A stretch of DNA of 64,000 nucleotides from Pirellulales bacterium (GTDB lineage Bacteria > Planctomycetota > Planctomycetia > Pirellulales > PALSA-1355): assembly GCA_022844125.1 (NCBI GenBank), contig JALHMI010000007.1, positions 8,896 through 72,895 on the forward strand, read 5' to 3'. Numbering within the stretch: the stretch's first letter is position 1; every line of letters starts with the position of its first letter. Of this stretch, positions 1 to 64,000 are shown in pieces. Both the position numbers and the translations under genes were made by a program. The notes beneath the pieces were generated by a model. The model ran no database searches. It was not told where the DNA came from and saw only the letters and a list, made by a program, of their open reading frames with translations.

Positions 1-2
1 CC

Positions 3-857
3 AGCACCGGCGGCAGCGTGCTGACGATTGGACCGGGAGTGACCGTGCGTGGTGGCGGCCTGGTCGGCAACGGCAACCTGACGCTGATCAATCAGGGGAC
101 GATCCACGCCGACGGTACCTCGACGAATAAAACGCTGAACGTGCAGCCGGCCAGCCTGACCAACAGCGGCACCATGCAAGCCACCGGCGGAGGGTTGCTG
201 AACATCAGTGGCCTGAACCCAAATAGCGGCACAATAAGCTCCGGTGTCGGCAGTGTGGTAACTATCAATGGGACTTTCTCGAACACCGCTGCCGGCACTG
301 TTGTAATCGCGATCGCGGGGACTTTGTCTACTCAGTACGGCCGCTTGGCTATATCCGGCTCAGCCTCGTTAGGCGGGTCGCTTAACCTGAGTAGCGTCGG
401 TGGCTTTGTGCCTTCGATTGGCAACACGTTCCAGGTGCTGGCTTATGGGTCGAGCACGGGGCAATTCGCGACGGTTGACGGGCAAAATATTGGTTATACA
501 GCGTCCTATGGACCGACAGCTCTCAATTTGATCGTCGCAAGCGTTTCCGCGGGGCCGCTATTCGTTCCTGTCGCTGAACCGATCGTGGCCATTGCATCTG
601 ATGACAGTGGGCCTCAAATCGTATCCACGTCAGCTTCGTCAAATCTGTCATTGTCAGTGACCTCGCATTACCTGTCACCGATCGTGTGGGTTTCCAACAG
701 CGCTCTCCGCCAGTCCACGAAAGCAGATGGACTAGCCGTTCCGCCTACAACGGTCTCGTACGGCACCCTGCTAGAAATCGCGCCGCGCCGCGGCGGCAGG
801 TTGAAGTTTCTGCAATCTCTTGACCTTGTATTCAGCCAAATCGGCCGACGGGGGTGA
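3..857 (+). CDS. C-terminal part of a repetitive beta-helix (autotransporter/adhesin-like) surface protein, 5' truncated
   Basis: The frame is open from the first bases of the window, so the gene begins upstream and only its last ~285 codons are visible. The translation is rich in Gly, Ser, Thr and Asn, with short recurring strands such as LTLINQGTIHADG and LTNSGTMQATGGG. This pattern is typical of right-handed beta-helix passenger domains of large secreted or autotransporter-like proteins. A more globular stretch follows (about 190 residues before the stop). The last ~40 residues are basic and end in SQIGRRG, and I see neither a PEP-CTERM motif nor an outer-membrane barrel. Family-level inference: exported, cell-surface protein, substrate unknown. 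The assignment rests on composition and repeat style only. Confidence 0.6.
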   Translation, partial: STGGSVLTIGPGVTVRGGGLVGNGNLTLINQGTIHADGTSTNKTLNVQPASLTNSGTMQATGGGLLNISGLNPNSGTISSGVGSVVTINGTFSNTAAGTVVIAIAGTLSTQYGRLAISGSASLGGSLNLSSVGGFVPSIGNTFQVLAYGSSTGQFATVDGQNIGYTASYGPTALNLIVASVSAGPLFVPVAEPIVAIASDDSGPQIVSTSASSNLSLSVTSHYLSPIVWVSNSALRQSTKADGLAVPPTTVSYGTLLEIAPRRGGRLKFLQSLDLVFSQIGRRG

Positions 858-1043
858 CCAGCATTGATTCTCCCTACCACCAGCTTGAGTATCTCGGTTG
901 GGGTATAACGCGGTCGTAATAGTAATCTGCCTGTTGAGTGCACTCGGACGCGGACATCCTCTTTAATTGAGACCGGCAAACGATAAGACGCATCGTCCGC
1001 TCAACTCTTATCGCTTTACATAAGGTCGGACGTCGAGAATTTG

Positions 1044-1061
1044 TGGTGGTGGTGGTGGTGG
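1044..1061 (+). repeat. (TGG)6 trinucleotide repeat
   Basis: Six uninterrupted TGG units lie in non-coding DNA between the truncated surface protein and the glycosyltransferase. It is a simple-sequence tract of the kind that can vary in length by slippage. No gene start is close enough for it to act as an obvious phase switch. Confidence 0.85.
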
Positions 1062-1100
1062 CCCTGCATTTTTTGTAAATTCGGCGACAACTTCCACGAG

Positions 1101-1144
1101 GGGTCCGGGACCCGCGCGGGGGCCCGGGGGCCTGGGAAGGACCC
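1101..1144. repeat. GC-rich inverted repeat
   Basis: GGGTCC at 1101-1106 pairs with GGACCC at 1139-1144, and the enclosed GGGACCCGCGCGGGGGCCC-type sequence can fold further. No T-run follows on either strand, so it is not a clear intrinsic terminator. Its role is unknown. Confidence 0.5.
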
Positions 1145-1792
1145 ACCCAAACTCATTTCTTGCCGCATTTGCGCCACCTTTCCACGTCCGCAAGTCTCTA
1201 AATAACAGTCACTTACGGCGAGTTGCGCGCGATCCGCCTTTATTCCATGGAAGTGCCGATGGCGTCGAGACTTAGGGCAGACGCTGTGGCGTTTCGATAC
1301 AGGCCGAAATCGGGCTGAAAACAGGCCCGAAACAGGGCTGAAAAGGCCGCCGAATTGCAGCCAAACGAGCATCGATTGGGCCCCTAGATAGAGCCCTTGA
1401 GGTGACCGCGGCAATCGGCCGCAGGGCCCGTGTGGATGGCATGGGCAGGCGAAGATCATCGCTCGCTTCCCCCAGGATAATCGCGTCGGCGTTGCTCGGC
1501 AGCCGCAACGATGCGGGAGACGGTCGCACGCTCGAGCTCCGTCATATGCTGCCACCCGGGAATCAGCGAAGGGATCGAGAGTGCGCCGGAATCTGCGCCG
1601 CTCTCATGGAAAAAAGCGGTTTCGCCAGCTATACTCGCGTATCGTTCGAATCCTTGCTGGGCAGCTTCCCCTTCGCTGAATTCTTGCGGGAATCAGCGGT
1701 AGACTGGCGGTTATTCCGCACTTTTGTGGCAGCGGACTGCTAGTCGCTTTCGCCGTGCACTTGCACTCGAACGCCCTGTGGCAACGCGTTCT

Positions 1793-2980
1793 ATGGCCAC
1801 CTATCTCTTCGCCTGGGAATTGGGCTACGGCCTGGGCCACCTGGTCAACCTGCGCCCGCTGGCCGCGGGACTGCGAGCTCGCGGGCATCGCGTCGAACTT
1901 GTGTTGCGAAATCTGGCCCAGGCCAGGGCAATCTTTCCGGCGGATGAAGGGCCGTATTGGCAGGCGCCGTACCGCCAGTTTCGGCCCGCATCGGCTGGGC
2001 CGACGTTGAGTTTTGCTCAGATTCTGTTCGAGAACGGGTTCTGCGACGCCCTGGAGCTTGCCTCGCACGGAGATGCCTGGCGCAACATCTTTCGCGCGGT
2101 CGAACCCGATGTGATCGTGTTCGACCATAGTCCGACCGCGCTGCTGGCAGCCCGCGGGATGCGAGCGAAACGCGTTACAGTTGGCACGGGTTTCTTCCTG
2201 CCGGTCGACGAGACTCCGCTTCGCTCGCTGCAACCTTGGCTCAATCCCGATCCTGCGAAGCTGGCCGAGCACGAGCAGGGCGTTTTGGCGATCGCCAACG
2301 GCGCGTTGAAACATTGGAGTCAGCCACCGCTGGATCGTTTGGCGGAGTTGTATCACCCGGCGGATGAACACCTGCTGCTGACCTTTGCGGAACTTGATCA
2401 CTACGGAACGCGCGACGGAGTGCGATATTGGGGCGCCTGGACTGGCGGATTCGGCAAAACGCCGGTTTGGCCGGACGTGGCGGGCAAAAGGATCTACGCC
2501 TATCTCAAGCCGTTTCCGCAACTGAATGCGCTTTTGGAGCTGCTGCGACGTTCGGGCCAACCGACGATTGTCTTCGGCGGTGAGATCGCCGAATCGGTTC
2601 GGCAGCAGTTTGCCGGACCGACGCTGCGGTTTGAACGAGAGCCGCTTGACATCGGGCGTGTTGCCGAGGAATGCGACTGCGCCATTCTGAACGCGAATCA
2701 CGGAACGGCGATCAGTTTCCTGCGAGCCGGAAAGCCATCGCTGCAGATCCCGATTTACGTTGAGCAATCGCTGCTGGCCATGGCCATGCTGAAGCTGGGA
2801 GCCGCGCTTGCGGCGCCACCCGATCGGCCGCAAGAGATCGGCAGGCAGTTGGAGATCCTGCTACAGTCCCCCAACGCGACGCCCGGCGCGGCGTCATTCG
2901 CAGCGCGCTACGCCGACTTCAGCGCCGATCAACAGATCGATCTGGTTCTGAACCGGCTGGAACAGCTTCCTGACCGTTAG
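1793..2980 (+). CDS. GT-B fold glycosyltransferase (UGT/MurG-like)
   Basis: A 395-residue protein. The N-terminus MATYLFAWELGYGLGHLVNL resembles the glycine-rich acceptor-side loop of GT-B enzymes related to UDP-glycosyltransferases and MurG. The C-terminal half has the expected nucleotide-sugar-binding domain, with CDCAILNANHGTAISFLRAG followed by PSLQIPIYVEQ in place of the classical HGG-type donor motif. I chose the ATG at 1793 because the conserved domain begins there; an in-frame ATG at 1724 would only add a basic, unconserved leader. No signal peptide is seen, so action in the cytoplasm is likely. Acceptor and sugar cannot be told. It is a single gene with a hairpin terminator downstream at 3125-3162. 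Confidence 0.75.
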   Translation: MATYLFAWELGYGLGHLVNLRPLAAGLRARGHRVELVLRNLAQARAIFPADEGPYWQAPYRQFRPASAGPTLSFAQILFENGFCDALELASHGDAWRNIFRAVEPDVIVFDHSPTALLAARGMRAKRVTVGTGFFLPVDETPLRSLQPWLNPDPAKLAEHEQGVLAIANGALKHWSQPPLDRLAELYHPADEHLLLTFAELDHYGTRDGVRYWGAWTGGFGKTPVWPDVAGKRIYAYLKPFPQLNALLELLRRSGQPTIVFGGEIAESVRQQFAGPTLRFEREPLDIGRVAEECDCAILNANHGTAISFLRAGKPSLQIPIYVEQSLLAMAMLKLGAALAAPPDRPQEIGRQLEILLQSPNATPGAASFAARYADFSADQQIDLVLNRLEQLPDR

Positions 2981-3124
2981 TTCCCCCCTGAGGCCGGCGT
3001 TGGCTTCTGCCGGCACTTCGGTCTTACCTGGCGCGGATGCGAAGTGTGCCAGCCGTCGCGGAATCGACGCTCTTCCAAGGGGGTGGCTCGAACGACTTGC
3101 GAGAATCATGGGCCAGAAAACGCA

Positions 3125-3162
3125 AAGGCCGCCCTCGTGGCGTTTGCCACGCGGACGGCCTT
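3125..3162. terminator. Bidirectional hairpin terminator between convergent genes
   Basis: AAGGCCG (3125-3131) pairs with CGGCCTT (3156-3162), and an inner CGTGGC/GCCACG stem closes on a GTTT loop. It sits between the converging glycosyltransferase and HU genes. T-rich sequence follows on both strands, more clearly for the minus-strand HU transcript (CCTTTGCGTTTTC). Confidence 0.65.
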
Positions 3163-3226
3163 GTTCTGGCTAGCCAGATTCCCTTCCGGCTGCCTGTGTA
3201 TCGTTGGCTCGAATCGAGAGCGCGGC

Positions 3227-3553
3227 TTAGACCATCTGCTTCAGATTCTTGAGCGCTTGCAGCTTGATCACGTTCCGGGCCGGCTTGGCCTTGAACACGG
3301 TTTCCTGCTTGGTGAACGGGTTGACGCCGGTCCGCTCCGGAATGGCCGCCTTGCGAACGACTTTGACCTTCAACAGGCCGGGGAGCGTGAAGATGCCTGG
3401 GCCGTCGTTGAGCTGCCGACCGACGAGCTCATACAGGGAATCAAACACGGTCGAGATCTGCGCCTTGCTCAGGCCGGTCGTTTCGCTCAGGTGCGCGGCG
3501 ATTTCCGACTTGCTCAGCGGCTTGCGGGTCTTTTCTTGGGTCTTGGTGGTCAT
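3227..3553 (-). CDS. HU/IHF-family DNA-binding protein
   Basis: A 108-residue basic protein with the HU fold: a helical N-terminal half (SKSEIAAHLSETTGLSKAQI), a GPGIFTLPGLLKVKVV strand, and the DNA-binding arm with RTGVNPFTKQE, matching the family RxGxNPxTxE turn. It is somewhat longer than the usual 90 residues because of an N-terminal Lys-rich leader and a longer tail. AAAGGGGG precedes the ATG. Its start lies only 12 bases after the csrA stop, so the two are very probably co-transcribed. It is expected to bend and compact nucleoid DNA as a dimer. Confidence 0.9.
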   Translation of the reverse strand: MTTKTQEKTRKPLSKSEIAAHLSETTGLSKAQISTVFDSLYELVGRQLNDGPGIFTLPGLLKVKVVRKAAIPERTGVNPFTKQETVFKAKPARNVIKLQALKNLKQMV

Positions 3554-3565
3554 GGGGATCCCCCT

Positions 3566-3778
3566 TTAAGAGTTCGGAGAGTTCGAATCAGCCCTGCGAG
3601 CGCCTTCGGTCCCTTCGGCGCGCTTGATCGCGTCGTACACCTCTTGTCGATGTACGGGAACGTCCTTGGGCGCCTCGATACCGAGACGGACTTTGTCGCC
3701 GCGAATATCGACGACCGTAATCACGATGTTGTCGTTGATGATGATGGTCTCGTTTACCTTCCGAGATAAGACGAGCAT
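3566..3778 (-). CDS. csrA: Carbon storage regulator CsrA
   Basis: A 70-residue protein with the canonical start MLVLSRKVNETIIIND and the conserved VRLGIEAPKDVPVHRQEVYDAI segment, including the RNA-contacting N-terminal Leu4/Arg6 and the Arg in VHRQE. CsrA dimers bind GGA motifs in mRNA leaders and alter translation or stability. AGGAGGGG stands 7 bases before the ATG. It is the first gene of a csrA-HU pair. A second, longer CsrA is encoded at 18016-18405, so the organism carries at least two. Confidence 0.95.
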   Translation of the reverse strand: MLVLSRKVNETIIINDNIVITVVDIRGDKVRLGIEAPKDVPVHRQEVYDAIKRAEGTEGARRADSNSPNS

Positions 3779-4227
3779 GTTGGTGCCCCTCCTGTGTTGG
3801 GCTGCCCTGGGTCGTTGGCGACCGGACTGCGAAGCGATTTTCCGTGGTTTGCGTTCGACTGGGTCGAGCGTTGCCCCGAAGCATCACTTGCTTCGCCGGC
3901 GGACGTTCACTGCACTACAAGAAACTAGGTCACACGGCGTGCGCGCCTGGCAACGCGGCAAATTTTGCGAAGATTCGCGCACCGGCAAGGTCGCTGTATA
4001 GCGTTTGTACGATGCCAGCTGCGCGATCGTGCGAATGGAACGGCGCAATACCAGCCGCTGTGGGGGGAGGCTGATGCCAGATCGACCGGCGCGAGAGCAC
4101 GGATTCTGCGGAGTTTTCCAACGCCTCGCGGGGACCCGGCCAAATTCTACGAGAACTGGCCCGGGCGGGCGCTGGGTTCACCGTGCGGTCGGAACCCTGT
4201 CTCGCGTTTGCCACGCGGTGCGAAATG
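3779..4227. other. Intergenic region upstream of csrA
   Basis: About 450 bases between the csrA start and the end of the MaoC gene, both on the minus strand. No frame with coding character is seen. The region must hold the csrA promoter and leader. No strong promoter consensus, hairpin terminator or repeat stood out. Confidence 0.5.
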
Positions 4228-4716
4228 TCACGACCGGCCGCCGGGCAGCGGATCTTCGGTGTACATCCGCGTGATCCATTCCGCCACGATCGACGGTTTG
4301 GGTTCGTTCTCGCACTCGACGGTGATCTTCCAGGTCACTTGAATCCCCGCCAGGATGTCGTCGACCGAGACCACCGCGCTGCGGCCGCGCACCCGCGCGC
4401 CGGCTTTCACCGGACTCACAAACCGCACGCGATTCAGGCCGTAATTCAGGCCCATCAGGCCCCCTTCGACCCGCACCGCGCTGCTGTGAAGCTGCGTGAT
4501 CAGCGACAGCGTCAGGAAACCATGGGCGATGGTCGTGCCGAACGGGCTCTCTTTGGCCGACCGCTCCACGTCGACGTGAATCCACTGGTGGTCGCCCGTG
4601 ATGTCGGCAAACCGGTTGATCATTTCCTGGGTCACATCGACCCAGTCGCTGTGGCCCACTTCCTGGCCGACAAGCAGCTTGAGGTCGTCCGGTCCGTTAA
4701 TCGTTCGCGTACCCAT
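4228..4716 (-). CDS. MaoC-like (R)-specific enoyl-CoA hydratase / dehydratase
   Basis: A 162-residue single hot-dog-fold protein. The hydratase-2 motif is clear: MINRFADITGDHQWIHVD supplies the catalytic Asp/His pair, and TTIAHGFLTLSL carries the usual AHGF segment. Family role: reversible hydration of 2-enoyl-CoA, usually linking fatty acid oxidation to polyester or other lipid synthesis, though many stand-alone MaoC proteins act on unknown acyl-CoAs. It is monocistronic here. A perfect AGACCGGTCT palindrome lies about 120 bases upstream of the start. ATG start; the ribosome-binding site is weak. Confidence 0.85.
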   Translation of the reverse strand: MGTRTINGPDDLKLLVGQEVGHSDWVDVTQEMINRFADITGDHQWIHVDVERSAKESPFGTTIAHGFLTLSLITQLHSSAVRVEGGLMGLNYGLNRVRFVSPVKAGARVRGRSAVVSVDDILAGIQVTWKITVECENEPKPSIVAEWITRMYTEDPLPGGRS

Positions 4717-4837
4717 GGTGCGCTAAAATCTCCCGCAAGAAAACTCAGGTGCTCCCGTGGCTCCATCAGGATGACAGCACAGCCGGCGACGGTCAATTGG
4801 CTCACGACTGTTCCCGCAATCCGCCGTGCTTTCATTA

Positions 4838-4847
4838 AGACCGGTCT
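4838..4847. promoter_or_regulatory. Palindrome AGACCGGTCT, possible TetR-type operator
   Basis: A perfect 10-base palindrome in the context ATTAAGACCGGTCTAACC. It is placed between the MaoC gene (minus strand) and the small gene at 5027 (plus strand). AGACC...GGTCT half-sites are known from some TetR-family operators; assignment to any regulator is inference. Confidence 0.35.
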
Positions 4848-5026
4848 AACCGGCGGCCGATCTTGATATCAGGCGAGTGACATCAGGGGTAGCACGGGGA
4901 TGACCCAGCACATGCGACCCGCAAAATCTTCGTCTTCATCAAATATTCACGGCACGATACACTCACGCATCCCGCAGTGGAGCCTGGCACGGATGGCCGG
5001 GTGAAAGCAACAAGGAGGTTGCGTAT

Positions 5027-5296
5027 ATGACCGTTTTGCCGACAGCCGATCAGATTCGGACGATCGTTCACCGCACGTTCCTCGAGCTCGATATCGACGA
5101 AGATATGCTCGACGACATGGACGAGCGGATCATGCTCGATGAGGGCCGCTACGTGGCACGCAGCTACCGCGTCGACGATTTCCTCGCGATGTGGATGATC
5201 GACGTGGGCCTCGTGCAATTTTACGACGCCGACGGCAACATGCTGCGGACCGTCAACCTGTTCGAAGAGATCGAACCGCAGCGGATGGCGGCCTGA
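5027..5296 (+). CDS. Small acidic protein of unknown function
   Basis: An 89-residue acidic protein beginning MTVLPTADQIRTIVHRTFLE. A strong AAGGAGG lies 8 bases before the ATG. It has a run of acidic residues (LDIDEDMLDDMDER) followed by an aromatic-hydrophobic half (DDFLAMWMIDVGLVQFYDADG). There is no signal peptide and no transmembrane segment. I do not recognise the family. It may be specific to planctomycetes. Its stop is 16 bases from the convergent end of the AlgH-like gene, and it stands alone on its strand. Confidence 0.75.
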   Translation: MTVLPTADQIRTIVHRTFLELDIDEDMLDDMDERIMLDEGRYVARSYRVDDFLAMWMIDVGLVQFYDADGNMLRTVNLFEEIEPQRMAA

Positions 5297-5312
5297 GCGA
5301 GGCTCTTGATCG

Positions 5313-5870
5313 CTAGTTCGCCCGCAGGTCCGGCGGCGCTTGGTCGATTCCCAGCGTCGACCGCCAGGCTGCATCGCTGACGAATCGATTGGCTCGCTTC
5401 CAGAGCTCGTCCTCGTGCCAAAATGCATGCTCGAGTTTGGCGGGCATCACGGACCAGCTGCCGCTGGCGATCTCGTGTTCGAGCTGCCCGGCAGCCCAGC
5501 CGGAGTAGCCGGCGAAGAATTTCACCGGGTTCTGCGCGTCCGGTGACTGCGCGGCGAGCATTTCGAGTTTCTCCTTGCCGCTGGTGAAATACAACCCGGG
5601 CAGCACTTCCAAGTCGAGCAGATCTTCCTGCGTGTGGAGGGCCACGAGCGGTCCCTCGCATGGCCCGCCGAGAAACAGCCCCGCCTGTTGATGGCAGGGC
5701 ACCTCGCTCACCTGGCCCCACACCTGCTGAAAATCGGCGAGCGTACGCCGATTGAGAATCAGCCCCAGCGCGCCGTCATCGTTGTGTTTGACGAGCAGCA
5801 CAACGCTGTGAGTGAAGGGCTCGGCCAGTTCAGGGGCGGCAATCAGCAGGTGGGCTTCGAGGCTCGTCAC
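5313..5870 (-). CDS. YqgE/AlgH family protein (UPF0301)
   Basis: A 185-residue protein opening MTSLEAHLLIAAPELAEP, the typical start of the AlgH/YqgE family. It also has the hallmark LGLILNRR segment, LFLGGPCEGPLVALH and FFAGYSGWAAGQLEHEI. The start codon is GTG. The family is widespread and cytoplasmic; its biochemical role is not settled (historically linked to alginate regulation in Pseudomonas). Length matches the family. No operon partner is evident: the next minus-strand gene upstream starts about 1 kb away. Confidence 0.9.
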   Translation of the reverse strand: MTSLEAHLLIAAPELAEPFTHSVVLLVKHNDDGALGLILNRRTLADFQQVWGQVSEVPCHQQAGLFLGGPCEGPLVALHTQEDLLDLEVLPGLYFTSGKEKLEMLAAQSPDAQNPVKFFAGYSGWAAGQLEHEIASGSWSVMPAKLEHAFWHEDELWKRANRFVSDAAWRSTLGIDQAPPDLRAN

Positions 5871-5949
5871 GGCAGAGTTAGCCAGGGCTACGGAAGTGGC
5901 GCGTCGTGCTTGGCAACTTATCGTACCAACCTCGACCGCAATTCCGCCA

Positions 5950-6954
5950 CTAGGCCGGCGTTTCCAGGGCGGGATCCGGCGTGTGCCGCTGCGTCATCAA
6001 CAGCCACGCCGTCGGCGCGGTCACCAGCAGGATGCCCAGCAACGTCAGTGCGTTAAACTCGTGGCCAAACACGACGACGTCCAGCACCATCGCAAAGCCG
6101 ACCTGCGTGAGGGCCACGACCGAAACCCGCGCCGGGGGCCCTGCGGCAAACGCCTTGGTCAGGAAGAACTGGCCAATCGTGGCGCACAGCCCCACGCCGC
6201 CAAGCATCGACACCGTCACCGCGTCGAAGTGCGATGCGCCCCACGAATCGGCCGGATCGATCACCAGCAGCGCCAAACACGCGATCAACGAGACGCCCGA
6301 AAAGTGCGACACGATCGCCAGCGGATGAACGCCCCGCAGGCGGTGCAAGCCCAGCATGGCAATGGAGGTGCTGAAGGAAGCCACGAGCGCGATGATCGCC
6401 GGCAACGGATCAGCATGCGCAAAATGCGGTTGCGCTACCAGCACGACTCCGACAATGCCGACGAAGATTGCCGCCCAGGCATCTCGGGTAGGGCGCTCGC
6501 CATCCAGCGGCCAACTCAAAAGCGCCACCCAGACCGGGAACATATTCGTGATCGTCAGCACGTCAGATACTGGTAGGTGCAGCAAGGCAAAAAAAGTGCA
6601 CAGCAGGCTGACCGTGCCGGAGATGCTGCGAAGCCAGAGAATGCGCGGCCGGAGGAAGACCAATTGCGCACCAGCCCGCCAGGCGAGCGTTGTCGCGAAC
6701 AGCAGTGCCAGGCCGGCTCTGACAGCAGCCACGATCTCCCAGTCGCAGCGCCCCGCCAACCCGTGCGCCAGCGTGGCCATGCCCGAGAACGCGAGCGATC
6801 CTGAAAGCATCCACAAATAGGGCGAGACGGTCGCGGGCGCGGCGGCAGTGTGAGCCGCGGGAGAAGCGCCACTAGGCGGGGCAGACTCGACGACAGGCGG
6901 GAGGGTGGTCACAAAGTGAATCGTATCGCCTGCTTGCCAACCGCTCCAGGGCAC
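5950..6954 (-). CDS. DMT-superfamily (EamA) transporter
   Basis: A 334-residue protein with about ten hydrophobic segments in two EamA-type halves, beginning after a ~40-residue non-hydrophobic leader. Internal features include LLALLHLPVSDVLTITNMFPVW-like and GQFFLTKAFAAGPPARVSVV regions, characteristic of EamA repeats. The predicted location is the inner membrane, probably exporting a small metabolite; substrate unknown. The annotated start is GTG at 6954 with a weak ribosome-binding site; GTG at 6912 is an alternative. It is divergent from the DapA-family gene, with 134 bases between them. Confidence 0.85.
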   Translation of the reverse strand: MPWSGWQAGDTIHFVTTLPPVVESAPPSGASPAAHTAAAPATVSPYLWMLSGSLAFSGMATLAHGLAGRCDWEIVAAVRAGLALLFATTLAWRAGAQLVFLRPRILWLRSISGTVSLLCTFFALLHLPVSDVLTITNMFPVWVALLSWPLDGERPTRDAWAAIFVGIVGVVLVAQPHFAHADPLPAIIALVASFSTSIAMLGLHRLRGVHPLAIVSHFSGVSLIACLALLVIDPADSWGASHFDAVTVSMLGGVGLCATIGQFFLTKAFAAGPPARVSVVALTQVGFAMVLDVVVFGHEFNALTLLGILLVTAPTAWLLMTQRHTPDPALETPA

Positions 6955-7088
6955 TCACCAAAGTCGCACATTCTCGCAGGGAATTCGGCCATCCGCGCTT
7001 GCCCAGCGGGGCTGGCCAGTACCGCGGGCGGTCGTCATACTCGATTGCTCGGACCATCAAGAAATAGTGCCCGTGAGGTTTCCCTGCC

Positions 7089-8012
7089 GTGAGTTCGCCT
7101 GCCCTGCCCATTCCACTGCGTGGCATCATTCCGCCCATGGTCACCCCGCTCTCGGGACGTGACTCCCTCGACGTCGCCGGCGCCGAGCGGCTGGTCGATC
7201 ACTTGCTCGCGGGCGGGGTCCACGGCATCTTTATCCTGGGGACGACCGGCGAGGCGCCGAGCCTCAGCTATCGTTTGCGCCGCGAGCTGATCTCGCAGGT
7301 CTGCCGCCAGGTTGCCGGCCGCGTACCCGTGCTCGTGGGCGTAACGGACACGTCGTACGCCGAGAGCGTTCAGCTAGCGACGTACTCGGCTGACGCGGGC
7401 GCCCAAGCTGTGGTGCTGTCAGCCCCTTACTACTTTCCCGCCGGCCAGCCCGAGCTGCTCGAATACATCCAGGACATTGCGGTCGACCTGCCGCTGCCGG
7501 TGTTTCTGTACAACATGCCGACGCACACCAAGATCACCTTCGATCCGCAAACCGTGCAGGCGGCCTTGCAGATTCCGAATGTCGTGGGGCTGAAAGACAG
7601 CTCTGCCCAGATGATCTACTTCCACAAGATCCGGGCGATCTGCGCCGAGCGCCCCGATTTCTCGTTGCTCGTCGGGCCGGAAGAGCTGTTAGGCGAGTCG
7701 GTGCTGTTCGGAGCGCACGGCGGCGTCTGTGGCGGGGCGAATCTGTTCCCTAAGCTTTACGTCGATCTTTACGACGCAGCGGTGGCACAGGACATCGAGA
7801 AGGTGTTGGAGCTACACACGCAGGTGATTCGCATCGGCCGCACGATCTACTCGGTCGGCCAGCACGGTTCGGCGTTCATCAAAGGACTGAAGTGCGCCTT
7901 GTCCTGCGTCGGCGTGTGCGACGACTACATGGCCGAGCCGTTCCAGCGTTTCCGCCCCGAGCATCGCGAGCGGATCGAAGGCTACCTGGCCGAGCTGGGG
8001 ACGAAGAACTAA
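7089..8012 (+). CDS. DapA/NAL-family class I aldolase (dihydrodipicolinate synthase-like)
   Basis: A 307-residue TIM-barrel protein with all family landmarks. GTTGE at residues 51-55 binds the keto-acid carboxylate. Tyr141 is in FLYNMP and the Schiff-base Lys169 is in VGLKDSS. The start is GTG with GAGG upstream. The family includes 4-hydroxy-tetrahydrodipicolinate synthase, N-acetylneuraminate lyase and several sugar-acid aldolases. No lysine-pathway neighbour is present, so a catabolic keto-acid aldolase is as likely as DapA itself, and I give no symbol. It converges with the DUF1501 gene, with only 13 bases between the stops. Confidence 0.85.
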   Translation: MSSPALPIPLRGIIPPMVTPLSGRDSLDVAGAERLVDHLLAGGVHGIFILGTTGEAPSLSYRLRRELISQVCRQVAGRVPVLVGVTDTSYAESVQLATYSADAGAQAVVLSAPYYFPAGQPELLEYIQDIAVDLPLPVFLYNMPTHTKITFDPQTVQAALQIPNVVGLKDSSAQMIYFHKIRAICAERPDFSLLVGPEELLGESVLFGAHGGVCGGANLFPKLYVDLYDAAVAQDIEKVLELHTQVIRIGRTIYSVGQHGSAFIKGLKCALSCVGVCDDYMAEPFQRFRPEHRERIEGYLAELGTKN

Positions 8013-8025
8013 CGAGAATCGAGCG

Positions 8026-9405
8026 TTACAGCAACTCCGAAATTACTTCCCCGCGATCAATCGCCGGGATCGGCCGGCCTGCGTGATTCAGGAAGCTCGT
8101 GGCTGGATCGATTCCCAGCCGGTCGTAGATTGTCGCGTGCAAATCGCATGCTTCCAGCGGTCGATCGACCGGCACTTCGCCGAGCCGATTCGTAGCGCCT
8201 ACGACCCGGCCACCCTGAATGCCGCCACCGCCGATGAGCACGCTCAAGGCGTTCCCCCAGTGATCGCGGCCGGGTGTGCCCATGCTGCCGGCGGGGCCGC
8301 CGTTGCCGCCGTTATTCATCCGCGGCGTACGGCTGAACTCACCGCACAGCACGACCAGTGTCTTCTCGATCAGTCCCCGCTGTTCGAGGTCCATGAACAG
8401 CCCCGAAACCAACGAATCGACCACGGGCAGGTAGTTTTCGTAACCCTTCTTGAGATCCCAGTGATGGTCCCAGCCGCCCATGTGCACGGTGACCCAGGTG
8501 CTGCCAGCCTCGACGAGCCGCCGGGCAAGCAGCGTGCTCTGGCCCCAGGAATGCCGTCCGTACAGATCGCGAGTGGCGGGATCTTCGCTGGCGATGTCGA
8601 ACGCTTTGCGAGCCTCGCCGCCGGTGACCATCTCGTAGGCCTTGTGGTCGAAGCTGTCCATGGTTTCCATGGCGCCCGAAGCATCCATGTCGCGGCGCAT
8701 GCGATCGAAGTCGGCGAGCAGCGTACGGCGATTCTCCAGCCGATCGATCGTCATCGAACCGGCAAGGTTGATGTTGTCGACCTTGAATTCGGCCGCGTTC
8801 GGATCGCCGCCGGTTTCGAACGGGTCGTACGAGTGACCGAGATAGTTCGCGCCGAAGTAGCCGGGGCGCAGGCCAATGCTCGCCGCGATGGGCACGGCCG
8901 CGTAAGCCGGCATCCCGCTCTTGCGCGGTCCGACCAGCCGCGCGGCGATCGAACCGATCGAGGGATACTTGCCGGTCGTGTCCGCTCCGCTGGCGCCGCC
9001 GCGCGAGGTGAGCATGTAATGCCCGCCGGTGAAGTGGTCGCCGTTGTCGTGATGGAGCGAACGGATCAGCGAAAACTTATCCGCGATCTTGGCCTGCTTG
9101 GGGAACAGCTCAGTCACCGCGACGCCGGGGACGTTCGTCCGGATGGGATTCCAGATGCCGCGGTACTCGACCGGGGCATCGGGTTTCATGTCGTAGGTGT
9201 CGAGGTGCGAGGGACCGCCATCGAGCCAGAGCATGATGACCGAGGTGTCCTTGGTCGGGCGACCGGCGAGCCGCGAGGCTTCCTTGGCCCGCAGGATCTG
9301 CGGCAGCCCGACGCTGGCCATGCCGGCCACGCCCAGTTGCACGAAGCTGCGGCGGGTCATCCCGTCGCAATACCGGCCCGAACCATTCGCATGGATCCGC
9401 AACAT
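8026..9405 (-). CDS. DUF1501 protein with Tat-like signal (copy 1)
   Basis: A 459-residue protein. I chose the ATG at 9405 because CGGAGGGG lies 4 bases upstream; the frame itself opens further 5'. The N-terminus has a twin-arginine-type signal, MTRRSFVQLGVAGMASVGLP, implying export of a folded protein. The DUF1501 domain, remotely related to the sulfatase/alkaline phosphatase fold, follows with VIMLWLDGGPSHLDTYD, HMGGWDHHWD and VVLCGEFSRTPRMN. The family is hugely expanded in planctomycetes and its substrate is unknown. The DUF1549/1553 partner seen elsewhere in this window is absent here. Confidence 0.88.
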   Translation of the reverse strand: MLRIHANGSGRYCDGMTRRSFVQLGVAGMASVGLPQILRAKEASRLAGRPTKDTSVIMLWLDGGPSHLDTYDMKPDAPVEYRGIWNPIRTNVPGVAVTELFPKQAKIADKFSLIRSLHHDNGDHFTGGHYMLTSRGGASGADTTGKYPSIGSIAARLVGPRKSGMPAYAAVPIAASIGLRPGYFGANYLGHSYDPFETGGDPNAAEFKVDNINLAGSMTIDRLENRRTLLADFDRMRRDMDASGAMETMDSFDHKAYEMVTGGEARKAFDIASEDPATRDLYGRHSWGQSTLLARRLVEAGSTWVTVHMGGWDHHWDLKKGYENYLPVVDSLVSGLFMDLEQRGLIEKTLVVLCGEFSRTPRMNNGGNGGPAGSMGTPGRDHWGNALSVLIGGGGIQGGRVVGATNRLGEVPVDRPLEACDLHATIYDRLGIDPATSFLNHAGRPIPAIDRGEVISELL

Positions 9406-9678
9406 GATTCCCCTCCGAGAGCATGAGCCCCCAAAAGCCTGAACCCAAGAAGCCAGAACACAGGGGGCTGGTGACGGACGCATCAACCATCCTTGATTGG
9501 ACCTGATTCTAACACTGGTCCGTTCGAATGGTCAATTAGCAGGCAACCGCGAACGGCGGGGTTTTTCTGGGGCTGTTGAGAACCGCCCCGCCCTTGGTTA
9601 CATTGCATTATCCGCGTTCTACGGCCCAGCTTCGGGCACCTTCTGGACCATTGCTTGCACGTTTAGAGGACTCTCCCC

Positions 9679-11127
9679 ATGTTCCGCCTGCCTAAGTGCG
9701 GGGCCACCGCCCTGCTCCTCCTCTCCTGTCTGCTGATGCTGGGCGCCGCCCCCGGCGAAGAAAAGACTGCCCCCGGCGAAGAAAAGACCGCTCTCGACGA
9801 ATACGTTGCCAAGCCCGACCCGGTGTACAGCTATAAGCTGGTCAACACACTGCCGGGCGAAGGCTTCACCACTTTCGTGCTCGAAATGACCTCGCAGTCG
9901 TGGCTCACCGAGTCCGAAGTCGACCGTCCGGTCTGGAAACATTGGATGATTATCACCAAGCCCGACGAAGTGAAGTCTTCGACCGGCCTGCTCTACATCT
10001 CGGGCGGTTCGAATGAGAGCAGCGCCCCGGACAAGGTCGACCCGCTGACTTCGCAGCTCGCCAAGGGGAGCGGCTCAGTGGTGACCGAGCTCAAGATGGT
10101 GCCGAACCAGCCGCTGGTATTCAACGGCGACGGCAAGCGGCGCACCGAAGACTCATTGATCGCCTACACCTGGGATAAGTACCTCCGCACGGGCGAAGAG
10201 AAGTGGCCTGCCCGACTTCCGATGACTAAGTCGGCCGTTCGCGCGATGGACACGATCACCGACTTTTGCGCCAAGGAAGAAGGCGGCAAGGTGACGGTCG
10301 ACAAGTTCGTGGTCTGCGGCGGCTCGAAGCGCGGCTGGACCACCTGGACGACCGCCGTCGTCGACGACCGCGTGGTGGCCATCGCTCCGATGGTCATCGA
10401 CATGTTGAACATCGTGCCCTCGTTCAAGCACCACTGGCAGGCCTATGGTTTCTGGGCTCCGGCCGTCGGCGATTACACCGCGCAGAAGATCATGGACTGG
10501 AGCGGTTCGCCCCAGTACGCCGCGCTGATGAAGATCGTCGAGCCCTATGAGTATCGCAGTCGTTTGACGATGCCCAAGTACATCATCAACGCCACGGGCG
10601 ATCAGTTCTTCCTGCCCGACTCGTGGCAGTTTTATTGGGACGAGCTGCCGGGGCCGAAGTACCTCCGCTATGTGCCGAACGCCGAGCACAGCATGCGTGG
10701 CACTGACGTTCCGTTCACGCTGCTCTCGTTCTACAACGCCGTGAAGAATGGCACGACGTTGCCCGAGTACAGCTTCAAGGTGCACGAAGACGGGACCACC
10801 TCGGTGAAGACCGACGTGAAGCCGAAGGAAGTCAAGCTCTGGCAAGCCACGAATCCCAAGGCGCGCGATTTTCGTGTCGACCGGATCGGCCGCGTTTGGA
10901 AGAGCAAGAAGCTCGAGGCCAACGAAGACGGCAGCTACTCAGGCGGTGTGGAGAAGCCGGAAGAAGGCTACACGGCTTATATGATCGAGCTCACCTACGA
11001 CAACCCGGGCTCGCCACCGCTGAAGTTCACGACCGGCGTGAAGGTGATTCCGGACGTCCTGCCGCACGAGTACAAGCAGCCACAACTGCCGATCGAAGCG
11101 GAAGCCGCGGCGGCCGCCGGCGGTTAA
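9679..11127 (+). CDS. PhoPQ-activated pathogenicity-related (PqaA-type) alpha/beta hydrolase, secreted
   Basis: A 482-residue protein with a signal peptide (LLLLSCLLMLGAAPG). It matches the PhoPQ-activated pathogenicity-related family: YISGGSNES, then VCGGSKRGWTTW with the nucleophile-type GGSKRG, IINATGDQFFLPDSW carrying the likely acid, and PNAEHSM for the His. The C-terminal ~90 residues form a separate beta-rich domain. The family name comes from a Salmonella gene; in planctomycetes these are secreted hydrolases of unknown substrate. A 21-base tandem duplication doubles APGEEKT just after the signal peptide. A strong terminator follows at 11192-11226. Confidence 0.88.
   Translation: MFRLPKCGATALLLLSCLLMLGAAPGEEKTAPGEEKTALDEYVAKPDPVYSYKLVNTLPGEGFTTFVLEMTSQSWLTESEVDRPVWKHWMIITKPDEVKSSTGLLYISGGSNESSAPDKVDPLTSQLAKGSGSVVTELKMVPNQPLVFNGDGKRRTEDSLIAYTWDKYLRTGEEKWPARLPMTKSAVRAMDTITDFCAKEEGGKVTVDKFVVCGGSKRGWTTWTTAVVDDRVVAIAPMVIDMLNIVPSFKHHWQAYGFWAPAVGDYTAQKIMDWSGSPQYAALMKIVEPYEYRSRLTMPKYIINATGDQFFLPDSWQFYWDELPGPKYLRYVPNAEHSMRGTDVPFTLLSFYNAVKNGTTLPEYSFKVHEDGTTSVKTDVKPKEVKLWQATNPKARDFRVDRIGRVWKSKKLEANEDGSYSGGVEKPEEGYTAYMIELTYDNPGSPPLKFTTGVKVIPDVLPHEYKQPQLPIEAEAAAAAGG
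9748..9789 (+). repeat. 21-base tandem duplication inside the PqaA-type gene
   Basis: Units 9748-9768 and 9769-9789 differ at one base and encode APGEEKT twice, immediately after the predicted signal peptide. The unit length is a multiple of three, so the frame is kept. This looks like a recent in-frame duplication. Confidence 0.9.
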
Positions 11128-11133
11128 TGAATA

Positions 11134-11153
11134 CGGTGCCAGGAACCTTTTTT
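11134..11153 (+). repeat. Short dispersed repeat, copy A (TGCCAGGAACC core)
   Basis: CGGTGCCAGGAACCTTTTTT lies just after the PqaA-type stop codon. A near-identical sequence occurs in the opposite orientation at 12563-12581, giving an inverted pair around the esterase gene. Short repeats of this general look (REP-like) are a common feature of bacterial intergenic DNA; the assignment here is inference. Confidence 0.55.
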
Positions 11154-11191
11154 GGATCCGGGCCGCACGAAGCACGGGGTAGCAGCGCATC

Positions 11192-11226
11192 GGGTCGGGA
11201 GTCTTCGGACTCCCGGCCCATTTTTT
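11192..11226 (+). terminator. Intrinsic terminator with TTCG tetraloop
   Basis: A 12-pair stem (11192-11203 with 11208-11219, one G-U pair) closes on a TTCG tetraloop. GGAGTC/GACTCC flank the loop. TTTTTT follows at 11221-11226. It lies 65 bases downstream of the PqaA-type stop and should end that transcript. Confidence 0.88.
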
Positions 11227-11357
11227 GTTGTCGGCAGAACAGTTTACCCTGCGCCGCGCGTGTTCGTGCATGATTGATTTTGGGGCCGCGGGGTAACACG
11301 CGAGAGGCCAAGGCGGCGCATGAAGCCGGGGGTGCGGAACTACTTGCTGGCGTATCG

Positions 11358-11561
11358 ATGGTGCTCCGTTTGCGCCTGGCAGACAAGGTTTGGGTTCTGG
11401 CCGGTCGTCATCGTGGAGAGACAATCGAGATCGGCCATCTCGCAGAGGGTAACGACGTACACGTCTATGGCAAGAAAACGCCGCAGAGTGAGTCCATTAT
11501 GGTTTGGCAAGTTCGAGTCTGCCGTGTCGGCGAATCGCAGCCGGCGAGCGAACGCAACTAG
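11358..11561 (+). CDS. Possible small protein of unknown function
   Basis: A 67-residue frame starting MVLRLRLADKVWVLAGRHRGETIEIG. The opening resembles a small beta-barrel with a KOW-like turn (VWVLAGRHRGE), but I do not recognise a family. Codon third positions are less GC-biased than in neighbouring genes and no clear ribosome-binding site is present. It lies between the PqaA terminator and the convergent esterase gene, which ends 6 bases away. It may be real or chance. Confidence 0.35.
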   Translation: MVLRLRLADKVWVLAGRHRGETIEIGHLAEGNDVHVYGKKTPQSESIMVWQVRVCRVGESQPASERN

Positions 11562-11566
11562 CTGCA

Positions 11567-12478
11567 TTACTTCAGGTGCTTGTCAAACCAGTCGGCGATC
11601 GTCTTCATGTCGTCGTGCCAGTCCTTCCAGCCGTGGGCGTCGCCTTTCTTAACGATCAGTTCGCACGGCACGCCGGCCGCTTTGAATTTCTCGATCATCA
11701 GCTCCGACTGCTGCACCGGCACCAGGTAGTCCTTGTCGCCGTGAATCAGCAGCGTCGGCGGGTCGTCGGAACTCACATGTTGGGCCGGCGAGATCTGCCG
11801 GGCGATTTCACGCCGCTTCTCCTCGCTGACCGGCGCGAAGTACTTCCGCTCGGCGTCCCACTCGCGGAAATCGAACGGAGCGCGGAGCGGATCTTTGATC
11901 CCCTGATTCAGCCACTCGAAGCCGGGCGTGCCGTAGTTCAGGAAATCCGTCGGCGGAAAGAAACATGCCACGGCCTGCACGCGGCTGCTCGCCTTCTCAA
12001 CATCGTCCTTGGCCTTCTCGTCGCCGGGCGTGCCCGCGGTGCCAATCATCAGCGACAGGTGCCCGCCGGCCGAGCCGCCGCTGATCCCGATCCGGTTCGG
12101 ATCGACCCCATAATCGCCAGCATGGGTGCGGATGAAACGCACCGCCCGGTTCATGTCCGCCACGATCTCGGGCACCGTGAACTGCGGCTGGCTACCATGC
12201 ACCACGGCGAACACGGTGTAGCCGCGGGAGAGCAACTCGCGCAGAAAGTCGAGATTGATGTGCTCGTGCGAGGAGAACCAGCCGCCGCTGACCGTCCAGA
12301 TGATCGCCGCGCCGTTGGCGTTCTCTTTCGGCTGGAACACGTCCATGGTTAACGCCATGCCGTGCTTGCGGCCGTAGATCACGTCGCTCTGGCGGGTGAA
12401 GTTCTCGTCCCTCGCAAGGCAGTTCGCGGCGGTTGATGCCAATACGAGCGTAAGTAGCAAGCGAGCGGTCGTTCGCAT
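11567..12478 (-). CDS. Secreted alpha/beta hydrolase (BD-FAE/esterase-lipase type)
   Basis: A 303-residue protein with a signal peptide (TARLLLTLVLASTAANCLA). The alpha/beta-hydrolase fold is clear: TVSGGWFSS in the oxyanion region, the nucleophile elbow GISGGSAGGHLS (Ser in GGSAGG), LLIHGDKDYLVPVQQ for the acid, and DAHGW for the His. It resembles acetyl-xylan-esterase-like or other small-ester hydrolases that act outside the cytoplasm. It lies downstream of, and in the same direction as, the DUF1549/1553-DUF1501 pair, with a 123-base gap that contains a dispersed repeat. Confidence 0.85.
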   Translation of the reverse strand: MRTTARLLLTLVLASTAANCLARDENFTRQSDVIYGRKHGMALTMDVFQPKENANGAAIIWTVSGGWFSSHEHINLDFLRELLSRGYTVFAVVHGSQPQFTVPEIVADMNRAVRFIRTHAGDYGVDPNRIGISGGSAGGHLSLMIGTAGTPGDEKAKDDVEKASSRVQAVACFFPPTDFLNYGTPGFEWLNQGIKDPLRAPFDFREWDAERKYFAPVSEEKRREIARQISPAQHVSSDDPPTLLIHGDKDYLVPVQQSELMIEKFKAAGVPCELIVKKGDAHGWKDWHDDMKTIADWFDKHLK

Positions 12479-12562
12479 GATGGGTTATCCGGACGGGAAA
12501 GGTGGGACGCGGCTGCCGGCCGATTGTGAATGGCGCAGGCGGCCGCCGCAAGGGCCGCAGCG

Positions 12563-12581
12563 AAAACGGTTCCTGGCAACG
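12563..12581 (-). repeat. Short dispersed repeat, copy B (TGCCAGGAACC core)
   Basis: Read on the minus strand this is CGTTGCCAGGAACCGTTTT, matching copy A at 11134-11153 at 16 of about 18 positions. It sits between the DUF1501 gene and the esterase gene. Confidence 0.55.
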
Positions 12582-12601
12582 TTCTCCACGCGAGCCGTCT
12601 T

Positions 12602-13927
12602 CTAGAACAGCTCGCGGATCACTTCGCCGTGTTCGACGAGCTTGATCGGGCGGCGGTCGGCCGTGATGTACTCTTCGGCCGGATCGATGCCCAGCACCTG
12701 GCAGAATGTCATGAACAGGTCGCCCACGCCGACGGGCCTGTCAGTGACGTGGACACCGTCGTGGTCCGTGGCGCCGATGACCTGGCCGGTACGAACCCCG
12801 GCGCCGGAGAGGCCCACCAGCCAGCCTTCACTGTAATGCTCACGGCCGCCGTCGGGCTTGAACTTGGGAGTGCGACCGAATTCCCCCATCCAGACCACCA
12901 GCGTGTTTTCGAGCATTCCGCGCTGAGCCAAATCGGTGAGCAGCGTTGAGTAGGCAGGATCGCACTCGTTGCACAAGAGCGGGTTCTGCTCCCAGCCAAG
13001 CCTATGCGTGTCCCAGCCTTGGTCGCCGACCGAGCCGGTGCTGATCACCTCGACAAAGCTGACCCCCTGCTCAACCAGCCGGCGGGCAAGCAAACAGCCC
13101 TGGCCGAACTCAGTCCGGCCATAGGCATCACGTAGTTCCGCCGGTTCGTCTTCCAGGTCGAACACGCCCACGCGCGGGCTGAGCACCAGCCGCGAAGTGC
13201 GGCGATAAACGTCTTGCTTCTCGGCCACGGCCTGGCTGCCCCCGGCCTTGGCGAACTCGCCATCGAGCTGCTCGGCCAGAGCCAGGCGGCGCTCGACCAC
13301 GGTTGGAGCAACCTGCGGGGCGAGATTCGGTGGCAGCGCGCCGGGCTGGTCAACCTTGAATGGATTGTAGCGCACGCCCAGCACGCCGGCGTCGACGTCG
13401 CGCGTCGTGATCCGCGGTTTGCCGATTCGCACGAAACTCGGTAGCTCAGATTCGAACCGCTCGCGGTCGCGGGCCACAATCGAACCCCAGGTCGGATAGC
13501 GAACCGCCGGGTTCAAGTGATAGCCCGTCCGTACCAGAGCAATCGCCCGTTCGTGGTCCTTCTCGTCGCTGACCATCGAGCGGATCAGTGCGATCTGGTC
13601 GAGCTTGCGCGCCATTTGCGGCCAGCCCTCGGCCACCTGCACGCCGGGAAGCGAGGTATGAATCGCATGCGCGGGCCCCTGATACTTCGAGCCCGGCTTG
13701 GGGTTGAACGTGTCGTACTGGCTGGGGCCGCCGTCCATCCACAGCAGGATCATTGACTTGCCTTGCTGGCGGAGTTCGTCAGCCTTGGCCACGAGTAAGT
13801 CGTGCCAGCCTAAGCGAAGCGCGCCGAGCCCAAGGCTCGCGGCGGCCGTCCGACGCAGAAAGCCCCGGCGGCTGATGACGCCGTCGGTCGACATTCCGAC
13901 GTCGAGGATCGCTTGCTCGTGCTGCAT
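12602..13927 (-). CDS. DUF1501 protein with Tat-like signal (copy 2)
   Basis: A 441-residue protein with a twin-arginine signal (SRRGFLRRTAAASLGLGALR), so it is probably exported folded. DUF1501 landmarks are ILLWMDGGPSQYDTFNPKPG, DQGWDTHRLGWEQN and LVVWMGEFGRTPKFKPDGG. It starts 36 bases after the stop of the DUF1549/1553 gene and is surely co-transcribed with it, the standard planctomycete arrangement. The family is thought to be an extracytoplasmic hydrolase-like enzyme working with the haem-bearing DUF1549/1553 partner; neither reaction nor substrate is established. Confidence 0.9.
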   Translation of the reverse strand: MQHEQAILDVGMSTDGVISRRGFLRRTAAASLGLGALRLGWHDLLVAKADELRQQGKSMILLWMDGGPSQYDTFNPKPGSKYQGPAHAIHTSLPGVQVAEGWPQMARKLDQIALIRSMVSDEKDHERAIALVRTGYHLNPAVRYPTWGSIVARDRERFESELPSFVRIGKPRITTRDVDAGVLGVRYNPFKVDQPGALPPNLAPQVAPTVVERRLALAEQLDGEFAKAGGSQAVAEKQDVYRRTSRLVLSPRVGVFDLEDEPAELRDAYGRTEFGQGCLLARRLVEQGVSFVEVISTGSVGDQGWDTHRLGWEQNPLLCNECDPAYSTLLTDLAQRGMLENTLVVWMGEFGRTPKFKPDGGREHYSEGWLVGLSGAGVRTGQVIGATDHDGVHVTDRPVGVGDLFMTFCQVLGIDPAEEYITADRRPIKLVEHGEVIRELF

Positions 13928-13963
13928 CGAGAGTACCGCCTTTCGCGTTTCCGACCTATCGTC

Positions 13964-15583
13964 CTAACGGCGTGTCGTGAATTCGGCCGAGTTCACCAGC
14001 GCCCAGAGCAGGTCTTCGAATGCCGCTTGGCGGTCGCCGAGCTTTTTGAGGTGCTCAACCGCCAGCGACACTTCGCCGTCTTCCGCCTCGCGCGCCAGGA
14101 CACGCTGATAAAGCGTCCGCACGGCGGCCGGATCATCCGCTTCGCTCTTGAGCAGCTCGGCCAGCATGGTGCCGCTCTCGGGCGAAGCATCGATTTGCTT
14201 TTGCAGTTGCTCGTTGTTCATCATCCACAGGGCCTGCGACATCGTTCGCGGCGCATCAAATGGAGCGAACGATGGATCGTTGCCGAAGGCCGCGTTCACC
14301 AGGTCGCGGGTGCTCTGCGGCGGTGGCGGAAAGCGGATCTCGGGCGTGGGCTCGACTTTGGGTGGCGTCACGTTCGGCAACTCGATGCCGACGGCCAGCG
14401 CGGCGAACACCTCGTCCCCCCGCAGGCGGAGCGGCGCAGCGATTGCCGAGTCGGCAGTCTGCGCGTCGGTCGTGCGGATACCGCGGCGATACGCTTCGCT
14501 GTTCACAATCAGCCGAAACAAGTCCTTCAGGTCGTGATCACTTGTGCGGAAGTGATCCGTCAGCGCCAAGTGCACTTCGGGCCAGAGCGGTGTCTGCGAA
14601 TTGCCCAGGTCGTCAATCGGCTCGTAGAACCCGCGCCCCATCAGCCGCGCCCAGACACGATTCGTCAGCGCTTTGGCAAACCACGGATTGTCTCGCGCGG
14701 TCACCCAGGCGGCGAGCTGCTCGCGACGCTCAAGGTCGCTCTTGCCCTTGCCGAGCGGATCGCCGTCGAGCACCGTGGGCGACATGGCGGTCCCCTTCTT
14801 GAACGGGTCCGCCATATCGGGCATCAGGTACTCGCCCTTCTCCGCCGAGCTGACCACAGTGGCGCCGCCATCGTTCCAGGGGAGCTTACTCTTGCTGCGG
14901 GCGAAGAACGCCGCGAGCTCATGAAACTGCGCTCGCTGCCAGCGATCGAACGGGTGGTCATGGCATTGTGCACAGCCGATCTGCTGGCCGAGAAAAATCC
15001 GGCTCGTTTCGCCGGCCAGATTCGTGGCATTAGCCGCGTGGTAGCCGACGAACGTGGCCGCGGGCACGTCGTCGATCTTGCCCGTGGCTATGATCAGCTC
15101 GCGGACCACCTCGTGCCACGGTGCGTTCTGGTTGAACTTCTCGGCAAGCCACTTTTTCAGTGGGTCGTAATTCAGGTAGGTGAGCTCTGGCGGCGGTACG
15201 CGATAGGCGATCGTATCCGACCAGTAATTCGCCCAGTTCCGGCCGAACTCCTCGCTCGCGAGAAGTTGCTCGATGGCATTTGCATCCCGGCCGGCGGACT
15301 GGTCTGCGGCGAAGGCCTCTTGCTCGGCAAGTGTCGGCTGGCGGCCGATGAGGTCGAAGCTTAGCCGGCGAAGAAACTCCGCATCCGTCTGCCTGATCGT
15401 CTGGGCCTGGAAGCCCGCCTGGGCGGCAATCAGCTCGTCGAGCTTTGGCGACGTCAATCGCTCGGGGGCCGAATTCTGCACACCCGGATCGTCGGGCGTG
15501 GCGGCCTGAGCCGAGCCAGTCAGGACCACGAGCAGGGACAGCATCAGGATCGGCAGCGGTGACTTTGGCAGGCAGAAAGTCAT
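13964..15583 (-). CDS. DUF1549/DUF1553 protein with CxxCH motif
   Basis: A 539-residue protein with a signal peptide (SPLPILMLSLLVVLTGSAQA). I chose the ATG at 15583 because it begins the signal peptide. The N-terminal DUF1549 domain (about residues 40-250) has FLRRLSFDLIGRQPTLAE and GCAQCHDHPFDRW, a CxxCH site that would bind c-type haem. The C-terminal DUF1553 domain (about 290-530) has GRGFYEPIDDLGNSQTP and MMNNEQLQKQI. The family is characteristic of Planctomycetes and Verrucomicrobia and is exported. It is the first gene of an operon with DUF1501. It lacks the fused planctomycete cytochrome or LamG domains carried by larger relatives. Confidence 0.9.
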   Translation of the reverse strand: MTFCLPKSPLPILMLSLLVVLTGSAQAATPDDPGVQNSAPERLTSPKLDELIAAQAGFQAQTIRQTDAEFLRRLSFDLIGRQPTLAEQEAFAADQSAGRDANAIEQLLASEEFGRNWANYWSDTIAYRVPPPELTYLNYDPLKKWLAEKFNQNAPWHEVVRELIIATGKIDDVPAATFVGYHAANATNLAGETSRIFLGQQIGCAQCHDHPFDRWQRAQFHELAAFFARSKSKLPWNDGGATVVSSAEKGEYLMPDMADPFKKGTAMSPTVLDGDPLGKGKSDLERREQLAAWVTARDNPWFAKALTNRVWARLMGRGFYEPIDDLGNSQTPLWPEVHLALTDHFRTSDHDLKDLFRLIVNSEAYRRGIRTTDAQTADSAIAAPLRLRGDEVFAALAVGIELPNVTPPKVEPTPEIRFPPPPQSTRDLVNAAFGNDPSFAPFDAPRTMSQALWMMNNEQLQKQIDASPESGTMLAELLKSEADDPAAVRTLYQRVLAREAEDGEVSLAVEHLKKLGDRQAAFEDLLWALVNSAEFTTRR

Positions 15584-15913
15584 GGGGCATCTCGGCTTAG
15601 TGCGGCGGGCCAGTGCCACTTCGTGAGCGGGGTGCGTGCAGTATAGCCGCGGGGCTTTTCGGCGGTCAACGTATTTCGATGCGTGCCGCTTCCCCGCAGC
15701 AGGCGGACGCGGGTGAAATGGACATGAAGTGTCCGTGATTCTGACCGCCACAACGGTTAATGTTGCCGGAATCAGACGCGAGAAATTTGCCACGCATTTG
15801 CTTGCGTTAGCCTTGGCTGCGGCTAAACTATCAGTGTCCCTGCTGGCTGTCCCCACAGCCAGTCGTGCACGTGACCCCAGAACCCTGTTTAGCGGCAGGG
15901 TTCTGGGGGTTTT
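15584..15913. other. Intergenic region with two hairpins and an orphan plus-strand terminator
   Basis: 330 bases upstream of the DUF1549/1553 gene and downstream of the TPR gene, both on the minus strand. The right end carries a CTGGCTGT/ACAGCCAG hairpin with a CCCC loop (15842-15863) and then an intrinsic terminator (15875-15915), both read on the plus strand. No plus-strand gene precedes them. A 71-codon frame at 15729-15944 runs through the terminator and is not credible. A small RNA transcribed rightwards is the simplest reading. Confidence 0.45.
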
Positions 15914-15915
15914 TT
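15875..15915 (+). terminator. Strong intrinsic terminator, no upstream plus-strand gene
   Basis: CCCCAGAACCCTG (15875-15887) pairs perfectly with CAGGGTTCTGGGG (15896-15908) around an 8-base loop and is followed by six T at 15910-15915. The T-run overlaps the stop codon of the TPR-glycosyltransferase gene on the other strand. On the minus strand no T-run follows, so it terminates plus-strand transcripts only. Confidence 0.8.
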
Positions 15916-17695
15916 ATGCGCGATTGGCTTGCGCACTCCGTTGAGCCTCGGCATCAGCGAGCGCACGCGTCACGTCCCTAATCGCCGCTTGCCAATCGCC
16001 CAGTTGCTGCTGCCGGAACAATCGCGCGGTGGGGTACCAGGGGCTGTCCTCACGGTCGGCCATCCAGCGCCAGTCACCATGCGCGCTCACTAAAATCCAC
16101 ACCCGCGCCGCCAGCGCACCGGCAAGGTGCGCGATCGCCGTATCGGCCGCGATCACCAGGTCGAGTTGTTGAACGACAGCCGCCGTATCGAGAAACGCGC
16201 CGTCTGCATCGAGTGAAGTAGCGAGCTCTTCGATTGCGAACCCGCAGTTGGCGATCTGTTCGCTGCCAGCTCCTTTTTGCAAGCCGATCAGTCGCACGCC
16301 TGGAATGCTTGCCAGAGGGGCAAACAGCGATAGCGGCAGCGATCGTTGCGCGTCGAACAGGTGTTGTGGATTCCCTTGCCAGCAGAGCCCTACGCGAAAC
16401 GCATCGTGCGTGCCAAGTTGCTCGCCCCAGCGCCGCACCCGATCAGCTTCCGCCGTCAGGTATGGTCCTGTCCACAGCTCCCGCTCTTCGAGCCCCAGGA
16501 TGCCCGGCAAACTCATCAGCGGGCAGAACACATCGAACTCGGGGAGTGGTTGCCCCATGGCAACGAGTTGATCGATCCCTCGGCAAGACGCCAATAGCTT
16601 CACCAGAGGTGGCTGACACTCAACAAGTGTGCGTCCGCCACGCTGCTGCACCAGCTCGGCATAGCGCACAAACTGCAACGTATCGCCCAGACCCTGTTCG
16701 GCGTGAAGTAGAATGGTGCAGCCGTTGAGCGGACCCCCGTCCCAGCGCGGCCGATCGGTCACGCGAGGCGAGAACGTACGGCATTTCCACCGCCAATCGT
16801 ACTCAACGAAACCCTCCTTGAGATTGCCCTCGCGCAGCAGATGCGTACCGAGCGAGAAGTGCACGTCGGGTAGCTCGGGGTTCAGCTTCAGCGCACGCTC
16901 GTAGCAGGCAGCGGCGCGATCAAACTCGGCCCGAGCCTGGTAGGCCGTGCCCAGGTTGTTGTGGGCTTCGGCCGAGTGTGGATCGAGGGCCACCGCGTGC
17001 TCGAGTTCGGCGACAGCCTCGTCGAAGCGGCCGGCGTCGCGCAGGATGCTGCCCAGGTTAAGATGCGCCCGGGCGTGTTTCGGTTCAAAGGCCACGGCTT
17101 TCCGCAGCGTGTCCACGGCTTCGTCACGCTTGCGAACTTCGTTCAGCACCAAGGCCAGGTTGATCAGGGCCTTGATGTAGCCGGGCCGCAGTTCAAGTGC
17201 AGCGCGATAACTCGTTTCGGCTTCGCCATAGTGCTTCAGATCGCGGAGCGCGTTCGCCAGATTGAAATGGGTTTCCGAAGCCTTCGGATCGAGCGCCGCC
17301 GACCGGCGAAAGCTCTCGATGGCTGGCTCGATCTGGTCGGCGTTGCGAAGTGCCGTTCCGAGGTTGTAGTGCGCGGTTGCCGCGTCAGGAGCGAGTTCAA
17401 CGGCCTTGCGGAGATTTCGCAGGGCTTGCTCGTGTTCGCCCAGATCGCCGTAGGCAGCGCCCAGGTGACTGTAAAACGTGGGGGAGTTCGGATCTAGGCT
17501 GATCGCTCGTTCGATCGCCTCCACGGCTGCGGTGTGCCGCTTGGCCTGGATGAGGAGGGCTCCCAACAGGTGCCAGGCATCGGCCGAGTTTGGCGCTTCG
17601 GCGATCAACTGGCGGTAGAGTGTTTCGGCCAGTGCGAGATTACCCGCTCGATGCTGGGCGAATGCAGCCCCAAGAAGTTCGTTGACGGAAGCCAT
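15914..17695 (-). CDS. TPR-repeat protein fused to a GT9-like (heptosyltransferase-type) glycosyltransferase domain
   Basis: A 593-residue protein. About the first 310 residues are TPR repeats of 34 residues, for example AWHLLGALLIQAKRHTAAVE and AHLNLGSILRDAGRFDEAV. The rest is a GT-B domain with LLHAEQGLGDTLQFVRYAEL, VGLCWQGNPQH and LVIAADTAIAHLAGALAARV, the pattern of glycosyltransferase family 9 and related O-linked transferases. There is no signal peptide, so it should act in the cytoplasm, with the TPRs holding a protein or complex. This architecture is recurrent in planctomycetes and several other phyla. Substrate is unknown. The gene is monocistronic. Confidence 0.88.
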   Translation of the reverse strand: MASVNELLGAAFAQHRAGNLALAETLYRQLIAEAPNSADAWHLLGALLIQAKRHTAAVEAIERAISLDPNSPTFYSHLGAAYGDLGEHEQALRNLRKAVELAPDAATAHYNLGTALRNADQIEPAIESFRRSAALDPKASETHFNLANALRDLKHYGEAETSYRAALELRPGYIKALINLALVLNEVRKRDEAVDTLRKAVAFEPKHARAHLNLGSILRDAGRFDEAVAELEHAVALDPHSAEAHNNLGTAYQARAEFDRAAACYERALKLNPELPDVHFSLGTHLLREGNLKEGFVEYDWRWKCRTFSPRVTDRPRWDGGPLNGCTILLHAEQGLGDTLQFVRYAELVQQRGGRTLVECQPPLVKLLASCRGIDQLVAMGQPLPEFDVFCPLMSLPGILGLEERELWTGPYLTAEADRVRRWGEQLGTHDAFRVGLCWQGNPQHLFDAQRSLPLSLFAPLASIPGVRLIGLQKGAGSEQIANCGFAIEELATSLDADGAFLDTAAVVQQLDLVIAADTAIAHLAGALAARVWILVSAHGDWRWMADREDSPWYPTARLFRQQQLGDWQAAIRDVTRALADAEAQRSAQANRA

Positions 17696-17816
17696 GCAGC
17701 AGGGACGCGAAGGAGGCTGGAAATGCTAGTTCGGGGAGCCTGCCTGGAATGTAGCATTTTTTACTCTGGGCCGGGACGACCCGGCGGCTTCAAAACGCGC
17801 GATCGATACGCGGGCC

Positions 17817-17862
17817 AAAAAAAAATGGGAGGCGACCGCCGACTGGTTGGTGGTCGCCTCCC
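17817..17862 (-). terminator. Intrinsic terminator of the long csrA gene
   Basis: GGGAGGCGACC (17827-17837) pairs perfectly with GGTCGCCTCCC (17852-17862), and on the minus strand a run of nine T follows (17817-17825). It lies about 150 bases after the stop of the csrA paralogue, leaving a long 3' untranslated stretch. Confidence 0.88.
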
Positions 17863-18015
17863 TGAGCTGAAGCACGATGGGCGGCATGCAAACAAGTCAA
17901 GTTGTCAAACTGAGCCGCACGTGGACACCGAGGCAAGGGGCAGATGCCTCGGCATGCCCCCCGTGGGGCATCGCGCGTTCGAGCTACTGCGGGTGCCTTC
18001 TGCGGACTGCCGAGT

Positions 18016-18405
18016 TTAGTTCATCAACATCCGACGACGACGTGGACGTAAAAGCGATGCCGAGCCCGTCGACTGATAGGGCGAAGTCAAAGGTGCTACA
18101 TCGACGCGAGGAGCCCGGCATCGCAGGGACACCTTGGCAGGAGTGTTCGTCCGGCCACTGGATTGTTCGTGGTCCGCGCCGCGATTTATTTCCGACTCGC
18201 GTTCCACCTTTTCCACCGCGGCGGCGACCGTCGGATCGAACTCGCCATCGAGAAGCTTCTCCGCCAACTCGCTGCGGAGGACCGTGACGTCTTTCGGGGC
18301 CTCAATGCCGACGCGCACCGCTTGGCCCTTGATCTGCAGGATCGTGATCGTGACGTAGGGGCCGATTTGAATTTGCTGCTTCGCTTTGCGGGTAAGCACC
18401 AACAT
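18016..18405 (-). CDS. csrA: CsrA paralogue with long C-terminal tail
   Basis: A 129-residue protein. The first ~60 residues are CsrA: MLVLTRKAKQQIQIG, then AVRVGIEAPKDVTVLRSELA, with the Leu4, Arg6 and Arg44-type RNA-contact positions kept. The start is the ATG at 18405 with AGGAG 8 bases upstream; an in-frame GTG three codons earlier overlaps that site. The last ~65 residues are unlike normal CsrA: polar, Arg- and Ser-rich, and ending in LRPRRRRMLMN. This doubles the family length. The gene is alone, with its own terminator and a ~395-base upstream region. It probably binds mRNA; the tail could alter partners or affinity. Confidence 0.85.
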   Translation of the reverse strand: MLVLTRKAKQQIQIGPYVTITILQIKGQAVRVGIEAPKDVTVLRSELAEKLLDGEFDPTVAAAVEKVERESEINRGADHEQSSGRTNTPAKVSLRCRAPRVDVAPLTSPYQSTGSASLLRPRRRRMLMN

Positions 18406-18800
18406 GAGAAACACTCCTTTGTTCGCTATCGAGAGGTGATGCTGTCAGATGTGACTGTTCCGTAGCAGCCTTTGGTGGTCGGCTGCACGATGCAAGACTA
18501 AAGCAGCAGGCGTGCCAAACGCGCGAGAAAAATCTCGCAGCGCTGAAGTCGCGTGGAAATTCGAGTGTTACGCGTGGTGCGCATCGCGTGTACACCGCGA
18601 GTAGTGTACAGATTTACAATCCGGAAATTACAAAATCGCTATTGCAGTCAAAACCGATTGCCGGCATTCGCTCGGTGAGTGAGTAGTTCACCTGTAGAGT
18701 CCACGTAGTTTGCCCGGCTGGACCCAGAGTGAGCGGCGGTTGCGCCGTTCAGCATAATGGAAGAACTCGCTCAAGTTCGTCCCGTCGCTGGTCGAGTGAG
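18406..18800. other. Upstream region of the long csrA gene
   Basis: 395 bases with no credible gene. It includes an AT-rich block near 18610-18655 that is likely promoter DNA for the csrA paralogue, and a TGTACAC/GTGTACA inverted repeat (18589-18610). Confidence 0.5.
18589..18610. promoter_or_regulatory. Inverted repeat TGTACAC-N8-GTGTACA, possible operator
   Basis: Perfect 7-base arms are separated by 8 bases, adjoining the AT-rich block about 185 bases upstream of the csrA paralogue. Size and symmetry fit a site for a dimeric repressor or activator. No regulator gene is nearby. Confidence 0.4.
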
Positions 18801-19544
18801 TCACGCCGACTTATTCCGCCGGCGCAGCTCGTCGCGCAGCTGGGCCGCGAGTTCATACTGTTCGGCGGCGACGGCCGCGGCCAGTTGCTCGCTAAGACTT
18901 GGTTCGACGTGGTACTGCTCGCGGAGCGCATCCTGCAGTTCGTGCAGGCGAGCGACCAGGTCATCGTCTTCGAACTGGTCCTCGGCGTCGTACTCGACGA
19001 ACAGGTCGCGGAACCGGTTTAGCCCCGAGTCAAGTTCCTGCAAGGCGGCCTCGGCGCCGTCCTCGTCGAGCTTGGCCAGCGTGGCAGCCTGGGTGCGATG
19101 GAACAGCACGAATGGCCGGTACTGCTCGTGCGAGAGCGTCCAGTCCTCGCCGGGCGAGTGAGCTCTGACAAAATCCATGAAGGCCAGCGTGTGATCGGCA
19201 TCCTCGGCCGCCCGGCGAAATTCGCGAAGCGCCAGCCAGCAGATCCGGCGATGGTAATACTGCACGAACTCGCGGTCGGCCTCGGCGCACTGCTCGTTCG
19301 TCAGGACGAGCAACCCCTCGCCACCGGCTCCCGCGAGCTTCTTGAGATGGTTAAAGTAAGTCCCGTCGCCGCCGAAATTCTCGCCGTCGGGCCGGCCGCT
19401 CGTCTCGAGCTGCAGGACGCCCATCTCCACCCGCATTTGCAGGACTTCGCGCCCATCGGCGGCGCGGACCAGCCGCGCACTGATTTCGCCCGGCTGGTAA
19501 GGCCATTCCTTCAGGATGCGGTCGATGTCGAATCGTCTGGCCAT
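18801..19544 (-). CDS. UVR-motif protein
   Basis: A 247-residue acidic protein ending in a UVR domain (LSEQLAAAVAAEQYELAAQLRDELRRR), the short helical hairpin found in UvrB, UvrC, McsA and ClpC-associated proteins. The rest begins MARRFDIDRILKEWPYQPGE and contains a helical middle with many aromatic residues. I do not recognise it, but the protein type is familiar in planctomycetes. I chose the ATG at 19544, since the open frame upstream is unconserved in character. There is no zinc-finger region as in McsA. A role as an adaptor in protein quality control or repair is inference from the UVR motif alone. Confidence 0.75.
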   Translation of the reverse strand: MARRFDIDRILKEWPYQPGEISARLVRAADGREVLQMRVEMGVLQLETSGRPDGENFGGDGTYFNHLKKLAGAGGEGLLVLTNEQCAEADREFVQYYHRRICWLALREFRRAAEDADHTLAFMDFVRAHSPGEDWTLSHEQYRPFVLFHRTQAATLAKLDEDGAEAALQELDSGLNRFRDLFVEYDAEDQFEDDDLVARLHELQDALREQYHVEPSLSEQLAAAVAAEQYELAAQLRDELRRRNKSA

Positions 19545-19660
19545 TGCCCCAAGTTTACATCGCGGCTGCGTGTCGAGGTCACCATCGGAACACCTCGCAT
19601 TATATCCGCGATGAACCTGCCCGGCCACCGGCGGCGCGAGCCGGCCCATGAGCTGAGACC

Positions 19661-20200
19661 TTAGTCGCCGAACGACTTAAAGATCCGCTGCAGGCTGAAC
19701 CTGGTGGGCCTGGTCTGCGATTTGTCCGCTGCGGCGTGTTCAGCGCTGGCAGCTTGTTCGAAGCTGATCAATCGCGCGTCGGGGCCGGCGACATGCTGAG
19801 CCGTGGCCGCGGGATCGAGCGGCTTGCCGGCCTTCTCTGCCGCGGCGCACCGTTTGCGGCAGCCGCCGCAGACCGTTTCCACGACCCACTTGTACGTCAC
19901 CTTGTCCACCGTGGTCTCATGTTTGATGAGTTTGGTGCGCGTGCGGACTTCTCCGCACGTCGGCGTGTAGACGTGCTGCTTGTTGCCGCACGCATCGCAA
20001 ACTACCGAGTGGCAGCTCTTGCCGGGAACGCAAAAGTCCTCGCACTCGCAATCGTAGGTGACTTTCGGCACCTTCTTGATTTCGCAAACCGGTCGGCAAA
20101 CCTGGTAGCAATTCGATTCACAGCCGCAATGGTCGCAGCATTGAGCCGCTGCTAACTGGCACGACAGCAGCATCAAACCGAAAACGAGGAAGCCTTTCAT
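19661..20200 (-). CDS. Secreted cysteine-rich protein of unknown function
   Basis: A 179-residue protein with a signal peptide (MKGFLVFGLMLLSCQLAAAQ). After cleavage it has 17 cysteines within about 100 residues, many in CxC, CxxC or CxxxC spacing (QCCDHCGCESNCYQVC, YDCECEDFCVPG, CGGCRKRC). The remaining C-terminal ~60 residues are Ala-rich with no Cys. GGAG stands 11 bases before the ATG. It is likely disulfide-bonded in the periplasm or envelope, or it binds metal; planctomycete envelopes are known for cysteine-rich proteins. No enzymatic domain is recognised. Confidence 0.8.
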   Translation of the reverse strand: MKGFLVFGLMLLSCQLAAAQCCDHCGCESNCYQVCRPVCEIKKVPKVTYDCECEDFCVPGKSCHSVVCDACGNKQHVYTPTCGEVRTRTKLIKHETTVDKVTYKWVVETVCGGCRKRCAAAEKAGKPLDPAATAQHVAGPDARLISFEQAASAEHAAADKSQTRPTRFSLQRIFKSFGD

Positions 20201-20465
20201 GGCATGGTGCTCCGTGAGAAGTGGCGCGAGCGGCGGGAAGGTGGGCGAAGAAAGTGCGGCTGCTGCCCGCGGATAGCTGAGGACAGGCGAGGTATGGCCA
20301 GAGCCGCGAGGACCGTGGCCTCAAGAATAGTCATCGGATGCCGCGCGACCGGAACTTTCCCTTGGGGTCCCCAGCGATTCCTTCAGCTTCCGGTTACTGG
20401 CCCCGCGAGGCTTTCCCAGCCGGCAAACTCGCGCGATAGCTGCTGTCGCTTTGGATCGGACGGTC

Positions 20466-20885
20466 TCAGTCGTTGCCCACGCCACGCCGCAACTGCTTCT
20501 TCTTGGAGACGGCCTGCTTCGATTCGAGCCGCCGGGCGATGGACCCCTTCGAGGGCCTGGTCGGTCGCCGCTTCTTGGGTGCGATGCTGACCCCTTCGAG
20601 CATCGCAATCAGCTTCTGTTTGACGTCCTCGATGTTCCGCCCCTGATCGCGGTAGCGCTGGCTGCTCAGCACCAGGTCCCCTTCGGTCGTCAGCCGACTT
20701 GCGTAGCGCTGCTGAAACCTGGCGCGAATGTCAATTGGCAGGGCGCCGCTAGCCAAGGCGTGCCACCGCAGCACCGCTTTGCTGCTGACCTTGTTGACGT
20801 TCTGCCCGCCGGGACCCGAACTGCGCACGAAACTCCACTCGAGCTCGGAGTCGGGAATTCGTATTCGTGAATTGACGATTAGCAT
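20466..20885 (-). CDS. arfB: Alternative ribosome-rescue factor ArfB (YaeJ-type peptidyl-tRNA hydrolase)
   Basis: A 139-residue protein with the class I release factor catalytic motif in FVRSSGPGGQNVNKVSSKAV (GGQ). A basic tail (APKKRRPTRPSKGSIARRLE) inserts into the mRNA channel of stalled ribosomes in the characterised homologue. The start is the ATG at 20885, matching the family N-terminus MLIVNSRIRIPDSELEWSFV. It releases peptides from ribosomes stalled without a stop codon. It is divergent from the PQQ-like gene, with only 21 bases between start codons, so their promoters must overlap the opposite coding starts. Confidence 0.92.
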   Translation of the reverse strand: MLIVNSRIRIPDSELEWSFVRSSGPGGQNVNKVSSKAVLRWHALASGALPIDIRARFQQRYASRLTTEGDLVLSSQRYRDQGRNIEDVKQKLIAMLEGVSIAPKKRRPTRPSKGSIARRLESKQAVSKKKQLRRGVGND

Positions 20886-20906
20886 CGCGGGACCGAAACT
20901 TATGCC

Positions 20907-22331
20907 ATGAATGCAACTGCTCAAATCGTAGCCCGCCAGCCGCGGCAAGGGAATGCAGCCGCGCGATGGCTTGCGCTGGTGGGTTTATTATTGCCGCTGT
21001 TTCCCAGCAATCAGGCCGGGGCGACCGATTGGCCGGCGTTTCTCGGTCCCACGGCTGACAGCAAGTCGACCGAAGTCGGGATTCAGACAAAGTGGCCACC
21101 GCAGGGCCCGCCTCAAGTTTGGAAGTTGGAACTCGGCACCGGCTACGGCGCGCCGACGGTCGCTGCCGGACGGCTCTATCAGCTCGATCGCACAGATGAT
21201 GACGCGCGGCTGCGTGCCGTCAATGCTCGAACCGGCGCGCCGCTCTGGGAGTTCAAGTATCCGACCGAGTTCGAGGATCTGTACGGGTATGACAACGGCC
21301 CACGTTGCTCGCCGATCCTCGACGAGGGACGCGTCTATCTCTTTGGCGCCGAAGGGATGCTGCACTGTCTTGAGGCGACCAGTGGCAAGCTGATCTGGAA
21401 GGTCGACACGACCGCGAAGTTCGGTGTTATTCAGAATTTTTTCGGTGTCGGAAGTTCGCCGGTCGTCGAGGGTGATCTGCTCATTGTACAAGTCGGCGGC
21501 AGTCCGCCCGACAGCAAGAACGTTCCGCCCGGACGCTTGGACCTGGTTGAGCCCAACGGTTCGTGCGTGGTTGCATTTGACAAGCGCACCGGACAGGTCC
21601 GCTACAAACTCGGCGATGACCTGGCGAGTTACGCGGCGCCGAAGCTCGCGACGATCGCCGGCCGCCGCTGGTGCTTCGCGTTCGCGCGTGCCGGGCTGCT
21701 GGCCTTTGACCCGCTGAGCGGCAAGATCGACTTTCATTTTCCCTGGCGAGCCAAGATTCTCGAAAGCGTCAACGCGAGCACCCCGGTGGTGGTTGGCAAC
21801 CGCGTGCTGGTCTCGGAAACGTACGGTCCCGGCGGCGTGCTGTTGGAAGTTGCGGCCGGCAAGGATCCGGTCGTGGTTTGGTCGGACGAAGAGCGCCGTC
21901 GTGCTAAGGCGTTGCAAACGCACTGGAACACGCCGGTCGAGCACGAGGGTTACGTCTACGCCTCCAGCGGCCGGCATACCGAGAATGCCGAACTCCGCTG
22001 CGTGCAGCTTGCCACCGGCGAAGTCAAGTGGAGCGAACCGAACCTGACCAGGGCTTCGCTGATGTATGTCGACGGGCACTTTGTCTGCCAGTCAGAAGAC
22101 GGCACGCTGCGGCTCATTAAAGCCAATCCCCAGAAGTACGAACTTGTGGCCGAGGCGGTGCTCGAAGACCGGCCTCGGACCGAGCCGAATCCATTTGGCT
22201 TCCAGACCCCCAAGCTGCTGCGGTATCCGGCCTGGGCCGCGCCGATCCTGGCAGACGGTTTGCTGTATGTTCGAGGGGCGGACCGGCTGGTCTGTTTGGA
22301 GTTGATCCCCAGGGGCCGGGGCGCACAATGA
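20907..22331 (+). CDS. Exported PQQ-like beta-propeller protein
   Basis: A 474-residue protein with an N-terminal hydrophobic signal (WLALVGLLLPLFPSNQAGA) followed by DWPAFLGPTADSKSTE, the common opening of planctomycete PQQ-like repeat proteins. The propeller blades contain repeated strands such as RLYQLDRTDDDARLRAVNAR, GRVYLFGAEGMLHCLEATSG and GLLYVRGADRLVCLELIPRG. Residues for PQQ or metal binding of true quinoprotein dehydrogenases are not evident, so this is probably a scaffold or binding propeller in the periplasm. It stands divergent from arfB and 154 bases ahead of sthA. Confidence 0.82.
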   Translation: MNATAQIVARQPRQGNAAARWLALVGLLLPLFPSNQAGATDWPAFLGPTADSKSTEVGIQTKWPPQGPPQVWKLELGTGYGAPTVAAGRLYQLDRTDDDARLRAVNARTGAPLWEFKYPTEFEDLYGYDNGPRCSPILDEGRVYLFGAEGMLHCLEATSGKLIWKVDTTAKFGVIQNFFGVGSSPVVEGDLLIVQVGGSPPDSKNVPPGRLDLVEPNGSCVVAFDKRTGQVRYKLGDDLASYAAPKLATIAGRRWCFAFARAGLLAFDPLSGKIDFHFPWRAKILESVNASTPVVVGNRVLVSETYGPGGVLLEVAAGKDPVVVWSDEERRRAKALQTHWNTPVEHEGYVYASSGRHTENAELRCVQLATGEVKWSEPNLTRASLMYVDGHFVCQSEDGTLRLIKANPQKYELVAEAVLEDRPRTEPNPFGFQTPKLLRYPAWAAPILADGLLYVRGADRLVCLELIPRGRGAQ

Positions 22332-22485
22332 ACAGGTGCGCCCTACCCTTTTGCTAGGCAGCGGACCGATCACGATCGGCCGTCACGCCAGCCGACGGGA
22401 AGCCCTGGGCTGGTCTTCGGAAAACGCTGCGTCGGGCGGCAGAAGCGTTTGCCGCTCGTTGTCCTCCGAAGGAGCATGATCGAAC

Positions 22486-23880
22486 GTGGAAACGCAGCAG
22501 TACGATTTCGTGGTGATCGGCACCGGCCCCGGCGGCGAAGGTGCCGCGATGCGAGCCGCCAAGAACGGCCTCCGCGTCGCGGCCGTTGAACGCTTCAAGT
22601 CCGTCGGCGGCGGCTGCACGCACTGGGCCACTATTCCCAGCAAGGCCCTCAGGCAGGCGATCTATCACGCCAACCTGTGTCACAACATACGCATCGCCTC
22701 GAAGCTCGAGGCGACATCGCGATTCAGCTTTCCGGAGCTCCTGGCCACGGCCAATGCGGTGATTGCCAAGCAGGTCGACCTGCGCGAAGGCTTTTACGTC
22801 CGCAATGACGTCGACCTGATCCCCGGCGAGGCCCACTTCATCGATCCGCACACGATTGAAGTTACGCATCCCGGCAGCATCGTTAAGCGAGTCTCGGCCA
22901 AGGCGTTCGTGATCGCCACGGGTTCGCGCCCCTATCGGCCGAAGGATGTCGACTTCACGCACCCGAACATCTTCGACAGCGATACCCTGCTTTCGCTCAC
23001 TCGCACGCCGGGCAGCATTGCGATCTATGGCGCCGGAGTGGTGGGCTGCGAGTACGCCTCGATGTGGCGCAACATGCAGGCGCGCGTGACCCTGATCAAC
23101 ACTCGCGATCGGTTGCTATCGTTCTTGGACGATGAGATTGTCTCGGCCTTGAGCTACCACCTCTCTGAGAACGGCGTGCGAATTCTGCAGAGCGAGGAAT
23201 ACGATCACGTCGAAGCCACGGACGAGGGCGTCATCATGCATCTCAAGAGCGGCAAGAAAGTTCGCTCCGAGATCCTGCTCTGGGCCAACGGCCGCAGCGG
23301 CAACACCGAACAGCTCAATCTCGAAGCGATCGACGTGAAGCCGAACCATCGCGGTCAGATCGAGGTCAACGAGCATTATCAGACCACCCAGCCGCACATC
23401 TACGCGGTGGGCGACGTGGTCGGCTATCCATCGCTGGCCAGCGCCTCTTACGATCAGGGGCGCTTCGCAGCCAGCCACTACTGCGGCGACGTGAACCACT
23501 ACCTGGTCGAAAACATCCCCACGGGAATCTACACCAGCCCGGAGATCTCGTCACTCGGAAAGACCGAACAGCAGCTGACCGAAGAGCGCGTGCCGTACGA
23601 AGTCGGCAAAGCGCAGTTCAAGCATCTCGCCCGGGCGCAAATTACCGGCTCGACCGTCGGAATGTTGAAGCTGCTATTCCACCGCGAAACGATGGCCCTG
23701 CTTGGCATCCATTGTATCGGCCAGAACTCGGCCGAGATCGTGCACATTGGCCAGGCGATCATGGCCCAGCCCGCGCCGCACAACTCGATCGAGTATTTCA
23801 CGAATACGACGTTCAACTATCCGACGATGGCGGAAGCGTATCGGGTGGCGGCACTGAACGGTCTAAACCGATTGTGTTGA
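22486..23880 (+). CDS. sthA: Soluble pyridine nucleotide transhydrogenase
   Basis: A 464-residue flavoprotein that transfers hydride between NADPH and NAD+. The N-terminal FAD site is [14 protein letters not shown]. The family signature [16 protein letters not shown] is diagnostic of SthA: the redox disulfide of dihydrolipoamide dehydrogenase relatives is replaced. The second Rossmann site is [13 protein letters not shown], and the C-terminal dimer domain has [19 protein letters not shown]. The start is GTG with AAGGAG 11 bases upstream; no in-frame ATG is close. It is cytoplasmic and balances NADPH. Length equals that of the Escherichia coli enzyme to within a few residues. Confidence 0.93.
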
Positions 23881-23908
23881 AGCTCGGCAGCGCGCCGGAC
23901 GCCGTCGG

Positions 23909-24718
23909 TTAGCAGGATGCCAGCAGCCGGTGAAAGGCGCACTTCGACTTCTGCAGCAGCTCGCAGTAGTCGCGATGCTCCACGGCTTCACCCATCAGCT
24001 CAACATCGTAGTGCCCGCGATAACCGGCCCGATCCAGTCCGCGCACGATGTCGGTCCAGGGCAGGTTGCCCTCGCCCAGGCAGCAGCGGTTCTGTTCGCG
24101 GTCAGGCGGAGCCAGGCCATCTCCCAGGTGGACCACCGCGATGTGCGGCGCAAGGTCTGGCAAACGCTCCAGAATGGCTGGATCGTGCCCCCAGTGATAC
24201 GTGTCGAAGGCGAGCTTGATGCGCGGATGGCCAATTCCGTCGACCAGCGCCAAAGCTTCGTCGAGGCCCGTCAGGATCGTCCACTCTCCCGCACAGCCGG
24301 GATGCATCGGCTCGATGGCCAGCACGACGTCGCGCTGTTCGCACTCAGGCAGGAGCTCGCGGAGGGCCGTGGCGAATAAACGCCGGGCGTGATTCTGCGT
24401 ATGCCCGTTGCGGCCGCCGCTGTAGACGACCAGGCAATCGGCCTTGAGCGCACCGGCCAGACCAATAGCCTCGCGCGCGTCATCGATGCTCTCGTCGTAG
24501 CTGTGGCCGTCGCTGCCAGTGAAACCACCGGCCCAGAGCAGGTTCGAAACTCTCAGGCCGGACTCGCGGAGCAGATCGATGCCGCGCGGTTCGCCGTAGT
24601 CCGCCAGTTTCTGCCGCCACACGCCGATCGCTTCGATGCCGGCCGCACGGTAGCGAGCAACATCCTGATCGAACGTCCAGCGATAGGTTGTAATCTCGTT
24701 AACCGAGAGGCCTGCCAT
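23909..24718 (-). CDS. Sugar phosphate isomerase/epimerase-like TIM barrel (AP endonuclease 2 family)
   Basis: A 269-residue protein of the xylose isomerase-like TIM-barrel superfamily. Metal-binding acidic and His residues are placed as expected: DVVLAIEPMHPG, IKLAFDTYHWGHDP, IAVVHLGDG and GHYDVELMGE. The family covers IolE/IolI, hydroxypyruvate isomerase and many uncharacterised sugar or inositol epimerases. No signal peptide is present. Planctomycetes encode many paralogues, so substrate cannot be told; a second member lies at 56697-57518. It stands alone and convergent with sthA, 28 bases apart. Confidence 0.82.
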   Translation of the reverse strand: MAGLSVNEITTYRWTFDQDVARYRAAGIEAIGVWRQKLADYGEPRGIDLLRESGLRVSNLLWAGGFTGSDGHSYDESIDDAREAIGLAGALKADCLVVYSGGRNGHTQNHARRLFATALRELLPECEQRDVVLAIEPMHPGCAGEWTILTGLDEALALVDGIGHPRIKLAFDTYHWGHDPAILERLPDLAPHIAVVHLGDGLAPPDREQNRCCLGEGNLPWTDIVRGLDRAGYRGHYDVELMGEAVEHRDYCELLQKSKCAFHRLLASC

Positions 24719-24943
24719 TGCCCACCCTTGACTCGACTGAGAACACCGGCCGCGCCAACTGGAGGCACATCGTCGCGGCGGGCGGCCCGATAGTATGCGT
24801 CATCGCGCCCGGGGTGTAAAGCGAACTGTGCGCACGACCGAGCACGTTGCGGGTGGAAGCGCTTATCGGTCGAGACATGCGCTATAAGGAGAAGTGATCG
24901 CGGAAGCTGCCGGCCTGTTTTTTTCAACCTGCCACGTTGCTCG

Positions 24944-25888
24944 CTAGGCCGCTTTCTTCTCCGCTTCCGGATCGACTTTGGCAGGAGCGGGCGTTTTCGT
25001 GAGATTCCACGCGTCCAGCCACTGTTCGCCCGACCGCTTCAGCTCGAATTCATCGCTGAGCAGACGCTTTTCCATGTCGCCCAGATGCCCGGCTCCATAG
25101 AAGATCGCGATCTTCTTCTTGCCGGCGGCAATTTGTTCAGACAACTTCTTCAGAGCGACCTTATTCCTCTCGGTAATAATGGTCGAGCCGTCCTTGCCTT
25201 CGAGGGCTTCCATCACGCCCTCGACATTCTCAAATTGCTCGGCCATCACCCGCTTCATGGCGAACGAGCGATTCGGGCTAAACATCGCTGCTAGCACGTC
25301 GATGTCCGAGGTGCGATTTTTCTGCGTGCTCTGTTGAGCGATCGCCTGGCCCCACATGCGAGCGAACATACCCAGGAAGCTTTCGTTGCGCTCTTCCATC
25401 GACTTGGCGAAGTCCTCGGGCGACATGTCGGCGTGCAGCAGATTCTCCTTGGAGTAGTCCACCTGCTCGAGCTGGTGCTCAAGGCCCAGCATCCCCTTCA
25501 GGCCGTTCTGCAGCATGGCGACGGGGTGGCCGCTGGACTTGCCGCCTTTGGGGACTCGCGTGCCGTCTGGGGCCACAAGTTCGTAGAGCACGACGTCGTA
25601 GCTCTCGAAAGCCTTGTTGAGGGCCTCATAGTAGCTCTTTTCTCCCACGTGAACGGCTCCAATCAGGTCCACATGGAGGTCCGCCTTGGCGGAGTCGGTG
25701 GGCACGAACTCGACAATCGCCGTTTGCAGTGCTAGCGGATTCTGGTCGGCATCTCGTGAGATTCGGATGTACTTCGGGCGAGCGTCGGGCTTGTCTGCCG
25801 CTGCTTGTTTGTCTTCGGCCTGGGCTGCCGAAAGGGCCGTAAGCGCAACCATCAGTGCCAGCAGAAACAGCGGGTGGCGACGCTTCAT
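24944..25888 (-). CDS. TraB/PrgY/GumN-like protein, exported
   Basis: A 314-residue protein with a signal peptide (HPLFLLALMVALTALSAAQA). The start is the ATG at 25888, preceded by GGAGG. Two GxxH-type motifs of the TraB superfamily are visible: GAVHVGEKSYYEALNKAF near the N-terminus and IFYGAGHLGDMEKRL near the C-terminus, with the conserved VVLYELVAPDG between. Related proteins degrade or bind peptides (PrgY, TraB) or are putative metalloproteases (TIKI). A periplasmic role is inferred. A Lys/Ala-rich end (VDPEAEKKAA) is unstructured. It is monocistronic. Confidence 0.8.
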   Translation of the reverse strand: MKRRHPLFLLALMVALTALSAAQAEDKQAAADKPDARPKYIRISRDADQNPLALQTAIVEFVPTDSAKADLHVDLIGAVHVGEKSYYEALNKAFESYDVVLYELVAPDGTRVPKGGKSSGHPVAMLQNGLKGMLGLEHQLEQVDYSKENLLHADMSPEDFAKSMEERNESFLGMFARMWGQAIAQQSTQKNRTSDIDVLAAMFSPNRSFAMKRVMAEQFENVEGVMEALEGKDGSTIITERNKVALKKLSEQIAAGKKKIAIFYGAGHLGDMEKRLLSDEFELKRSGEQWLDAWNLTKTPAPAKVDPEAEKKAA

Positions 25889-26357
25889 GGCTCGGCCTCC
25901 TTCTTGGGCGGGGATCAAATTGGTCTGCGGCGCAAACCAGTGAATCTAGGACCTATTCGGTTTCCAACCGCAAGTATAGGCGCGGCGGATTTCCGCGACA
26001 AACTTTGCCCTCACAGGCGACTCCGCTCGACCTGGCGACCCGATTCTGCTATCTCCTGGCCCGACACCCCTGCTGCGCGGTCACACTTCACGTCTTTCAG
26101 TGTGCCGCTGCGGAGCTTAGGTAGCGAAGTCCGCCAGCAATGACTCGCCACCCGGGCGTCAACCTCGTCAGCATGTCTTCGCCAGTTTCCCTGGCTTATT
26201 GAGTTCGTGGGCCCTACGACCGATTTTTTCGGTAGAGTTTGCCACTCTTACTTAATTGGCGCGACAGGCATGGCCGATAAATCCGTCACACCCAATGCGC
26301 GGGCTCTCGGTGTGTGAGGGCGGACCGCGCGGCAATTAACAGTGCGAGCCAAGGTGG
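25889..26357. other. Intergenic region between the divergent TraB-like and BBP7 genes
   Basis: About 470 bases with no coding character. It must contain two divergent promoters. A run of T near 26222-26230 and the AT-rich CTTACTTAATTGG near 26249 are the only conspicuous promoter-like DNA. No repeat or RNA structure was recognised. Confidence 0.45.
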
Positions 26358-27740
26358 ATGCGAACTATGTTCATTCGACGTACGGCAGTCTGGCTGTTGG
26401 CGCTTGGAGCGCTCGCTTCGTTGGCCGAAATCGCCAGTGCTCAGCCCGCTCACTCGGGCGTGCAGTATCAAACGCCGACCCCCACCTATGAAAATGGCAG
26501 CGCGCCGTTCGCCGAATCGGCACCGCGCGATCACGGTCTGAATCCGTTCAAGCCGGTGGGTTTCGAACCGGAATTCGATTGGTTCGCCCCCTCGGAGACC
26601 AGCAGCTACGGCAAGGGTCCGAAACCGAATATCGGCTTCTTCTTCAGCTACGAGCGGCTCTACTGGTCGCCCGCTTCGCCGGAGAAGGCCTACATTGGTA
26701 GCGAAGTCGAGCCCTCGCCTGTGCCTCCGTTCGAAGAGGTAAACACGTTCTTTCCCAACGGCCCGAGTGTTGATAACCGGTTCATTACCGCACACGGCAT
26801 GTGGGGTAACCGCTGGGAGCTTGGCTACACCGACGTGGACGACTACGGCTGGCTCGTCAGTGTTCTGGATCACGTCAGCCAGGGAACCTACCGTACCGAT
26901 TTCAATCCGGCCTTCATTCTCACCGACCCGAATGGCATTACGAATGCCACGGTAGGGCTGCCCATCACAGATACCGATGACTTCTTGGCCTTCGATATTG
27001 GACCACTTCCGGCCATCCCTGAAGAGCTGCAAATGAAAAACATCCTGCAGCTCAACGGCGTCGAAGTCAGTCGTTTTTACCGCGCTCGGCAATTGCACAA
27101 CGGTGCGTTCTTCGAACTGATGTACGGCGTCCGGTGGTTCAACATCAACGACACCTTTTGGGCACGTGCCTTTGGCAACGGCTTCTCGAGCGAAAACCTT
27201 GCAATTCCAGGTGGCGACTTTCTGTTCTTCACCACAGACGCGACGACTGCCTCGTTTCCGACGAACATCTACGATGCAACTACCTGGAGCATGCGGGCGA
27301 ACAATAACCTGATTGGTCCGCAAATTGGCTTCCGATTGTTTCGGGAACGCCAGCGGTGGATCACCTCGATGTCTGCCCGATTTCTGGCCGCCGCCAACTT
27401 CCAGAATCTGCAGCTTAAGACCGACATCGGCTCGCTCACCCGGCTTACCCAGTCGGCAATCAATGACAACCTTTCTACGGACTTCCGTGGCCTAGGATCA
27501 GATATCCAGGAGTACACCACGACGTTTTCGCCAATGGGCGAACTGCGAGTCAACGTGGCCTACAACGTCACGCGAGCCGTCAACATTACCGTCGGTTACA
27601 CGGGCTTAGTGGCGGGCAACATCTCGCGGGCCAGCAACAGCATCGACTACGACGCCGTAAACCTGATCGGCATCAAGCGCAACACGGACCAGATCTTTTG
27701 GACCAACGGTCTCGACTTTGGCTTCGCCATCAACCGCTAA
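26358..27740 (+). CDS. BBP7 family outer-membrane beta-barrel protein
   Basis: A 460-residue protein with a signal peptide (AVWLLALGALASLAEIASAQ). It belongs by appearance to the planctomycete BBP7 (PF07585) family: aromatic-alternating strands such as FFFSYERLYWSP, GNRWELGYTDVDDYGWLVSV, FELMYGVRWFNINDTFW and LIGPQIGFRLFRERQRW, ending in TNGLDFGFAINR with a terminal aromatic/Arg typical of barrels. It is expected in the outer membrane as a porin or structural barrel. ATG at 26358 is annotated; ATG at 26367 has better spacing from AAGGTGG and is a possible true start. A long hairpin follows at 27778-27821. Confidence 0.82.
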   Translation: MRTMFIRRTAVWLLALGALASLAEIASAQPAHSGVQYQTPTPTYENGSAPFAESAPRDHGLNPFKPVGFEPEFDWFAPSETSSYGKGPKPNIGFFFSYERLYWSPASPEKAYIGSEVEPSPVPPFEEVNTFFPNGPSVDNRFITAHGMWGNRWELGYTDVDDYGWLVSVLDHVSQGTYRTDFNPAFILTDPNGITNATVGLPITDTDDFLAFDIGPLPAIPEELQMKNILQLNGVEVSRFYRARQLHNGAFFELMYGVRWFNINDTFWARAFGNGFSSENLAIPGGDFLFFTTDATTASFPTNIYDATTWSMRANNNLIGPQIGFRLFRERQRWITSMSARFLAAANFQNLQLKTDIGSLTRLTQSAINDNLSTDFRGLGSDIQEYTTTFSPMGELRVNVAYNVTRAVNITVGYTGLVAGNISRASNSIDYDAVNLIGIKRNTDQIFWTNGLDFGFAINR

Positions 27741-27777
27741 ACGAGAACGCCGAGCGGATCAGAAGAGGTACAAAACA

Positions 27778-27821
27778 CAGAAGTCCTGGCGCGGGCAGCG
27801 AGGCCCTCACCAGGACTTCTG
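27778..27821 (+). terminator. Hairpin terminator after the BBP7 gene
   Basis: CAGAAGTCCTGG (27778-27789) pairs perfectly with CCAGGACTTCTG (27810-27821); the 20-base loop can form an inner GGGC/GCCC helix. Only CATTTTC follows, so the U-tract is weak, but the 12-pair stem 37 bases after the stop supports a termination or mRNA-end role. Confidence 0.7.
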
Positions 27822-27875
27822 CATTTTCACGTTGGTTCGTCGGACGCGACTGGGCCAGCGAGCGAATGAGCGAAA

Positions 27876-28138
27876 CTAGTTCTGCCCGGCCAGCTCACGT
27901 AGCTCTTCCAACTCGCACGACAATCGATGACGCAGCGGGCTCTCGGGACGGAGCTCGTCGAGCAGCGCCTCGGCCTTCGCAAATGCTTCGATCGACTTCT
28001 CGCCCGTGAACAACCGCGCCCAACTTCGGGACACTTCTTGCTCGGTTAACACCTTGGACCTCGCGCTTGAGACCTTGATACCCGTGCTGCACTTGTGGCA
28101 TTGTATTTCGAATTGCCCCTTTTGAACAGCTCTGTCAT
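27876..28138 (-). pseudogene. Small zinc-ribbon-like gene, probably frameshifted near its start
   Basis: The minus-strand frame ending at 27876 encodes a plausible small protein: GQFEIQCHKCSTGIKV, then a helical, charged part ending LRHRLSCELEELRELAGQN. No ATG in this frame lies between 28310 and the stop. An ATG at 28138 in another frame gives MTELFKRG, and one extra base in the AAAAGGGG run (28116-28123) would join it to the zinc-ribbon frame. That start would sit 71 bases from the divergent reductase gene. Alternatives are a GTG at 28046 with GAGG upstream (56 residues) or a longer GTG start. I cannot tell whether this is a sequence error, a real mutation, or an unusual start. Confidence 0.4.
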
Positions 28139-28209
28139 GCTGGCTCGGCGCTTCACGACCGCGCAGCTTCGCTAAGTTTCGTCGCGAAATTCGGAACAGG
28201 CACGTCGTA

Positions 28210-29187
28210 ATGATTACGCTGGTTACGGGCGCCACCGGCCTGGTCGGGAACAACGTTGTGCGGCGTTTGGTTGCCCAGGGGCGCTTGGTGCGCGTTCTCG
28301 CAAGGGCCACCGCCGACCCGCGCCCGCTGGCAGACTTGCCCCAGGTGGAGCGGTTTGAGGGGGACGTACGCGACGCAGCCGCGGTTCGCCGAGCCCTCGC
28401 CGGGGCATCCGCTGTCGTGCATGCCGCCGCCTCGGTTCACATTGGCTGGTCGGGACTGGCCGAGGCGCAGGCCATTAACGTCGAAGGTACCCGAAATGTC
28501 GCCGAGGCAGCCCACGCTCTTGGCGCCCGCCTGGTTCATGTCTCGACGATCGATGCTTTGGCCGTCTGGCGAGGTGGCGCCCCCGTGAACGAAGAGACGC
28601 CCCTCGATGAAGGGATCCGCATTCCGTACGTCGTTACCAAGCGTGCCGCCGAGCAGGTGATTCGCCAGCTGGTCTCCCAGGGACTCTGGGCGGCAATCGT
28701 CAATCCCGGCTTCATGATTGGTCCGTACGACTGGAAGCCTTCGTCAGGACAGATGCTGCTTTCGGTGGCTCGCGGTTGGGGCCTGTGGGTGCCGACCGGC
28801 GGGAACTGCTTCTGCGACGTCCGCGACGTGGCCGACGGCATCGTGTCTGCCCTTGAACGAGCACGGCCTGGCGAGCGCTATATCCTGGGCGGTCACATGC
28901 TCAGTTATCGCCAGGCCTGGCGGATCTTCGCCGAAGTGAGTGGCGGCACTCCGCCCGTGTTTCCCATCGGCCCGCTGATTCGCTACGGCGCGGGCTACGT
29001 CGGCGACATCACGGGGAAGCTCACCGGTCGCGAGCCGATCGTGAATAGCGCCGCCACGGCCATCGCTAGCCGCAAACGTAGCTTCTCGAGCGCGAAGGCC
29101 GAGTCGGAGTTGGGCTATCGTGTTCGCCCGCTGCGAGAGTCCGCCGCGGACGCCTGGCAGTGGTTCCGCGAGAACGGTTATGTTTGA
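28210..29187 (+). CDS. NAD-dependent epimerase/dehydratase-type reductase (dihydroflavonol reductase-like, CerR candidate)
   Basis: A 325-residue atypical short-chain dehydrogenase. The Rossmann glycine motif VTGATGLVGNNVV is at residues 4-16, the catalytic Ser in VSTIDALAV and the YxxxK pair in PYVVTKRAAEQ. The C-terminal part carries substrate-binding residues (IVNPGFMIGPYDWKPSSG). The family reduces keto groups on sterols, flavonols and, in bacterial ceramide synthesis (CerR), 3-ketosphinganine-type intermediates. It converges on the acyl-AMP ligase/ACP/oxoamine synthase fusion with 26 bases between stops, which makes a role in reducing that enzyme's 3-keto product attractive. This is inference from neighbourhood. 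Confidence 0.82.
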   Translation: MITLVTGATGLVGNNVVRRLVAQGRLVRVLARATADPRPLADLPQVERFEGDVRDAAAVRRALAGASAVVHAAASVHIGWSGLAEAQAINVEGTRNVAEAAHALGARLVHVSTIDALAVWRGGAPVNEETPLDEGIRIPYVVTKRAAEQVIRQLVSQGLWAAIVNPGFMIGPYDWKPSSGQMLLSVARGWGLWVPTGGNCFCDVRDVADGIVSALERARPGERYILGGHMLSYRQAWRIFAEVSGGTPPVFPIGPLIRYGAGYVGDITGKLTGREPIVNSAATAIASRKRSFSSAKAESELGYRVRPLRESAADAWQWFRENGYV

Positions 29188-29213
29188 AGTACGCCCGGCG
29201 CACCCTTTGCGAG

Positions 29214-32200
29214 CTAGCGGGCTTCAGCGGGTGCCGAGGCCGCCGGCGAATGGATGCCGTTAACGCTGACAATCCCCCGCAGGTACCGCGGGTCGATCTT
29301 GCGAAGCTCCTCGGCGACTGCGTTGACAGTGTCGCGGATTTGCCGCTCGCTGTGTTCTGATGTGATGAAGAACCGCAAGCGTGCAGCTTTCTCCTCGACC
29401 GCCGGGTGCAAAATCGGCTGCACGTTAATGCCGCGATCGAACAGCGCCTGCGACAAGCGTAGGGAATCGAGCGAATTGCCCAGGATCACCGGGATGATTG
29501 GGGTCCCCTCGCTGAGGCCCGTATCCAGTCCCTTCTGCTTGGCCAGCTTCAGGAACAGGGCCGCACGTTCGCGCAGCCGGGTCGAGCGTTCGGGCTCAGC
29601 CTGCAAAAGTCGCAAAGCAGCCAATGCCGCCGCGCAGTTCTGCGGTGTCATGCCCGCCGCGAACAGGAAACCGGGCGCTGTGTACTTGAGGTACTCAACC
29701 AGTGCGTGCGCACCGGCGATATAGCCCCCGCAACTGCCGAAAGCTTTGCTGAGCGTTCCCATCCAGATGTCGACGTCGCGCGCATTGATGCCAAAGTGCT
29801 CGGCGATGCCACGTCCACGTTCGCCGAGGATGCCAGCCGAATGGGCTTCGTCGACGTAGAGTAGCGCGTGGTGCCGGTTCTTGACCTCGATGAACCGCGG
29901 CAGGTCGGCGATGTCGCCGTCCATGCTGTACACGCTTTCAATCGCGATCACGACGCGGCGATAGGTGGGTCGCAATTCCTCCAGCAGCTTGTCGAGCTCT
30001 CGCCAGTCATTGTGTGGGAATGAGCGCCGACGAGCGCCAGACAGGATCGAGCCCTGAATGATGCTGTTGTGCGCGAGCGCGTCGTGCAGAATCAGGTCGC
30101 CAGGGCCGAACATATGACCCAGTACCGTTTCGTTCGTGGCGTGACCGCCCACCATCGCCAGGGCTGCGTCCACGCCAATAAAGTCGGCGAGCGCCTGTTC
30201 GAGTTCGCGATGGATCGGCTTCTCTCCCGAAACCAGCCGGCTGGCCGAAACGCTGGTGCCATAGCGATCGACGGCACGTTTTACGGCGGCCACGACGCGC
30301 GGATCGCCCGAGGTGCCAATGTAGTTGTAGCTGGAGAAGCTGACCATCTCGCGGCCGTCGATCAGCGTGGTGTCGTTGATCACGCGTTCGTGGACTGTGA
30401 AAAACGGATTGCGATATCCGGCCGCGTAGGTCATTTCCATTTGGGTTCGCAGGCGGCGGTACTCAGGGAACTGGTCGAAACGATAGGTCTCGGGCGAAAT
30501 CTCTGAAACGGCTTCGCGCGGCATCCGCTCTTGCGGCTTCTTGCCAAGGTAGGTTTCGACCGCGGCAGCCACTTCGCGAACCGTTTCGATCTGCGGGAGG
30601 ACTTCCTCCGGAAACCGCCCGCCGTAGGTTTCTTCGAGCGAGGCCACGATTTCCATTCGTTCCAGCGAGTCCAGGCCGAGCTCGGGAATCGAAGCGTCCA
30701 GTGTCAATTCGACGGCACGCTCTTTGGCGACGCGCCTCACGTGCTCCATCACAATCTCGACAGTGCTCATGTCGGCTTGTGCCCCGTCGGCCGCCTTTTC
30801 CGCAGTTGGAGTCAGTGACGTCGGTTTGTTTTCGGCCGTCGGGGCTGCGGCCGGATTCGTCTTGGGAGCAGCGGACAGCGGGGCTGAGGTATTCGCCCAT
30901 ATCTGCCACTGATAGACGGATTCCAGATTGCCCTGCAGGAACTCCTGTCGACAGGCATGGCGCTGGATCTTGCCGCTGGACGTCTTGGGAATCGAACCCG
31001 CTTTCATCAGCACGACGGCATCCAGGTTGAGCTCGTGCTCGGCGGCGACTGCCTTGCGAATCGCGTCGACGACTTCTTGCAGGGAATCGGCCTGGCCACG
31101 TTCGATCTCCTGCACCAGGATCAACCGTTCCACGCCCTCGATCTCGCAGGCAAACGCTGCACCATTGGCCGGCCGCACGCGCGGGTGAGCCCGCTCGGCA
31201 GTGGCTTCGATGTCCTGCGGATAGTGATTCAATCCGCGAATGATAATCAGGTCTTTCAGGCGGCCCGTGACAAACAGTTCACCGTCCTGGATAAAGCCCA
31301 GGTCGCCCGTACGCAAGAACGGGCCTTCGCCCGTGTCTTTGAGATACGCCCGGAATGTTCGCTCCGTTTCCTCGGCACGGTTCCAGTAGCCCTGGGCGAC
31401 GCTGGGCCCCGCGACCCAAATCTCGCCGATCTGATCCGGAGGGACGCTGGTCATGTTCTCGGGATGGGCAATCACGATCCGCTGATCCAGCAGCTTGCCG
31501 CCGCTGCCCACCATTTCGCGAGCACCCTCCTCATCGGCCAAAGCGTCAACAACCTGGTTATTCTCAAGCGCCTCGGCGTCGAACGTCCGGACGACGGGGA
31601 GCGCCGCCTTGAAACCGCCCGTGACGATCAGCGTCGCCTCGGCCATGCCGTAGCAGGGATAGAATGCCGTGCGGCGGAAACCGCAGGGCTCGAACATCTT
31701 GGTAAATGCATCGAGCGTTTCGGCCCGAACCGGCTCGGCGCCATTGAACGCCAGGTTCCAACTGCTCAGGTCGAGGTGCGCCCGCTGTTCGGGCGTGATC
31801 TTCCGCACGCACAAGTCGTAAGCGAAGTTCGGTCCGCCGCTGATCGTGGCCCGGTATCGCGAGATCGCTTTCAGCCAGCGGAACGGCCGCTGCAAAAAGG
31901 CCATCGGGCTCATCAGCACGCTGGGCCGGCCGATGAACAGCGGCTGCAGAATGCCTCCGATCAGGCCCATGTCGTGGTAGCTGGGTAGCCAGAACACGCC
32001 GCTGCCGCTGCGGGTGTGTTCGAAAGCGTAGGCGATCTGCGCCGAGTTGTGCATCAGGTTGGCATGGGTCAGCATCACGCCCTTGGGCGTACCCGTCGAG
32101 CCGGACGTGTACTGCAGGAACGCCAAGGTGTCGCCATGCACATCGGGCAGGCGCCAATTGTTCTCCAGTCCCTCGGGCATTCGGTCCGTCGAGAGCCATT

Positions 32201-32720
32201 CGATCTTTTGCAGATCGGGCGTCTGATCGAGCACCGGCTGCACGCGTTCCCAGACGGCGTAAGTCGTGAGCGCGATCCGTGCTTGCGCATCATCGGCGAT
32301 GGCCTGAATACGCGAGAGCGAGCGATTGCGGCGCGGCGGATACGCCGGCACGGCAACCACCCCGGCATACAAACAGCCGAAGAACGCGGCGATAAATTCC
32401 AGGCCAGCCGGATACAACAACAGCGCTCGTTCGCCTTCCAGACCTTGCTGTTGCAAGTGCGCGGCGATGGCGCGTGCCTGGCGATCAAGCTGTTGACACG
32501 TGTACTGAATTTCCTCAGTCTCACCGTCGACAAGATAAATGAACGCCGACGCGCTGGCCGAGTGCGCCGCGCGGTGTTGCAGCAAGTCAACGAGATTCGA
32601 GGGACCGAAGAACGATCCCGGCAGATGATCGAGATGCACGGCTACTTGTAACTCATGTTGCGAGTGGCGGGTATTCGAGGCGCTCGGGCCGGCACGCGCA
32701 AGGTGCCTAGATGCTACCAT
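29214..32720 (-). CDS. Fatty acyl-AMP ligase / acyl carrier protein / alpha-oxoamine synthase fusion
   Basis: A single 1168-residue protein with three domains. Residues ~35-600 are a fatty acyl-AMP ligase: YTSGSTGTPKG at 204-214, FNGAEPVR, RTGDLGFIQDGELFVTGR, and the catalytic Lys584 in SSGKIQR. After a Pro/Ala-rich linker (~605-650), residues 651-730 are an acyl carrier protein with the phosphopantetheine serine Ser685 in LGLDSLERM. Residues ~750-1150 are a PLP-dependent alpha-oxoamine synthase (AONS/KBL/SPT class) with DEAHS at 957-961 and Lys992 in GTLSKAFGS. Expected reaction: activate a fatty acid, load it on the ACP, and condense it with an amino acid (serine, alanine or glycine) to a 3-keto amine. 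No signal peptide. Start ATG 32720; GTG at 32639 is possible. Confidence 0.9.
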   Translation of the reverse strand: MVASRHLARAGPSASNTRHSQHELQVAVHLDHLPGSFFGPSNLVDLLQHRAAHSASASAFIYLVDGETEEIQYTCQQLDRQARAIAAHLQQQGLEGERALLLYPAGLEFIAAFFGCLYAGVVAVPAYPPRRNRSLSRIQAIADDAQARIALTTYAVWERVQPVLDQTPDLQKIEWLSTDRMPEGLENNWRLPDVHGDTLAFLQYTSGSTGTPKGVMLTHANLMHNSAQIAYAFEHTRSGSGVFWLPSYHDMGLIGGILQPLFIGRPSVLMSPMAFLQRPFRWLKAISRYRATISGGPNFAYDLCVRKITPEQRAHLDLSSWNLAFNGAEPVRAETLDAFTKMFEPCGFRRTAFYPCYGMAEATLIVTGGFKAALPVVRTFDAEALENNQVVDALADEEGAREMVGSGGKLLDQRIVIAHPENMTSVPPDQIGEIWVAGPSVAQGYWNRAEETERTFRAYLKDTGEGPFLRTGDLGFIQDGELFVTGRLKDLIIIRGLNHYPQDIEATAERAHPRVRPANGAAFACEIEGVERLILVQEIERGQADSLQEVVDAIRKAVAAEHELNLDAVVLMKAGSIPKTSSGKIQRHACRQEFLQGNLESVYQWQIWANTSAPLSAAPKTNPAAAPTAENKPTSLTPTAEKAADGAQADMSTVEIVMEHVRRVAKERAVELTLDASIPELGLDSLERMEIVASLEETYGGRFPEEVLPQIETVREVAAAVETYLGKKPQERMPREAVSEISPETYRFDQFPEYRRLRTQMEMTYAAGYRNPFFTVHERVINDTTLIDGREMVSFSSYNYIGTSGDPRVVAAVKRAVDRYGTSVSASRLVSGEKPIHRELEQALADFIGVDAALAMVGGHATNETVLGHMFGPGDLILHDALAHNSIIQGSILSGARRRSFPHNDWRELDKLLEELRPTYRRVVIAIESVYSMDGDIADLPRFIEVKNRHHALLYVDEAHSAGILGERGRGIAEHFGINARDVDIWMGTLSKAFGSCGGYIAGAHALVEYLKYTAPGFLFAAGMTPQNCAAALAALRLLQAEPERSTRLRERAALFLKLAKQKGLDTGLSEGTPIIPVILGNSLDSLRLSQALFDRGINVQPILHPAVEEKAARLRFFITSEHSERQIRDTVNAVAEELRKIDPRYLRGIVSVNGIHSPAASAPAEAR

Positions 32721-32996
32721 CGGCCAACTTAGCGGCCGGCAGGATTTCCGTTTCTCCCGCCGGCAAGGTTCCTATCGACCTGCTTTGCCCGTGCAAGCCG
32801 ACATCCTCGCCGCGTCGGCTTGTGTAATGCACAAGCCTTTCCCAAAGCTACCAGTCGATGGGCAAATTGAATCCTCACAAGCTAACACGACCAGGTGTTA
32901 TTTTGCAAATGCTGCCCAGGTTACCTAGATTTACATCTGGGCGTTCGCTCGTCTCAAATTCCCTGCAACCTTTGAACCTAATCGTCCAGGCGTTCG

Positions 32997-33218
32997 TTAA
33001 CTCCAATCCAGACCCGTCATATGCCGAATTCGGTTGGCGTAATCTCCTAGCAGTCCCCCAATGATGCTCCACTCGCCGCGCTCGAGCACCTCGACGTCTC
33101 CTTGCGGATTGATCCGCACTTGACTGTGCGCCGTCACGCCGGCTGATTTGAGACCTGCCAGTTCTTCTTCGCCCGCCAGCTTCAGCAGTGTTGCGCCGTC
33201 AATTTCAACGAATTTCAT
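32997..33218 (-). CDS. Small conserved-looking protein of unknown function
   Basis: A 73-residue protein starting MKFVEIDGATLLKLAGEEEL, with a short beta-rich second half (VRINPQGDVEVLERGEWSIIG) and a C-terminal LDWS. The chosen ATG at 33218 has GGGA 7 bases upstream; another ATG two codons earlier is possible. There are no membrane segments or cysteines. I do not recognise the family. It sits alone between the large fusion gene and rsmA, all on the minus strand, with gaps of 276 and 116 bases. Confidence 0.65.
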   Translation of the reverse strand: MKFVEIDGATLLKLAGEEELAGLKSAGVTAHSQVRINPQGDVEVLERGEWSIIGGLLGDYANRIRHMTGLDWS

Positions 33219-33334
33219 AATCATGTCCCAGGCTCGGGAGTCGGTGAGGAGCACCGGGCATCATACCCGAAGAGCAAGCGGGTTTGAACACTAGGGCAAG
33301 CAGCCTCGGAGAGGCCGGCCTTGGACCGATGTTG

Positions 33335-34243
33335 CTAGGCGGCCACACGTCGGCGAACATTCTCGCTGAGTGCCATCATTGTCGCGACGTCCAGTTGCTC
33401 GGCCCGTTGATCGGGCGAGAGTCCGGTCTCCGTCAGAATTGCGTCTACGTCAGGCTTTTGGAGCTGGCCTTTGAGCGCACTGACGAGCACGCCCCGCAGC
33501 AACTTGCGCCGATGCAGGAACAGGGCACGGACAAAGTCGTGAAAGAACTGTAAGTCAGGAATTCTATCGCGAAGCTGCGGATCGACTTGGAGCTGGACGA
33601 TCGCGGACGTAACTTTCGGCTGCGGCCAGAAGACACTGGGTGGCAGCGTTCGCACGAGTTCCACGTGGCACTGGCTCTGGATCCAGATGGCGAGCGCGCC
33701 ATAGTCTTTCGTGCCCGGCGCCGCGACAATCCGGTCGGCAAGTTCCTTTTGGATGGTGACGGACATCAGGCAAGGCACGATCGGAGAGAGCAGCAAATTG
33801 GCCATCACCGGCGTGGCGACGCTGTACGGTAGATTCGCCACCAGCTTGAGCCGCCGCCCGCTGGCAACGGCGAGCTGTTTTTGGACAGCTTCGATCACTT
33901 CCTCGGCCAATTGACTCTTGCTCTTCAGAGCATCGGCCAGCAGCATCGTGACGTTGTCGTGCGGCAGCAACTCCTCGCGGGCAAGTTGATGGAGCTGCGG
34001 ATCGATCTCGACCGTCACGACCGCGGCGGCTCGCTGCGCGAGGATGCCGGTCAACGCGCCGGTTCCGGTGCCAACTTCCAGGGCCACGTCATGCTTGTCG
34101 AGCTGCGCGCTGTCGGCGATCATCCGCAGCAGGTTCAGGTCGATCAGGAAGTTCTGGCCATGGCGATGATTGAGTCGGATGCCGGATTCGGAAAAGCGAC
34201 GCGCCAAATAGGAGATCGTTTGATGAGTGGCCGGACCGGGCAT
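33335..34243 (-). CDS. rsmA: 16S rRNA dimethyladenosine transferase RsmA (KsgA)
   Basis: A 302-residue S-adenosylmethionine-dependent methyltransferase that dimethylates the two adjacent adenosines near the 3' end of 16S rRNA during small-subunit assembly. Landmarks: RHGQNFLIDLNLL, the SAM site ALEVGTGTGALTGILAQ, EIDPQLHQL and the catalytic NLPYSVATPV. The C-terminal helical domain has FHDFVRALFLHRRKLLRGVL. It is slightly longer than the Escherichia coli protein. It lies 23 bases downstream of ribE, with pssA and psd further upstream, so a psd-pssA-ribE-rsmA transcript is possible. Confidence 0.93.
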   Translation of the reverse strand: MPGPATHQTISYLARRFSESGIRLNHRHGQNFLIDLNLLRMIADSAQLDKHDVALEVGTGTGALTGILAQRAAAVVTVEIDPQLHQLAREELLPHDNVTMLLADALKSKSQLAEEVIEAVQKQLAVASGRRLKLVANLPYSVATPVMANLLLSPIVPCLMSVTIQKELADRIVAAPGTKDYGALAIWIQSQCHVELVRTLPPSVFWPQPKVTSAIVQLQVDPQLRDRIPDLQFFHDFVRALFLHRRKLLRGVLVSALKGQLQKPDVDAILTETGLSPDQRAEQLDVATMMALSENVRRRVAA

Positions 34244-34266
34244 TCATTGCCTTTAGTGTGAATGAA

Positions 34267-34863
34267 CTAGCGAGGGATGCCGGCCAGCAGTTTTTCAACG
34301 TACTTGGCGAGCAAGTCGGTTTCGAGATTCACGCGATCGCCGGCGTGCCGCTTTCCCAACGTGGTGGCCGCGAGCGTATGCGGAATCAATTGCACGCTAA
34401 ACCGCTCAGGCTCGACGTCAACGACCGTCAGGCTGACCCCGTCGACGGCAGCGGATCCCTTGCTCACGACGTATCGGCCCAGTTCACGCGGAAATCGGAA
34501 CCAGAATGTGGACCACTCGGCATCGTCGTGGCGGGCATCGACCGTGCCGACGGCTTCGATGTGCCCACTGACGTAATGGCCGCCGAGCTGGTCTCCCGCC
34601 CTCAGCGACGGTTCCAGGTTGACCTGACTGCCTGCCGCGAGTTCGCCGAGATTCGTGCGCGAGAGCGTTTCGGGGCCGGCCTCGAAGCTCAGCAAGGCGC
34701 CGGCAATTTCCACGACCGTCAGGCAGCAACCATTCACGGCGATGCTGTCGCCAATCGCGGCTGCCTTGGCCAGCGAGGGCGCTTCGACAGATAGCCGTTT
34801 GCCTGGTCCGGCAGGGCTCACCTGCGCGACGGTTGCCAGTGCTTGAACGAGCCCAGTGAACAT
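34267..34863 (-). CDS. ribE: Riboflavin synthase, alpha subunit
   Basis: A 198-residue protein made of two lumazine-binding repeats. It opens with the family start MFTGLVQALATV, continues with DSIAVNGCCLTVV and SRTNLGELAAGSQVNLEPS, and the second repeat has GGHYVSGHIEAVG, DGVSLTVVDVE and TTLGKRHAGDRVNLETD. It dismutates two molecules of dimethyl-ribityl-lumazine to riboflavin. Other rib genes are not in the window and no FMN riboswitch is apparent upstream; its ATG is 60 bases from the pssA stop. Length is normal. Confidence 0.93.
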   Translation of the reverse strand: MFTGLVQALATVAQVSPAGPGKRLSVEAPSLAKAAAIGDSIAVNGCCLTVVEIAGALLSFEAGPETLSRTNLGELAAGSQVNLEPSLRAGDQLGGHYVSGHIEAVGTVDARHDDAEWSTFWFRFPRELGRYVVSKGSAAVDGVSLTVVDVEPERFSVQLIPHTLAATTLGKRHAGDRVNLETDLLAKYVEKLLAGIPR

Positions 34864-34923
34864 TGGTGGCAGTACTTCTCTTCAAATGGCCTTGCGTCTT
34901 GCCGGCTGCCCGCAAGCAACACG

Positions 34924-35796
34924 TCAGAAAATCGGGTCTTGCGATTGTTCGCGCAAGAACAACCGATGCCAGGCATAGCGAATCGGCCCCACCAGGACAA
35001 ACGCCGCACACAGCACGGGCACCGAGTAGCCGCGAAACGACATGATGAACACGAACGCAAACACCAAAAGCACGACGTGGGCAAAACTGCGCTGGCCGCG
35101 GAAAATCTGGTTCACGACATGCGGATAGGGAATTCGTGAAACCATCAACAAGGCCACCGCCAGGGCGAAAAATGGCAATCCCATCTGCACCGCCTGATCG
35201 ATCTCCGCTGCGTAAATCAGCGGCGTGCTGGACTGCCGCAGCTCGTAGAACAGGATTGCAAAGCCCGCGATGGAAGCTGCTGCCGCCGGCGAAGGAAGTC
35301 CACTGAAATTCAAATGGTCGTCGTCCTCACCTGTTTCGACGTTGAACCGCGCAAGCCGGAGCGCAGCGCAAGCCGCGAATGCCGCCGCAATGAGCCAGAT
35401 CTTGTCATATGAATAAGTGAACGTCGGACACATTTTTACCAGCAAGAACCCGGGCGCAACGCCAAACGACACCACGTCGCAAAGGCTATCGAGTTGCGCG
35501 CCAAAGTCCGTCGTCGAGCGCGCTAGCCGCGCAACGTGCCCATCAAGCGCGTCGAACACCATTGCCAGAAAAATCAGCCAGCCGCTCAGCATCACATTGT
35601 GTGTGTCGTTCGTGGGGTCCAGCTGCTTCATGAACGAACGGGGACTCGAAAACGAGATCTTATCGACCGCCGCCGGTGGATCGAGCGAAGTCGGTCGTTC
35701 GACGCGGGCTGCCACGACAATCGCAAAGAACCCGCAGATCAGGTTCGCGAGCGTGAACATCGTTGGAAAGACTGCGACCGTGCGGATTCGACCCAT
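34924..35796 (-). CDS. pssA: CDP-diacylglycerol-serine O-phosphatidyltransferase
   Basis: A 290-residue integral membrane enzyme making phosphatidylserine. The CDP-alcohol phosphotransferase motif DG-x2-AR-x8-G-x3-D-x3-D is complete in DALDGHVARLARSTTDFGAQ and the following LDSLCD. About seven hydrophobic segments follow the start. I chose the ATG at 35796 (MGRIRTVAVFPTMFTLANL), where family similarity begins; an ATG at 35889 would add 31 basic residues and overlap the psd stop by 11 bases, suggesting translational coupling. psd is immediately upstream, so the pair forms a phosphatidylethanolamine operon. Confidence 0.9.
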   Translation of the reverse strand: MGRIRTVAVFPTMFTLANLICGFFAIVVAARVERPTSLDPPAAVDKISFSSPRSFMKQLDPTNDTHNVMLSGWLIFLAMVFDALDGHVARLARSTTDFGAQLDSLCDVVSFGVAPGFLLVKMCPTFTYSYDKIWLIAAAFAACAALRLARFNVETGEDDDHLNFSGLPSPAAAASIAGFAILFYELRQSSTPLIYAAEIDQAVQMGLPFFALAVALLMVSRIPYPHVVNQIFRGQRSFAHVVLLVFAFVFIMSFRGYSVPVLCAAFVLVGPIRYAWHRLFLREQSQDPIF

Positions 35797-35878
35797 GTTG
35801 GGCCTCGACTTCCAGAATCGTTTGGCAACTGGTTCGAGAGGAAGTGGTTTCTGTGCGCCGCGTCGCGACCGGTAACGT

Positions 35879-36850
35879 TCAAACGGCATCGACACTTGCA
35901 CCCGGGAGGCGAACCAAGACCGTGCTCCCTCCCTTAACTTTATCACCGATCTGGGCCACGATCTCGAGCCCGGGCTCATCCGGTAGCAGCAGTTCCGTCC
36001 GAGAGCCAAGTTTGATCATACCGAATTTGTGGCCGCGGGCGATAACTTCGCCACTTCGCAAGTTGCAAACGATGCGGCGGGCCAAAAGTCCGGCAATTTG
36101 GCGGACAATCAGCCGGCGGTGCGGGGCCGCCTCTTCTTCCAGGCCGATCCAGAGATTCTCGTTTCGAATGGCGCTTTCTGGCTTGAGTGCATTCAGAAAC
36201 AAGCCGGGGTTGTACACCAGCCGGATGACGCGCGACTTCACCGGGGCGCGGTTGATGTGCACATTGAACACCGACAGAAAGATGCCCAGCCGCAGGGCCG
36301 GCCCGCCGATGAATTCGTCGTGTTCCACGCGCGAGATCTCAACCAGCACGCCGTCAGCGGGCGAGACCACCAGGCCCGGGTCGCTGGGTACCCGGCGGGG
36401 CGGATCGCGAAAGAAATACAACACGAACAGAAACAGCACGGCCGGCACGATCGCCAGGCTCCAGTGGAACCAGGCGCCCACCGCGGCCAGCAGCAACATT
36501 GGGTAACCCATGATCTGGACTTCAGCCAGCCCCCAGCGGGCCAGCGGCAGCCGATCGCGCCAGCGGAACGGATCGTCCACGGCGGCCCAATCGCAGGTAA
36601 CCAGGTTGCGGCAGTATTTCAAATCGCGCGGATCGAGAATTGCATGAGGAGCGCCCTCGTCCGAGCCGCGCCGAAGCGCGGCCATACGCGCCACGTATCC
36701 CTGGCGAAACGTACGCAGAAACCACCGCCGCCAGCGCCCCCAGGCAAGCTCCAGCTGGTAGCAAACACCGCTTCCCGGCTGCACGCTCCAAAGGTTTTCG
36801 GGCAGCGGTTCGGGCGGAAGACGATGGGGTGGCGAATCGAGCTGGGACAT
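35879..36850 (-). CDS. psd: Phosphatidylserine decarboxylase
   Basis: A 323-residue proenzyme converting phosphatidylserine to phosphatidylethanolamine. The catalytic His region is FLSVFNVHINRAPVKSRVI, and the self-cleavage/pyruvoyl site is in FGMIKLGSRTELLLP (Ser of GSR). This is the variant seen in the shorter Psd subclass, in place of LGST. VVSPADGVLVEI is also conserved. About 100 extra residues precede the core, including a hydrophobic pair (MGYPMLLLAAVGAWFHW). The start is the ATG at 36850; an ATG at 36892 is possible. The stop overlaps the longest pssA frame. It is predicted at the inner membrane. Confidence 0.9.
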   Translation of the reverse strand: MSQLDSPPHRLPPEPLPENLWSVQPGSGVCYQLELAWGRWRRWFLRTFRQGYVARMAALRRGSDEGAPHAILDPRDLKYCRNLVTCDWAAVDDPFRWRDRLPLARWGLAEVQIMGYPMLLLAAVGAWFHWSLAIVPAVLFLFVLYFFRDPPRRVPSDPGLVVSPADGVLVEISRVEHDEFIGGPALRLGIFLSVFNVHINRAPVKSRVIRLVYNPGLFLNALKPESAIRNENLWIGLEEEAAPHRRLIVRQIAGLLARRIVCNLRSGEVIARGHKFGMIKLGSRTELLLPDEPGLEIVAQIGDKVKGGSTVLVRLPGASVDAV

Positions 36851-37041
36851 ACTGGACGCAGGCACAGGGCGGGTGACGAGCCAACGGTGCATCGTATCCG
36901 GTCCGGCGCTGGTTGAGAAGGATTGCAGGTGACTTGTGTGTCGGACCGTCGAAGCAGTGCCCGCGGGGTGGTATAATCCGGGTGCATAACTGCGAACGTG
37001 GGAGTAGTCACGGCGGTCTATCGAAAACACTGGGAATCTAA

Positions 37042-38127
37042 ATGCGTGAACTTCTCCCACAACTGATGAGCAACCTCGAGTCCGGTCGCCCTGTCGCGGT
37101 TTGCCGGCTGGTCGAGACGCGTGGCTCGACACCGCAGAAGGCCGGCGCCGCAATGCTCGTGTTTGCCGACGGTTCGCAGGCCGGCACGCTTGGCGGCGGC
37201 TGCGTCGAGGCCGAGGTCAAACGTCGCTCGCTGGCAATTATTTCGGGTGGCAATGCTGAAATAGCCACGTTCCAGCTCGATGACGACTATGGCTGGGACG
37301 ACGGGCTGATCTGCGGCGGTCGGATGCAAGTGATCATCGATCCGCTCTCGGAACCGTCCGCGCGCGACTACTACCGCAGACTTCATGAGCTGGCGAGCAG
37401 CGGTCGAGGCTGCACCGAGGCCATCGTGTTCGACGGAGAAACCAGCGCCTTAATGGCATCGGCCTGCTACCTGTTCGATGCCGACGGCGAGTTGCTCGTA
37501 CAGGTGCGTGCAGGTGAGGACTCGGAAGCGCCCATCGCGATTCGCGAGAACCTCCGGCCGCTGGTCGAACGACCCAAGCCGCTTGCCGCACATGGCGTGG
37601 CCTATCTGCCGCTGCTCGAGCGTTGCCGGCTCGTGATCGTGGGCGGCGGGCACGTCGGTCAGGCCGTGGGCCATCTGGCGGCCGATCTGGACTTCGATGT
37701 CTGGGTTGTCGACGATCGCGCCGAATACGTTACCGAAGAACGCTTCCCGCACGCTGAACGCCGCATCTCGGGCACGATCGGCGACGTGCTTCCTGGCCTG
37801 GAAATCACGCCCAGCACGTACTGCCTGATTGTCACCCGGGGCCATAACCACGATGAAGAGGCGCTCTATCACCTGGTCAATCGCGGGGCACGCTACGTCG
37901 GCATGATCGGCAGCAAGCGGAAGATCAAGCTGATCTTTGACGATCTCCGCGCCGAAGGCATCGCGGCCGAGACGCTGCGCGAGGTTTATGCTCCGGTCGG
38001 TCTCGACATCGGTTCGCAAACCGTGATGGAGATCGCCGTTAGCATCCTGGCCGAACTAGTCGCTCACCGAAACCTGGGCATTGCCGGCCATCACACCCGC
38101 GAACGTCTGATCGCTCACGGCCTGTAG
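37042..38127 (+). CDS. XdhC/CoxI family protein
   Basis: A 361-residue protein with the N-terminal XdhC_CoxI domain (VAVCRLVETRGSTPQKAGAA, GTLGGGCVEAEV, ICGGRMQVIIDP). The C-terminal Rossmann domain has CRLVIVGGGHVGQAVGHLAA, CLIVTRGHNHDEEAL, YVGMIGSKRK and PVGLDIGSQT. Family members insert or sulfurate molybdenum cofactor for xanthine dehydrogenase-type hydroxylases. The next gene, 47 bases on, is a MocA-type nucleotidyltransferase, so the two form a molybdenum-cofactor maturation pair. No molybdenum hydroxylase subunit is in the window. Cytoplasmic. Confidence 0.9.
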   Translation: MRELLPQLMSNLESGRPVAVCRLVETRGSTPQKAGAAMLVFADGSQAGTLGGGCVEAEVKRRSLAIISGGNAEIATFQLDDDYGWDDGLICGGRMQVIIDPLSEPSARDYYRRLHELASSGRGCTEAIVFDGETSALMASACYLFDADGELLVQVRAGEDSEAPIAIRENLRPLVERPKPLAAHGVAYLPLLERCRLVIVGGGHVGQAVGHLAADLDFDVWVVDDRAEYVTEERFPHAERRISGTIGDVLPGLEITPSTYCLIVTRGHNHDEEALYHLVNRGARYVGMIGSKRKIKLIFDDLRAEGIAAETLREVYAPVGLDIGSQTVMEIAVSILAELVAHRNLGIAGHHTRERLIAHGL

Positions 38128-38174
38128 CCTGCCCAAACGCGCAGGCTGCGAACGAACTTCGTAAGGGACACTTC

Positions 38175-38783
38175 GTGCGATCGTTTGCCATCTTGCCTGC
38201 CGCCGGTCAAAGTCGCCGCATGGGACGCCCCAAACTGCTGCTTCCCTGGGGCGACACGACGCTGATTGGCCAGGTACTGCGCCGCTGGAAAGCGAGTCGC
38301 GTGGACGAGGTGATCGTGGTCATCCAACCGGAAGATGATGCCCTCGCCGCGGAGTGCCAGGGAGCTTGCGTGGTGCGACGCACGCCTGCCCCGGCTCAGA
38401 TGAAGGACTCGATCTGCTACGGATTGGAGGCCGCCGCAGAGCAGTTCGGCGCTGGCCCGGGCGATGTGTGGCTGGTGGCTCCGGCGGATATGCCAAACCT
38501 GCGTTCCCAGGCAATCGATGCGTTGCTGGATGCCTACACGACCTGTGGTGACGTCGGTGACGATGCCGCGAGAATCATTGCAGCGGCCCATCAAGGACAC
38601 CGCGGCCATCCGGTGTTGTTCCCCTGGTCGCTGGCCAGTGAAGTGCACGCCCTGTCGGATGACGAAGGGTTGAATGTCCTGACTTGCCGGCATCCGGTCG
38701 TGGAAGTCGAAGTTGCCGATTCGGCGATGTTCGAAGACGTCGATACGCCGGCGGATTACGCAAAACGTCGTCCTCGTCTCTGA
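38175..38783 (+). CDS. mocA: Molybdenum cofactor nucleotidyltransferase (MocA-like, MobA superfamily)
   Basis: A 202-residue nucleotidyltransferase with the NTP-binding motif LPAAGQSRRMGRPKLLLPWG, VWLVAPADMPNLRSQAIDAL with the metal-binding Asp, and HRGHPVLFPWSL, features of MocA (molybdopterin cytidylyltransferase) and relatives such as PucB. The start is GTG with AAGGGA upstream. The pairing with XdhC supports a cytidylyl-cofactor role for a molybdenum hydroxylase located elsewhere. The family also includes enzymes with other nucleotides, so the base specificity is inferred. Confidence 0.82.
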   Translation: MRSFAILPAAGQSRRMGRPKLLLPWGDTTLIGQVLRRWKASRVDEVIVVIQPEDDALAAECQGACVVRRTPAPAQMKDSICYGLEAAAEQFGAGPGDVWLVAPADMPNLRSQAIDALLDAYTTCGDVGDDAARIIAAAHQGHRGHPVLFPWSLASEVHALSDDEGLNVLTCRHPVVEVEVADSAMFEDVDTPADYAKRRPRL

Positions 38784-38870
38784 CCGGTTCCCACGCTGAC
38801 TTGGCTTCCGCTTATAATCGACCGGAGCAAGGCCTGCTTTTTTACTGTCGCATCCGGCAAGTTGTCACGC

Positions 38871-41360
38871 ATGAACCGCCATCACTTCGCGAAAGCATGT
38901 ACGGTTCGTGCGCTGGGCGGCACCTCTCTGCTGGCATTACTGCTTGTCACCAGCGGCTGCTGGAATTCCGCGACAAGGCAGCCGACGGCTGAAAAGCTCA
39001 AGGACAAGAAACCTGAGCGGCCGTTTGAAGAGCTGCGCGTATTCACCGAGCCCAACGAGCGCTCGACGTTTGACGTGAACTCGAAAGACGAGCAGCGCAT
39101 CAATCTCGCCGGCAAGCCAGGGCATTGGGCCGGCGTGCTGGTGCAGGGGCGAGCCAATCTGTTTGACTTCGACGGCACGCTCGTCACCACGCCGCAAGAC
39201 GCGCAGCAGCGCCCCGCCGATCTGGAACGGAATCCTTTTTGGGCAACGACGGTCCGCGCGGCAAGTCTTCCCAAGGGACAGCGGAAGACCTTCGAAACGC
39301 TCTTTTTTCCGCCCCGGCCCAAACCGAACGCCACGATCACCGGCTCAACCTGGATTGCCACGACGCTCGAGGGGCGCCGAGGTGGAACGCAGCTCCAACA
39401 TGTGCCCGAGATCATGCAGCACATGCCGAGCTTCCAGTATTTTATGCTCGTGCTTTCGCCGCAGTCGGCACGATATCGCTGGCTAATCGATCTGTCGACG
39501 GTACACCCGCCCAGCGTACACGCCCCGGCCAACGTCCTCGACACGTTCAACTATCGCGTCCTCTTTCCACCGCTCGACAAGCCGCTGGCATTCCCGTCGC
39601 AGATGGTCGGCTGGACCAGCACCGCCTATGTGATCTGGGACGGAGCCCTGCCCTCGTTGCTCTCGCCCGAGCATCAGCAGGCGATTGTCGATTGGATTCA
39701 TTGGGGCGGCGGATTGGTGATCAGCGGTCCGGACTCGCTCGATACGCTGAAGGGCTCGTTCCTCGAACCCTATCTGCCCGCGACCGGTGGCGCGGCCGGT
39801 CCACTCGAAGAGGCCAAGCTCGCCGAACTGCACACGGCCTGGACGATCGAGGGCGACCAGAGCAAACCCCTTGGCAGTCGTGCCGCTGCTCCCTGGTCGG
39901 GTATCGAGCTCGTGAAGCATTCCCGGGCCGAATACTTGCCGAACACCGCCGGACTGGCGATCGAGCGTCGGGTCGGTCGAGGCCGGATCGTGGTCACGGC
40001 GTTTCGACTCACGGAGCTCGACCTGGTGAATTGGCCCAGCTTTGACGGCTTTTTTAATGCCTGCCTGCTGGGCCGCCTTCCACGTCATTTCGAGGAGAAT
40101 CAGCCGCGGTTCCAATTTGTCAGTTCCAGTGGCGGCGACGATGATCTCGACGAATACGATCCGGAATTATCGACCGGAGTACGAATTCTAACACGCGATG
40201 AACGCGATCCGCAGGCACCTCGTTTTTCTCAGATGTCGTCCGAGGATCCTGACCTTTGGACCACCTACGCCGAAACAGACCCGATTCAGCAGCTCAAGGC
40301 CGAGCCGGGTACGGCAGGCTGGAACGATTTCAGTTGGTTGTCGGACGGCGCTCGTTCGTCGCTGCGAAGTGCGGCGGGCATTTCGGTTCCACGGCGCGAG
40401 TTCGTGCTGAAGATGGTCGGCATCTACCTGGTTGTTGTCGTGCTCTTGAACTGGGTCATCTTTCGCCTTATTGGCCGGCTGGAGTGGGCCTGGATCGCCG
40501 TGCCGCTGGTGGCCATCGTGTGGGGCGTGTTGGTGATCTGGCTCGCCCAACTCGATATTGGCTTTGCCCGCGCGCAGACTGAGATTGACGTGCTGGAGAT
40601 TCAGCCGGACTACACGCGAGCGCATTTGACTCGCTACACGGCACTCTACACGTCGCTCTCGAGCGACTACGAACTCAAACTCGACGACCCCTCGGCCGTG
40701 GCGCTCCCTTTTTCTTCCGATCGTGAGCGGCTCACCGGACAGTCGTCCGCGGAAGTCACGCTCTCGACCGTCGGCGATCGCGAGCTGCGCGGTTTCTCGG
40801 TCGCGTCGAATTCGACCGGCATGGTCCACGGCGAGCAGATGTTCTCGCTTGGAGGTAGGTTGCAGTGCACGGTTTCTGACGCGGGGCAGCTGACCGTCGA
40901 GAACCGGACCGGCATCCGGCTTGCCGGAGCGGCGGTCATCCACCGCCGCGAGGATGGCACGCGTGCAATCAACGAAACCGCCTGGCTCGGTACGATCGAG
41001 GCCGGCGCAACGGCAACCGGCAAGTTCACCCGACACGACGGCGAGTTGCACGCGAAACGCCGCGATCGGGCAACTATCACGGCGCCAGTCGAAGACGCCA
41101 GCGGGCAGTTGAACCTGCGAACGCTCATAGATCGGGCGGAAGATCACAGGGTGCTTGCCGTCGGAGAGGTCCGGCTCGTGGCCTGGCACGATGGTATTCT
41201 AGGCAACCAGCAGGTTTCGCCCCCGGCGGCCCAGCGCCGCGGGTCGACCGTCGTGGTTGCGCATCTGACGTATGCCCGGGCGAGCAGTCCCGCGCGCGAC
41301 ATCAACTTGCGACCGATTCGCCGTAACCCCTTCCAATCGCCCGGCACGTTCACCCCGTAA
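38871..41360 (+). CDS. Large membrane-anchored protein of unknown function
   Basis: An 829-residue protein. The N-terminal hydrophobic segment ends in LLLVTSGCWNS, a probable lipoprotein site (the Thr at -3 is unusual). A large exported region follows with a GATase-like beta/alpha pattern (QQAIVDWIHWGGGLVISGPD), then two transmembrane helices near residues 513-560, and a C-terminal beta-rich domain after QLDIGFARAQTEIDVLEI. The layout recalls planctomycete proteins accompanying ABC transporters of the gliding/DUF4350 kind. An ABC ATPase starts 17 bases downstream, so the two are co-transcribed. ATG at 38871 preferred over a TTG nine bases earlier. Function unknown. Confidence 0.72.
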   Translation: MNRHHFAKACTVRALGGTSLLALLLVTSGCWNSATRQPTAEKLKDKKPERPFEELRVFTEPNERSTFDVNSKDEQRINLAGKPGHWAGVLVQGRANLFDFDGTLVTTPQDAQQRPADLERNPFWATTVRAASLPKGQRKTFETLFFPPRPKPNATITGSTWIATTLEGRRGGTQLQHVPEIMQHMPSFQYFMLVLSPQSARYRWLIDLSTVHPPSVHAPANVLDTFNYRVLFPPLDKPLAFPSQMVGWTSTAYVIWDGALPSLLSPEHQQAIVDWIHWGGGLVISGPDSLDTLKGSFLEPYLPATGGAAGPLEEAKLAELHTAWTIEGDQSKPLGSRAAAPWSGIELVKHSRAEYLPNTAGLAIERRVGRGRIVVTAFRLTELDLVNWPSFDGFFNACLLGRLPRHFEENQPRFQFVSSSGGDDDLDEYDPELSTGVRILTRDERDPQAPRFSQMSSEDPDLWTTYAETDPIQQLKAEPGTAGWNDFSWLSDGARSSLRSAAGISVPRREFVLKMVGIYLVVVVLLNWVIFRLIGRLEWAWIAVPLVAIVWGVLVIWLAQLDIGFARAQTEIDVLEIQPDYTRAHLTRYTALYTSLSSDYELKLDDPSAVALPFSSDRERLTGQSSAEVTLSTVGDRELRGFSVASNSTGMVHGEQMFSLGGRLQCTVSDAGQLTVENRTGIRLAGAAVIHRREDGTRAINETAWLGTIEAGATATGKFTRHDGELHAKRRDRATITAPVEDASGQLNLRTLIDRAEDHRVLAVGEVRLVAWHDGILGNQQVSPPAAQRRGSTVVVAHLTYARASSPARDINLRPIRRNPFQSPGTFTP

Positions 41361-41377
41361 TCGGCCGTCAACCCGCC

Positions 41378-42304
41378 ATGATTGAACTGATCGACTTCAC
41401 GAAACGCTATGGTGAGTTTACGGCCGTCGAAGGGCTGAACCTGAAGATCGAAGCCGGCGAGATGTTTGGCTTCATCGGTCCCAACGGCGCCGGCAAGAGC
41501 ACCAGCATTCGCTTTCTCGCCACGTTGCTCTCAGCCACCTCGGGCGAAGGAATCGTGAACGGCCACAGCGTCACCAAAGACCCGATGGCCGTGCGTCAGA
41601 GTGTCGGTTACATGCCGGACAACTTCGGCGTTTACGACGGCATGAAGGTCTGGGAGTTTCTGGACTTTTTTGCCGTCGCCTACCAAATTTCGCGCGTCAA
41701 GCGCAAGCAGGTAATCGGCGACGTGCTGGAACTGCTCGACCTGATGCACAAGCGAGACGACTATGTCAACGGCCTCTCGCGCGGCATGAAGCAGCGGCTG
41801 TGCCTGGCAAAGACCCTGGTCCACGATCCGCCGGTGTTGATTCTGGACGAGCCCACTAGTGGGCTCGATCCGCGCGCTCGCTTGGAAGTCAAGGCGCTGC
41901 TGCGTGAGTTGCGGCGGATGGGAAAGACCATCCTGATTTCCAGCCACATCCTCACCGAACTCGCCGACTGCTGTACTTCCATTGGCATCATCGAGCGCGG
42001 TCAGCTCCTCATGCATGGGCCGATCAACGACGTCTATCGGCGCATTCGCAGCAATCGCCACATCGAGATCAAGTTTCTCGCTGGCCTCGAAGCGGGTCTC
42101 TCGGTCATTCGCAGCAATCCTCACACGCGCGACGTGCAGTTCGAGGATCACCAGGTCAACGTGGAATTGGAAACGGACGACGAGGGCGTTGCGGCCTTGC
42201 TTCAATCGCTGGGCCAAAGCGGCGCCCGGGTGCGTTCCTTCCACGAGAAGGAGCCGACGCTGGAGGATGTTTTCATGCTGGTCACCAAGGGATTGGTGAT
42301 TTGA
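41378..42304 (+). CDS. ABC transporter ATP-binding protein
   Basis: A 308-residue ATPase of the drug/lipid/gliding export class (CcmA/GldA-like). Walker A is FIGPNGAGKST, the signature is YVNGLSRGMKQRLCLAKTLV, and Walker B with the D-loop is VLILDEPTSGLDPRARLE; HILTELADCC is the switch region. The C-terminal ~80 residues form the extension usual in this class. It needs a membrane partner, yet no permease gene follows: the next gene is an RND adaptor after 172 bases. The upstream membrane-anchored protein may be part of the complex, or the permease is elsewhere. Confidence 0.9.
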   Translation: MIELIDFTKRYGEFTAVEGLNLKIEAGEMFGFIGPNGAGKSTSIRFLATLLSATSGEGIVNGHSVTKDPMAVRQSVGYMPDNFGVYDGMKVWEFLDFFAVAYQISRVKRKQVIGDVLELLDLMHKRDDYVNGLSRGMKQRLCLAKTLVHDPPVLILDEPTSGLDPRARLEVKALLRELRRMGKTILISSHILTELADCCTSIGIIERGQLLMHGPINDVYRRIRSNRHIEIKFLAGLEAGLSVIRSNPHTRDVQFEDHQVNVELETDDEGVAALLQSLGQSGARVRSFHEKEPTLEDVFMLVTKGLVI

Positions 42305-42476
42305 ATCGGCCACTGCCCCCGAATAGCCCAGTCCGCACCGGCTGCGCCACTGCGCAATGGGGGGTGTTCCGGGTTTTCCTAGACCCGCTCCGGGCCTTTA
42401 GTTAGAATCACTTGTGCAGCCCGCCCCCCCTGGTATTCCCTCCCGAACCTAAACGCTCCCTCCTCGAGGTCGTTCG

Positions 42477-43769
42477 ATGCGGCGAACACCTGTGTTCGAT
42501 CGTGCGATAGCCTGCCGAACCGCGCTTGGTGCTGCCATGGCGTTGGCGGTCTGTTGCTGCGGATTGACCGTCGGGTGCGGCGGCCAAGAGTCAGCCGAGT
42601 CGCAGTCGGTCGCTCCGGCTGCCGCCGAAGAGCCGCAATCGGTAACCGTGGTGGAGGCTACGCTTCGCCCCTGGCCGCGCGTCGTGCGCGCCCAGGGCAC
42701 ACTGATCGAGGACGAATACGCTTTGCTCGGCGCGAAGGTCGCCGGACGCGTCAAGGCTGTGCTCGTCGACATTGGCAGCCGCGTCGAGGCAGGTCAGCCG
42801 GTGGCCGAACTCGATTCCGAAGATTTCGACCTGATCGTTCAGCAGGCCGAGGCGCAAGTGCAACAGGCGCGGGCCACGGTCGGGCTGAAGCCTGGCGTGC
42901 CGGACGACAATCTGAATCCGATGAAGGCCCCGCCGGTGTTGCAAGAGTGGGCCATGCTCGAAGAGGCCCGCTTGAACGCTGAGCGAGTTAAGGGCCTCGC
43001 CGGCCGAGGCGTCCTGACGCAGGAGGAGATTCAAGCCCGCGAGTCAGCTTTGCGCGTCGCCGAGGCGCGCTACGCTTCGAGCTTGAACGGGGTGCAGAGC
43101 CAGATTGCAGCCCTCAAGTTACGACGAGCCGATCTGGCGGTCGCGGTCCAGAATCGGGAATATGCGGTGCTGCGTGCGCCGTTCGTCGGTGTGATCCAGG
43201 AGAAGCACGTCGCTCCCGGAAGCTACGTGAACGTGGGGCAGCCCGTCGCCGCGCTGGTGCGGACGAATCCGCTCCGGTTTCGTGCTGGTATCCCCGAGCG
43301 GAGCGCGGTCGGTGTTGATGTTGGCCAGCCGCTCACGCTGCAACTCGAAGGGCGCCCCGATCCGGTCCAGGCCCGGATTTCACGCATCAGTCCGGCGCTG
43401 GATGTCAGCTCGCGCTCGCTAATCATCGAGGCGGATGTCGACAACAGCTCGGGGCAGTTTCGCACAGGATTGTTCGCCGAAGCGGACATTCTAGTCGACT
43501 CGGACCAGGCGACGCTCGCCGTACCCGAGGATTGCGTGGTTTCTTTCGGTGGGGTGGAGAAGGTTTGGACCGTCATCGACGGCAAGGCCGCTCCACGGCT
43601 AATTCATACCGGCCGCCGGGACGACAAACTCGTCGAAGTGATCGATGGCCTTGAGCCGGGTGAACTGGTCGTGGCCGATGGCGACCAAGGACGGGAGGGA
43701 GTTGTACAGGCTGTGCGCATCGATCCTGATTCGCCCGGCGGAGATCGTGCGGCCCTGATTGGCGGGTAA
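42477..43769 (+). CDS. RND efflux periplasmic adaptor (HlyD/AcrA family)
   Basis: A 430-residue membrane-fusion protein. The N-terminus is lipoprotein-like (ALAVCCCGLTVGCGGQE). Domains in order: lipoyl half (GRVKAVLVDIGSRVEAGQPV), alpha-helical hairpin (residues ~115-215), second lipoyl half (YAVLRAPFVGVIQEKHVAPG), beta-barrel, and membrane-proximal domain (PEDCVVSFGGVEKVWTVIDG). It bridges the inner-membrane pump and an outer-membrane channel. The RND pump gene starts 2 bases after its stop, so the two are one operon. No TolC-type gene is present. GAGG lies upstream of the ATG. Confidence 0.9.
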   Translation: MRRTPVFDRAIACRTALGAAMALAVCCCGLTVGCGGQESAESQSVAPAAAEEPQSVTVVEATLRPWPRVVRAQGTLIEDEYALLGAKVAGRVKAVLVDIGSRVEAGQPVAELDSEDFDLIVQQAEAQVQQARATVGLKPGVPDDNLNPMKAPPVLQEWAMLEEARLNAERVKGLAGRGVLTQEEIQARESALRVAEARYASSLNGVQSQIAALKLRRADLAVAVQNREYAVLRAPFVGVIQEKHVAPGSYVNVGQPVAALVRTNPLRFRAGIPERSAVGVDVGQPLTLQLEGRPDPVQARISRISPALDVSSRSLIIEADVDNSSGQFRTGLFAEADILVDSDQATLAVPEDCVVSFGGVEKVWTVIDGKAAPRLIHTGRRDDKLVEVIDGLEPGELVVADGDQGREGVVQAVRIDPDSPGGDRAALIGG

Positions 43770-43771
43770 AA

Positions 43772-46700
43772 ATGCAGTGGCTAGCTGAAGTTTGTGTCCG
43801 CCGGCCGGTCTTCGCGCTGACGCTTGTCGCCGCGCTGATCGTGGCTGGTTTGGCCGCTTATCAGCAGCTCGGCATCGATCGGTTCCCACGGATGGACTTG
43901 CCGACGGTCATGGTATTTACGAGCTATCCCGGCGCATCACCCGAAGAGATCGAGACCGAGATCACGCAGCCGCTGGAGGATGCGGTAGCGACGGTTGCAG
44001 GAATCGACGAGCTGCGGTCGCTTTCGCGGGATGGCAACTCGCTGCTTCTGATCACATTCAATCTCGACCGCAACATCGACGCCGCGAGCCAGGATGTGCG
44101 TGACGCCGTGGGTGGCGTCATGAATCGGTTGCCTCCGAACATCGACCCGCCGGTGGTCGACAAGCGCGATCTTGATGCATCGCCGATCATGTCGCTTGCT
44201 CTGTCCGGCAATCGCGACAGTCGCGAATTGTTTCTCCTGGCCGATCGGTACGTCAAGAACGTGATTGAATCGGCGCACGGCGTTGGCGAAGTGATGATCG
44301 CCGGCGCCACGGATCGGGCGATTCAGGTCAATATCGAGGCCCGCCGCCTGGCGGCCTATCAGATGTCGATCATGCAGATTCGAGACGCCCTGGTTCGGCA
44401 GAACACGGACATTCCAGGCGGCCTGGTGGACACGGGCCAGCGCGAGCTTTCGCTCCGCACGGTCGGCCGCGTGGCCGATCCGGCCGAGTTTATGAACCTG
44501 GTGGTTGCCAGCGCCGGCGGGGCACCGGTGCGACTGCGCGATCTCGGCCAGGTTGTCGACGGTTCGAAGGAAGTGCGCACGCTCGCGCGACTCAACGGTA
44601 CGCCGGCGGTTGTCCTCTACGTACAGCGGCAGTCGGGCACGAACACGGTCGACGTCATCGCCGCGGTGAAGGAGCGACTGGGACGGTCTCGTGATCTGCT
44701 TCCCGCGGACGTCAAGCTCGAGGTTATTCAGGATCAGTCGCGCTACATCAATGCGGCGATGCACGAAATTCAAGGGCACCTGATATCGGGTAGCATTCTG
44801 GCGTCGATCGTGGTGCTGCTGTTTATGCGGTCGTGGCGTTCGACGTTGATTGCTGCCGTGGCAATTCCCAGTTCGGTGATCGCGACGTTTGCCGTGATGC
44901 GATTCCTGGACTTTACGCTCAACAACGTCACGATGCTGGCCCTGGTGCTGATGGTGGGCGTGGTGATCGACGACGCCATCGTCGTGCTGGAAAACGTGTT
45001 CCGCTTTATCGAAGAAAAGGGCATGCCGCCCATGCAGGCGGCCATCGAAGGAACCCGCGAGATCGGTCTGGCCGTGCTCGCCACGACCCTTTCGCTGGTG
45101 GTCGTGTTTCTGCCGGTGTCGTTTCTCTCCAGTGTGACGGGGCGAATGCTCTATCAGTTTGGTGTCACGGCCGTCGTGGCGATCATGGTCTCGATGCTGA
45201 TCAGCTTTTCGCTGACTCCGATGATGTGTTCGCGCCTGCTGCATCGCGATCAAGTAAAGGCTGGCCACGGTAGCGCGTCGCGCAGCGGGTTGTATAGCTA
45301 TCTCGAATGGTCTTACGTCTGGATGTTGCGGATGGCGATGCGCTTCCGCTGGCTGGTGGCGGGGTTGGCCATCGCCGTGATTGCACTCAATGTGCCGTTG
45401 TATAACGCGGTCTCGCAGGATTACGTTCCCACCAACGTGGACGAGTCCGAATTCGAAGTCCGCATCACCGCGCCCGAAGGCGCCACGCTCTCGGCCATGG
45501 ACGATACGCTGCGGGCGGTCGAAGCCGAGCTGAAGGAAATCCCCGGCATCGTTTACCTGCTCACCGGGGTCGGCAGCCGCGGTGGCGGCGCGGTGAATAA
45601 TGCGGAAATTTATGTGCAGATCGAGGACATTGAGAAACGCTCGTTCAGCTTCGGCCGCCTGTGGCACGCGCTGTTGGCCGGCAACCCGATTGAGGCCTGG
45701 GAGGGCAACTACTCGCAGCGCGACGTTATGGTTGCCGCTCGCAGCCGTCTGCAGCGCTTCCAGGACTTGCAGGTTTCGGTGCGGAACCTGACCAGTCTGC
45801 GGCAAGGTGCTCCGGTCGATATCGACTTCGTGATTGAAGGGCCGGAAATCGAAACGCTCGCCCGCTTGAGCGAAGAACTCCGCCAGCGCATCGCACATCT
45901 GCCGGGCATCGTGGACACGCAAACCACGCTGCGGATGGATAAGCCCGAACTCCGTGTCGAGATTGACCGCGAACGGGCGGCATCGCTGGGTGTCGAGGTC
46001 CACGAGATTGCCGAGACGTTGCGGATTGCGGTGGGCGGCGACGATCGCGTATCGCGCTATCACGATTCTTCGGCCGACGACACATACGACGTCGAGTTGC
46101 GCCTGGTGGGCATCGATCGTGGCAGCCGCGATACGATCAGCCAACTTTACGTTCGCACGACACCGATGACGGCCACCGGTAGTGTCCCTTCAACACGTTC
46201 GGCCTCCATGGAATCCGCCCTGGGCGGGCAAACGCTCACGCGACTCGACAATGTGGTGCGCTTCACCGATCAAGAAACCTCGCCCCGCATCGATCGACTG
46301 AACCGCTCGCGGATGGCGGCGGTGCGGGCGAACCTCGCCCCGGGCGCAGCGTTGGCTGATCAGTTGGCTGCGGTGCAGCGCGAAGCCGACGCCATGAACA
46401 TGCCAGCCGGCTATGCCACGAGCATCGCTGGAAGCGGCAAGGAGCTCGAACGCACGTTTCAGGACTTTGGCTGGACATTCGCCCTCTCATTCATCTTCAT
46501 GTACCTGATCCTGGCCGCGCAGTTCGAACACCTCGTGCACCCGCTCACGATCCTGATTTCGTTGCCGCTGGCGATTCCGTTCGGCCTGATCAGTCTCCTG
46601 ATTGGTGGCGAAACGCTGAACCTTTATTCGGCGCTTGGGATCCTGGTGCTGTTCGGTGTGGTGAAGAAGAACTCGATCTTGCAGGTCGATCACACAAACC

Positions 46701-47077
46701 AGCTTCGCGCGGCTGGAATGGATCGCCTGACGGCCATTATCGAGGCCAACCGCGACCGGCTGCGGCCGATCTTGATGACCACGATCAGTTTTGTAGCCGG
46801 ACTGCTGCCGCTACTCATCGCCGCCGGGCCGGGCGCGGAAGAGCGGCGCTCAATCGCCGTGCTCGCGGTGGGTGGCCAAACGCTTTCGCTGTTGCTCACG
46901 CTGCTGGCGACACCGGTAATTTATTCAATCTTTGACGACATGTCGAAGCTCTTCGGCAGCCGTGCTCCGCAGCCGGAGCTTGCCGGCATGGCCAACTCGC
47001 CGCCGCAGCCGCACGCGGCAGCCTCGAAGCAGAAAGAACTGGTCGAATCTCCCGCTCGCGCCGCGCTGGAAACCTAG
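43772..47077 (+). CDS. RND family efflux pump, inner-membrane subunit (HAE-type)
   Basis: A 1101-residue proton-driven pump with the twelve-helix, two-repeat RND topology. The N-terminus is VCVRRPVFALTLVAALIVAG and the porter-domain sequence DRFPRMDLPTVMVFTSYPGA. The proton-relay Asp pair is D400-D401 in GVVIDDAIVVLENVF. The C-terminal repeat contains YLILAAQFEHLVHPLTILIS and GVVKKNSILQVDHTNQLR, where one relay Lys-type position is kept. It is longer than the AcrB average because of an extended C-terminus. It belongs to the hydrophobe/amphiphile class rather than the heavy-metal class by these motifs. Substrate unknown. Confidence 0.92.
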   Translation: MQWLAEVCVRRPVFALTLVAALIVAGLAAYQQLGIDRFPRMDLPTVMVFTSYPGASPEEIETEITQPLEDAVATVAGIDELRSLSRDGNSLLLITFNLDRNIDAASQDVRDAVGGVMNRLPPNIDPPVVDKRDLDASPIMSLALSGNRDSRELFLLADRYVKNVIESAHGVGEVMIAGATDRAIQVNIEARRLAAYQMSIMQIRDALVRQNTDIPGGLVDTGQRELSLRTVGRVADPAEFMNLVVASAGGAPVRLRDLGQVVDGSKEVRTLARLNGTPAVVLYVQRQSGTNTVDVIAAVKERLGRSRDLLPADVKLEVIQDQSRYINAAMHEIQGHLISGSILASIVVLLFMRSWRSTLIAAVAIPSSVIATFAVMRFLDFTLNNVTMLALVLMVGVVIDDAIVVLENVFRFIEEKGMPPMQAAIEGTREIGLAVLATTLSLVVVFLPVSFLSSVTGRMLYQFGVTAVVAIMVSMLISFSLTPMMCSRLLHRDQVKAGHGSASRSGLYSYLEWSYVWMLRMAMRFRWLVAGLAIAVIALNVPLYNAVSQDYVPTNVDESEFEVRITAPEGATLSAMDDTLRAVEAELKEIPGIVYLLTGVGSRGGGAVNNAEIYVQIEDIEKRSFSFGRLWHALLAGNPIEAWEGNYSQRDVMVAARSRLQRFQDLQVSVRNLTSLRQGAPVDIDFVIEGPEIETLARLSEELRQRIAHLPGIVDTQTTLRMDKPELRVEIDRERAASLGVEVHEIAETLRIAVGGDDRVSRYHDSSADDTYDVELRLVGIDRGSRDTISQLYVRTTPMTATGSVPSTRSASMESALGGQTLTRLDNVVRFTDQETSPRIDRLNRSRMAAVRANLAPGAALADQLAAVQREADAMNMPAGYATSIAGSGKELERTFQDFGWTFALSFIFMYLILAAQFEHLVHPLTILISLPLAIPFGLISLLIGGETLNLYSALGILVLFGVVKKNSILQVDHTNQLRAAGMDRLTAIIEANRDRLRPILMTTISFVAGLLPLLIAAGPGAEERRSIAVLAVGGQTLSLLLTLLATPVIYSIFDDMSKLFGSRAPQPELAGMANSPPQPHAAASKQKELVESPARAALET

Positions 47078-47089
47078 CCGCGCGATCGC

Positions 47090-48478
47090 TCAGGAAAAAA
47101 TGCCGGTCATCGGCTTGCCTTCGGCAATCTTGAACGGCCGACCCAGTCGGTCGTGAATCTCGGTCGCGGGATCTAGCCCCAGCGCCCAGAACAAGGTCGC
47201 AGCCAGATCGCCTGGCGTATGGGGCGTTCCGATGGGATAGGCCCCGATACGATCACTGTTGCTGTAAACACAACCGCGCTTGACTCCCGCACCGGCCAGC
47301 ACGATGGAATACGTGCTCGTCCAGTGATCGCGGCCGCCGGGGCCGATGTTGTTCGTCAGCGGGTTCGGTTGGCCAATCTGCGGCTTGCGCCCGAACTCGC
47401 CCGACCACACGACCAGCGTCTCGTCCAGCAGGCCGCGCTGGTCCATGTCTTCAATCAACGCCGAGAACGCCTGATCTTCGGGCGGCATCAGCGTTTTCTT
47501 CATCCGGCCGAAGTTGTCGCTGTGCGTGTCCCAGCCGTCGCCGGGGTTCGAACCGCTGAAGCAGGTGACCAGCGTCACGCCGGCTTCGATCAGCCTGCGG
47601 GCCAGCAACAGGCTCTGGCCGCTCTTATGCCGGCCGTAGCGATCACGCAGCTTGTCGCTTTCTTGCGAGAGGTCGAATGCCCGCTTGGCATCGGCGGACC
47701 CTAGAAGCGAGAAAGATCGCTCGTAGAACTGGTCGCGCGAGTGCATCGCGGCCGCGCTTTCCAGTCCCCGTAGCTGCCCGTCGATGCTGGCGAGCAATCG
47801 CCGACGATCGTCCAGTCGCTGGGCATCCACCCGCAGGCTCAGTTCGGCGACTTCGAAGTTTGGCTGGCTGGGATCGCGCTCGACAATCAGGGGATCGTAC
47901 TTCGCTCCCAGCATGCCGCCCGTCTGACCGGGACAGGTATAAACCTGGTCGAAAGCCCGATGGGGCACCTGGACCGAAACCGGCAGCGTGCCGGGTCCCG
48001 GGGCAATCTTGGCGAGCACTGCGCCATAGTGCGGCCAGTCGCTATTGGTCGCTCCGACCTGCACCTGGTCGCGCTCGCCGGTGCGACCGGTGATGGCCAG
48101 GTAGACCGCGGGGTTGTGATTGCTCGTCTTGTGATTCATCGTCCGCACGACGCACAGCCGATCGCATACCCTGGCGATCTGCGGCATGATGTCCGAGACG
48201 TAAAATCCCGCAGCGCTGGTGCCGATCGTGCCGAACTCGCCGCGGATTTCCGCAGGGGCGTCGGGCTTGGGATCGAACGAGTCGATGTGGCTCGGCGCAC
48301 CGTAATGGTGATAGAACAGGATGCTCTTTGCCCGCGGCTTCGCACCGGACGCATCGGCCGCGGCGAGCAAGCGGGGCAGCGTGAGTCCGGCGAGGCCGAT
48401 CGCGCCGATCTTCAGCGCTTCGCGCCGTGTCGTGTGGCGAAAATCCGCGCAGCCATGCTGAAGCGAGCGATTTCCCAT
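47090..48478 (-). CDS. DUF1501 protein with Tat-like signal (copy 3)
   Basis: A 462-residue protein with a twin-arginine signal (TTRREALKIGAIGLAGLTLP). DUF1501 landmarks are SILFYHHYGAPSHIDSFDPK (a variant of the usual WLDGGPS), GDGWDTHSDNFGRMKKTLM and LVVWSGEFGRKPQIGQPNP. The change of the metal/phosphate-site loop from DGGPS to HYGAPS is notable for copy 3. It is exported, function unknown. It converges with the RND pump gene, 12 bases between stops. No DUF1549/1553 gene is adjacent, so it may be transcribed alone. Confidence 0.88.
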   Translation of the reverse strand: MGNRSLQHGCADFRHTTRREALKIGAIGLAGLTLPRLLAAADASGAKPRAKSILFYHHYGAPSHIDSFDPKPDAPAEIRGEFGTIGTSAAGFYVSDIMPQIARVCDRLCVVRTMNHKTSNHNPAVYLAITGRTGERDQVQVGATNSDWPHYGAVLAKIAPGPGTLPVSVQVPHRAFDQVYTCPGQTGGMLGAKYDPLIVERDPSQPNFEVAELSLRVDAQRLDDRRRLLASIDGQLRGLESAAAMHSRDQFYERSFSLLGSADAKRAFDLSQESDKLRDRYGRHKSGQSLLLARRLIEAGVTLVTCFSGSNPGDGWDTHSDNFGRMKKTLMPPEDQAFSALIEDMDQRGLLDETLVVWSGEFGRKPQIGQPNPLTNNIGPGGRDHWTSTYSIVLAGAGVKRGCVYSNSDRIGAYPIGTPHTPGDLAATLFWALGLDPATEIHDRLGRPFKIAEGKPMTGIFS

Positions 48479-48588
48479 CGCGAATGGGTCCTGAGGGCAC
48501 GCGGCGACCGATGAATTCCACGCGGCCAGTATGACTGCTCGACGCTGCGCGGGTCAAGCTGGTGATCCCAACCGCCCAGGGACGGCAC

Positions 48589-49122
48589 TTAGTCGATCAC
48601 GACCAGCCCGCCCCCGTCGCGGCGCTCCCATTCCTTGCGGGCTTCGCTGAGTCCGAAGGCGCAAAGTTCGAACTCCTCGCTCAGTCGCTGGAGCAATTCG
48701 CGGCGGACCTTTTCGTCCTCGGCCGGAATCGTGCTGGCGATCTGGTAGGCGCGCTTGCCGTGTGTGCAGTAGTCGATGAATTGCGATTGCTTCTCGGTCG
48801 GCTGATCGCGCTGGCAACCCAAGGCTTCGGGATAGACGCCCGCCCAAAACAGGGTGAAGTCGCCAATGTGCCGGTGCACTTCGCGGCGGGCTTCGCCGAT
48901 CCGGGCTTCGGCCTCGGCCATCATCAGGGCTACTTCGCCGATCCGTCGGCCGCCCAGATCGCGAACGTTGTACAGACTGTCCGCCCTGATGAAGCGGATC
49001 AGAAGATCGCTGATGTAGTCAATCAGCGGCGGATCGGCGATACCGACCCGAGTTTGAAAGGCATACTCCGCGATACCCGCGAAATAGTCACGCAACGGGG
49101 CCCGAGGGCGATTGGCAGTCAT
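48589..49122 (-). CDS. Helical protein of unknown function
   Basis: A 177-residue, largely alpha-helical protein with no signal peptide. It begins MTANRPRAPLRDYFAGIAEY, and has FTLFWAGVYPEALGCQRDQP and a C-terminal EARKEWERRDGGGLVVID. I do not recognise the family; it reads like a conserved planctomycete cytoplasmic protein. It lies between two DUF1501 genes and is divergent from copy 4 with about 180 bases between starts. Its stop is 110 bases from the start of copy 3, so they may share a transcript. Confidence 0.7.
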   Translation of the reverse strand: MTANRPRAPLRDYFAGIAEYAFQTRVGIADPPLIDYISDLLIRFIRADSLYNVRDLGGRRIGEVALMMAEAEARIGEARREVHRHIGDFTLFWAGVYPEALGCQRDQPTEKQSQFIDYCTHGKRAYQIASTIPAEDEKVRRELLQRLSEEFELCAFGLSEARKEWERRDGGGLVVID

Positions 49123-49303
49123 AGACCACCCCCTTCCATTCCGACGTCGAACAAGTCCAGTACGGCAAATGTCCGCCTCTCTATTGCATTAAAGTCGGCG
49201 CGCCCGCACGGGTCAAGTTCAGTGATTTTCGGCCGGAATTCGCCCGGGGCGTTGTTATACTGTCGGGCGCCCCCCCCTGCCCCTGCCCAGCGGAGACACT
49301 TGG

Positions 49304-51415
49304 ATGTTCTCGCTTGATGATCGGCCCTACTCGCTTTGCGATCGGATCACCCGCCGCGAGCTGATGCGGATTGGCGGGCTGAACCTGCTGGGGCTTTCGC
49401 TGCCGGCCTTGCTCAGGGGCCAGGCTCAGGCGGCAACGAGCTCGCCAAATCCGACGTTCGGCCGGGCAAAGAACGTGATTTACCTCTGGCTGCAAGGCGG
49501 TCCGCCGCAGCACGAAACCTTCGATCCCAAGCCAGACGCGCCGGTCGAGATTCGCGGGCCATTCAAGCCGATTTCAACGAGCGTGCCAGGCATTCAGTTC
49601 TGCGAGTTGCTGCCCCGCACCGCACGATTGGCCCATAAGCTGGCCGTCGTCCGGTCGCTGTCGACTGACGACAACACGCACGACACCAGCGGCTATTGGG
49701 TGCTCACCGGCAACAAGTATCCTGGCGCAACCGCCCGTGAAATCAAGCCGAGCGATTGGCCGTACTTTGGCTCCGTGGTCAAGATGCTCAAGCCCAGCGA
49801 GCGCGTGCCGGCGCTTTCCAGCGTGTGGATTCCCGACATCATGCGGCTGAACGACAACGTTCGGCCGGCTGGGCAGACCGGCGGTTTCCTGGGAGCCCAA
49901 TGGGATCCGGATCGCTTCATCGGCGACCCTTCCGACGACAACTACCAGATTGAAGGCCTCTCGCTGGCCGAGGGGATTTCGCCGCTGAGGCTTGAAGGCA
50001 GACTGTCGCTCTTCGAGCAGGTTGGCCGGCACCTCGACCGCGCCGAGCAGACCGCCGCAGTTCAGAACTACGACGAGATTCGCCACGCGGCTTTTGGGCT
50101 CTTGGCTTCGGGCGGGGCTCGCGATGCGTTCCGCGTGCGCGACGAACCCGAGCAAGTTCGTGAGCGTTACGGCAAGAACCGCTTTGGCCAGTGCGTGCTG
50201 CTCGCCCGGCGTCTGGTCGAAGCTGGCGTGCGGCTGGTTCACGTGAACTGGCCACGCGAGCCGGGCGATACGGCTGTTGACAACCCGATGTGGGACACCC
50301 ATGCTCAGAACGCGGACCGGCTGCAGGATGCGCTCTGCCCGATGTTCGACGTGGCCTATTCGGCCCTGATCGAAGACCTGGATCAACGCGGTCTCTTGGA
50401 CGAAACACTGGTCGTCGCGATTGGCGAATTCGGCCGCACGCCAAAGATCAACCAGTTCGGCGGACGTGACCACTGGGGGCACGTCTTCAGTTGTGCCCTG
50501 GCCGGGGCGGGCATCGCCGGCGGCCAGGTTTACGGCTCCAGCGACAAGACCGGCGGCTATCCCGCGTCTCAGCGCGTCGAACCGCAACAGTTGACCGCGA
50601 CGGTCTTCCACCTGCTGGGCGTTCCCGAGGGTGCGACGTTCCCCGATCGCACCGGCCGACCCCTGCCCGTCACGCATGGAGAGCCGCTGTGGACACTGCT
50701 CGGCTCGCAGCCGGTGACGCTGGCCCGCAGTGAGCCCGGTGGCGACGAGCGACTGGTGCCGCCTTACGACGAGCGGCAGATTGTCGACACGGATTTTGAG
50801 AGCGGCACGCCGCTGGTGGCTCACGGTACAAGTACGAGAGTGAAATCGTGGCAAGCCTCGCCGCTCGCTGCCGATGGAACTACGTCGCTCGCCGTAGAGC
50901 TCGCAAGCGCTTCGGCCAGTTCGCGGAGCGGTGCCGCTCAGGTGGCCATTCAATTCACCCCAGGGGCTCCGCCGAGCCCCCGCGCCATGCTCTCGCAAGA
51001 AGTCCGCAGTCCGCGAGCGGGGCGATTTACGTTCTCCTCGCATGTCTCCGCAGGCGGGTCGGACAGCGAAGCCGTGCAGGCATTTTTCCAGAGCCACCGC
51101 TGCCGGCTGGTGATCTTCGGCTTCCTGGACCTCGAGAAGAACCACACGCAGCATCGGGAGTTCGCCTCGGCTGAGGTCTCGCCGGTCTGGTCGCCTGACG
51201 ACAAGCCGATCTATGAGCGGTTTACCGTAACCGCCAATCTTCGCAGCCAGGATGCCGGCGCCATGGAAACCAGCCGCGGCGTTGGTGTGGCGGTCATCGT
51301 CGAGCAGCGGCCCGATGCGCCGGCGAACCAGCTCAACCAGCAAGTCGTCCTCCGCATCGACGACGCCGAACTCACGTTCGATCCGCGTCCGCGGGACGAC
51401 TCGGTGAAGGTGTGA
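49304..51415 (+). CDS. DUF1501 protein with extra C-terminal domain (copy 4)
   Basis: A 703-residue protein with a signal-anchor/Tat-like start (ITRRELMRIGGLNLLGLSLP). The DUF1501 domain spans about residues 40-440: VIYLWLQGGPPQHETFDPKP, NPMWDTHAQNADRLQDA and LVVAIGEFGRTPKINQFGG. About 230 further residues form a beta-rich domain (SLAVELASASASSRSG, RFTFSSHVSAGG, QVVLRIDDAELTFDPRPRD). Ordinary DUF1501 proteins stop near residue 450, so this appended domain is unusual; it could bind carbohydrate or another ligand. The downstream membrane protein starts inside its stop codon. Confidence 0.88.
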   Translation: MFSLDDRPYSLCDRITRRELMRIGGLNLLGLSLPALLRGQAQAATSSPNPTFGRAKNVIYLWLQGGPPQHETFDPKPDAPVEIRGPFKPISTSVPGIQFCELLPRTARLAHKLAVVRSLSTDDNTHDTSGYWVLTGNKYPGATAREIKPSDWPYFGSVVKMLKPSERVPALSSVWIPDIMRLNDNVRPAGQTGGFLGAQWDPDRFIGDPSDDNYQIEGLSLAEGISPLRLEGRLSLFEQVGRHLDRAEQTAAVQNYDEIRHAAFGLLASGGARDAFRVRDEPEQVRERYGKNRFGQCVLLARRLVEAGVRLVHVNWPREPGDTAVDNPMWDTHAQNADRLQDALCPMFDVAYSALIEDLDQRGLLDETLVVAIGEFGRTPKINQFGGRDHWGHVFSCALAGAGIAGGQVYGSSDKTGGYPASQRVEPQQLTATVFHLLGVPEGATFPDRTGRPLPVTHGEPLWTLLGSQPVTLARSEPGGDERLVPPYDERQIVDTDFESGTPLVAHGTSTRVKSWQASPLAADGTTSLAVELASASASSRSGAAQVAIQFTPGAPPSPRAMLSQEVRSPRAGRFTFSSHVSAGGSDSEAVQAFFQSHRCRLVIFGFLDLEKNHTQHREFASAEVSPVWSPDDKPIYERFTVTANLRSQDAGAMETSRGVGVAVIVEQRPDAPANQLNQQVVLRIDDAELTFDPRPRDDSVKV

Positions 51416-52317
51416 CAGCCGCTCGAATGGAATCGGAAACTCCCAACACTGTCACTCAGCAAGTCTCGGCTTTGCAAGGCGTACCTTCAGCGAGGTTCGC
51501 GACCTTGTTGGCTTTTCACGCTGCACTGCCATTTCTCTGTGGTGCGGCCGAGTTGGTAGGCGCTGATATTTATGTAGCGCTGGCAATCACGGCCATGCAA
51601 CTCTTCCTGTTGGCGATGTGGGTTGGACTGGGGCCATGGTCAACCGGCGCACGGATTCTCACATTCGGTCTCGGCAACTGTTACGTTGTTGTATCAACAC
51701 TGGGCGGGGCTTGGTCAATTCAATCTCGAGAGTTCCAAGATCCTGACTTTAATTTGTCGAGCATCGTAACGGTGCTGACGATGTTGGCCTTTGGTACGTC
51801 GGGCCTGCTTTCAGCTGCATTCGTTTGCACTCGCTATTGGTTTAAACTTCGCCGCGTCACCGCACCCGTGCCAGACGAGCGAATTCAGGTGACCCAGTTT
51901 GGAGTTCGTCACCTTTTGGGAGTTACTTTCCTTTGCGGCGGCGTGATCGCCGCCCTCGGCCTCTTCAAACAGGGCATTCGGCCACCGTTTCTCTTGTCAT
52001 TGGCGATATTGCTTGCACCACTATTTTTGTCGGTGTTCGTTTGGGTTTGGACGGTCATGCCGCCGCGATTTCAAGGAATACGGCTGGCCATTGCTTTGGT
52101 AGTGAACTTGAGCGTGGTCACTTTGATGAATATCCAGCTGGAATACGATCCGCTGGCCATGTGGAGGTGGCTGCCTGGGCTTGCGCTCGTCGTGCTAACG
52201 CTCTTCGCGTTGCGCAGCGAAGGCTTCAGACTTGTCCGCCGACAGAAGATTGCAGCGACCGAATCGGCAGGTCACCAGTCCGAAGGCCACACACCGCCGG
52301 CGATGCCTCCGGGCTAA
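51412..52317 (+). CDS. Integral membrane protein of unknown function
   Basis: A 301-residue protein with about eight hydrophobic segments, for example FATLLAFHAALPFLCGAAEL, YVALAITAMQLFLLAMWVGL and FLLSLAILLAPLFLSVFVWV. The middle has FGVRHLLGVTFLCGGVIAALG, resembling a short (F)S-RHLL/LL-T hydrophobic module recurrent in planctomycete membrane proteins. The GTG start overlaps the last bases of copy 4 DUF1501 by 4 bases, a typical coupled arrangement; ATG at 51427 is an alternative. No enzymatic motif is visible. Codon use is slightly more AT-rich than in neighbours. Confidence 0.72.
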   Translation: MTAARMESETPNTVTQQVSALQGVPSARFATLLAFHAALPFLCGAAELVGADIYVALAITAMQLFLLAMWVGLGPWSTGARILTFGLGNCYVVVSTLGGAWSIQSREFQDPDFNLSSIVTVLTMLAFGTSGLLSAAFVCTRYWFKLRRVTAPVPDERIQVTQFGVRHLLGVTFLCGGVIAALGLFKQGIRPPFLLSLAILLAPLFLSVFVWVWTVMPPRFQGIRLAIALVVNLSVVTLMNIQLEYDPLAMWRWLPGLALVVLTLFALRSEGFRLVRRQKIAATESAGHQSEGHTPPAMPPG

Positions 52318-52341
52318 CCGGCAATGTAGCGAGAAGATTCT

Positions 52342-53145
52342 CTAGCCGTTCAGCGCCGCCAGCAGCGTGCTGACGTACTCGCCGATGTCTTTGAGCACCG
52401 CCTCGCGCGGCTTACTGCCTGCTTCAGCCACGCGGCGGACGATCGCCGAGCCCACGATCAGGCCGTCGGCTACCGGGGCCAATCGCTTCACGTGCTCGGG
52501 CTGACTGATGCCGAAGCCGATGCAGATCGGCAGCGGCGTCTGCTCTCGGAGCCAGCCGACGTTTTCAATCAGGTCGCGCGGCAGCTCGGTCCGCTCGCCG
52601 GTGATGCCGGCCACCGAGACGTAATACAGGAAACCGCTCGAACTCTCGGCAATCTTGAGGGCTCGCTCGCGCGGCGTTGTCGGGGTGACCAGTTGCACGA
52701 GGCTAAAGTCCGCCGTCTTGCAGATGGCTGCCAGCTCGCGGGCTTCATCGGCCGGCAGGTCGGGAACGATTGCCCCCGCAGCACCGGCCTTCTGGGCGTC
52801 CTCGACATATTTGGCCAGCCCGTGCCGCAAAATAATCGCATAGCTGACCATCGTCACGATCGGGGCCTTAACCTGGCCGGACACACCTCCCAGCATCGAA
52901 AGAATCTGGGCGAGCTTCACCTTCTTGTCGAGCGCCCGTGAGTACGACGCTTGAATTACCGGCCCGTCGGCGATTGGGTCGCTGTAGGGAATGCCAAGTT
53001 CGCACAGGTGGCTGCCGCGTGCGTCGAGCTCCTTCAGCACGGCGGCCGTAAACTCCAAGTCGGGATCGCCCGCCGTCACGAACGGCATGAAAGCCTTCTG
53101 GCCCGCGGCACGAAGCGTTTTGAATAGCTGATCGATCTTCGACAT
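52342..53145 (-). CDS. trpA: Tryptophan synthase alpha chain
   Basis: A 267-residue TIM barrel that cleaves indole-3-glycerol phosphate. Catalytic residues are in HLCELGIPYSDPIADGPVIQ (Glu and Asp), with AGAAGAIVPDLPADEA and ICIGFGISQPEHVK as phosphate-site regions. MPFVTAGDP near the start is the family signature. It lies 41 bases downstream of trpB on the same strand; indole passes to TrpB inside the alpha-beta complex. Other trp genes are not present, so the operon is reduced to trpBA here. Confidence 0.95.
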   Translation of the reverse strand: MSKIDQLFKTLRAAGQKAFMPFVTAGDPDLEFTAAVLKELDARGSHLCELGIPYSDPIADGPVIQASYSRALDKKVKLAQILSMLGGVSGQVKAPIVTMVSYAIILRHGLAKYVEDAQKAGAAGAIVPDLPADEARELAAICKTADFSLVQLVTPTTPRERALKIAESSSGFLYYVSVAGITGERTELPRDLIENVGWLREQTPLPICIGFGISQPEHVKRLAPVADGLIVGSAIVRRVAEAGSKPREAVLKDIGEYVSTLLAALNG

Positions 53146-53186
53146 GGATGGTTCTGAGGGGGCTTACTTTCCGGCCAAAACGGACT

Positions 53187-54395
53187 CTACTTCGACGCTC
53201 CGGTCAGCCGGGCGATCTCTGCCGCGTCTTTATCGCCACGGCCCGAAAGGCAGACCACGATCACCTCTTCGGGGCTGCGGCCCTTCGCCAGTTCAACGGC
53301 CTTGGCCACCGCGTGCGAGCTTTCGAGCGCTGGCAGGATGCCTTCGGTGCGTGCGAGAATTCCGAAGGCCTTCAGCGCCTCGTCGTCGCGGCAGTAGGTA
53401 TATCGCACGCGACCGGTGTCTTTCCAATAGCTGTGCTCGGGGCCGACGCCGGGATAGTCGAGCCCAGCCGAGATCGAATGCACGTCGCAGGTCTGGCCGT
53501 CTTCGTCCTGCATCACATAGCTGAAACTACCGTGCAGCACACCAGGCTGGCCGTAGGAAAGGGGCGAAGCGTGCTGACCCGCTTCTGCCGAGCGTCCGCC
53601 CGCCTCGACGCCGATCAGCTCCACGCCTTCTTCCTCGACAAACGGATAGAACATGCCAGCCGCGTTGCTACCTCCACCCACGGATGCCACGACCAGATCA
53701 GGCAGGCGACCGAGCTGATGTCGAGACTGTTCGATCGTCTCGTAGCCGATGACCGACTGAAAATCACGCACGATGACCGGAAACGGATGCGGCCCGACCA
53801 CGGAGCCGAGAATGTAGTGTGTGGTTTCCACGCTCGACATCCACTCGCGCATTGCCTCGTTGATCGCATCCCGCAGCGTACGCGAGCCGGTCGAGACGGG
53901 CCGCACTTCGGCACCGAGCAGCTTCATGCTGAACACGTTCGGCTGCTGGCGGCGAATGTCCTCTTCGCCCATGTACACCACGCAATCGAGTCCGAACCGG
54001 GCACAAGCCGTCGCCGTGGCCACTCCGTGCTGGCCTGCGCCCGTCTCGGCGATCACGCGTTTTTTGCCCATCCGGATCGTGAGCAGCGCCTGCCCCAGCG
54101 TGTTGTTGATCTTGTGAGCGCCGGTGTGGTTCAGGTCTTCTCGTTTGAGGTAGATCTGTGCCCCGCCAGTCTCTTTGCTTAGTCGGCGAGCGTGATACAG
54201 CGGCGAAGGCCGGCCCACATAGTTACGATAAAGATCGTCCAACTCCGCCTGAAATGCTGCATCGACGCGAGCTTTCTCATATTCGGCCGCCAGCTCGTCG
54301 AGCGCCCGCATGAGCGTCTCGGGAACATAGCGTCCACCAAAGGCGCCAAAGCGGCCGGCGGCGTCGGGAACATGCGAACTTGCGGTTTGTGACAT
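53187..54395 (-). CDS. trpB: Tryptophan synthase beta chain
   Basis: A 402-residue PLP enzyme making tryptophan from indole and serine. The PLP lysine is in [18 protein letters not shown], and the phosphate-binding loop is [28 protein letters not shown] is the typical N-terminus. I chose the ATG at 54395; the frame stays open upstream but only into unconserved sequence. It is the first gene of the trpBA pair, 195 bases downstream of the monooxygenase-like gene. Confidence 0.95.
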
Positions 54396-54589
54396 AGGTC
54401 GTGCGGGTGTAGGCCCGAGGTTGGTGGTCCGTAGCACTGGCGGAACGCTGTATTGTCGGTCGCGGAGGGATTTGCGGCAAGGCGGGGGGCGCCACTCTCC
54501 CTGTCGGCATCCATCCGCTGGCGAAGCCCAGGTGATACTCTTTCCCTGGGAAATCTTCGTTGATTCGACGCTGCCACCGCCGCTCAGGT

Positions 54590-54874
54590 TCACAGCAGCT
54601 TCGAAGGATGTCCCACCCGCACCACCAGCGGCATCACCCTCGGCTGGTAAATCTGCGTGTACGGGACACCCTTGCGATGGCCATCCAAGGCCTCTTGCGA
54701 ATCCCAGTGCTCGTTCAATAGGAACACGGATTCGTCGGCCGTCGAGTGATAGACGTCGAACCGAGCACAGCCGGGCTCGGCCCGTGAAAGTTTCGCTGCC
54801 TCGAGCAGCAGATCCTTCACCGTTTCGATGTTGCTTGGATCCTGGACCGTGAGCAGGACGTTGACGTACAGCAT
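54590..54874 (-). CDS. Antibiotic biosynthesis monooxygenase (ABM/YgiN-like) domain protein
   Basis: A 94-residue ferredoxin-like single ABM domain: [20 protein letters not shown], then [20 protein letters not shown] and [13 protein letters not shown], the usual ABM signature. Characterised relatives are quinol monooxygenases (YgiN), haem-degrading enzymes or autoinducer-degrading proteins; here the reaction is unknown. The start is the ATG at 54874. It sits upstream of trpB in the same direction and is divergent from the glycyl-tRNA synthetase gene. Confidence 0.85.
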
Positions 54875-55039
54875 GTCGATTCGTGTCCCCTGAATGTACC
54901 TACGAAGCTTCACAATTTAGCACATCGAGCGCCGCGGGGCGACTCGGACGCGGGCTAGTCGCCCCCCTGCCCCGCGCAGTACACTTTGAGATTCCTTCCT
55001 GCGAACTTTTTTTGGCGGTTTCGAGGGCATTCTCCGGCC

Positions 55040-56668
<1,629 letters not shown>

Positions 56669-56696
56669 TGCTTCGAAAGGACACGTTGGATCGACG

Positions 56697-57518
56697 ATGA
56701 AGCCCTGCCTCGCCCAAGTTTCGACGCTCGAAGCCTCGTTTGCCGACGACGTGACGGAGTACGCCGCCGGCAAGTGCGGCGCGATCGAGATTTGGCTCGG
56801 CAAGCTTGATCAGTATCTGGAAAAGCACTCGCTCGAGGATGTTCGCAAGCTGTTGGCCGAGCACCATATGGCCGCTCCGGTCGCCAGCTTTCAAGGTGGC
56901 CTGCTCACCAGCCAGGGCGAGGCTCGCAAAGTCCATTGGGAGTCGTTTGAACACCGCCTGGAACTGTGCCGAGAACTATCGATCGGCACGCTTGTCCTCG
57001 CTGCCGACGTCAACGGGCCGCTCACCCAGCAGGATCTCGACCGCGTGCAAGTGTCGCTCACCCAGGCCGCTCAGGCGGCCGGTCGCTTCGGCATGCGGCT
57101 GGCGCTCGAGTTCCAGGCTCGGTCCGCATTCATCAACAACCTGCAAACCGCGGTGGCCGTCGTCGCGGAAGTTGGCAGCCCGCACCTGGGCATCTGCCTC
57201 GACGCGTTTCACTACTACGTCGGGCCGAGCAAGACCGAGGATCTCGGCTACCTGAGTGCTGAGAACCTGGTTCACGTCCAACTGTGCGATCTCTCGGGCA
57301 CGGCTCGCGAATTCGCCGCCGACGGCGAACGAATCCTGCCCGGCGACGGTGACATTCCGATGGCGGCGCTGCTCGCGCGGCTCACAGAGATCGACTACCG
57401 CGGCCATGTCTCGATCGAGCTGATGAATCCGCAGATCTGGCGAATTCCGCCGCGGCAATTTGGCGAGATCGCGATGACCGCGCTCAGGAAGCTTCTCGGC
57501 CAGGCGAGCATGGACTGA
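56697..57518 (+). CDS. Sugar phosphate isomerase/epimerase-like TIM barrel (second copy)
   Basis: A 273-residue xylose isomerase-like TIM barrel. Landmarks are TLEASFADDVTEYAAGKCGA at the N-terminus, MRLALEFQARSAFINNL and LGICLDAFHYYVGPSK with metal-binding residues, VHVQLCDLSG, and HVSIELMNPQIWR. It is a distant paralogue of the gene at 23909-24718. It probably shares the glyQS transcript (28 bases apart). Substrate unknown; a catabolic sugar or inositol epimerase is plausible. The start is the ATG at 56697; an earlier in-frame start adds 19 unconserved residues. Confidence 0.83.
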   Translation: MKPCLAQVSTLEASFADDVTEYAAGKCGAIEIWLGKLDQYLEKHSLEDVRKLLAEHHMAAPVASFQGGLLTSQGEARKVHWESFEHRLELCRELSIGTLVLAADVNGPLTQQDLDRVQVSLTQAAQAAGRFGMRLALEFQARSAFINNLQTAVAVVAEVGSPHLGICLDAFHYYVGPSKTEDLGYLSAENLVHVQLCDLSGTAREFAADGERILPGDGDIPMAALLARLTEIDYRGHVSIELMNPQIWRIPPRQFGEIAMTALRKLLGQASMD

Positions 57519-57540
57519 CGCCGGCGACCGCGGTTTCTTC

Positions 57541-59919
<2,379 letters not shown>

Positions 59920-60073
59920 CGGGCAAGGCGAGTTCGGTTTGGTTGGTCAGCCGCAGGCGAACAGGCTACGATAACCTTGCCGGCAGGCAATTACTGAACA
60001 CCAGTACATATACGTAGTATCGGGATCATCACGCCCCACGGCAAGCGTTTTCCCCCTCGGAGCAGGACGGCTT

Positions 60074-60706
60074 ATGCGGCTTGGAATCTTCGGCGGAACC
60101 TTTGACCCTGTTCACTACGGACACTTGCTGCTGGCCGAGAGCTGCCGCGAACAGCTCGCGCTTGATTCGGTGTGGTTCATGCCGGCAGCGGCGCCGCCCC
60201 ACAAGCAAAAAGTGGCTCTTGCTCCGGCTTCCGCCCGGATCGACATGCTCAAGTTGGCGATCGGCGGCCAGCAGAATTTCGAGGTCTGTCCGTACGAGGT
60301 TGAACGCGGCGGCGTCAGCTACACCGTCGAGACGCTCGAGCATTTTCTGGCAGAGGATTCCGCTCGTGAACTGTTCTTTCTGATGGGAGCTGACTCGCTT
60401 CGCGACCTGCACACCTGGCGATCGCCGGAGCGGATCTGCCAACTTGCGATTCCGGTGTTCGTCACACGGACGCTCAGCGATCCTGCCAAAAAGCAAGTTG
60501 ACTACTCACTGCTGGAAGGCTTCGTCGAGCCCGCGCGACTGGAAGTCATCCGCCAGCATCGCGTCGACATGCCGCGGATTGATCTCAGCTCGACGGACAT
60601 CCGCCGGCGGGTCGGTGAGGGCCGGAGCATTCGCTACCAGACGCCACGCGCCGTGGAGCGGTACATTGAAACCGTCGGGCTGTACCGCGAGTCCGAGTCT
60701 GCCTAA
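60074..60706 (+). CDS. nadD: Nicotinate-nucleotide adenylyltransferase
   Basis: A 210-residue nucleotidyltransferase that converts nicotinate mononucleotide to its adenine dinucleotide in NAD synthesis. The (H/G)xGH motif is IFGGTFDPVHYGHLLLAE (residues 5-22). AAAPPHKQK and the C-terminal IDLSSTDIRRRV (the SSTxIR motif) are in place. Length is normal. The small gene on the opposite strand overlaps its stop by 4 bases. A T-rich GAGCAGGACGG precedes the ATG. Confidence 0.95.
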   Translation: MRLGIFGGTFDPVHYGHLLLAESCREQLALDSVWFMPAAAPPHKQKVALAPASARIDMLKLAIGGQQNFEVCPYEVERGGVSYTVETLEHFLAEDSARELFFLMGADSLRDLHTWRSPERICQLAIPVFVTRTLSDPAKKQVDYSLLEGFVEPARLEVIRQHRVDMPRIDLSSTDIRRRVGEGRSIRYQTPRAVERYIETVGLYRESESA

Positions 60707-60963
60707 GCTGCCATGCGTGGGCTGAGCATGCCGCGCAACGCCGGGCTTGGTGTTAATTCAGGAATTGCGGGCAAGCCACGCAGGGCGTCCAGAACCTGGC
60801 TGAGTTGCTCGTGGGGACTGAGCGACAGGTCCAGAAACAGCCACTTCTGCCCCTTGAACTCGCAGGCTCCAGCAGCGCTGCCGCCGAACCAATCCTGCCG
60901 AACCTGGAAGCCGGCCTTCGTGGCCAGCGAGATGGCTTCGTCGAGCAACTCGACCGTATGCAT
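60703..60963 (-). CDS. Small protein of unknown function, convergent with nadD
   Basis: An 86-residue protein starting MHTVELLDEAISLATKAGFQ. The N-terminal part is helical; a central strand region reads QDWFGGSAAGACEFKGQKWLFLDLS, and the C-terminal end is a helical tail with ALRGMLSPRMAA. The ATG at 60963 has AAGGA 8 bases upstream, better than the earlier ATG. The stop overlaps the nadD stop by 4 bases. I do not recognise the family, but the good ribosome-binding site and codon use support a real gene. Confidence 0.72.
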   Translation of the reverse strand: MHTVELLDEAISLATKAGFQVRQDWFGGSAAGACEFKGQKWLFLDLSLSPHEQLSQVLDALRGLPAIPELTPSPALRGMLSPRMAA

Positions 60964-61264
60964 TGCACGCTTCCTTGCTTGCATCTGCTAGCAGGCGCTT
61001 TAGCGCGCCTGCGGGGTGCCGAACTCTTTGTTACTGATCGGCAGCATTAGGCCGGGATTATAGTGGCTTGCGTTTTAGTTGCCCAGCGGAGAGCGACGAT
61101 ATCCTCAAAATGCTCTAACTGCCACGGGCATAAAGAGTCCGGACACGCGGGCACGGCAAAGCGGCAGAACGAGCGCGATTGGGTAAGCGGGTCAAGCAGC
61201 CCGCGACGTTTCTTTCCCCGCGCGCATGTCGCTTCAGTTTCAGCGAACCCCCTGGGAAGCCAGC

Positions 61265-62086
61265 ATGACTCCAGCGAAACCGCCTCAGGCTCCCAGTCTC
61301 GAAGAGCAAGTCGCGATCCTCAAGCAGCAGCTCCAGCAAGCTCAGAAGCTTACCTCGCTGGGCGATCTGGTCAGCACCACCACGCACGAATTCAACAACG
61401 TGCTGACCACGATTATCAACTATGCCAAGATGGGGCAGCGCCATCGCGACGACGCGACGCGCGACAAAGCCTTCGACAAGATCATGACCGCGGCCCAGCG
61501 CGCCGCGAAGATCACCAACGGCATCCTCGGCTTCGCCCGCAATCGTTCGCAGGGGTTTGAGCCGACGGATCTCGTGAAACTGATCGAAGACTCGCTGCTG
61601 CTGCTCGAACGCGAAATGCAGAAGTATCGCGTCACCATCGAGAGAAAGTTTCAGGCGGTTCCCCAGGCGATGGTCAACTCAAACCAGATCCAGCAGGTGC
61701 TGATGAACCTGCTCGTGAACGCCCGCCAGGCCATGCCCAGCGGCGGCACGATCTGGGTCCGCCTGGTGCACGATCCGGCCAATCGCGCGGTCGATCTCAC
61801 GGTGCGCGATAGCGGCGCCGGGATTCCAGCCGATAAGCTCCCGCGCATCTTCGATCGATACTACACAACCAAGAGCGGGCCCGACGCCAGCGGCAAAGGC
61901 GGCACCGGCCTGGGGCTGTCATTCTGTCGCGACGTGATCGAGGCCCACCAGGGACGCATTCGGGTCGAAAGCACCGTCGGCAAAGGCACCGCCTTCACGC
62001 TGAAACTGCCCGTCGCGCAAACGGCGGAAGTCGCGCCACCGGTGACCATCGATATGCCGGTGGCCGCACCGCAGATGCCGGTCTAG
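61265..62086 (+). CDS. Soluble histidine kinase (NtrB/ZraS-like core, no sensor domain)
   Basis: A 273-residue protein with HisKA and HATPase_c domains. The phospho-acceptor is His41 in STTTHEFNNVLTTI. The N box is NLLVNARQAM (148-157), G1 is DSGAGI and G2 is GTGLGL (213-218), with FDRYYTTK between. A short coiled-coil N-terminus (LEEQVAILKQQLQQAQKLTS) replaces any membrane or PAS sensor. HEFNN in the H box resembles planctomycete and deltaproteobacterial NtrB-type kinases. No response regulator is adjacent, so the partner is unknown. ATG at 61265 preferred; ATG at 61226 adds 13 residues. Confidence 0.88.
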   Translation: MTPAKPPQAPSLEEQVAILKQQLQQAQKLTSLGDLVSTTTHEFNNVLTTIINYAKMGQRHRDDATRDKAFDKIMTAAQRAAKITNGILGFARNRSQGFEPTDLVKLIEDSLLLLEREMQKYRVTIERKFQAVPQAMVNSNQIQQVLMNLLVNARQAMPSGGTIWVRLVHDPANRAVDLTVRDSGAGIPADKLPRIFDRYYTTKSGPDASGKGGTGLGLSFCRDVIEAHQGRIRVESTVGKGTAFTLKLPVAQTAEVAPPVTIDMPVAAPQMPV

Positions 62087-62115
62087 CAGGTCGGCGGATC
62101 GGCCGATCCGTCGGC

Positions 62116-62940
62116 CTAAAACTCGCTGCCAGTCGGCGGCAATGGTTCGGGCATCGTCGGCAGTACTTCCGCCGGCATCGCTGGCAGATCCTCCGCGGGC
62201 ATACCGACCTGATGAGGAATCGGCAGGACTGCTCCGCCCGTACGGGCCTGAATGCCGGCCAGGATCACCTGCTCCAGTTCAGTGTCCCGACCAATGCCGA
62301 TCCACCCCCGAGTCGGTTCTTGACCGCCGACGGGGTTCGTGAGCCGCTGCAAGGCATCGTCGTTACGCAGGGTCTGCGAATTCGCCAGGCTGATCGAGCC
62401 GCTTTCGGGTCGGGCGACGTCTTCCAGCTCCTTGTAAACCTGCACGTCGACCTGGAAGCCGCCTTCAACCGGAATCACGTACACCTTGGCTCTCCGCCGC
62501 ATCGATTGCAGCGTGGCATGCCACCGCTGGTACGGCGTGACTGAGTCGTGGTTCCACGGTTCGAAGATCGTCGACGCGCCGCGCGGATAGGTTTCCAGGA
62601 AGCCTTCGGTCAGGATATCGCCCACGAGCCGCACGCGTTCCTCGTGCTCGACGCGAAAGTAGTCGTCCACAACGTCGACCGTCTGATCCCACACCAGGTC
62701 GGGATCCATGTTGCCGATGATCAGCGGGTTGCCCTGAGGCACGATCTCGGGATCGCCGCCAAACAACACGGGCGGGTTGTACGTCGCCGGCTGCCAGGCG
62801 TTGCAGCCACAAACCGACGCGAGTACGGCGAAGATCGCAATCACCAGGAACCCCCGGCTGTGCCGATCGCCAGCGCGTACCCCGAGCGCGAATCTCCACA
62901 GCGGCCCCGGGTTTGGCCTGTCGCGGTGCATCGAGTTCAT
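62116..62940 (-). CDS. Lipoprotein-like protein of unknown function
   Basis: A 274-residue protein. From the ATG at 62940 there is a basic leader, a hydrophobic segment and a probable lipobox (AVLASVCGCNAW), so it is likely an outer-membrane or periplasmic lipoprotein. A central region has GNPLIIGNMDPDLVWDQTVD, VYVIPVEGGFQVDVQVYKEL and LRNDDALQRLTNPVGG; the end is Pro/Met-rich (MPAEDLPAMPAEVLPTMPEP). I do not recognise the family, though the layout looks conserved in planctomycetes. It is convergent with the kinase gene, with a 16-base palindrome (62095-62110) between them. Confidence 0.72.
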   Translation of the reverse strand: MNSMHRDRPNPGPLWRFALGVRAGDRHSRGFLVIAIFAVLASVCGCNAWQPATYNPPVLFGGDPEIVPQGNPLIIGNMDPDLVWDQTVDVVDDYFRVEHEERVRLVGDILTEGFLETYPRGASTIFEPWNHDSVTPYQRWHATLQSMRRRAKVYVIPVEGGFQVDVQVYKELEDVARPESGSISLANSQTLRNDDALQRLTNPVGGQEPTRGWIGIGRDTELEQVILAGIQARTGGAVLPIPHQVGMPAEDLPAMPAEVLPTMPEPLPPTGSEF

Positions 62941-63067
62941 GCGGAAAGGATTTGGTCGCGAAGAAATGGGGCGGTAGTGTCCCGAAAAGCCATCTGCCCG
63001 GCAAGGTCGGTTATCGCCGCGAGACAGCCAATCAGGGCATCCCAGTTTGCCACGACAGCTTGCTAGC

Positions 63068-63112
63068 AAAATAAAGCGAGACCGCGTCCTCCCAGGGTGA
63101 GAACGCGGCCTC
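63068..63112 (-). terminator. Intrinsic terminator of the following minus-strand gene
   Basis: GAGACCGCGTCCTC (63078-63091) pairs with GAGAACGCGGCCTC (63099-63112) with two mismatches around a 7-base loop. On the minus strand the tail reads GCTTTATTTTG. It ends the gene at 63145-63837. Confidence 0.75.
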
Positions 63113-63144
63113 TATAGGTATTCGGCAGGGAGCCGTGCTAGCTG

Positions 63145-63837
63145 TTAGCCGTAGTGCGAGTCGATGCCCAGACGAATCTTGAGCTGTTCGAACTGCTGGC
63201 GGTACATCTCGCTCGAGGAATGCACGTGCTCAGCCTCGGTAATAAACCGCATCTGATCGTTGCACGGCACGTCGCGATCTTGCAAGATCTGCTCATATTC
63301 GTCCAGGTCTTCGCCATAGACAATCAGCAGCTTGTGTTCGTCGAACTGCACTTCCTGAGGAATGCCGGGGTTCAAGACGGCGATGCCCGTGCAGCCGTCG
63401 TTCACCAACAGGTCCTCAAAGTCGTACAGCGTGCTCTTGAGCACCGGCATGTCGATGTGTTCCCGGTAGAGGTCGACGTGTCCCTTGGCGTTGCGGTCGT
63501 GGCTGGTCTCCAGCACAACGTCCACGACACCGCCTAGCGGGTCGAGCAACTCCATGAACACCTCAAACAGCTGCTCGCGAGAGGCGGCGCTCATTAGCAC
63601 CGGCACGCTCGAACGGTTCTCCTCATCGCGGTAGACATCGTGGCGATAGCCTTGCGACGGTACGACCTGCAAGTCGTACGACGGACGCACGGCGCCAGTC
63701 AGTGCAAATTTGCCGTACCGCGAAACGCCCAGGTGAGCCTCGAGCTCATCGCTGCTGAGCCGGTCGAAGCTGCTGGTCGTGTGTGGCGCGACCTCGTCGC
63801 GGAACACGTTGCGGAAGAATTTCTTCAGGAACCCCAT
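63145..63837 (-). CDS. Cytoplasmic protein of unknown function
   Basis: A 230-residue acidic protein beginning MGFLKKFFRNVFRDEVAPHT, followed by FDRLSSDELEAHLGVSRYGK and a central SREQLFEVFMELLDPLGGVVDV and VLETSHDRNAKGHVDLYREH. It has no signal peptide and no membrane helices. The last third is helical with clustered charged residues (DEYEQILQDRDVPCNDQMRF). I do not recognise a family; the protein resembles conserved planctomycete hypothetical proteins. It has its own terminator and stands alone at the right edge of the window. Confidence 0.75.
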   Translation of the reverse strand: MGFLKKFFRNVFRDEVAPHTTSSFDRLSSDELEAHLGVSRYGKFALTGAVRPSYDLQVVPSQGYRHDVYRDEENRSSVPVLMSAASREQLFEVFMELLDPLGGVVDVVLETSHDRNAKGHVDLYREHIDMPVLKSTLYDFEDLLVNDGCTGIAVLNPGIPQEVQFDEHKLLIVYGEDLDEYEQILQDRDVPCNDQMRFITEAEHVHSSSEMYRQQFEQLKIRLGIDSHYG

Positions 63838-64000
63838 ATCGGCGAAACCTCGGAAGCGTTTGCGAATCGATGTTTGGCTTGGTGTTTCCGCGTGGATCTC
63901 GCGTTTAACCGAAAACTCTTCAGGAAAACATAGGTTACGCCGACCCGTGTGCAGTCTTTGCCCAGCCAGCCGTCAGCAAGATTTTCGCGTCCGCATCCGG
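63838..64000. other. Right-edge upstream region
   Basis: 163 bases with no gene; likely the promoter of the preceding minus-strand gene. The sequence ends before any further gene is visible. Confidence 0.5.

Follow-up and report, generated by a model that had tools for sequence, protein, structure and literature searches.

The window analyzed here, a stretch of 64,000 nucleotides from a Pirellulales genome, carries a gene in which a fatty acyl-AMP ligase (FAAL), an acyl carrier protein (ACP) and a PLP-dependent alpha-oxoamine synthase (AOS) are joined in one chain. This fusion is quite probably a self-loading enzyme of the serine palmitoyltransferase (SPT) type, which would start the synthesis of dihydroceramide-type lipids with the help of a bacterial ceramide synthase (bCerS) homologue encoded apart and of one or two extended SDRs encoded apart or next door. 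The domains, the catalytic residues, the clade, the conservation throughout the order, the co-distribution with bCerS and the gene linkages were all established here.

Domain composition of the fusion

The fusion ORF (29214..32720, minus strand) encodes 1168 amino acids, and the Pfam domains occur in the order AMP-binding (residues 48-446), DIP2-like C-terminal AMP domain (490-601), PP-binding (657-721) and Aminotran_1_2 (791-1134). The N-terminal domain (approximately residues 41-607; 30900..32600, minus strand) finds its best PDB matches in FAALs (7r7f, 659 bits over residues 41-606; 3kxw, 470 bits) and scores higher with FAAL family models than with CoA-ligase models. Judging from these matches, it is a fatty acyl-AMP ligase, nearer to FAALs than to acyl-CoA ligases and equipped with the catalytic Lys584 (TSSGK motif; codon 30969..30971). 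The ACP domain (residues 657-721; 30558..30752, minus strand; PP-binding E 3.7e-11) carries the phosphopantetheine serine Ser685 in a GLDS motif (codon 30666..30668). The AOS domain (approximately residues 745-1145; 29286..30488, minus strand), which matches Aminotran_1_2 with E 7e-45, shows the aligned motifs of the AOS family: DEAH, the PLP-lysine Lys992 in GTLSK (codon 29745..29747), a stacking His and an Arg near the C-terminus, which are conserved active-site residues in this family. The three domains and three residues agree with what the sequence-only reading had described. Since full-length matches showing 52-79% identity occur throughout the Pirellulales, the ORF is neither a chance frame nor an assembly artefact.

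No PKS genes were found among the ORFs surrounding the fusion in the window, where FAAL and ACP are fused to the AOS instead. Among the papers listed by searches of the open-licence literature, none was recognized as describing a FAAL-ACP-AOS fusion, and the terms "oxoamine" and "pyridoxal" are absent from the accessible text of two papers on FAALs (PMC11837247, PMC8460268).

Placement of the AOS domain

In two trees, the AOS domain fell into a separate clade (RkpG/SgaB-like) along with PKS-linked AOS genes, with a support of 99/96 in the first, in which every second fusion row was retained, and 100/99 in the second, in which every fourth was retained and five other rows were removed (long branches, duplicates). 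In the neighborhoods inspected, the AOS genes of this clade mostly adjoin type I PKS genes, and close relatives are located in capsule gene clusters in Paraburkholderia, Caballeronia, Shinella, Sinorhizobium, and Pseudomonas. The active-site motifs are those of a Pseudomonas AOS adjoining a PKS, whereas several differ from those of classical SPTs.

Other assignments of the domain were rejected. It clusters with neither BioF nor KBL in either tree and misses the bioF cut-off (346 vs. 426 bits); ALAS was ruled out by both trees, in which it forms a single long branch of unsure position. The domain also lies outside the classical bacterial SPT clade in both trees and misses the NCBIfam SPT equivalog cut-offs (312/640, 274/500, and 234/670 bits), one of which is passed by the E. 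coli SPT (599/500 bits). The comparison with SPT, KBL and AONS that had been proposed on first reading thus separates the domain from BioF and KBL, but from the classical SPTs as well. Npun_R3567 of Nostoc punctiforme was left out of the trees; according to the accessible text of PMC8895605, this AOS made no 3-ketosphinganine in E. coli and was grouped with cyanobacterial BioF homologues.

The nearest enzyme with a published activity is PfSgaB (locus KW062_RS19800) from the PfSgaAB(C) system of Pseudomonas fluorescens MYb115, which consists of a PKS and an AOS acting as an L-serine-specific SPT (PMC12134224, available text). PfSgaB, the sequence of which is absent from both trees, is probably a member of the same clade as the fusion; as far as the published text available goes, both systems would join a carrier- or CoA-bound acyl chain to serine, and neither includes a classical SPT. 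In PfSgaAB(C), however, an iterative type I PKS builds the C24-C28 chain and the AOS is separate, whereas in the fusion the FAAL would load a ready-made fatty acid onto the attached ACP. PfSgaC belongs to the classical SDRs (KDSR-like) rather than to the extended ones, and the accessible text of PMC12134224 describes no bCerS for this system. In two cyanobacteria, a classical SDR gene follows the fusion.

Caulobacter and E. coli BL21(DE3) possess the AasR-AcpR-SPT system (PMC9386255; genes in L094), which involves the same acyl-ACP synthetase, dedicated ACP and AOS steps, with a bCerS-type acyltransferase in the same genome, and the E. coli AasR is annotated as a fatty acyl-AMP ligase (L094). 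The three proteins are nevertheless encoded separately there, with CerR alongside, and the AOS belongs to the SPT clade; the window FAAL is only 34% identical to AasR, and the window AOS is 31% identical to the E. coli SPT. The accessible text of two papers on sponge PKSs mentions rkp and wcb clusters without AOS chemistry (PMC3908369, PMC4245539).

The AOS on Sinorhizobium pSymB (L105) belongs to the same clade as the window AOS (48% identity), but is a separate protein with no fused FAAL-ACP, encoded in a capsule region next to a PKS; the two are of the RkpG and RkpA types, respectively. The same one-chain domain order was found in proteins from Limnothrix (L245) and a Bacteroidetes MAG (L250), the FAAL domains of which are 52-53% identical to that of the window, whereas their AOS domains group with the classical SPTs (95/92, second tree). 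The fusion was therefore formed more than once, or the AOS was swapped.

Distribution of bCerS and of the neighboring reductase

No N-acyltransferase had been seen on first reading, which holds true for the window; the genome, however, carries a bCerS homologue on another contig (G000:C2:160613-161737; match over 160619-161722, 34%, E 6e-65), so the missing enzyme does exist. In a class-wide draw of 148 genomes, the fusion was present in 34/37 genomes of the window's order and seen in none of the 111 from other orders; the figures for bCerS homologues were likewise 34/37 vs. 0/111. As only matches with E <= 1e-150 and four candidates per genome were scored for the fusion, one with a weak AOS in another order would appear as a FAAL only. 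Among 147 genomes drawn from the order itself, 128 carried both genes, two the fusion only (G132 and G188, the latter assembly being fragmented), six bCerS with no fusion detected, and 11 neither, these last being scattered over six genera. The Fisher tests (7.5e-11 and 1e-30) ignore the relatedness of the genomes. In a set of 39 genomes, the fusion was found in 35, the gene of G030 being cut by contig ends, and G002 (86% complete) had the fusion without bCerS.

An AOS of the fusion's type was detected in 126/147 genomes of the order draw (E <= 1e-110). Six genomes (G005, G015, G175, G179, G182, and G191) passed the fusion cut-off via their FAAL match and were scored as lacking the fusion; no AOS was afterwards found at E <= 1e-110 in any of them. 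The same score was given to G214, where the AOS occupies a frame of just 547 aa, and to G241, which has an AOS match. G162 was scored as having the fusion, as were G187, G188, and G203, in which no AOS passes E <= 1e-110 and the last two of which are cut by contig ends. In G091, G183, and G212, which belong to one genus, the AOS of the fusion is divergent (34-36% identity). FAAL and AOS shared one frame in 18 of the 20 stretches inspected, the other two being cut.

Physical linkage was also observed. Two Legionella contigs carry a bCerS gene that overlaps the fusion gene, while within the order the two are neighbors only in G031, where the bCerS-like gene is a second copy (36% to that of the window's genome). 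Among the named genomes with the fusion, bCerS is present in 4/6, the two without it being cyanobacterial, and some bCerS copies adjoin a different AOS. Blastopirellula marina DSM 3645 carries the fusion (L226) together with a bCerS homologue. The proposal that the acyl-ACP-synthetase, ACP and SPT steps of sphingoid-base synthesis are combined in one chain is thus strengthened by the separation from BioF/KBL, the co-distribution with bCerS and the Legionella overlap.

The fusion converges, across a 26-base gap, with a gene encoding an extended SDR of 325 amino acids (28210..29187, plus strand; Pfam Epimerase, residues 4-227), as the sequence-only reading had noted; this HpnA-like protein, placed by model and trees, is a probable keto-reductase of the pathway. 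The proposed kinship with CerR did not hold: the reductase is no orthologue of CerR, a joint clade being rejected with one CerR (p-AU 0.002) and with three (p-AU 7e-7). The reductase rows not adjacent to the fusion were thinned throughout these trees, and the three-CerR tree omits rows L184 and L186 as well as RfaD, an outgroup that had joined CerR on long branches in an earlier tree. A CerR-clade reductase is encoded elsewhere in the genome (EPIlike_L185, G000:C1:39275-40375; 100/100 with the CerR references). The idea of a compact locus was likewise overstated, since the fusion and the reductase were seen side by side only in the window's family (G000, G001, and G002); in G003 no more than some 270 bases separate each of them from a contig end, and in the other genomes they are apart.

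The reductase might, although this is rather unlikely, be a hopanoid- or sugar-type SDR that is unconnected with the fusion in function and became its neighbor in this one family. Apart from the restricted adjacency and the distance from CerR, this possibility is in line with its best NCBIfam model, HpnA (246 bits, below the HpnA cut-off); but HpnA is also the best model for E. coli CerR (95 bits), so the label is uninformative and is no proof of a hopanoid enzyme. In at least 28/75 genomes and 5/16 families, moreover, an orthologue of the reductase is encoded no more than 3 kb from bCerS, among the better bCerS matches listed (none of the remaining matches listed showed further adjacency by eye), although 22 of these 28 genomes belong to one family, and 74/75 genomes with the reductase also carry bCerS. 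The reductase can therefore still be part of the pathway.

The pssA-like (34924..36009) and psd-like (35879..37153) ORFs start 2.2 and 3.2 kb from the fusion ORF, respectively, in keeping with the distance of about 2 kb initially given. They were rejected as functional partners, each occurring within 9 kb of the fusion in just 5/29 loci of the neighborhood survey, in which four loci with the fusion or a paralogue were missed by simple gene picking.

Proposed pathway and its significance

The FAAL domain would activate a free fatty acid to acyl-AMP, from which the acyl group would be transferred to the phosphopantetheine arm on Ser685. With PLP on Lys992, the AOS domain would then condense the acyl-ACP with an amino acid into a 3-keto-sphingoid base, with loss of CO2. 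The published activity of PfSgaB and its probable membership of the clade make L-serine the likeliest substrate. The second acyl chain would be added by the bCerS-type N-acyltransferase, and the keto group would be reduced by the CerR-clade enzyme, the HpnA-like neighbor, or both, giving dihydroceramide-type lipids. What we infer in this scheme is which amino acid is used, how long the chain is, whether N-acylation or reduction comes first, what the neighboring reductase does and that the lipid is produced at all.

The same machinery might use L-alanine or glycine, yielding 1-deoxy-sphingoid (2-amino-3-ketone) lipids that are N-acylated later. As originally pointed out, the sequence does not decide between serine, alanine, and glycine, and the clade departs from the classical SPTs at several active-site motifs; this option is nonetheless improbable, given that the window AOS shares its motifs with the PKS-linked AOS of Pseudomonas and that PfSgaB uses almost exclusively L-serine (PMC12134224, available text).

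The rhizobial rkp genes have been proposed to supply surface polysaccharide with a lipid anchor or with one of its building blocks. In view of the relatives in capsule clusters, the fusion could serve such a purpose rather than that of membrane ceramide synthesis; with no recurrent capsule genes around it in the 29 loci, and with bCerS distributed alongside, we regard this as very improbable, and the two functions are mutually compatible. Slightly less probable still is a role in secondary metabolism, with an acyl amino-ketone or a compound resembling prodiginines as the product. PKS/NRPS products typically start from FAAL-ACP didomains (PMC8460268, accessible text) and some AOS relatives lie in PKS/NRPS-type clusters, but the fusion occurs throughout the order (34/37 genomes), usually as one copy (among the matches listed), and its surroundings are chromosomal, including ksgA and the genes for riboflavin synthase, pssA, and psd.

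Returning to the SPT-type enzyme, the partner genes over many genomes suggest that the Pirellulales make sphingolipids with the fusion; no lipid data on this order were found in the open-licence literature. On balance we favor the broader view that ceramide-type sphingolipids are ordinary constituents of the membranes throughout the order, made via a one-chain, CoA-free, self-loading SPT from which the acyl group would never depart before condensation. The FAAL-ACP-AOS architecture would have been assembled on two or more occasions, with AOS domains drawn from two clades (the SgaB type in planctomycetes, Legionella, Nostocales, and Desulfobulbaceae; the SPT type in Limnothrix and the Bacteroidetes MAG), and the SgaB clade would form another major root from which bacterial sphingolipids derive, maybe set aside by surveys based on classical SPTs. 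In a Black Sea study, Spt-like proteins were inferred in 138 Planctomycetota MAGs, and homologues beyond the chosen clade were deemed probably not sphingolipid-related (PMC11334938, accessible text).

If the present reading is correct, sphingolipid synthesis would be a core trait of a large planctomycete order, with a marker gene other than the classical SPT that could be used in lipid surveys. The fusion would be a natural case of an SPT loading its own acyl carrier, which could be assayed as one protein with a fatty acid, ATP, PLP, and serine, and the AOS genes that accompany capsule genes in rhizobia and other Proteobacteria would be tied to sphingoid chemistry.

The FAAL-ACP-AOS fusion and the affinities of its AOS domain

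The window belongs to a 6.44-Mb draft genome (G000:C7:8896-72895), and the 1168-aa protein encoded at 29214..32720 (-) consists of a fatty acyl-AMP ligase (FAAL), an acyl carrier protein (ACP) and a PLP-dependent alpha-oxoamine synthase (AOS), in that order. Lys584, Ser685 and Lys992 were located where the sequence-only reading had placed them, and the convergent reductase it described was confirmed as a 325-aa extended SDR encoded 26 bases away, at 28210..29187 (+). The top PDB match of the FAAL part is 7r7f (659 bits).

The AOS domain shows 31-40% identity to E. coli SPT, BioF, KBL, Azospirillum ALAS, Bacillus KBL, two more SPTs and a Thermus AOS, and 48-57% identity to a set of plasmid-borne AOS genes. 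In most of the annotated plasmid loci, a free-standing AOS gene adjoins that of a type I PKS of about 2500 aa, and several of these loci also carry an SDR and capsule genes. The AOS lies beside the PKS in Pseudomonas (L099), Paraburkholderia (L102), Caballeronia (L103), Shinella (L104) and Sinorhizobium (L105), is fused to it in Planktothrix (L101), and is part of a 1607-aa protein encoded beside an MMPL transporter in Streptomyces (L097). The fusion AOS and the PKS-linked AOS genes form a single clade in two trees (99/96 and 100/99). The comparison with BioF, KBL and SPT proposed in the sequence-only reading sets the domain apart from BioF and KBL; it also lies outside the classical SPT clade, the SPT references forming a separate group (99/95 and 95/92), and its scores fall below the SPT equivalog cut-offs.

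PfSgaB, the Pseudomonas fluorescens AOS with L-serine-specific SPT activity, has 6101 homologous PKS-AOS pairs, mostly in Burkholderia, according to the available text of PMC12134224. Based on this shared pairing and the gene order at the Pseudomonas plasmid locus L099, we infer that PfSgaB probably belongs to the fusion AOS clade. At L099, four annotated genes separate the AOS from the SDR downstream of it, and the locus numbers in the same text suggest a like position for sgaC (PMC12134224).

Other architectures were also encountered. In one genus (G091, G183, and G212; loci L297, L299, and L300), the FAAL is 64-66% identical to that of the window and the AOS part just 34-36%, which suggests the same architecture with an AOS that is either divergent or exchanged. 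G017 encodes a second, 1109-aa protein of the FAAL-ACP-AOS type (L080, G017:C10:1532776-1535946), the AOS of which groups in the trees with Streptomyces AOS domains and not with the window's clade. At least 11 genomes of family f15, among the rows listed, carry a second AOS of the fusion clade at the end of a frame of about 2580 aa (2564-2621 aa; L202, L203), apparently a fused PKS-ACP-AOS resembling SgaA and SgaB in one chain.

Distribution of the fusion and of ceramide synthase homologues

The fusion is carried by 35 of the 39 relatives analyzed. Blastopirellula, Rhodopirellula and Pirellula are among the named relatives that public contigs supplied, which makes Pirellulales the most likely order. 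When 148 genomes were drawn from the class, 37 belonged to the window's order and 34 of these had the fusion; among the matches listed (E <= 1e-150), the 111 genomes of other orders yielded FAAL or FAAL-ACP only, and no fusion. A draw of 147 genomes from the order gave a fusion-type AOS in 126 (E <= 1e-110). As a check, 20 stretches were retrieved: 18 have the FAAL and AOS in a single frame, and contig ends truncate the other two. A fusion with 56-59% identity, near Pirellulales, is also present in contigs that bear the title Candidatus Kuenenia stuttgartiensis (L215, L216, L221, L222); these record labels may be wrong.

Across 29 fusion loci, the neighbours recurring at distances of up to 9 kb, which we take to be sugar-isomerase-like (9 loci), PQQ-repeat-like (8) and TraB-like (8) proteins, ksgA (8), riboflavin synthase (6), pssA (5) and psd (5), indicate that the fusion has an ordinary chromosomal setting. 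The most conserved neighbour, with relatives in 14 of the 29 loci, is the protein encoded at 26358..27740 (+), presumably a BBP7-like outer-membrane-type protein; in 12 of these 14 its gene lies 70-2009 bases downstream of the fusion, on the opposite strand.

The bacterial ceramide synthase (bCerS) was searched for with the YghO/Aca N-acyltransferase of E. coli BL21(DE3), where five ceramide genes lie together, as the available text of PMC9386255 describes. Full-length homologues (32-38% identity) were found in 35 of the 39 relatives. The N-ACYLTRANSFERASE that the sequence-only reading reported missing was indeed not seen in the window, but the genome encodes a bCerS homologue on another contig (G000:C2:160619-161722, E 6e-65). 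With the latter protein as the query (E <= 1e-30), the class draw showed bCerS in 34 of the order's 37 genomes and in none of the 111 from other orders. Fusion and bCerS occur together in 33 genomes of the class draw (fusion only, 1; bCerS only, 1; neither, 113) and in 128 of the order draw (2, 6 and 11, respectively); Fisher tests, which ignore relatedness, gave 1e-30 and 7.5e-11. Since the 11 genomes without either gene span six genera (4, 2, 2, 1, 1, 1), joint absence of the two has recurred. Counting against the proposed pathway, the genes are neighbours within the order only in G031, where the bCerS gene concerned is a second bCerS-like copy, and either gene can occur without the other (2 and 6 of 147).

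Since a different AOS adjoins some bCerS copies in G001, G004, G021 and G037, bCerS may also serve another base-maker. This second kind of stand-alone AOS forms a clade of its own (100/100) and has a second bCerS-like copy as its divergent neighbour (L129, G001:C25; L131, G004:C8; L150, G021:C10; L170, G037:C5). G004 lacks the fusion, for which this AOS may substitute there. In the window's genome, bCerS adjoins a phospholipase-D/cardiolipin-synthase-like gene (L127, G000:C2:158944-160560), possibly encoding a head-group enzyme. In the bCerS loci surveyed, L086, L149 and L142 among them, a FabF-like ketosynthase occurs near bCerS in seven, in two of these (L086, L149) between bCerS and a window-type reductase, and a fatty acid desaturase-type protein adjoins bCerS in five; chain-length or desaturation steps are possible roles.

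The reductases

The top NCBIfam model of the window reductase, below its cut-off, is HpnA, which is also the top model of E. coli CerR. The clade comprising this reductase and its orthologues (99/98) joins PDB 3wj7 and 2x4g (100/100). CerR-type genes from E. coli, Klebsiella and Roseomonas instead cluster (100/100) with a different planctomycete SDR clade, represented in the window's genome at G000 C1:39275-40375. The suggestion that the window reductase is CerR-like is not borne out, as grouping CerR with its clade was rejected in two trees (p-AU 0.002 and 7e-7), nor is a conserved fusion-reductase neighbourhood, this adjacency being seen in the window's family only. Even so, among the bCerS matches listed, an orthologue of the window reductase is located no more than 3 kb from bCerS in 28 of 75 genomes and 5 of 16 families, one family accounting for 22 of the 28, and bCerS is present in 74 of the 75. 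The CerR-clade SDR adjoins bCerS in 6 of the 39 relatives (G009, G021, G024, G026, G032, and G037). We hold with moderate confidence that the window reductase is a pathway enzyme, probably a keto-reductase.

Fusions in other phyla and the putative pathway

A pattern scan of a species-genome collection returned at least 79 loci, with the FAAL and AOS in one ORF in at least 45 among the matches listed. The non-planctomycete fusion loci inspected were those of Nostocales (L238), Desulfobulbaceae (L239), Limnothrix (L245), Legionella (L247, L251) and a Bacteroidetes MAG (L250). On each of the two Legionella contigs, the fusion has a bCerS homologue (35 and 34% identity to YghO) 5' of it on the same strand, the genes overlapping by 1 and 4 bases. 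In L238 and L245, a classical SDR follows 3' of the fusion, with an 8-base overlap or 16 bases apart, and shows 36-41% identity to the SDRs encoded next to two rhizobial AOS genes. Among six named fusion genomes, bCerS is present in four (Desulfobulbaceae, Legionella, Bacteroidetes, and Blastopirellula) and was not found in the two cyanobacteria. Since the AOS domains of Limnothrix and the Bacteroidetes MAG group with SPTs, whereas the FAAL parts of the same proteins share 52-53% identity with that of the window, the architecture would seem to have arisen at least twice, or the AOS to have been exchanged.

AOS enzymes that make sphingolipids are already known, as are SPTs that depend on an ACP or are linked to a PKS and, according to the available text of PMC11334938, Spt-like genes in Planctomycetota MAGs. 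Our literature searches did not find the single-chain FAAL-ACP-AOS protein, its spread through the order or its tie to bCerS, and the open-licence literature searched yielded no lipid data on the order.

Judging from the domain types, the FAAL would convert a fatty acid and ATP into acyl-AMP, and the acyl group would be transferred to the fused ACP, steps paralleled by the AasR-AcpR pair in the available text of PMC9386255. The AOS clade suggests that a PLP-dependent decarboxylative condensation with serine would then yield a 3-keto-sphingoid base, and co-distribution and linkage suggest that this base would be N-acylated and reduced by separately encoded enzymes.
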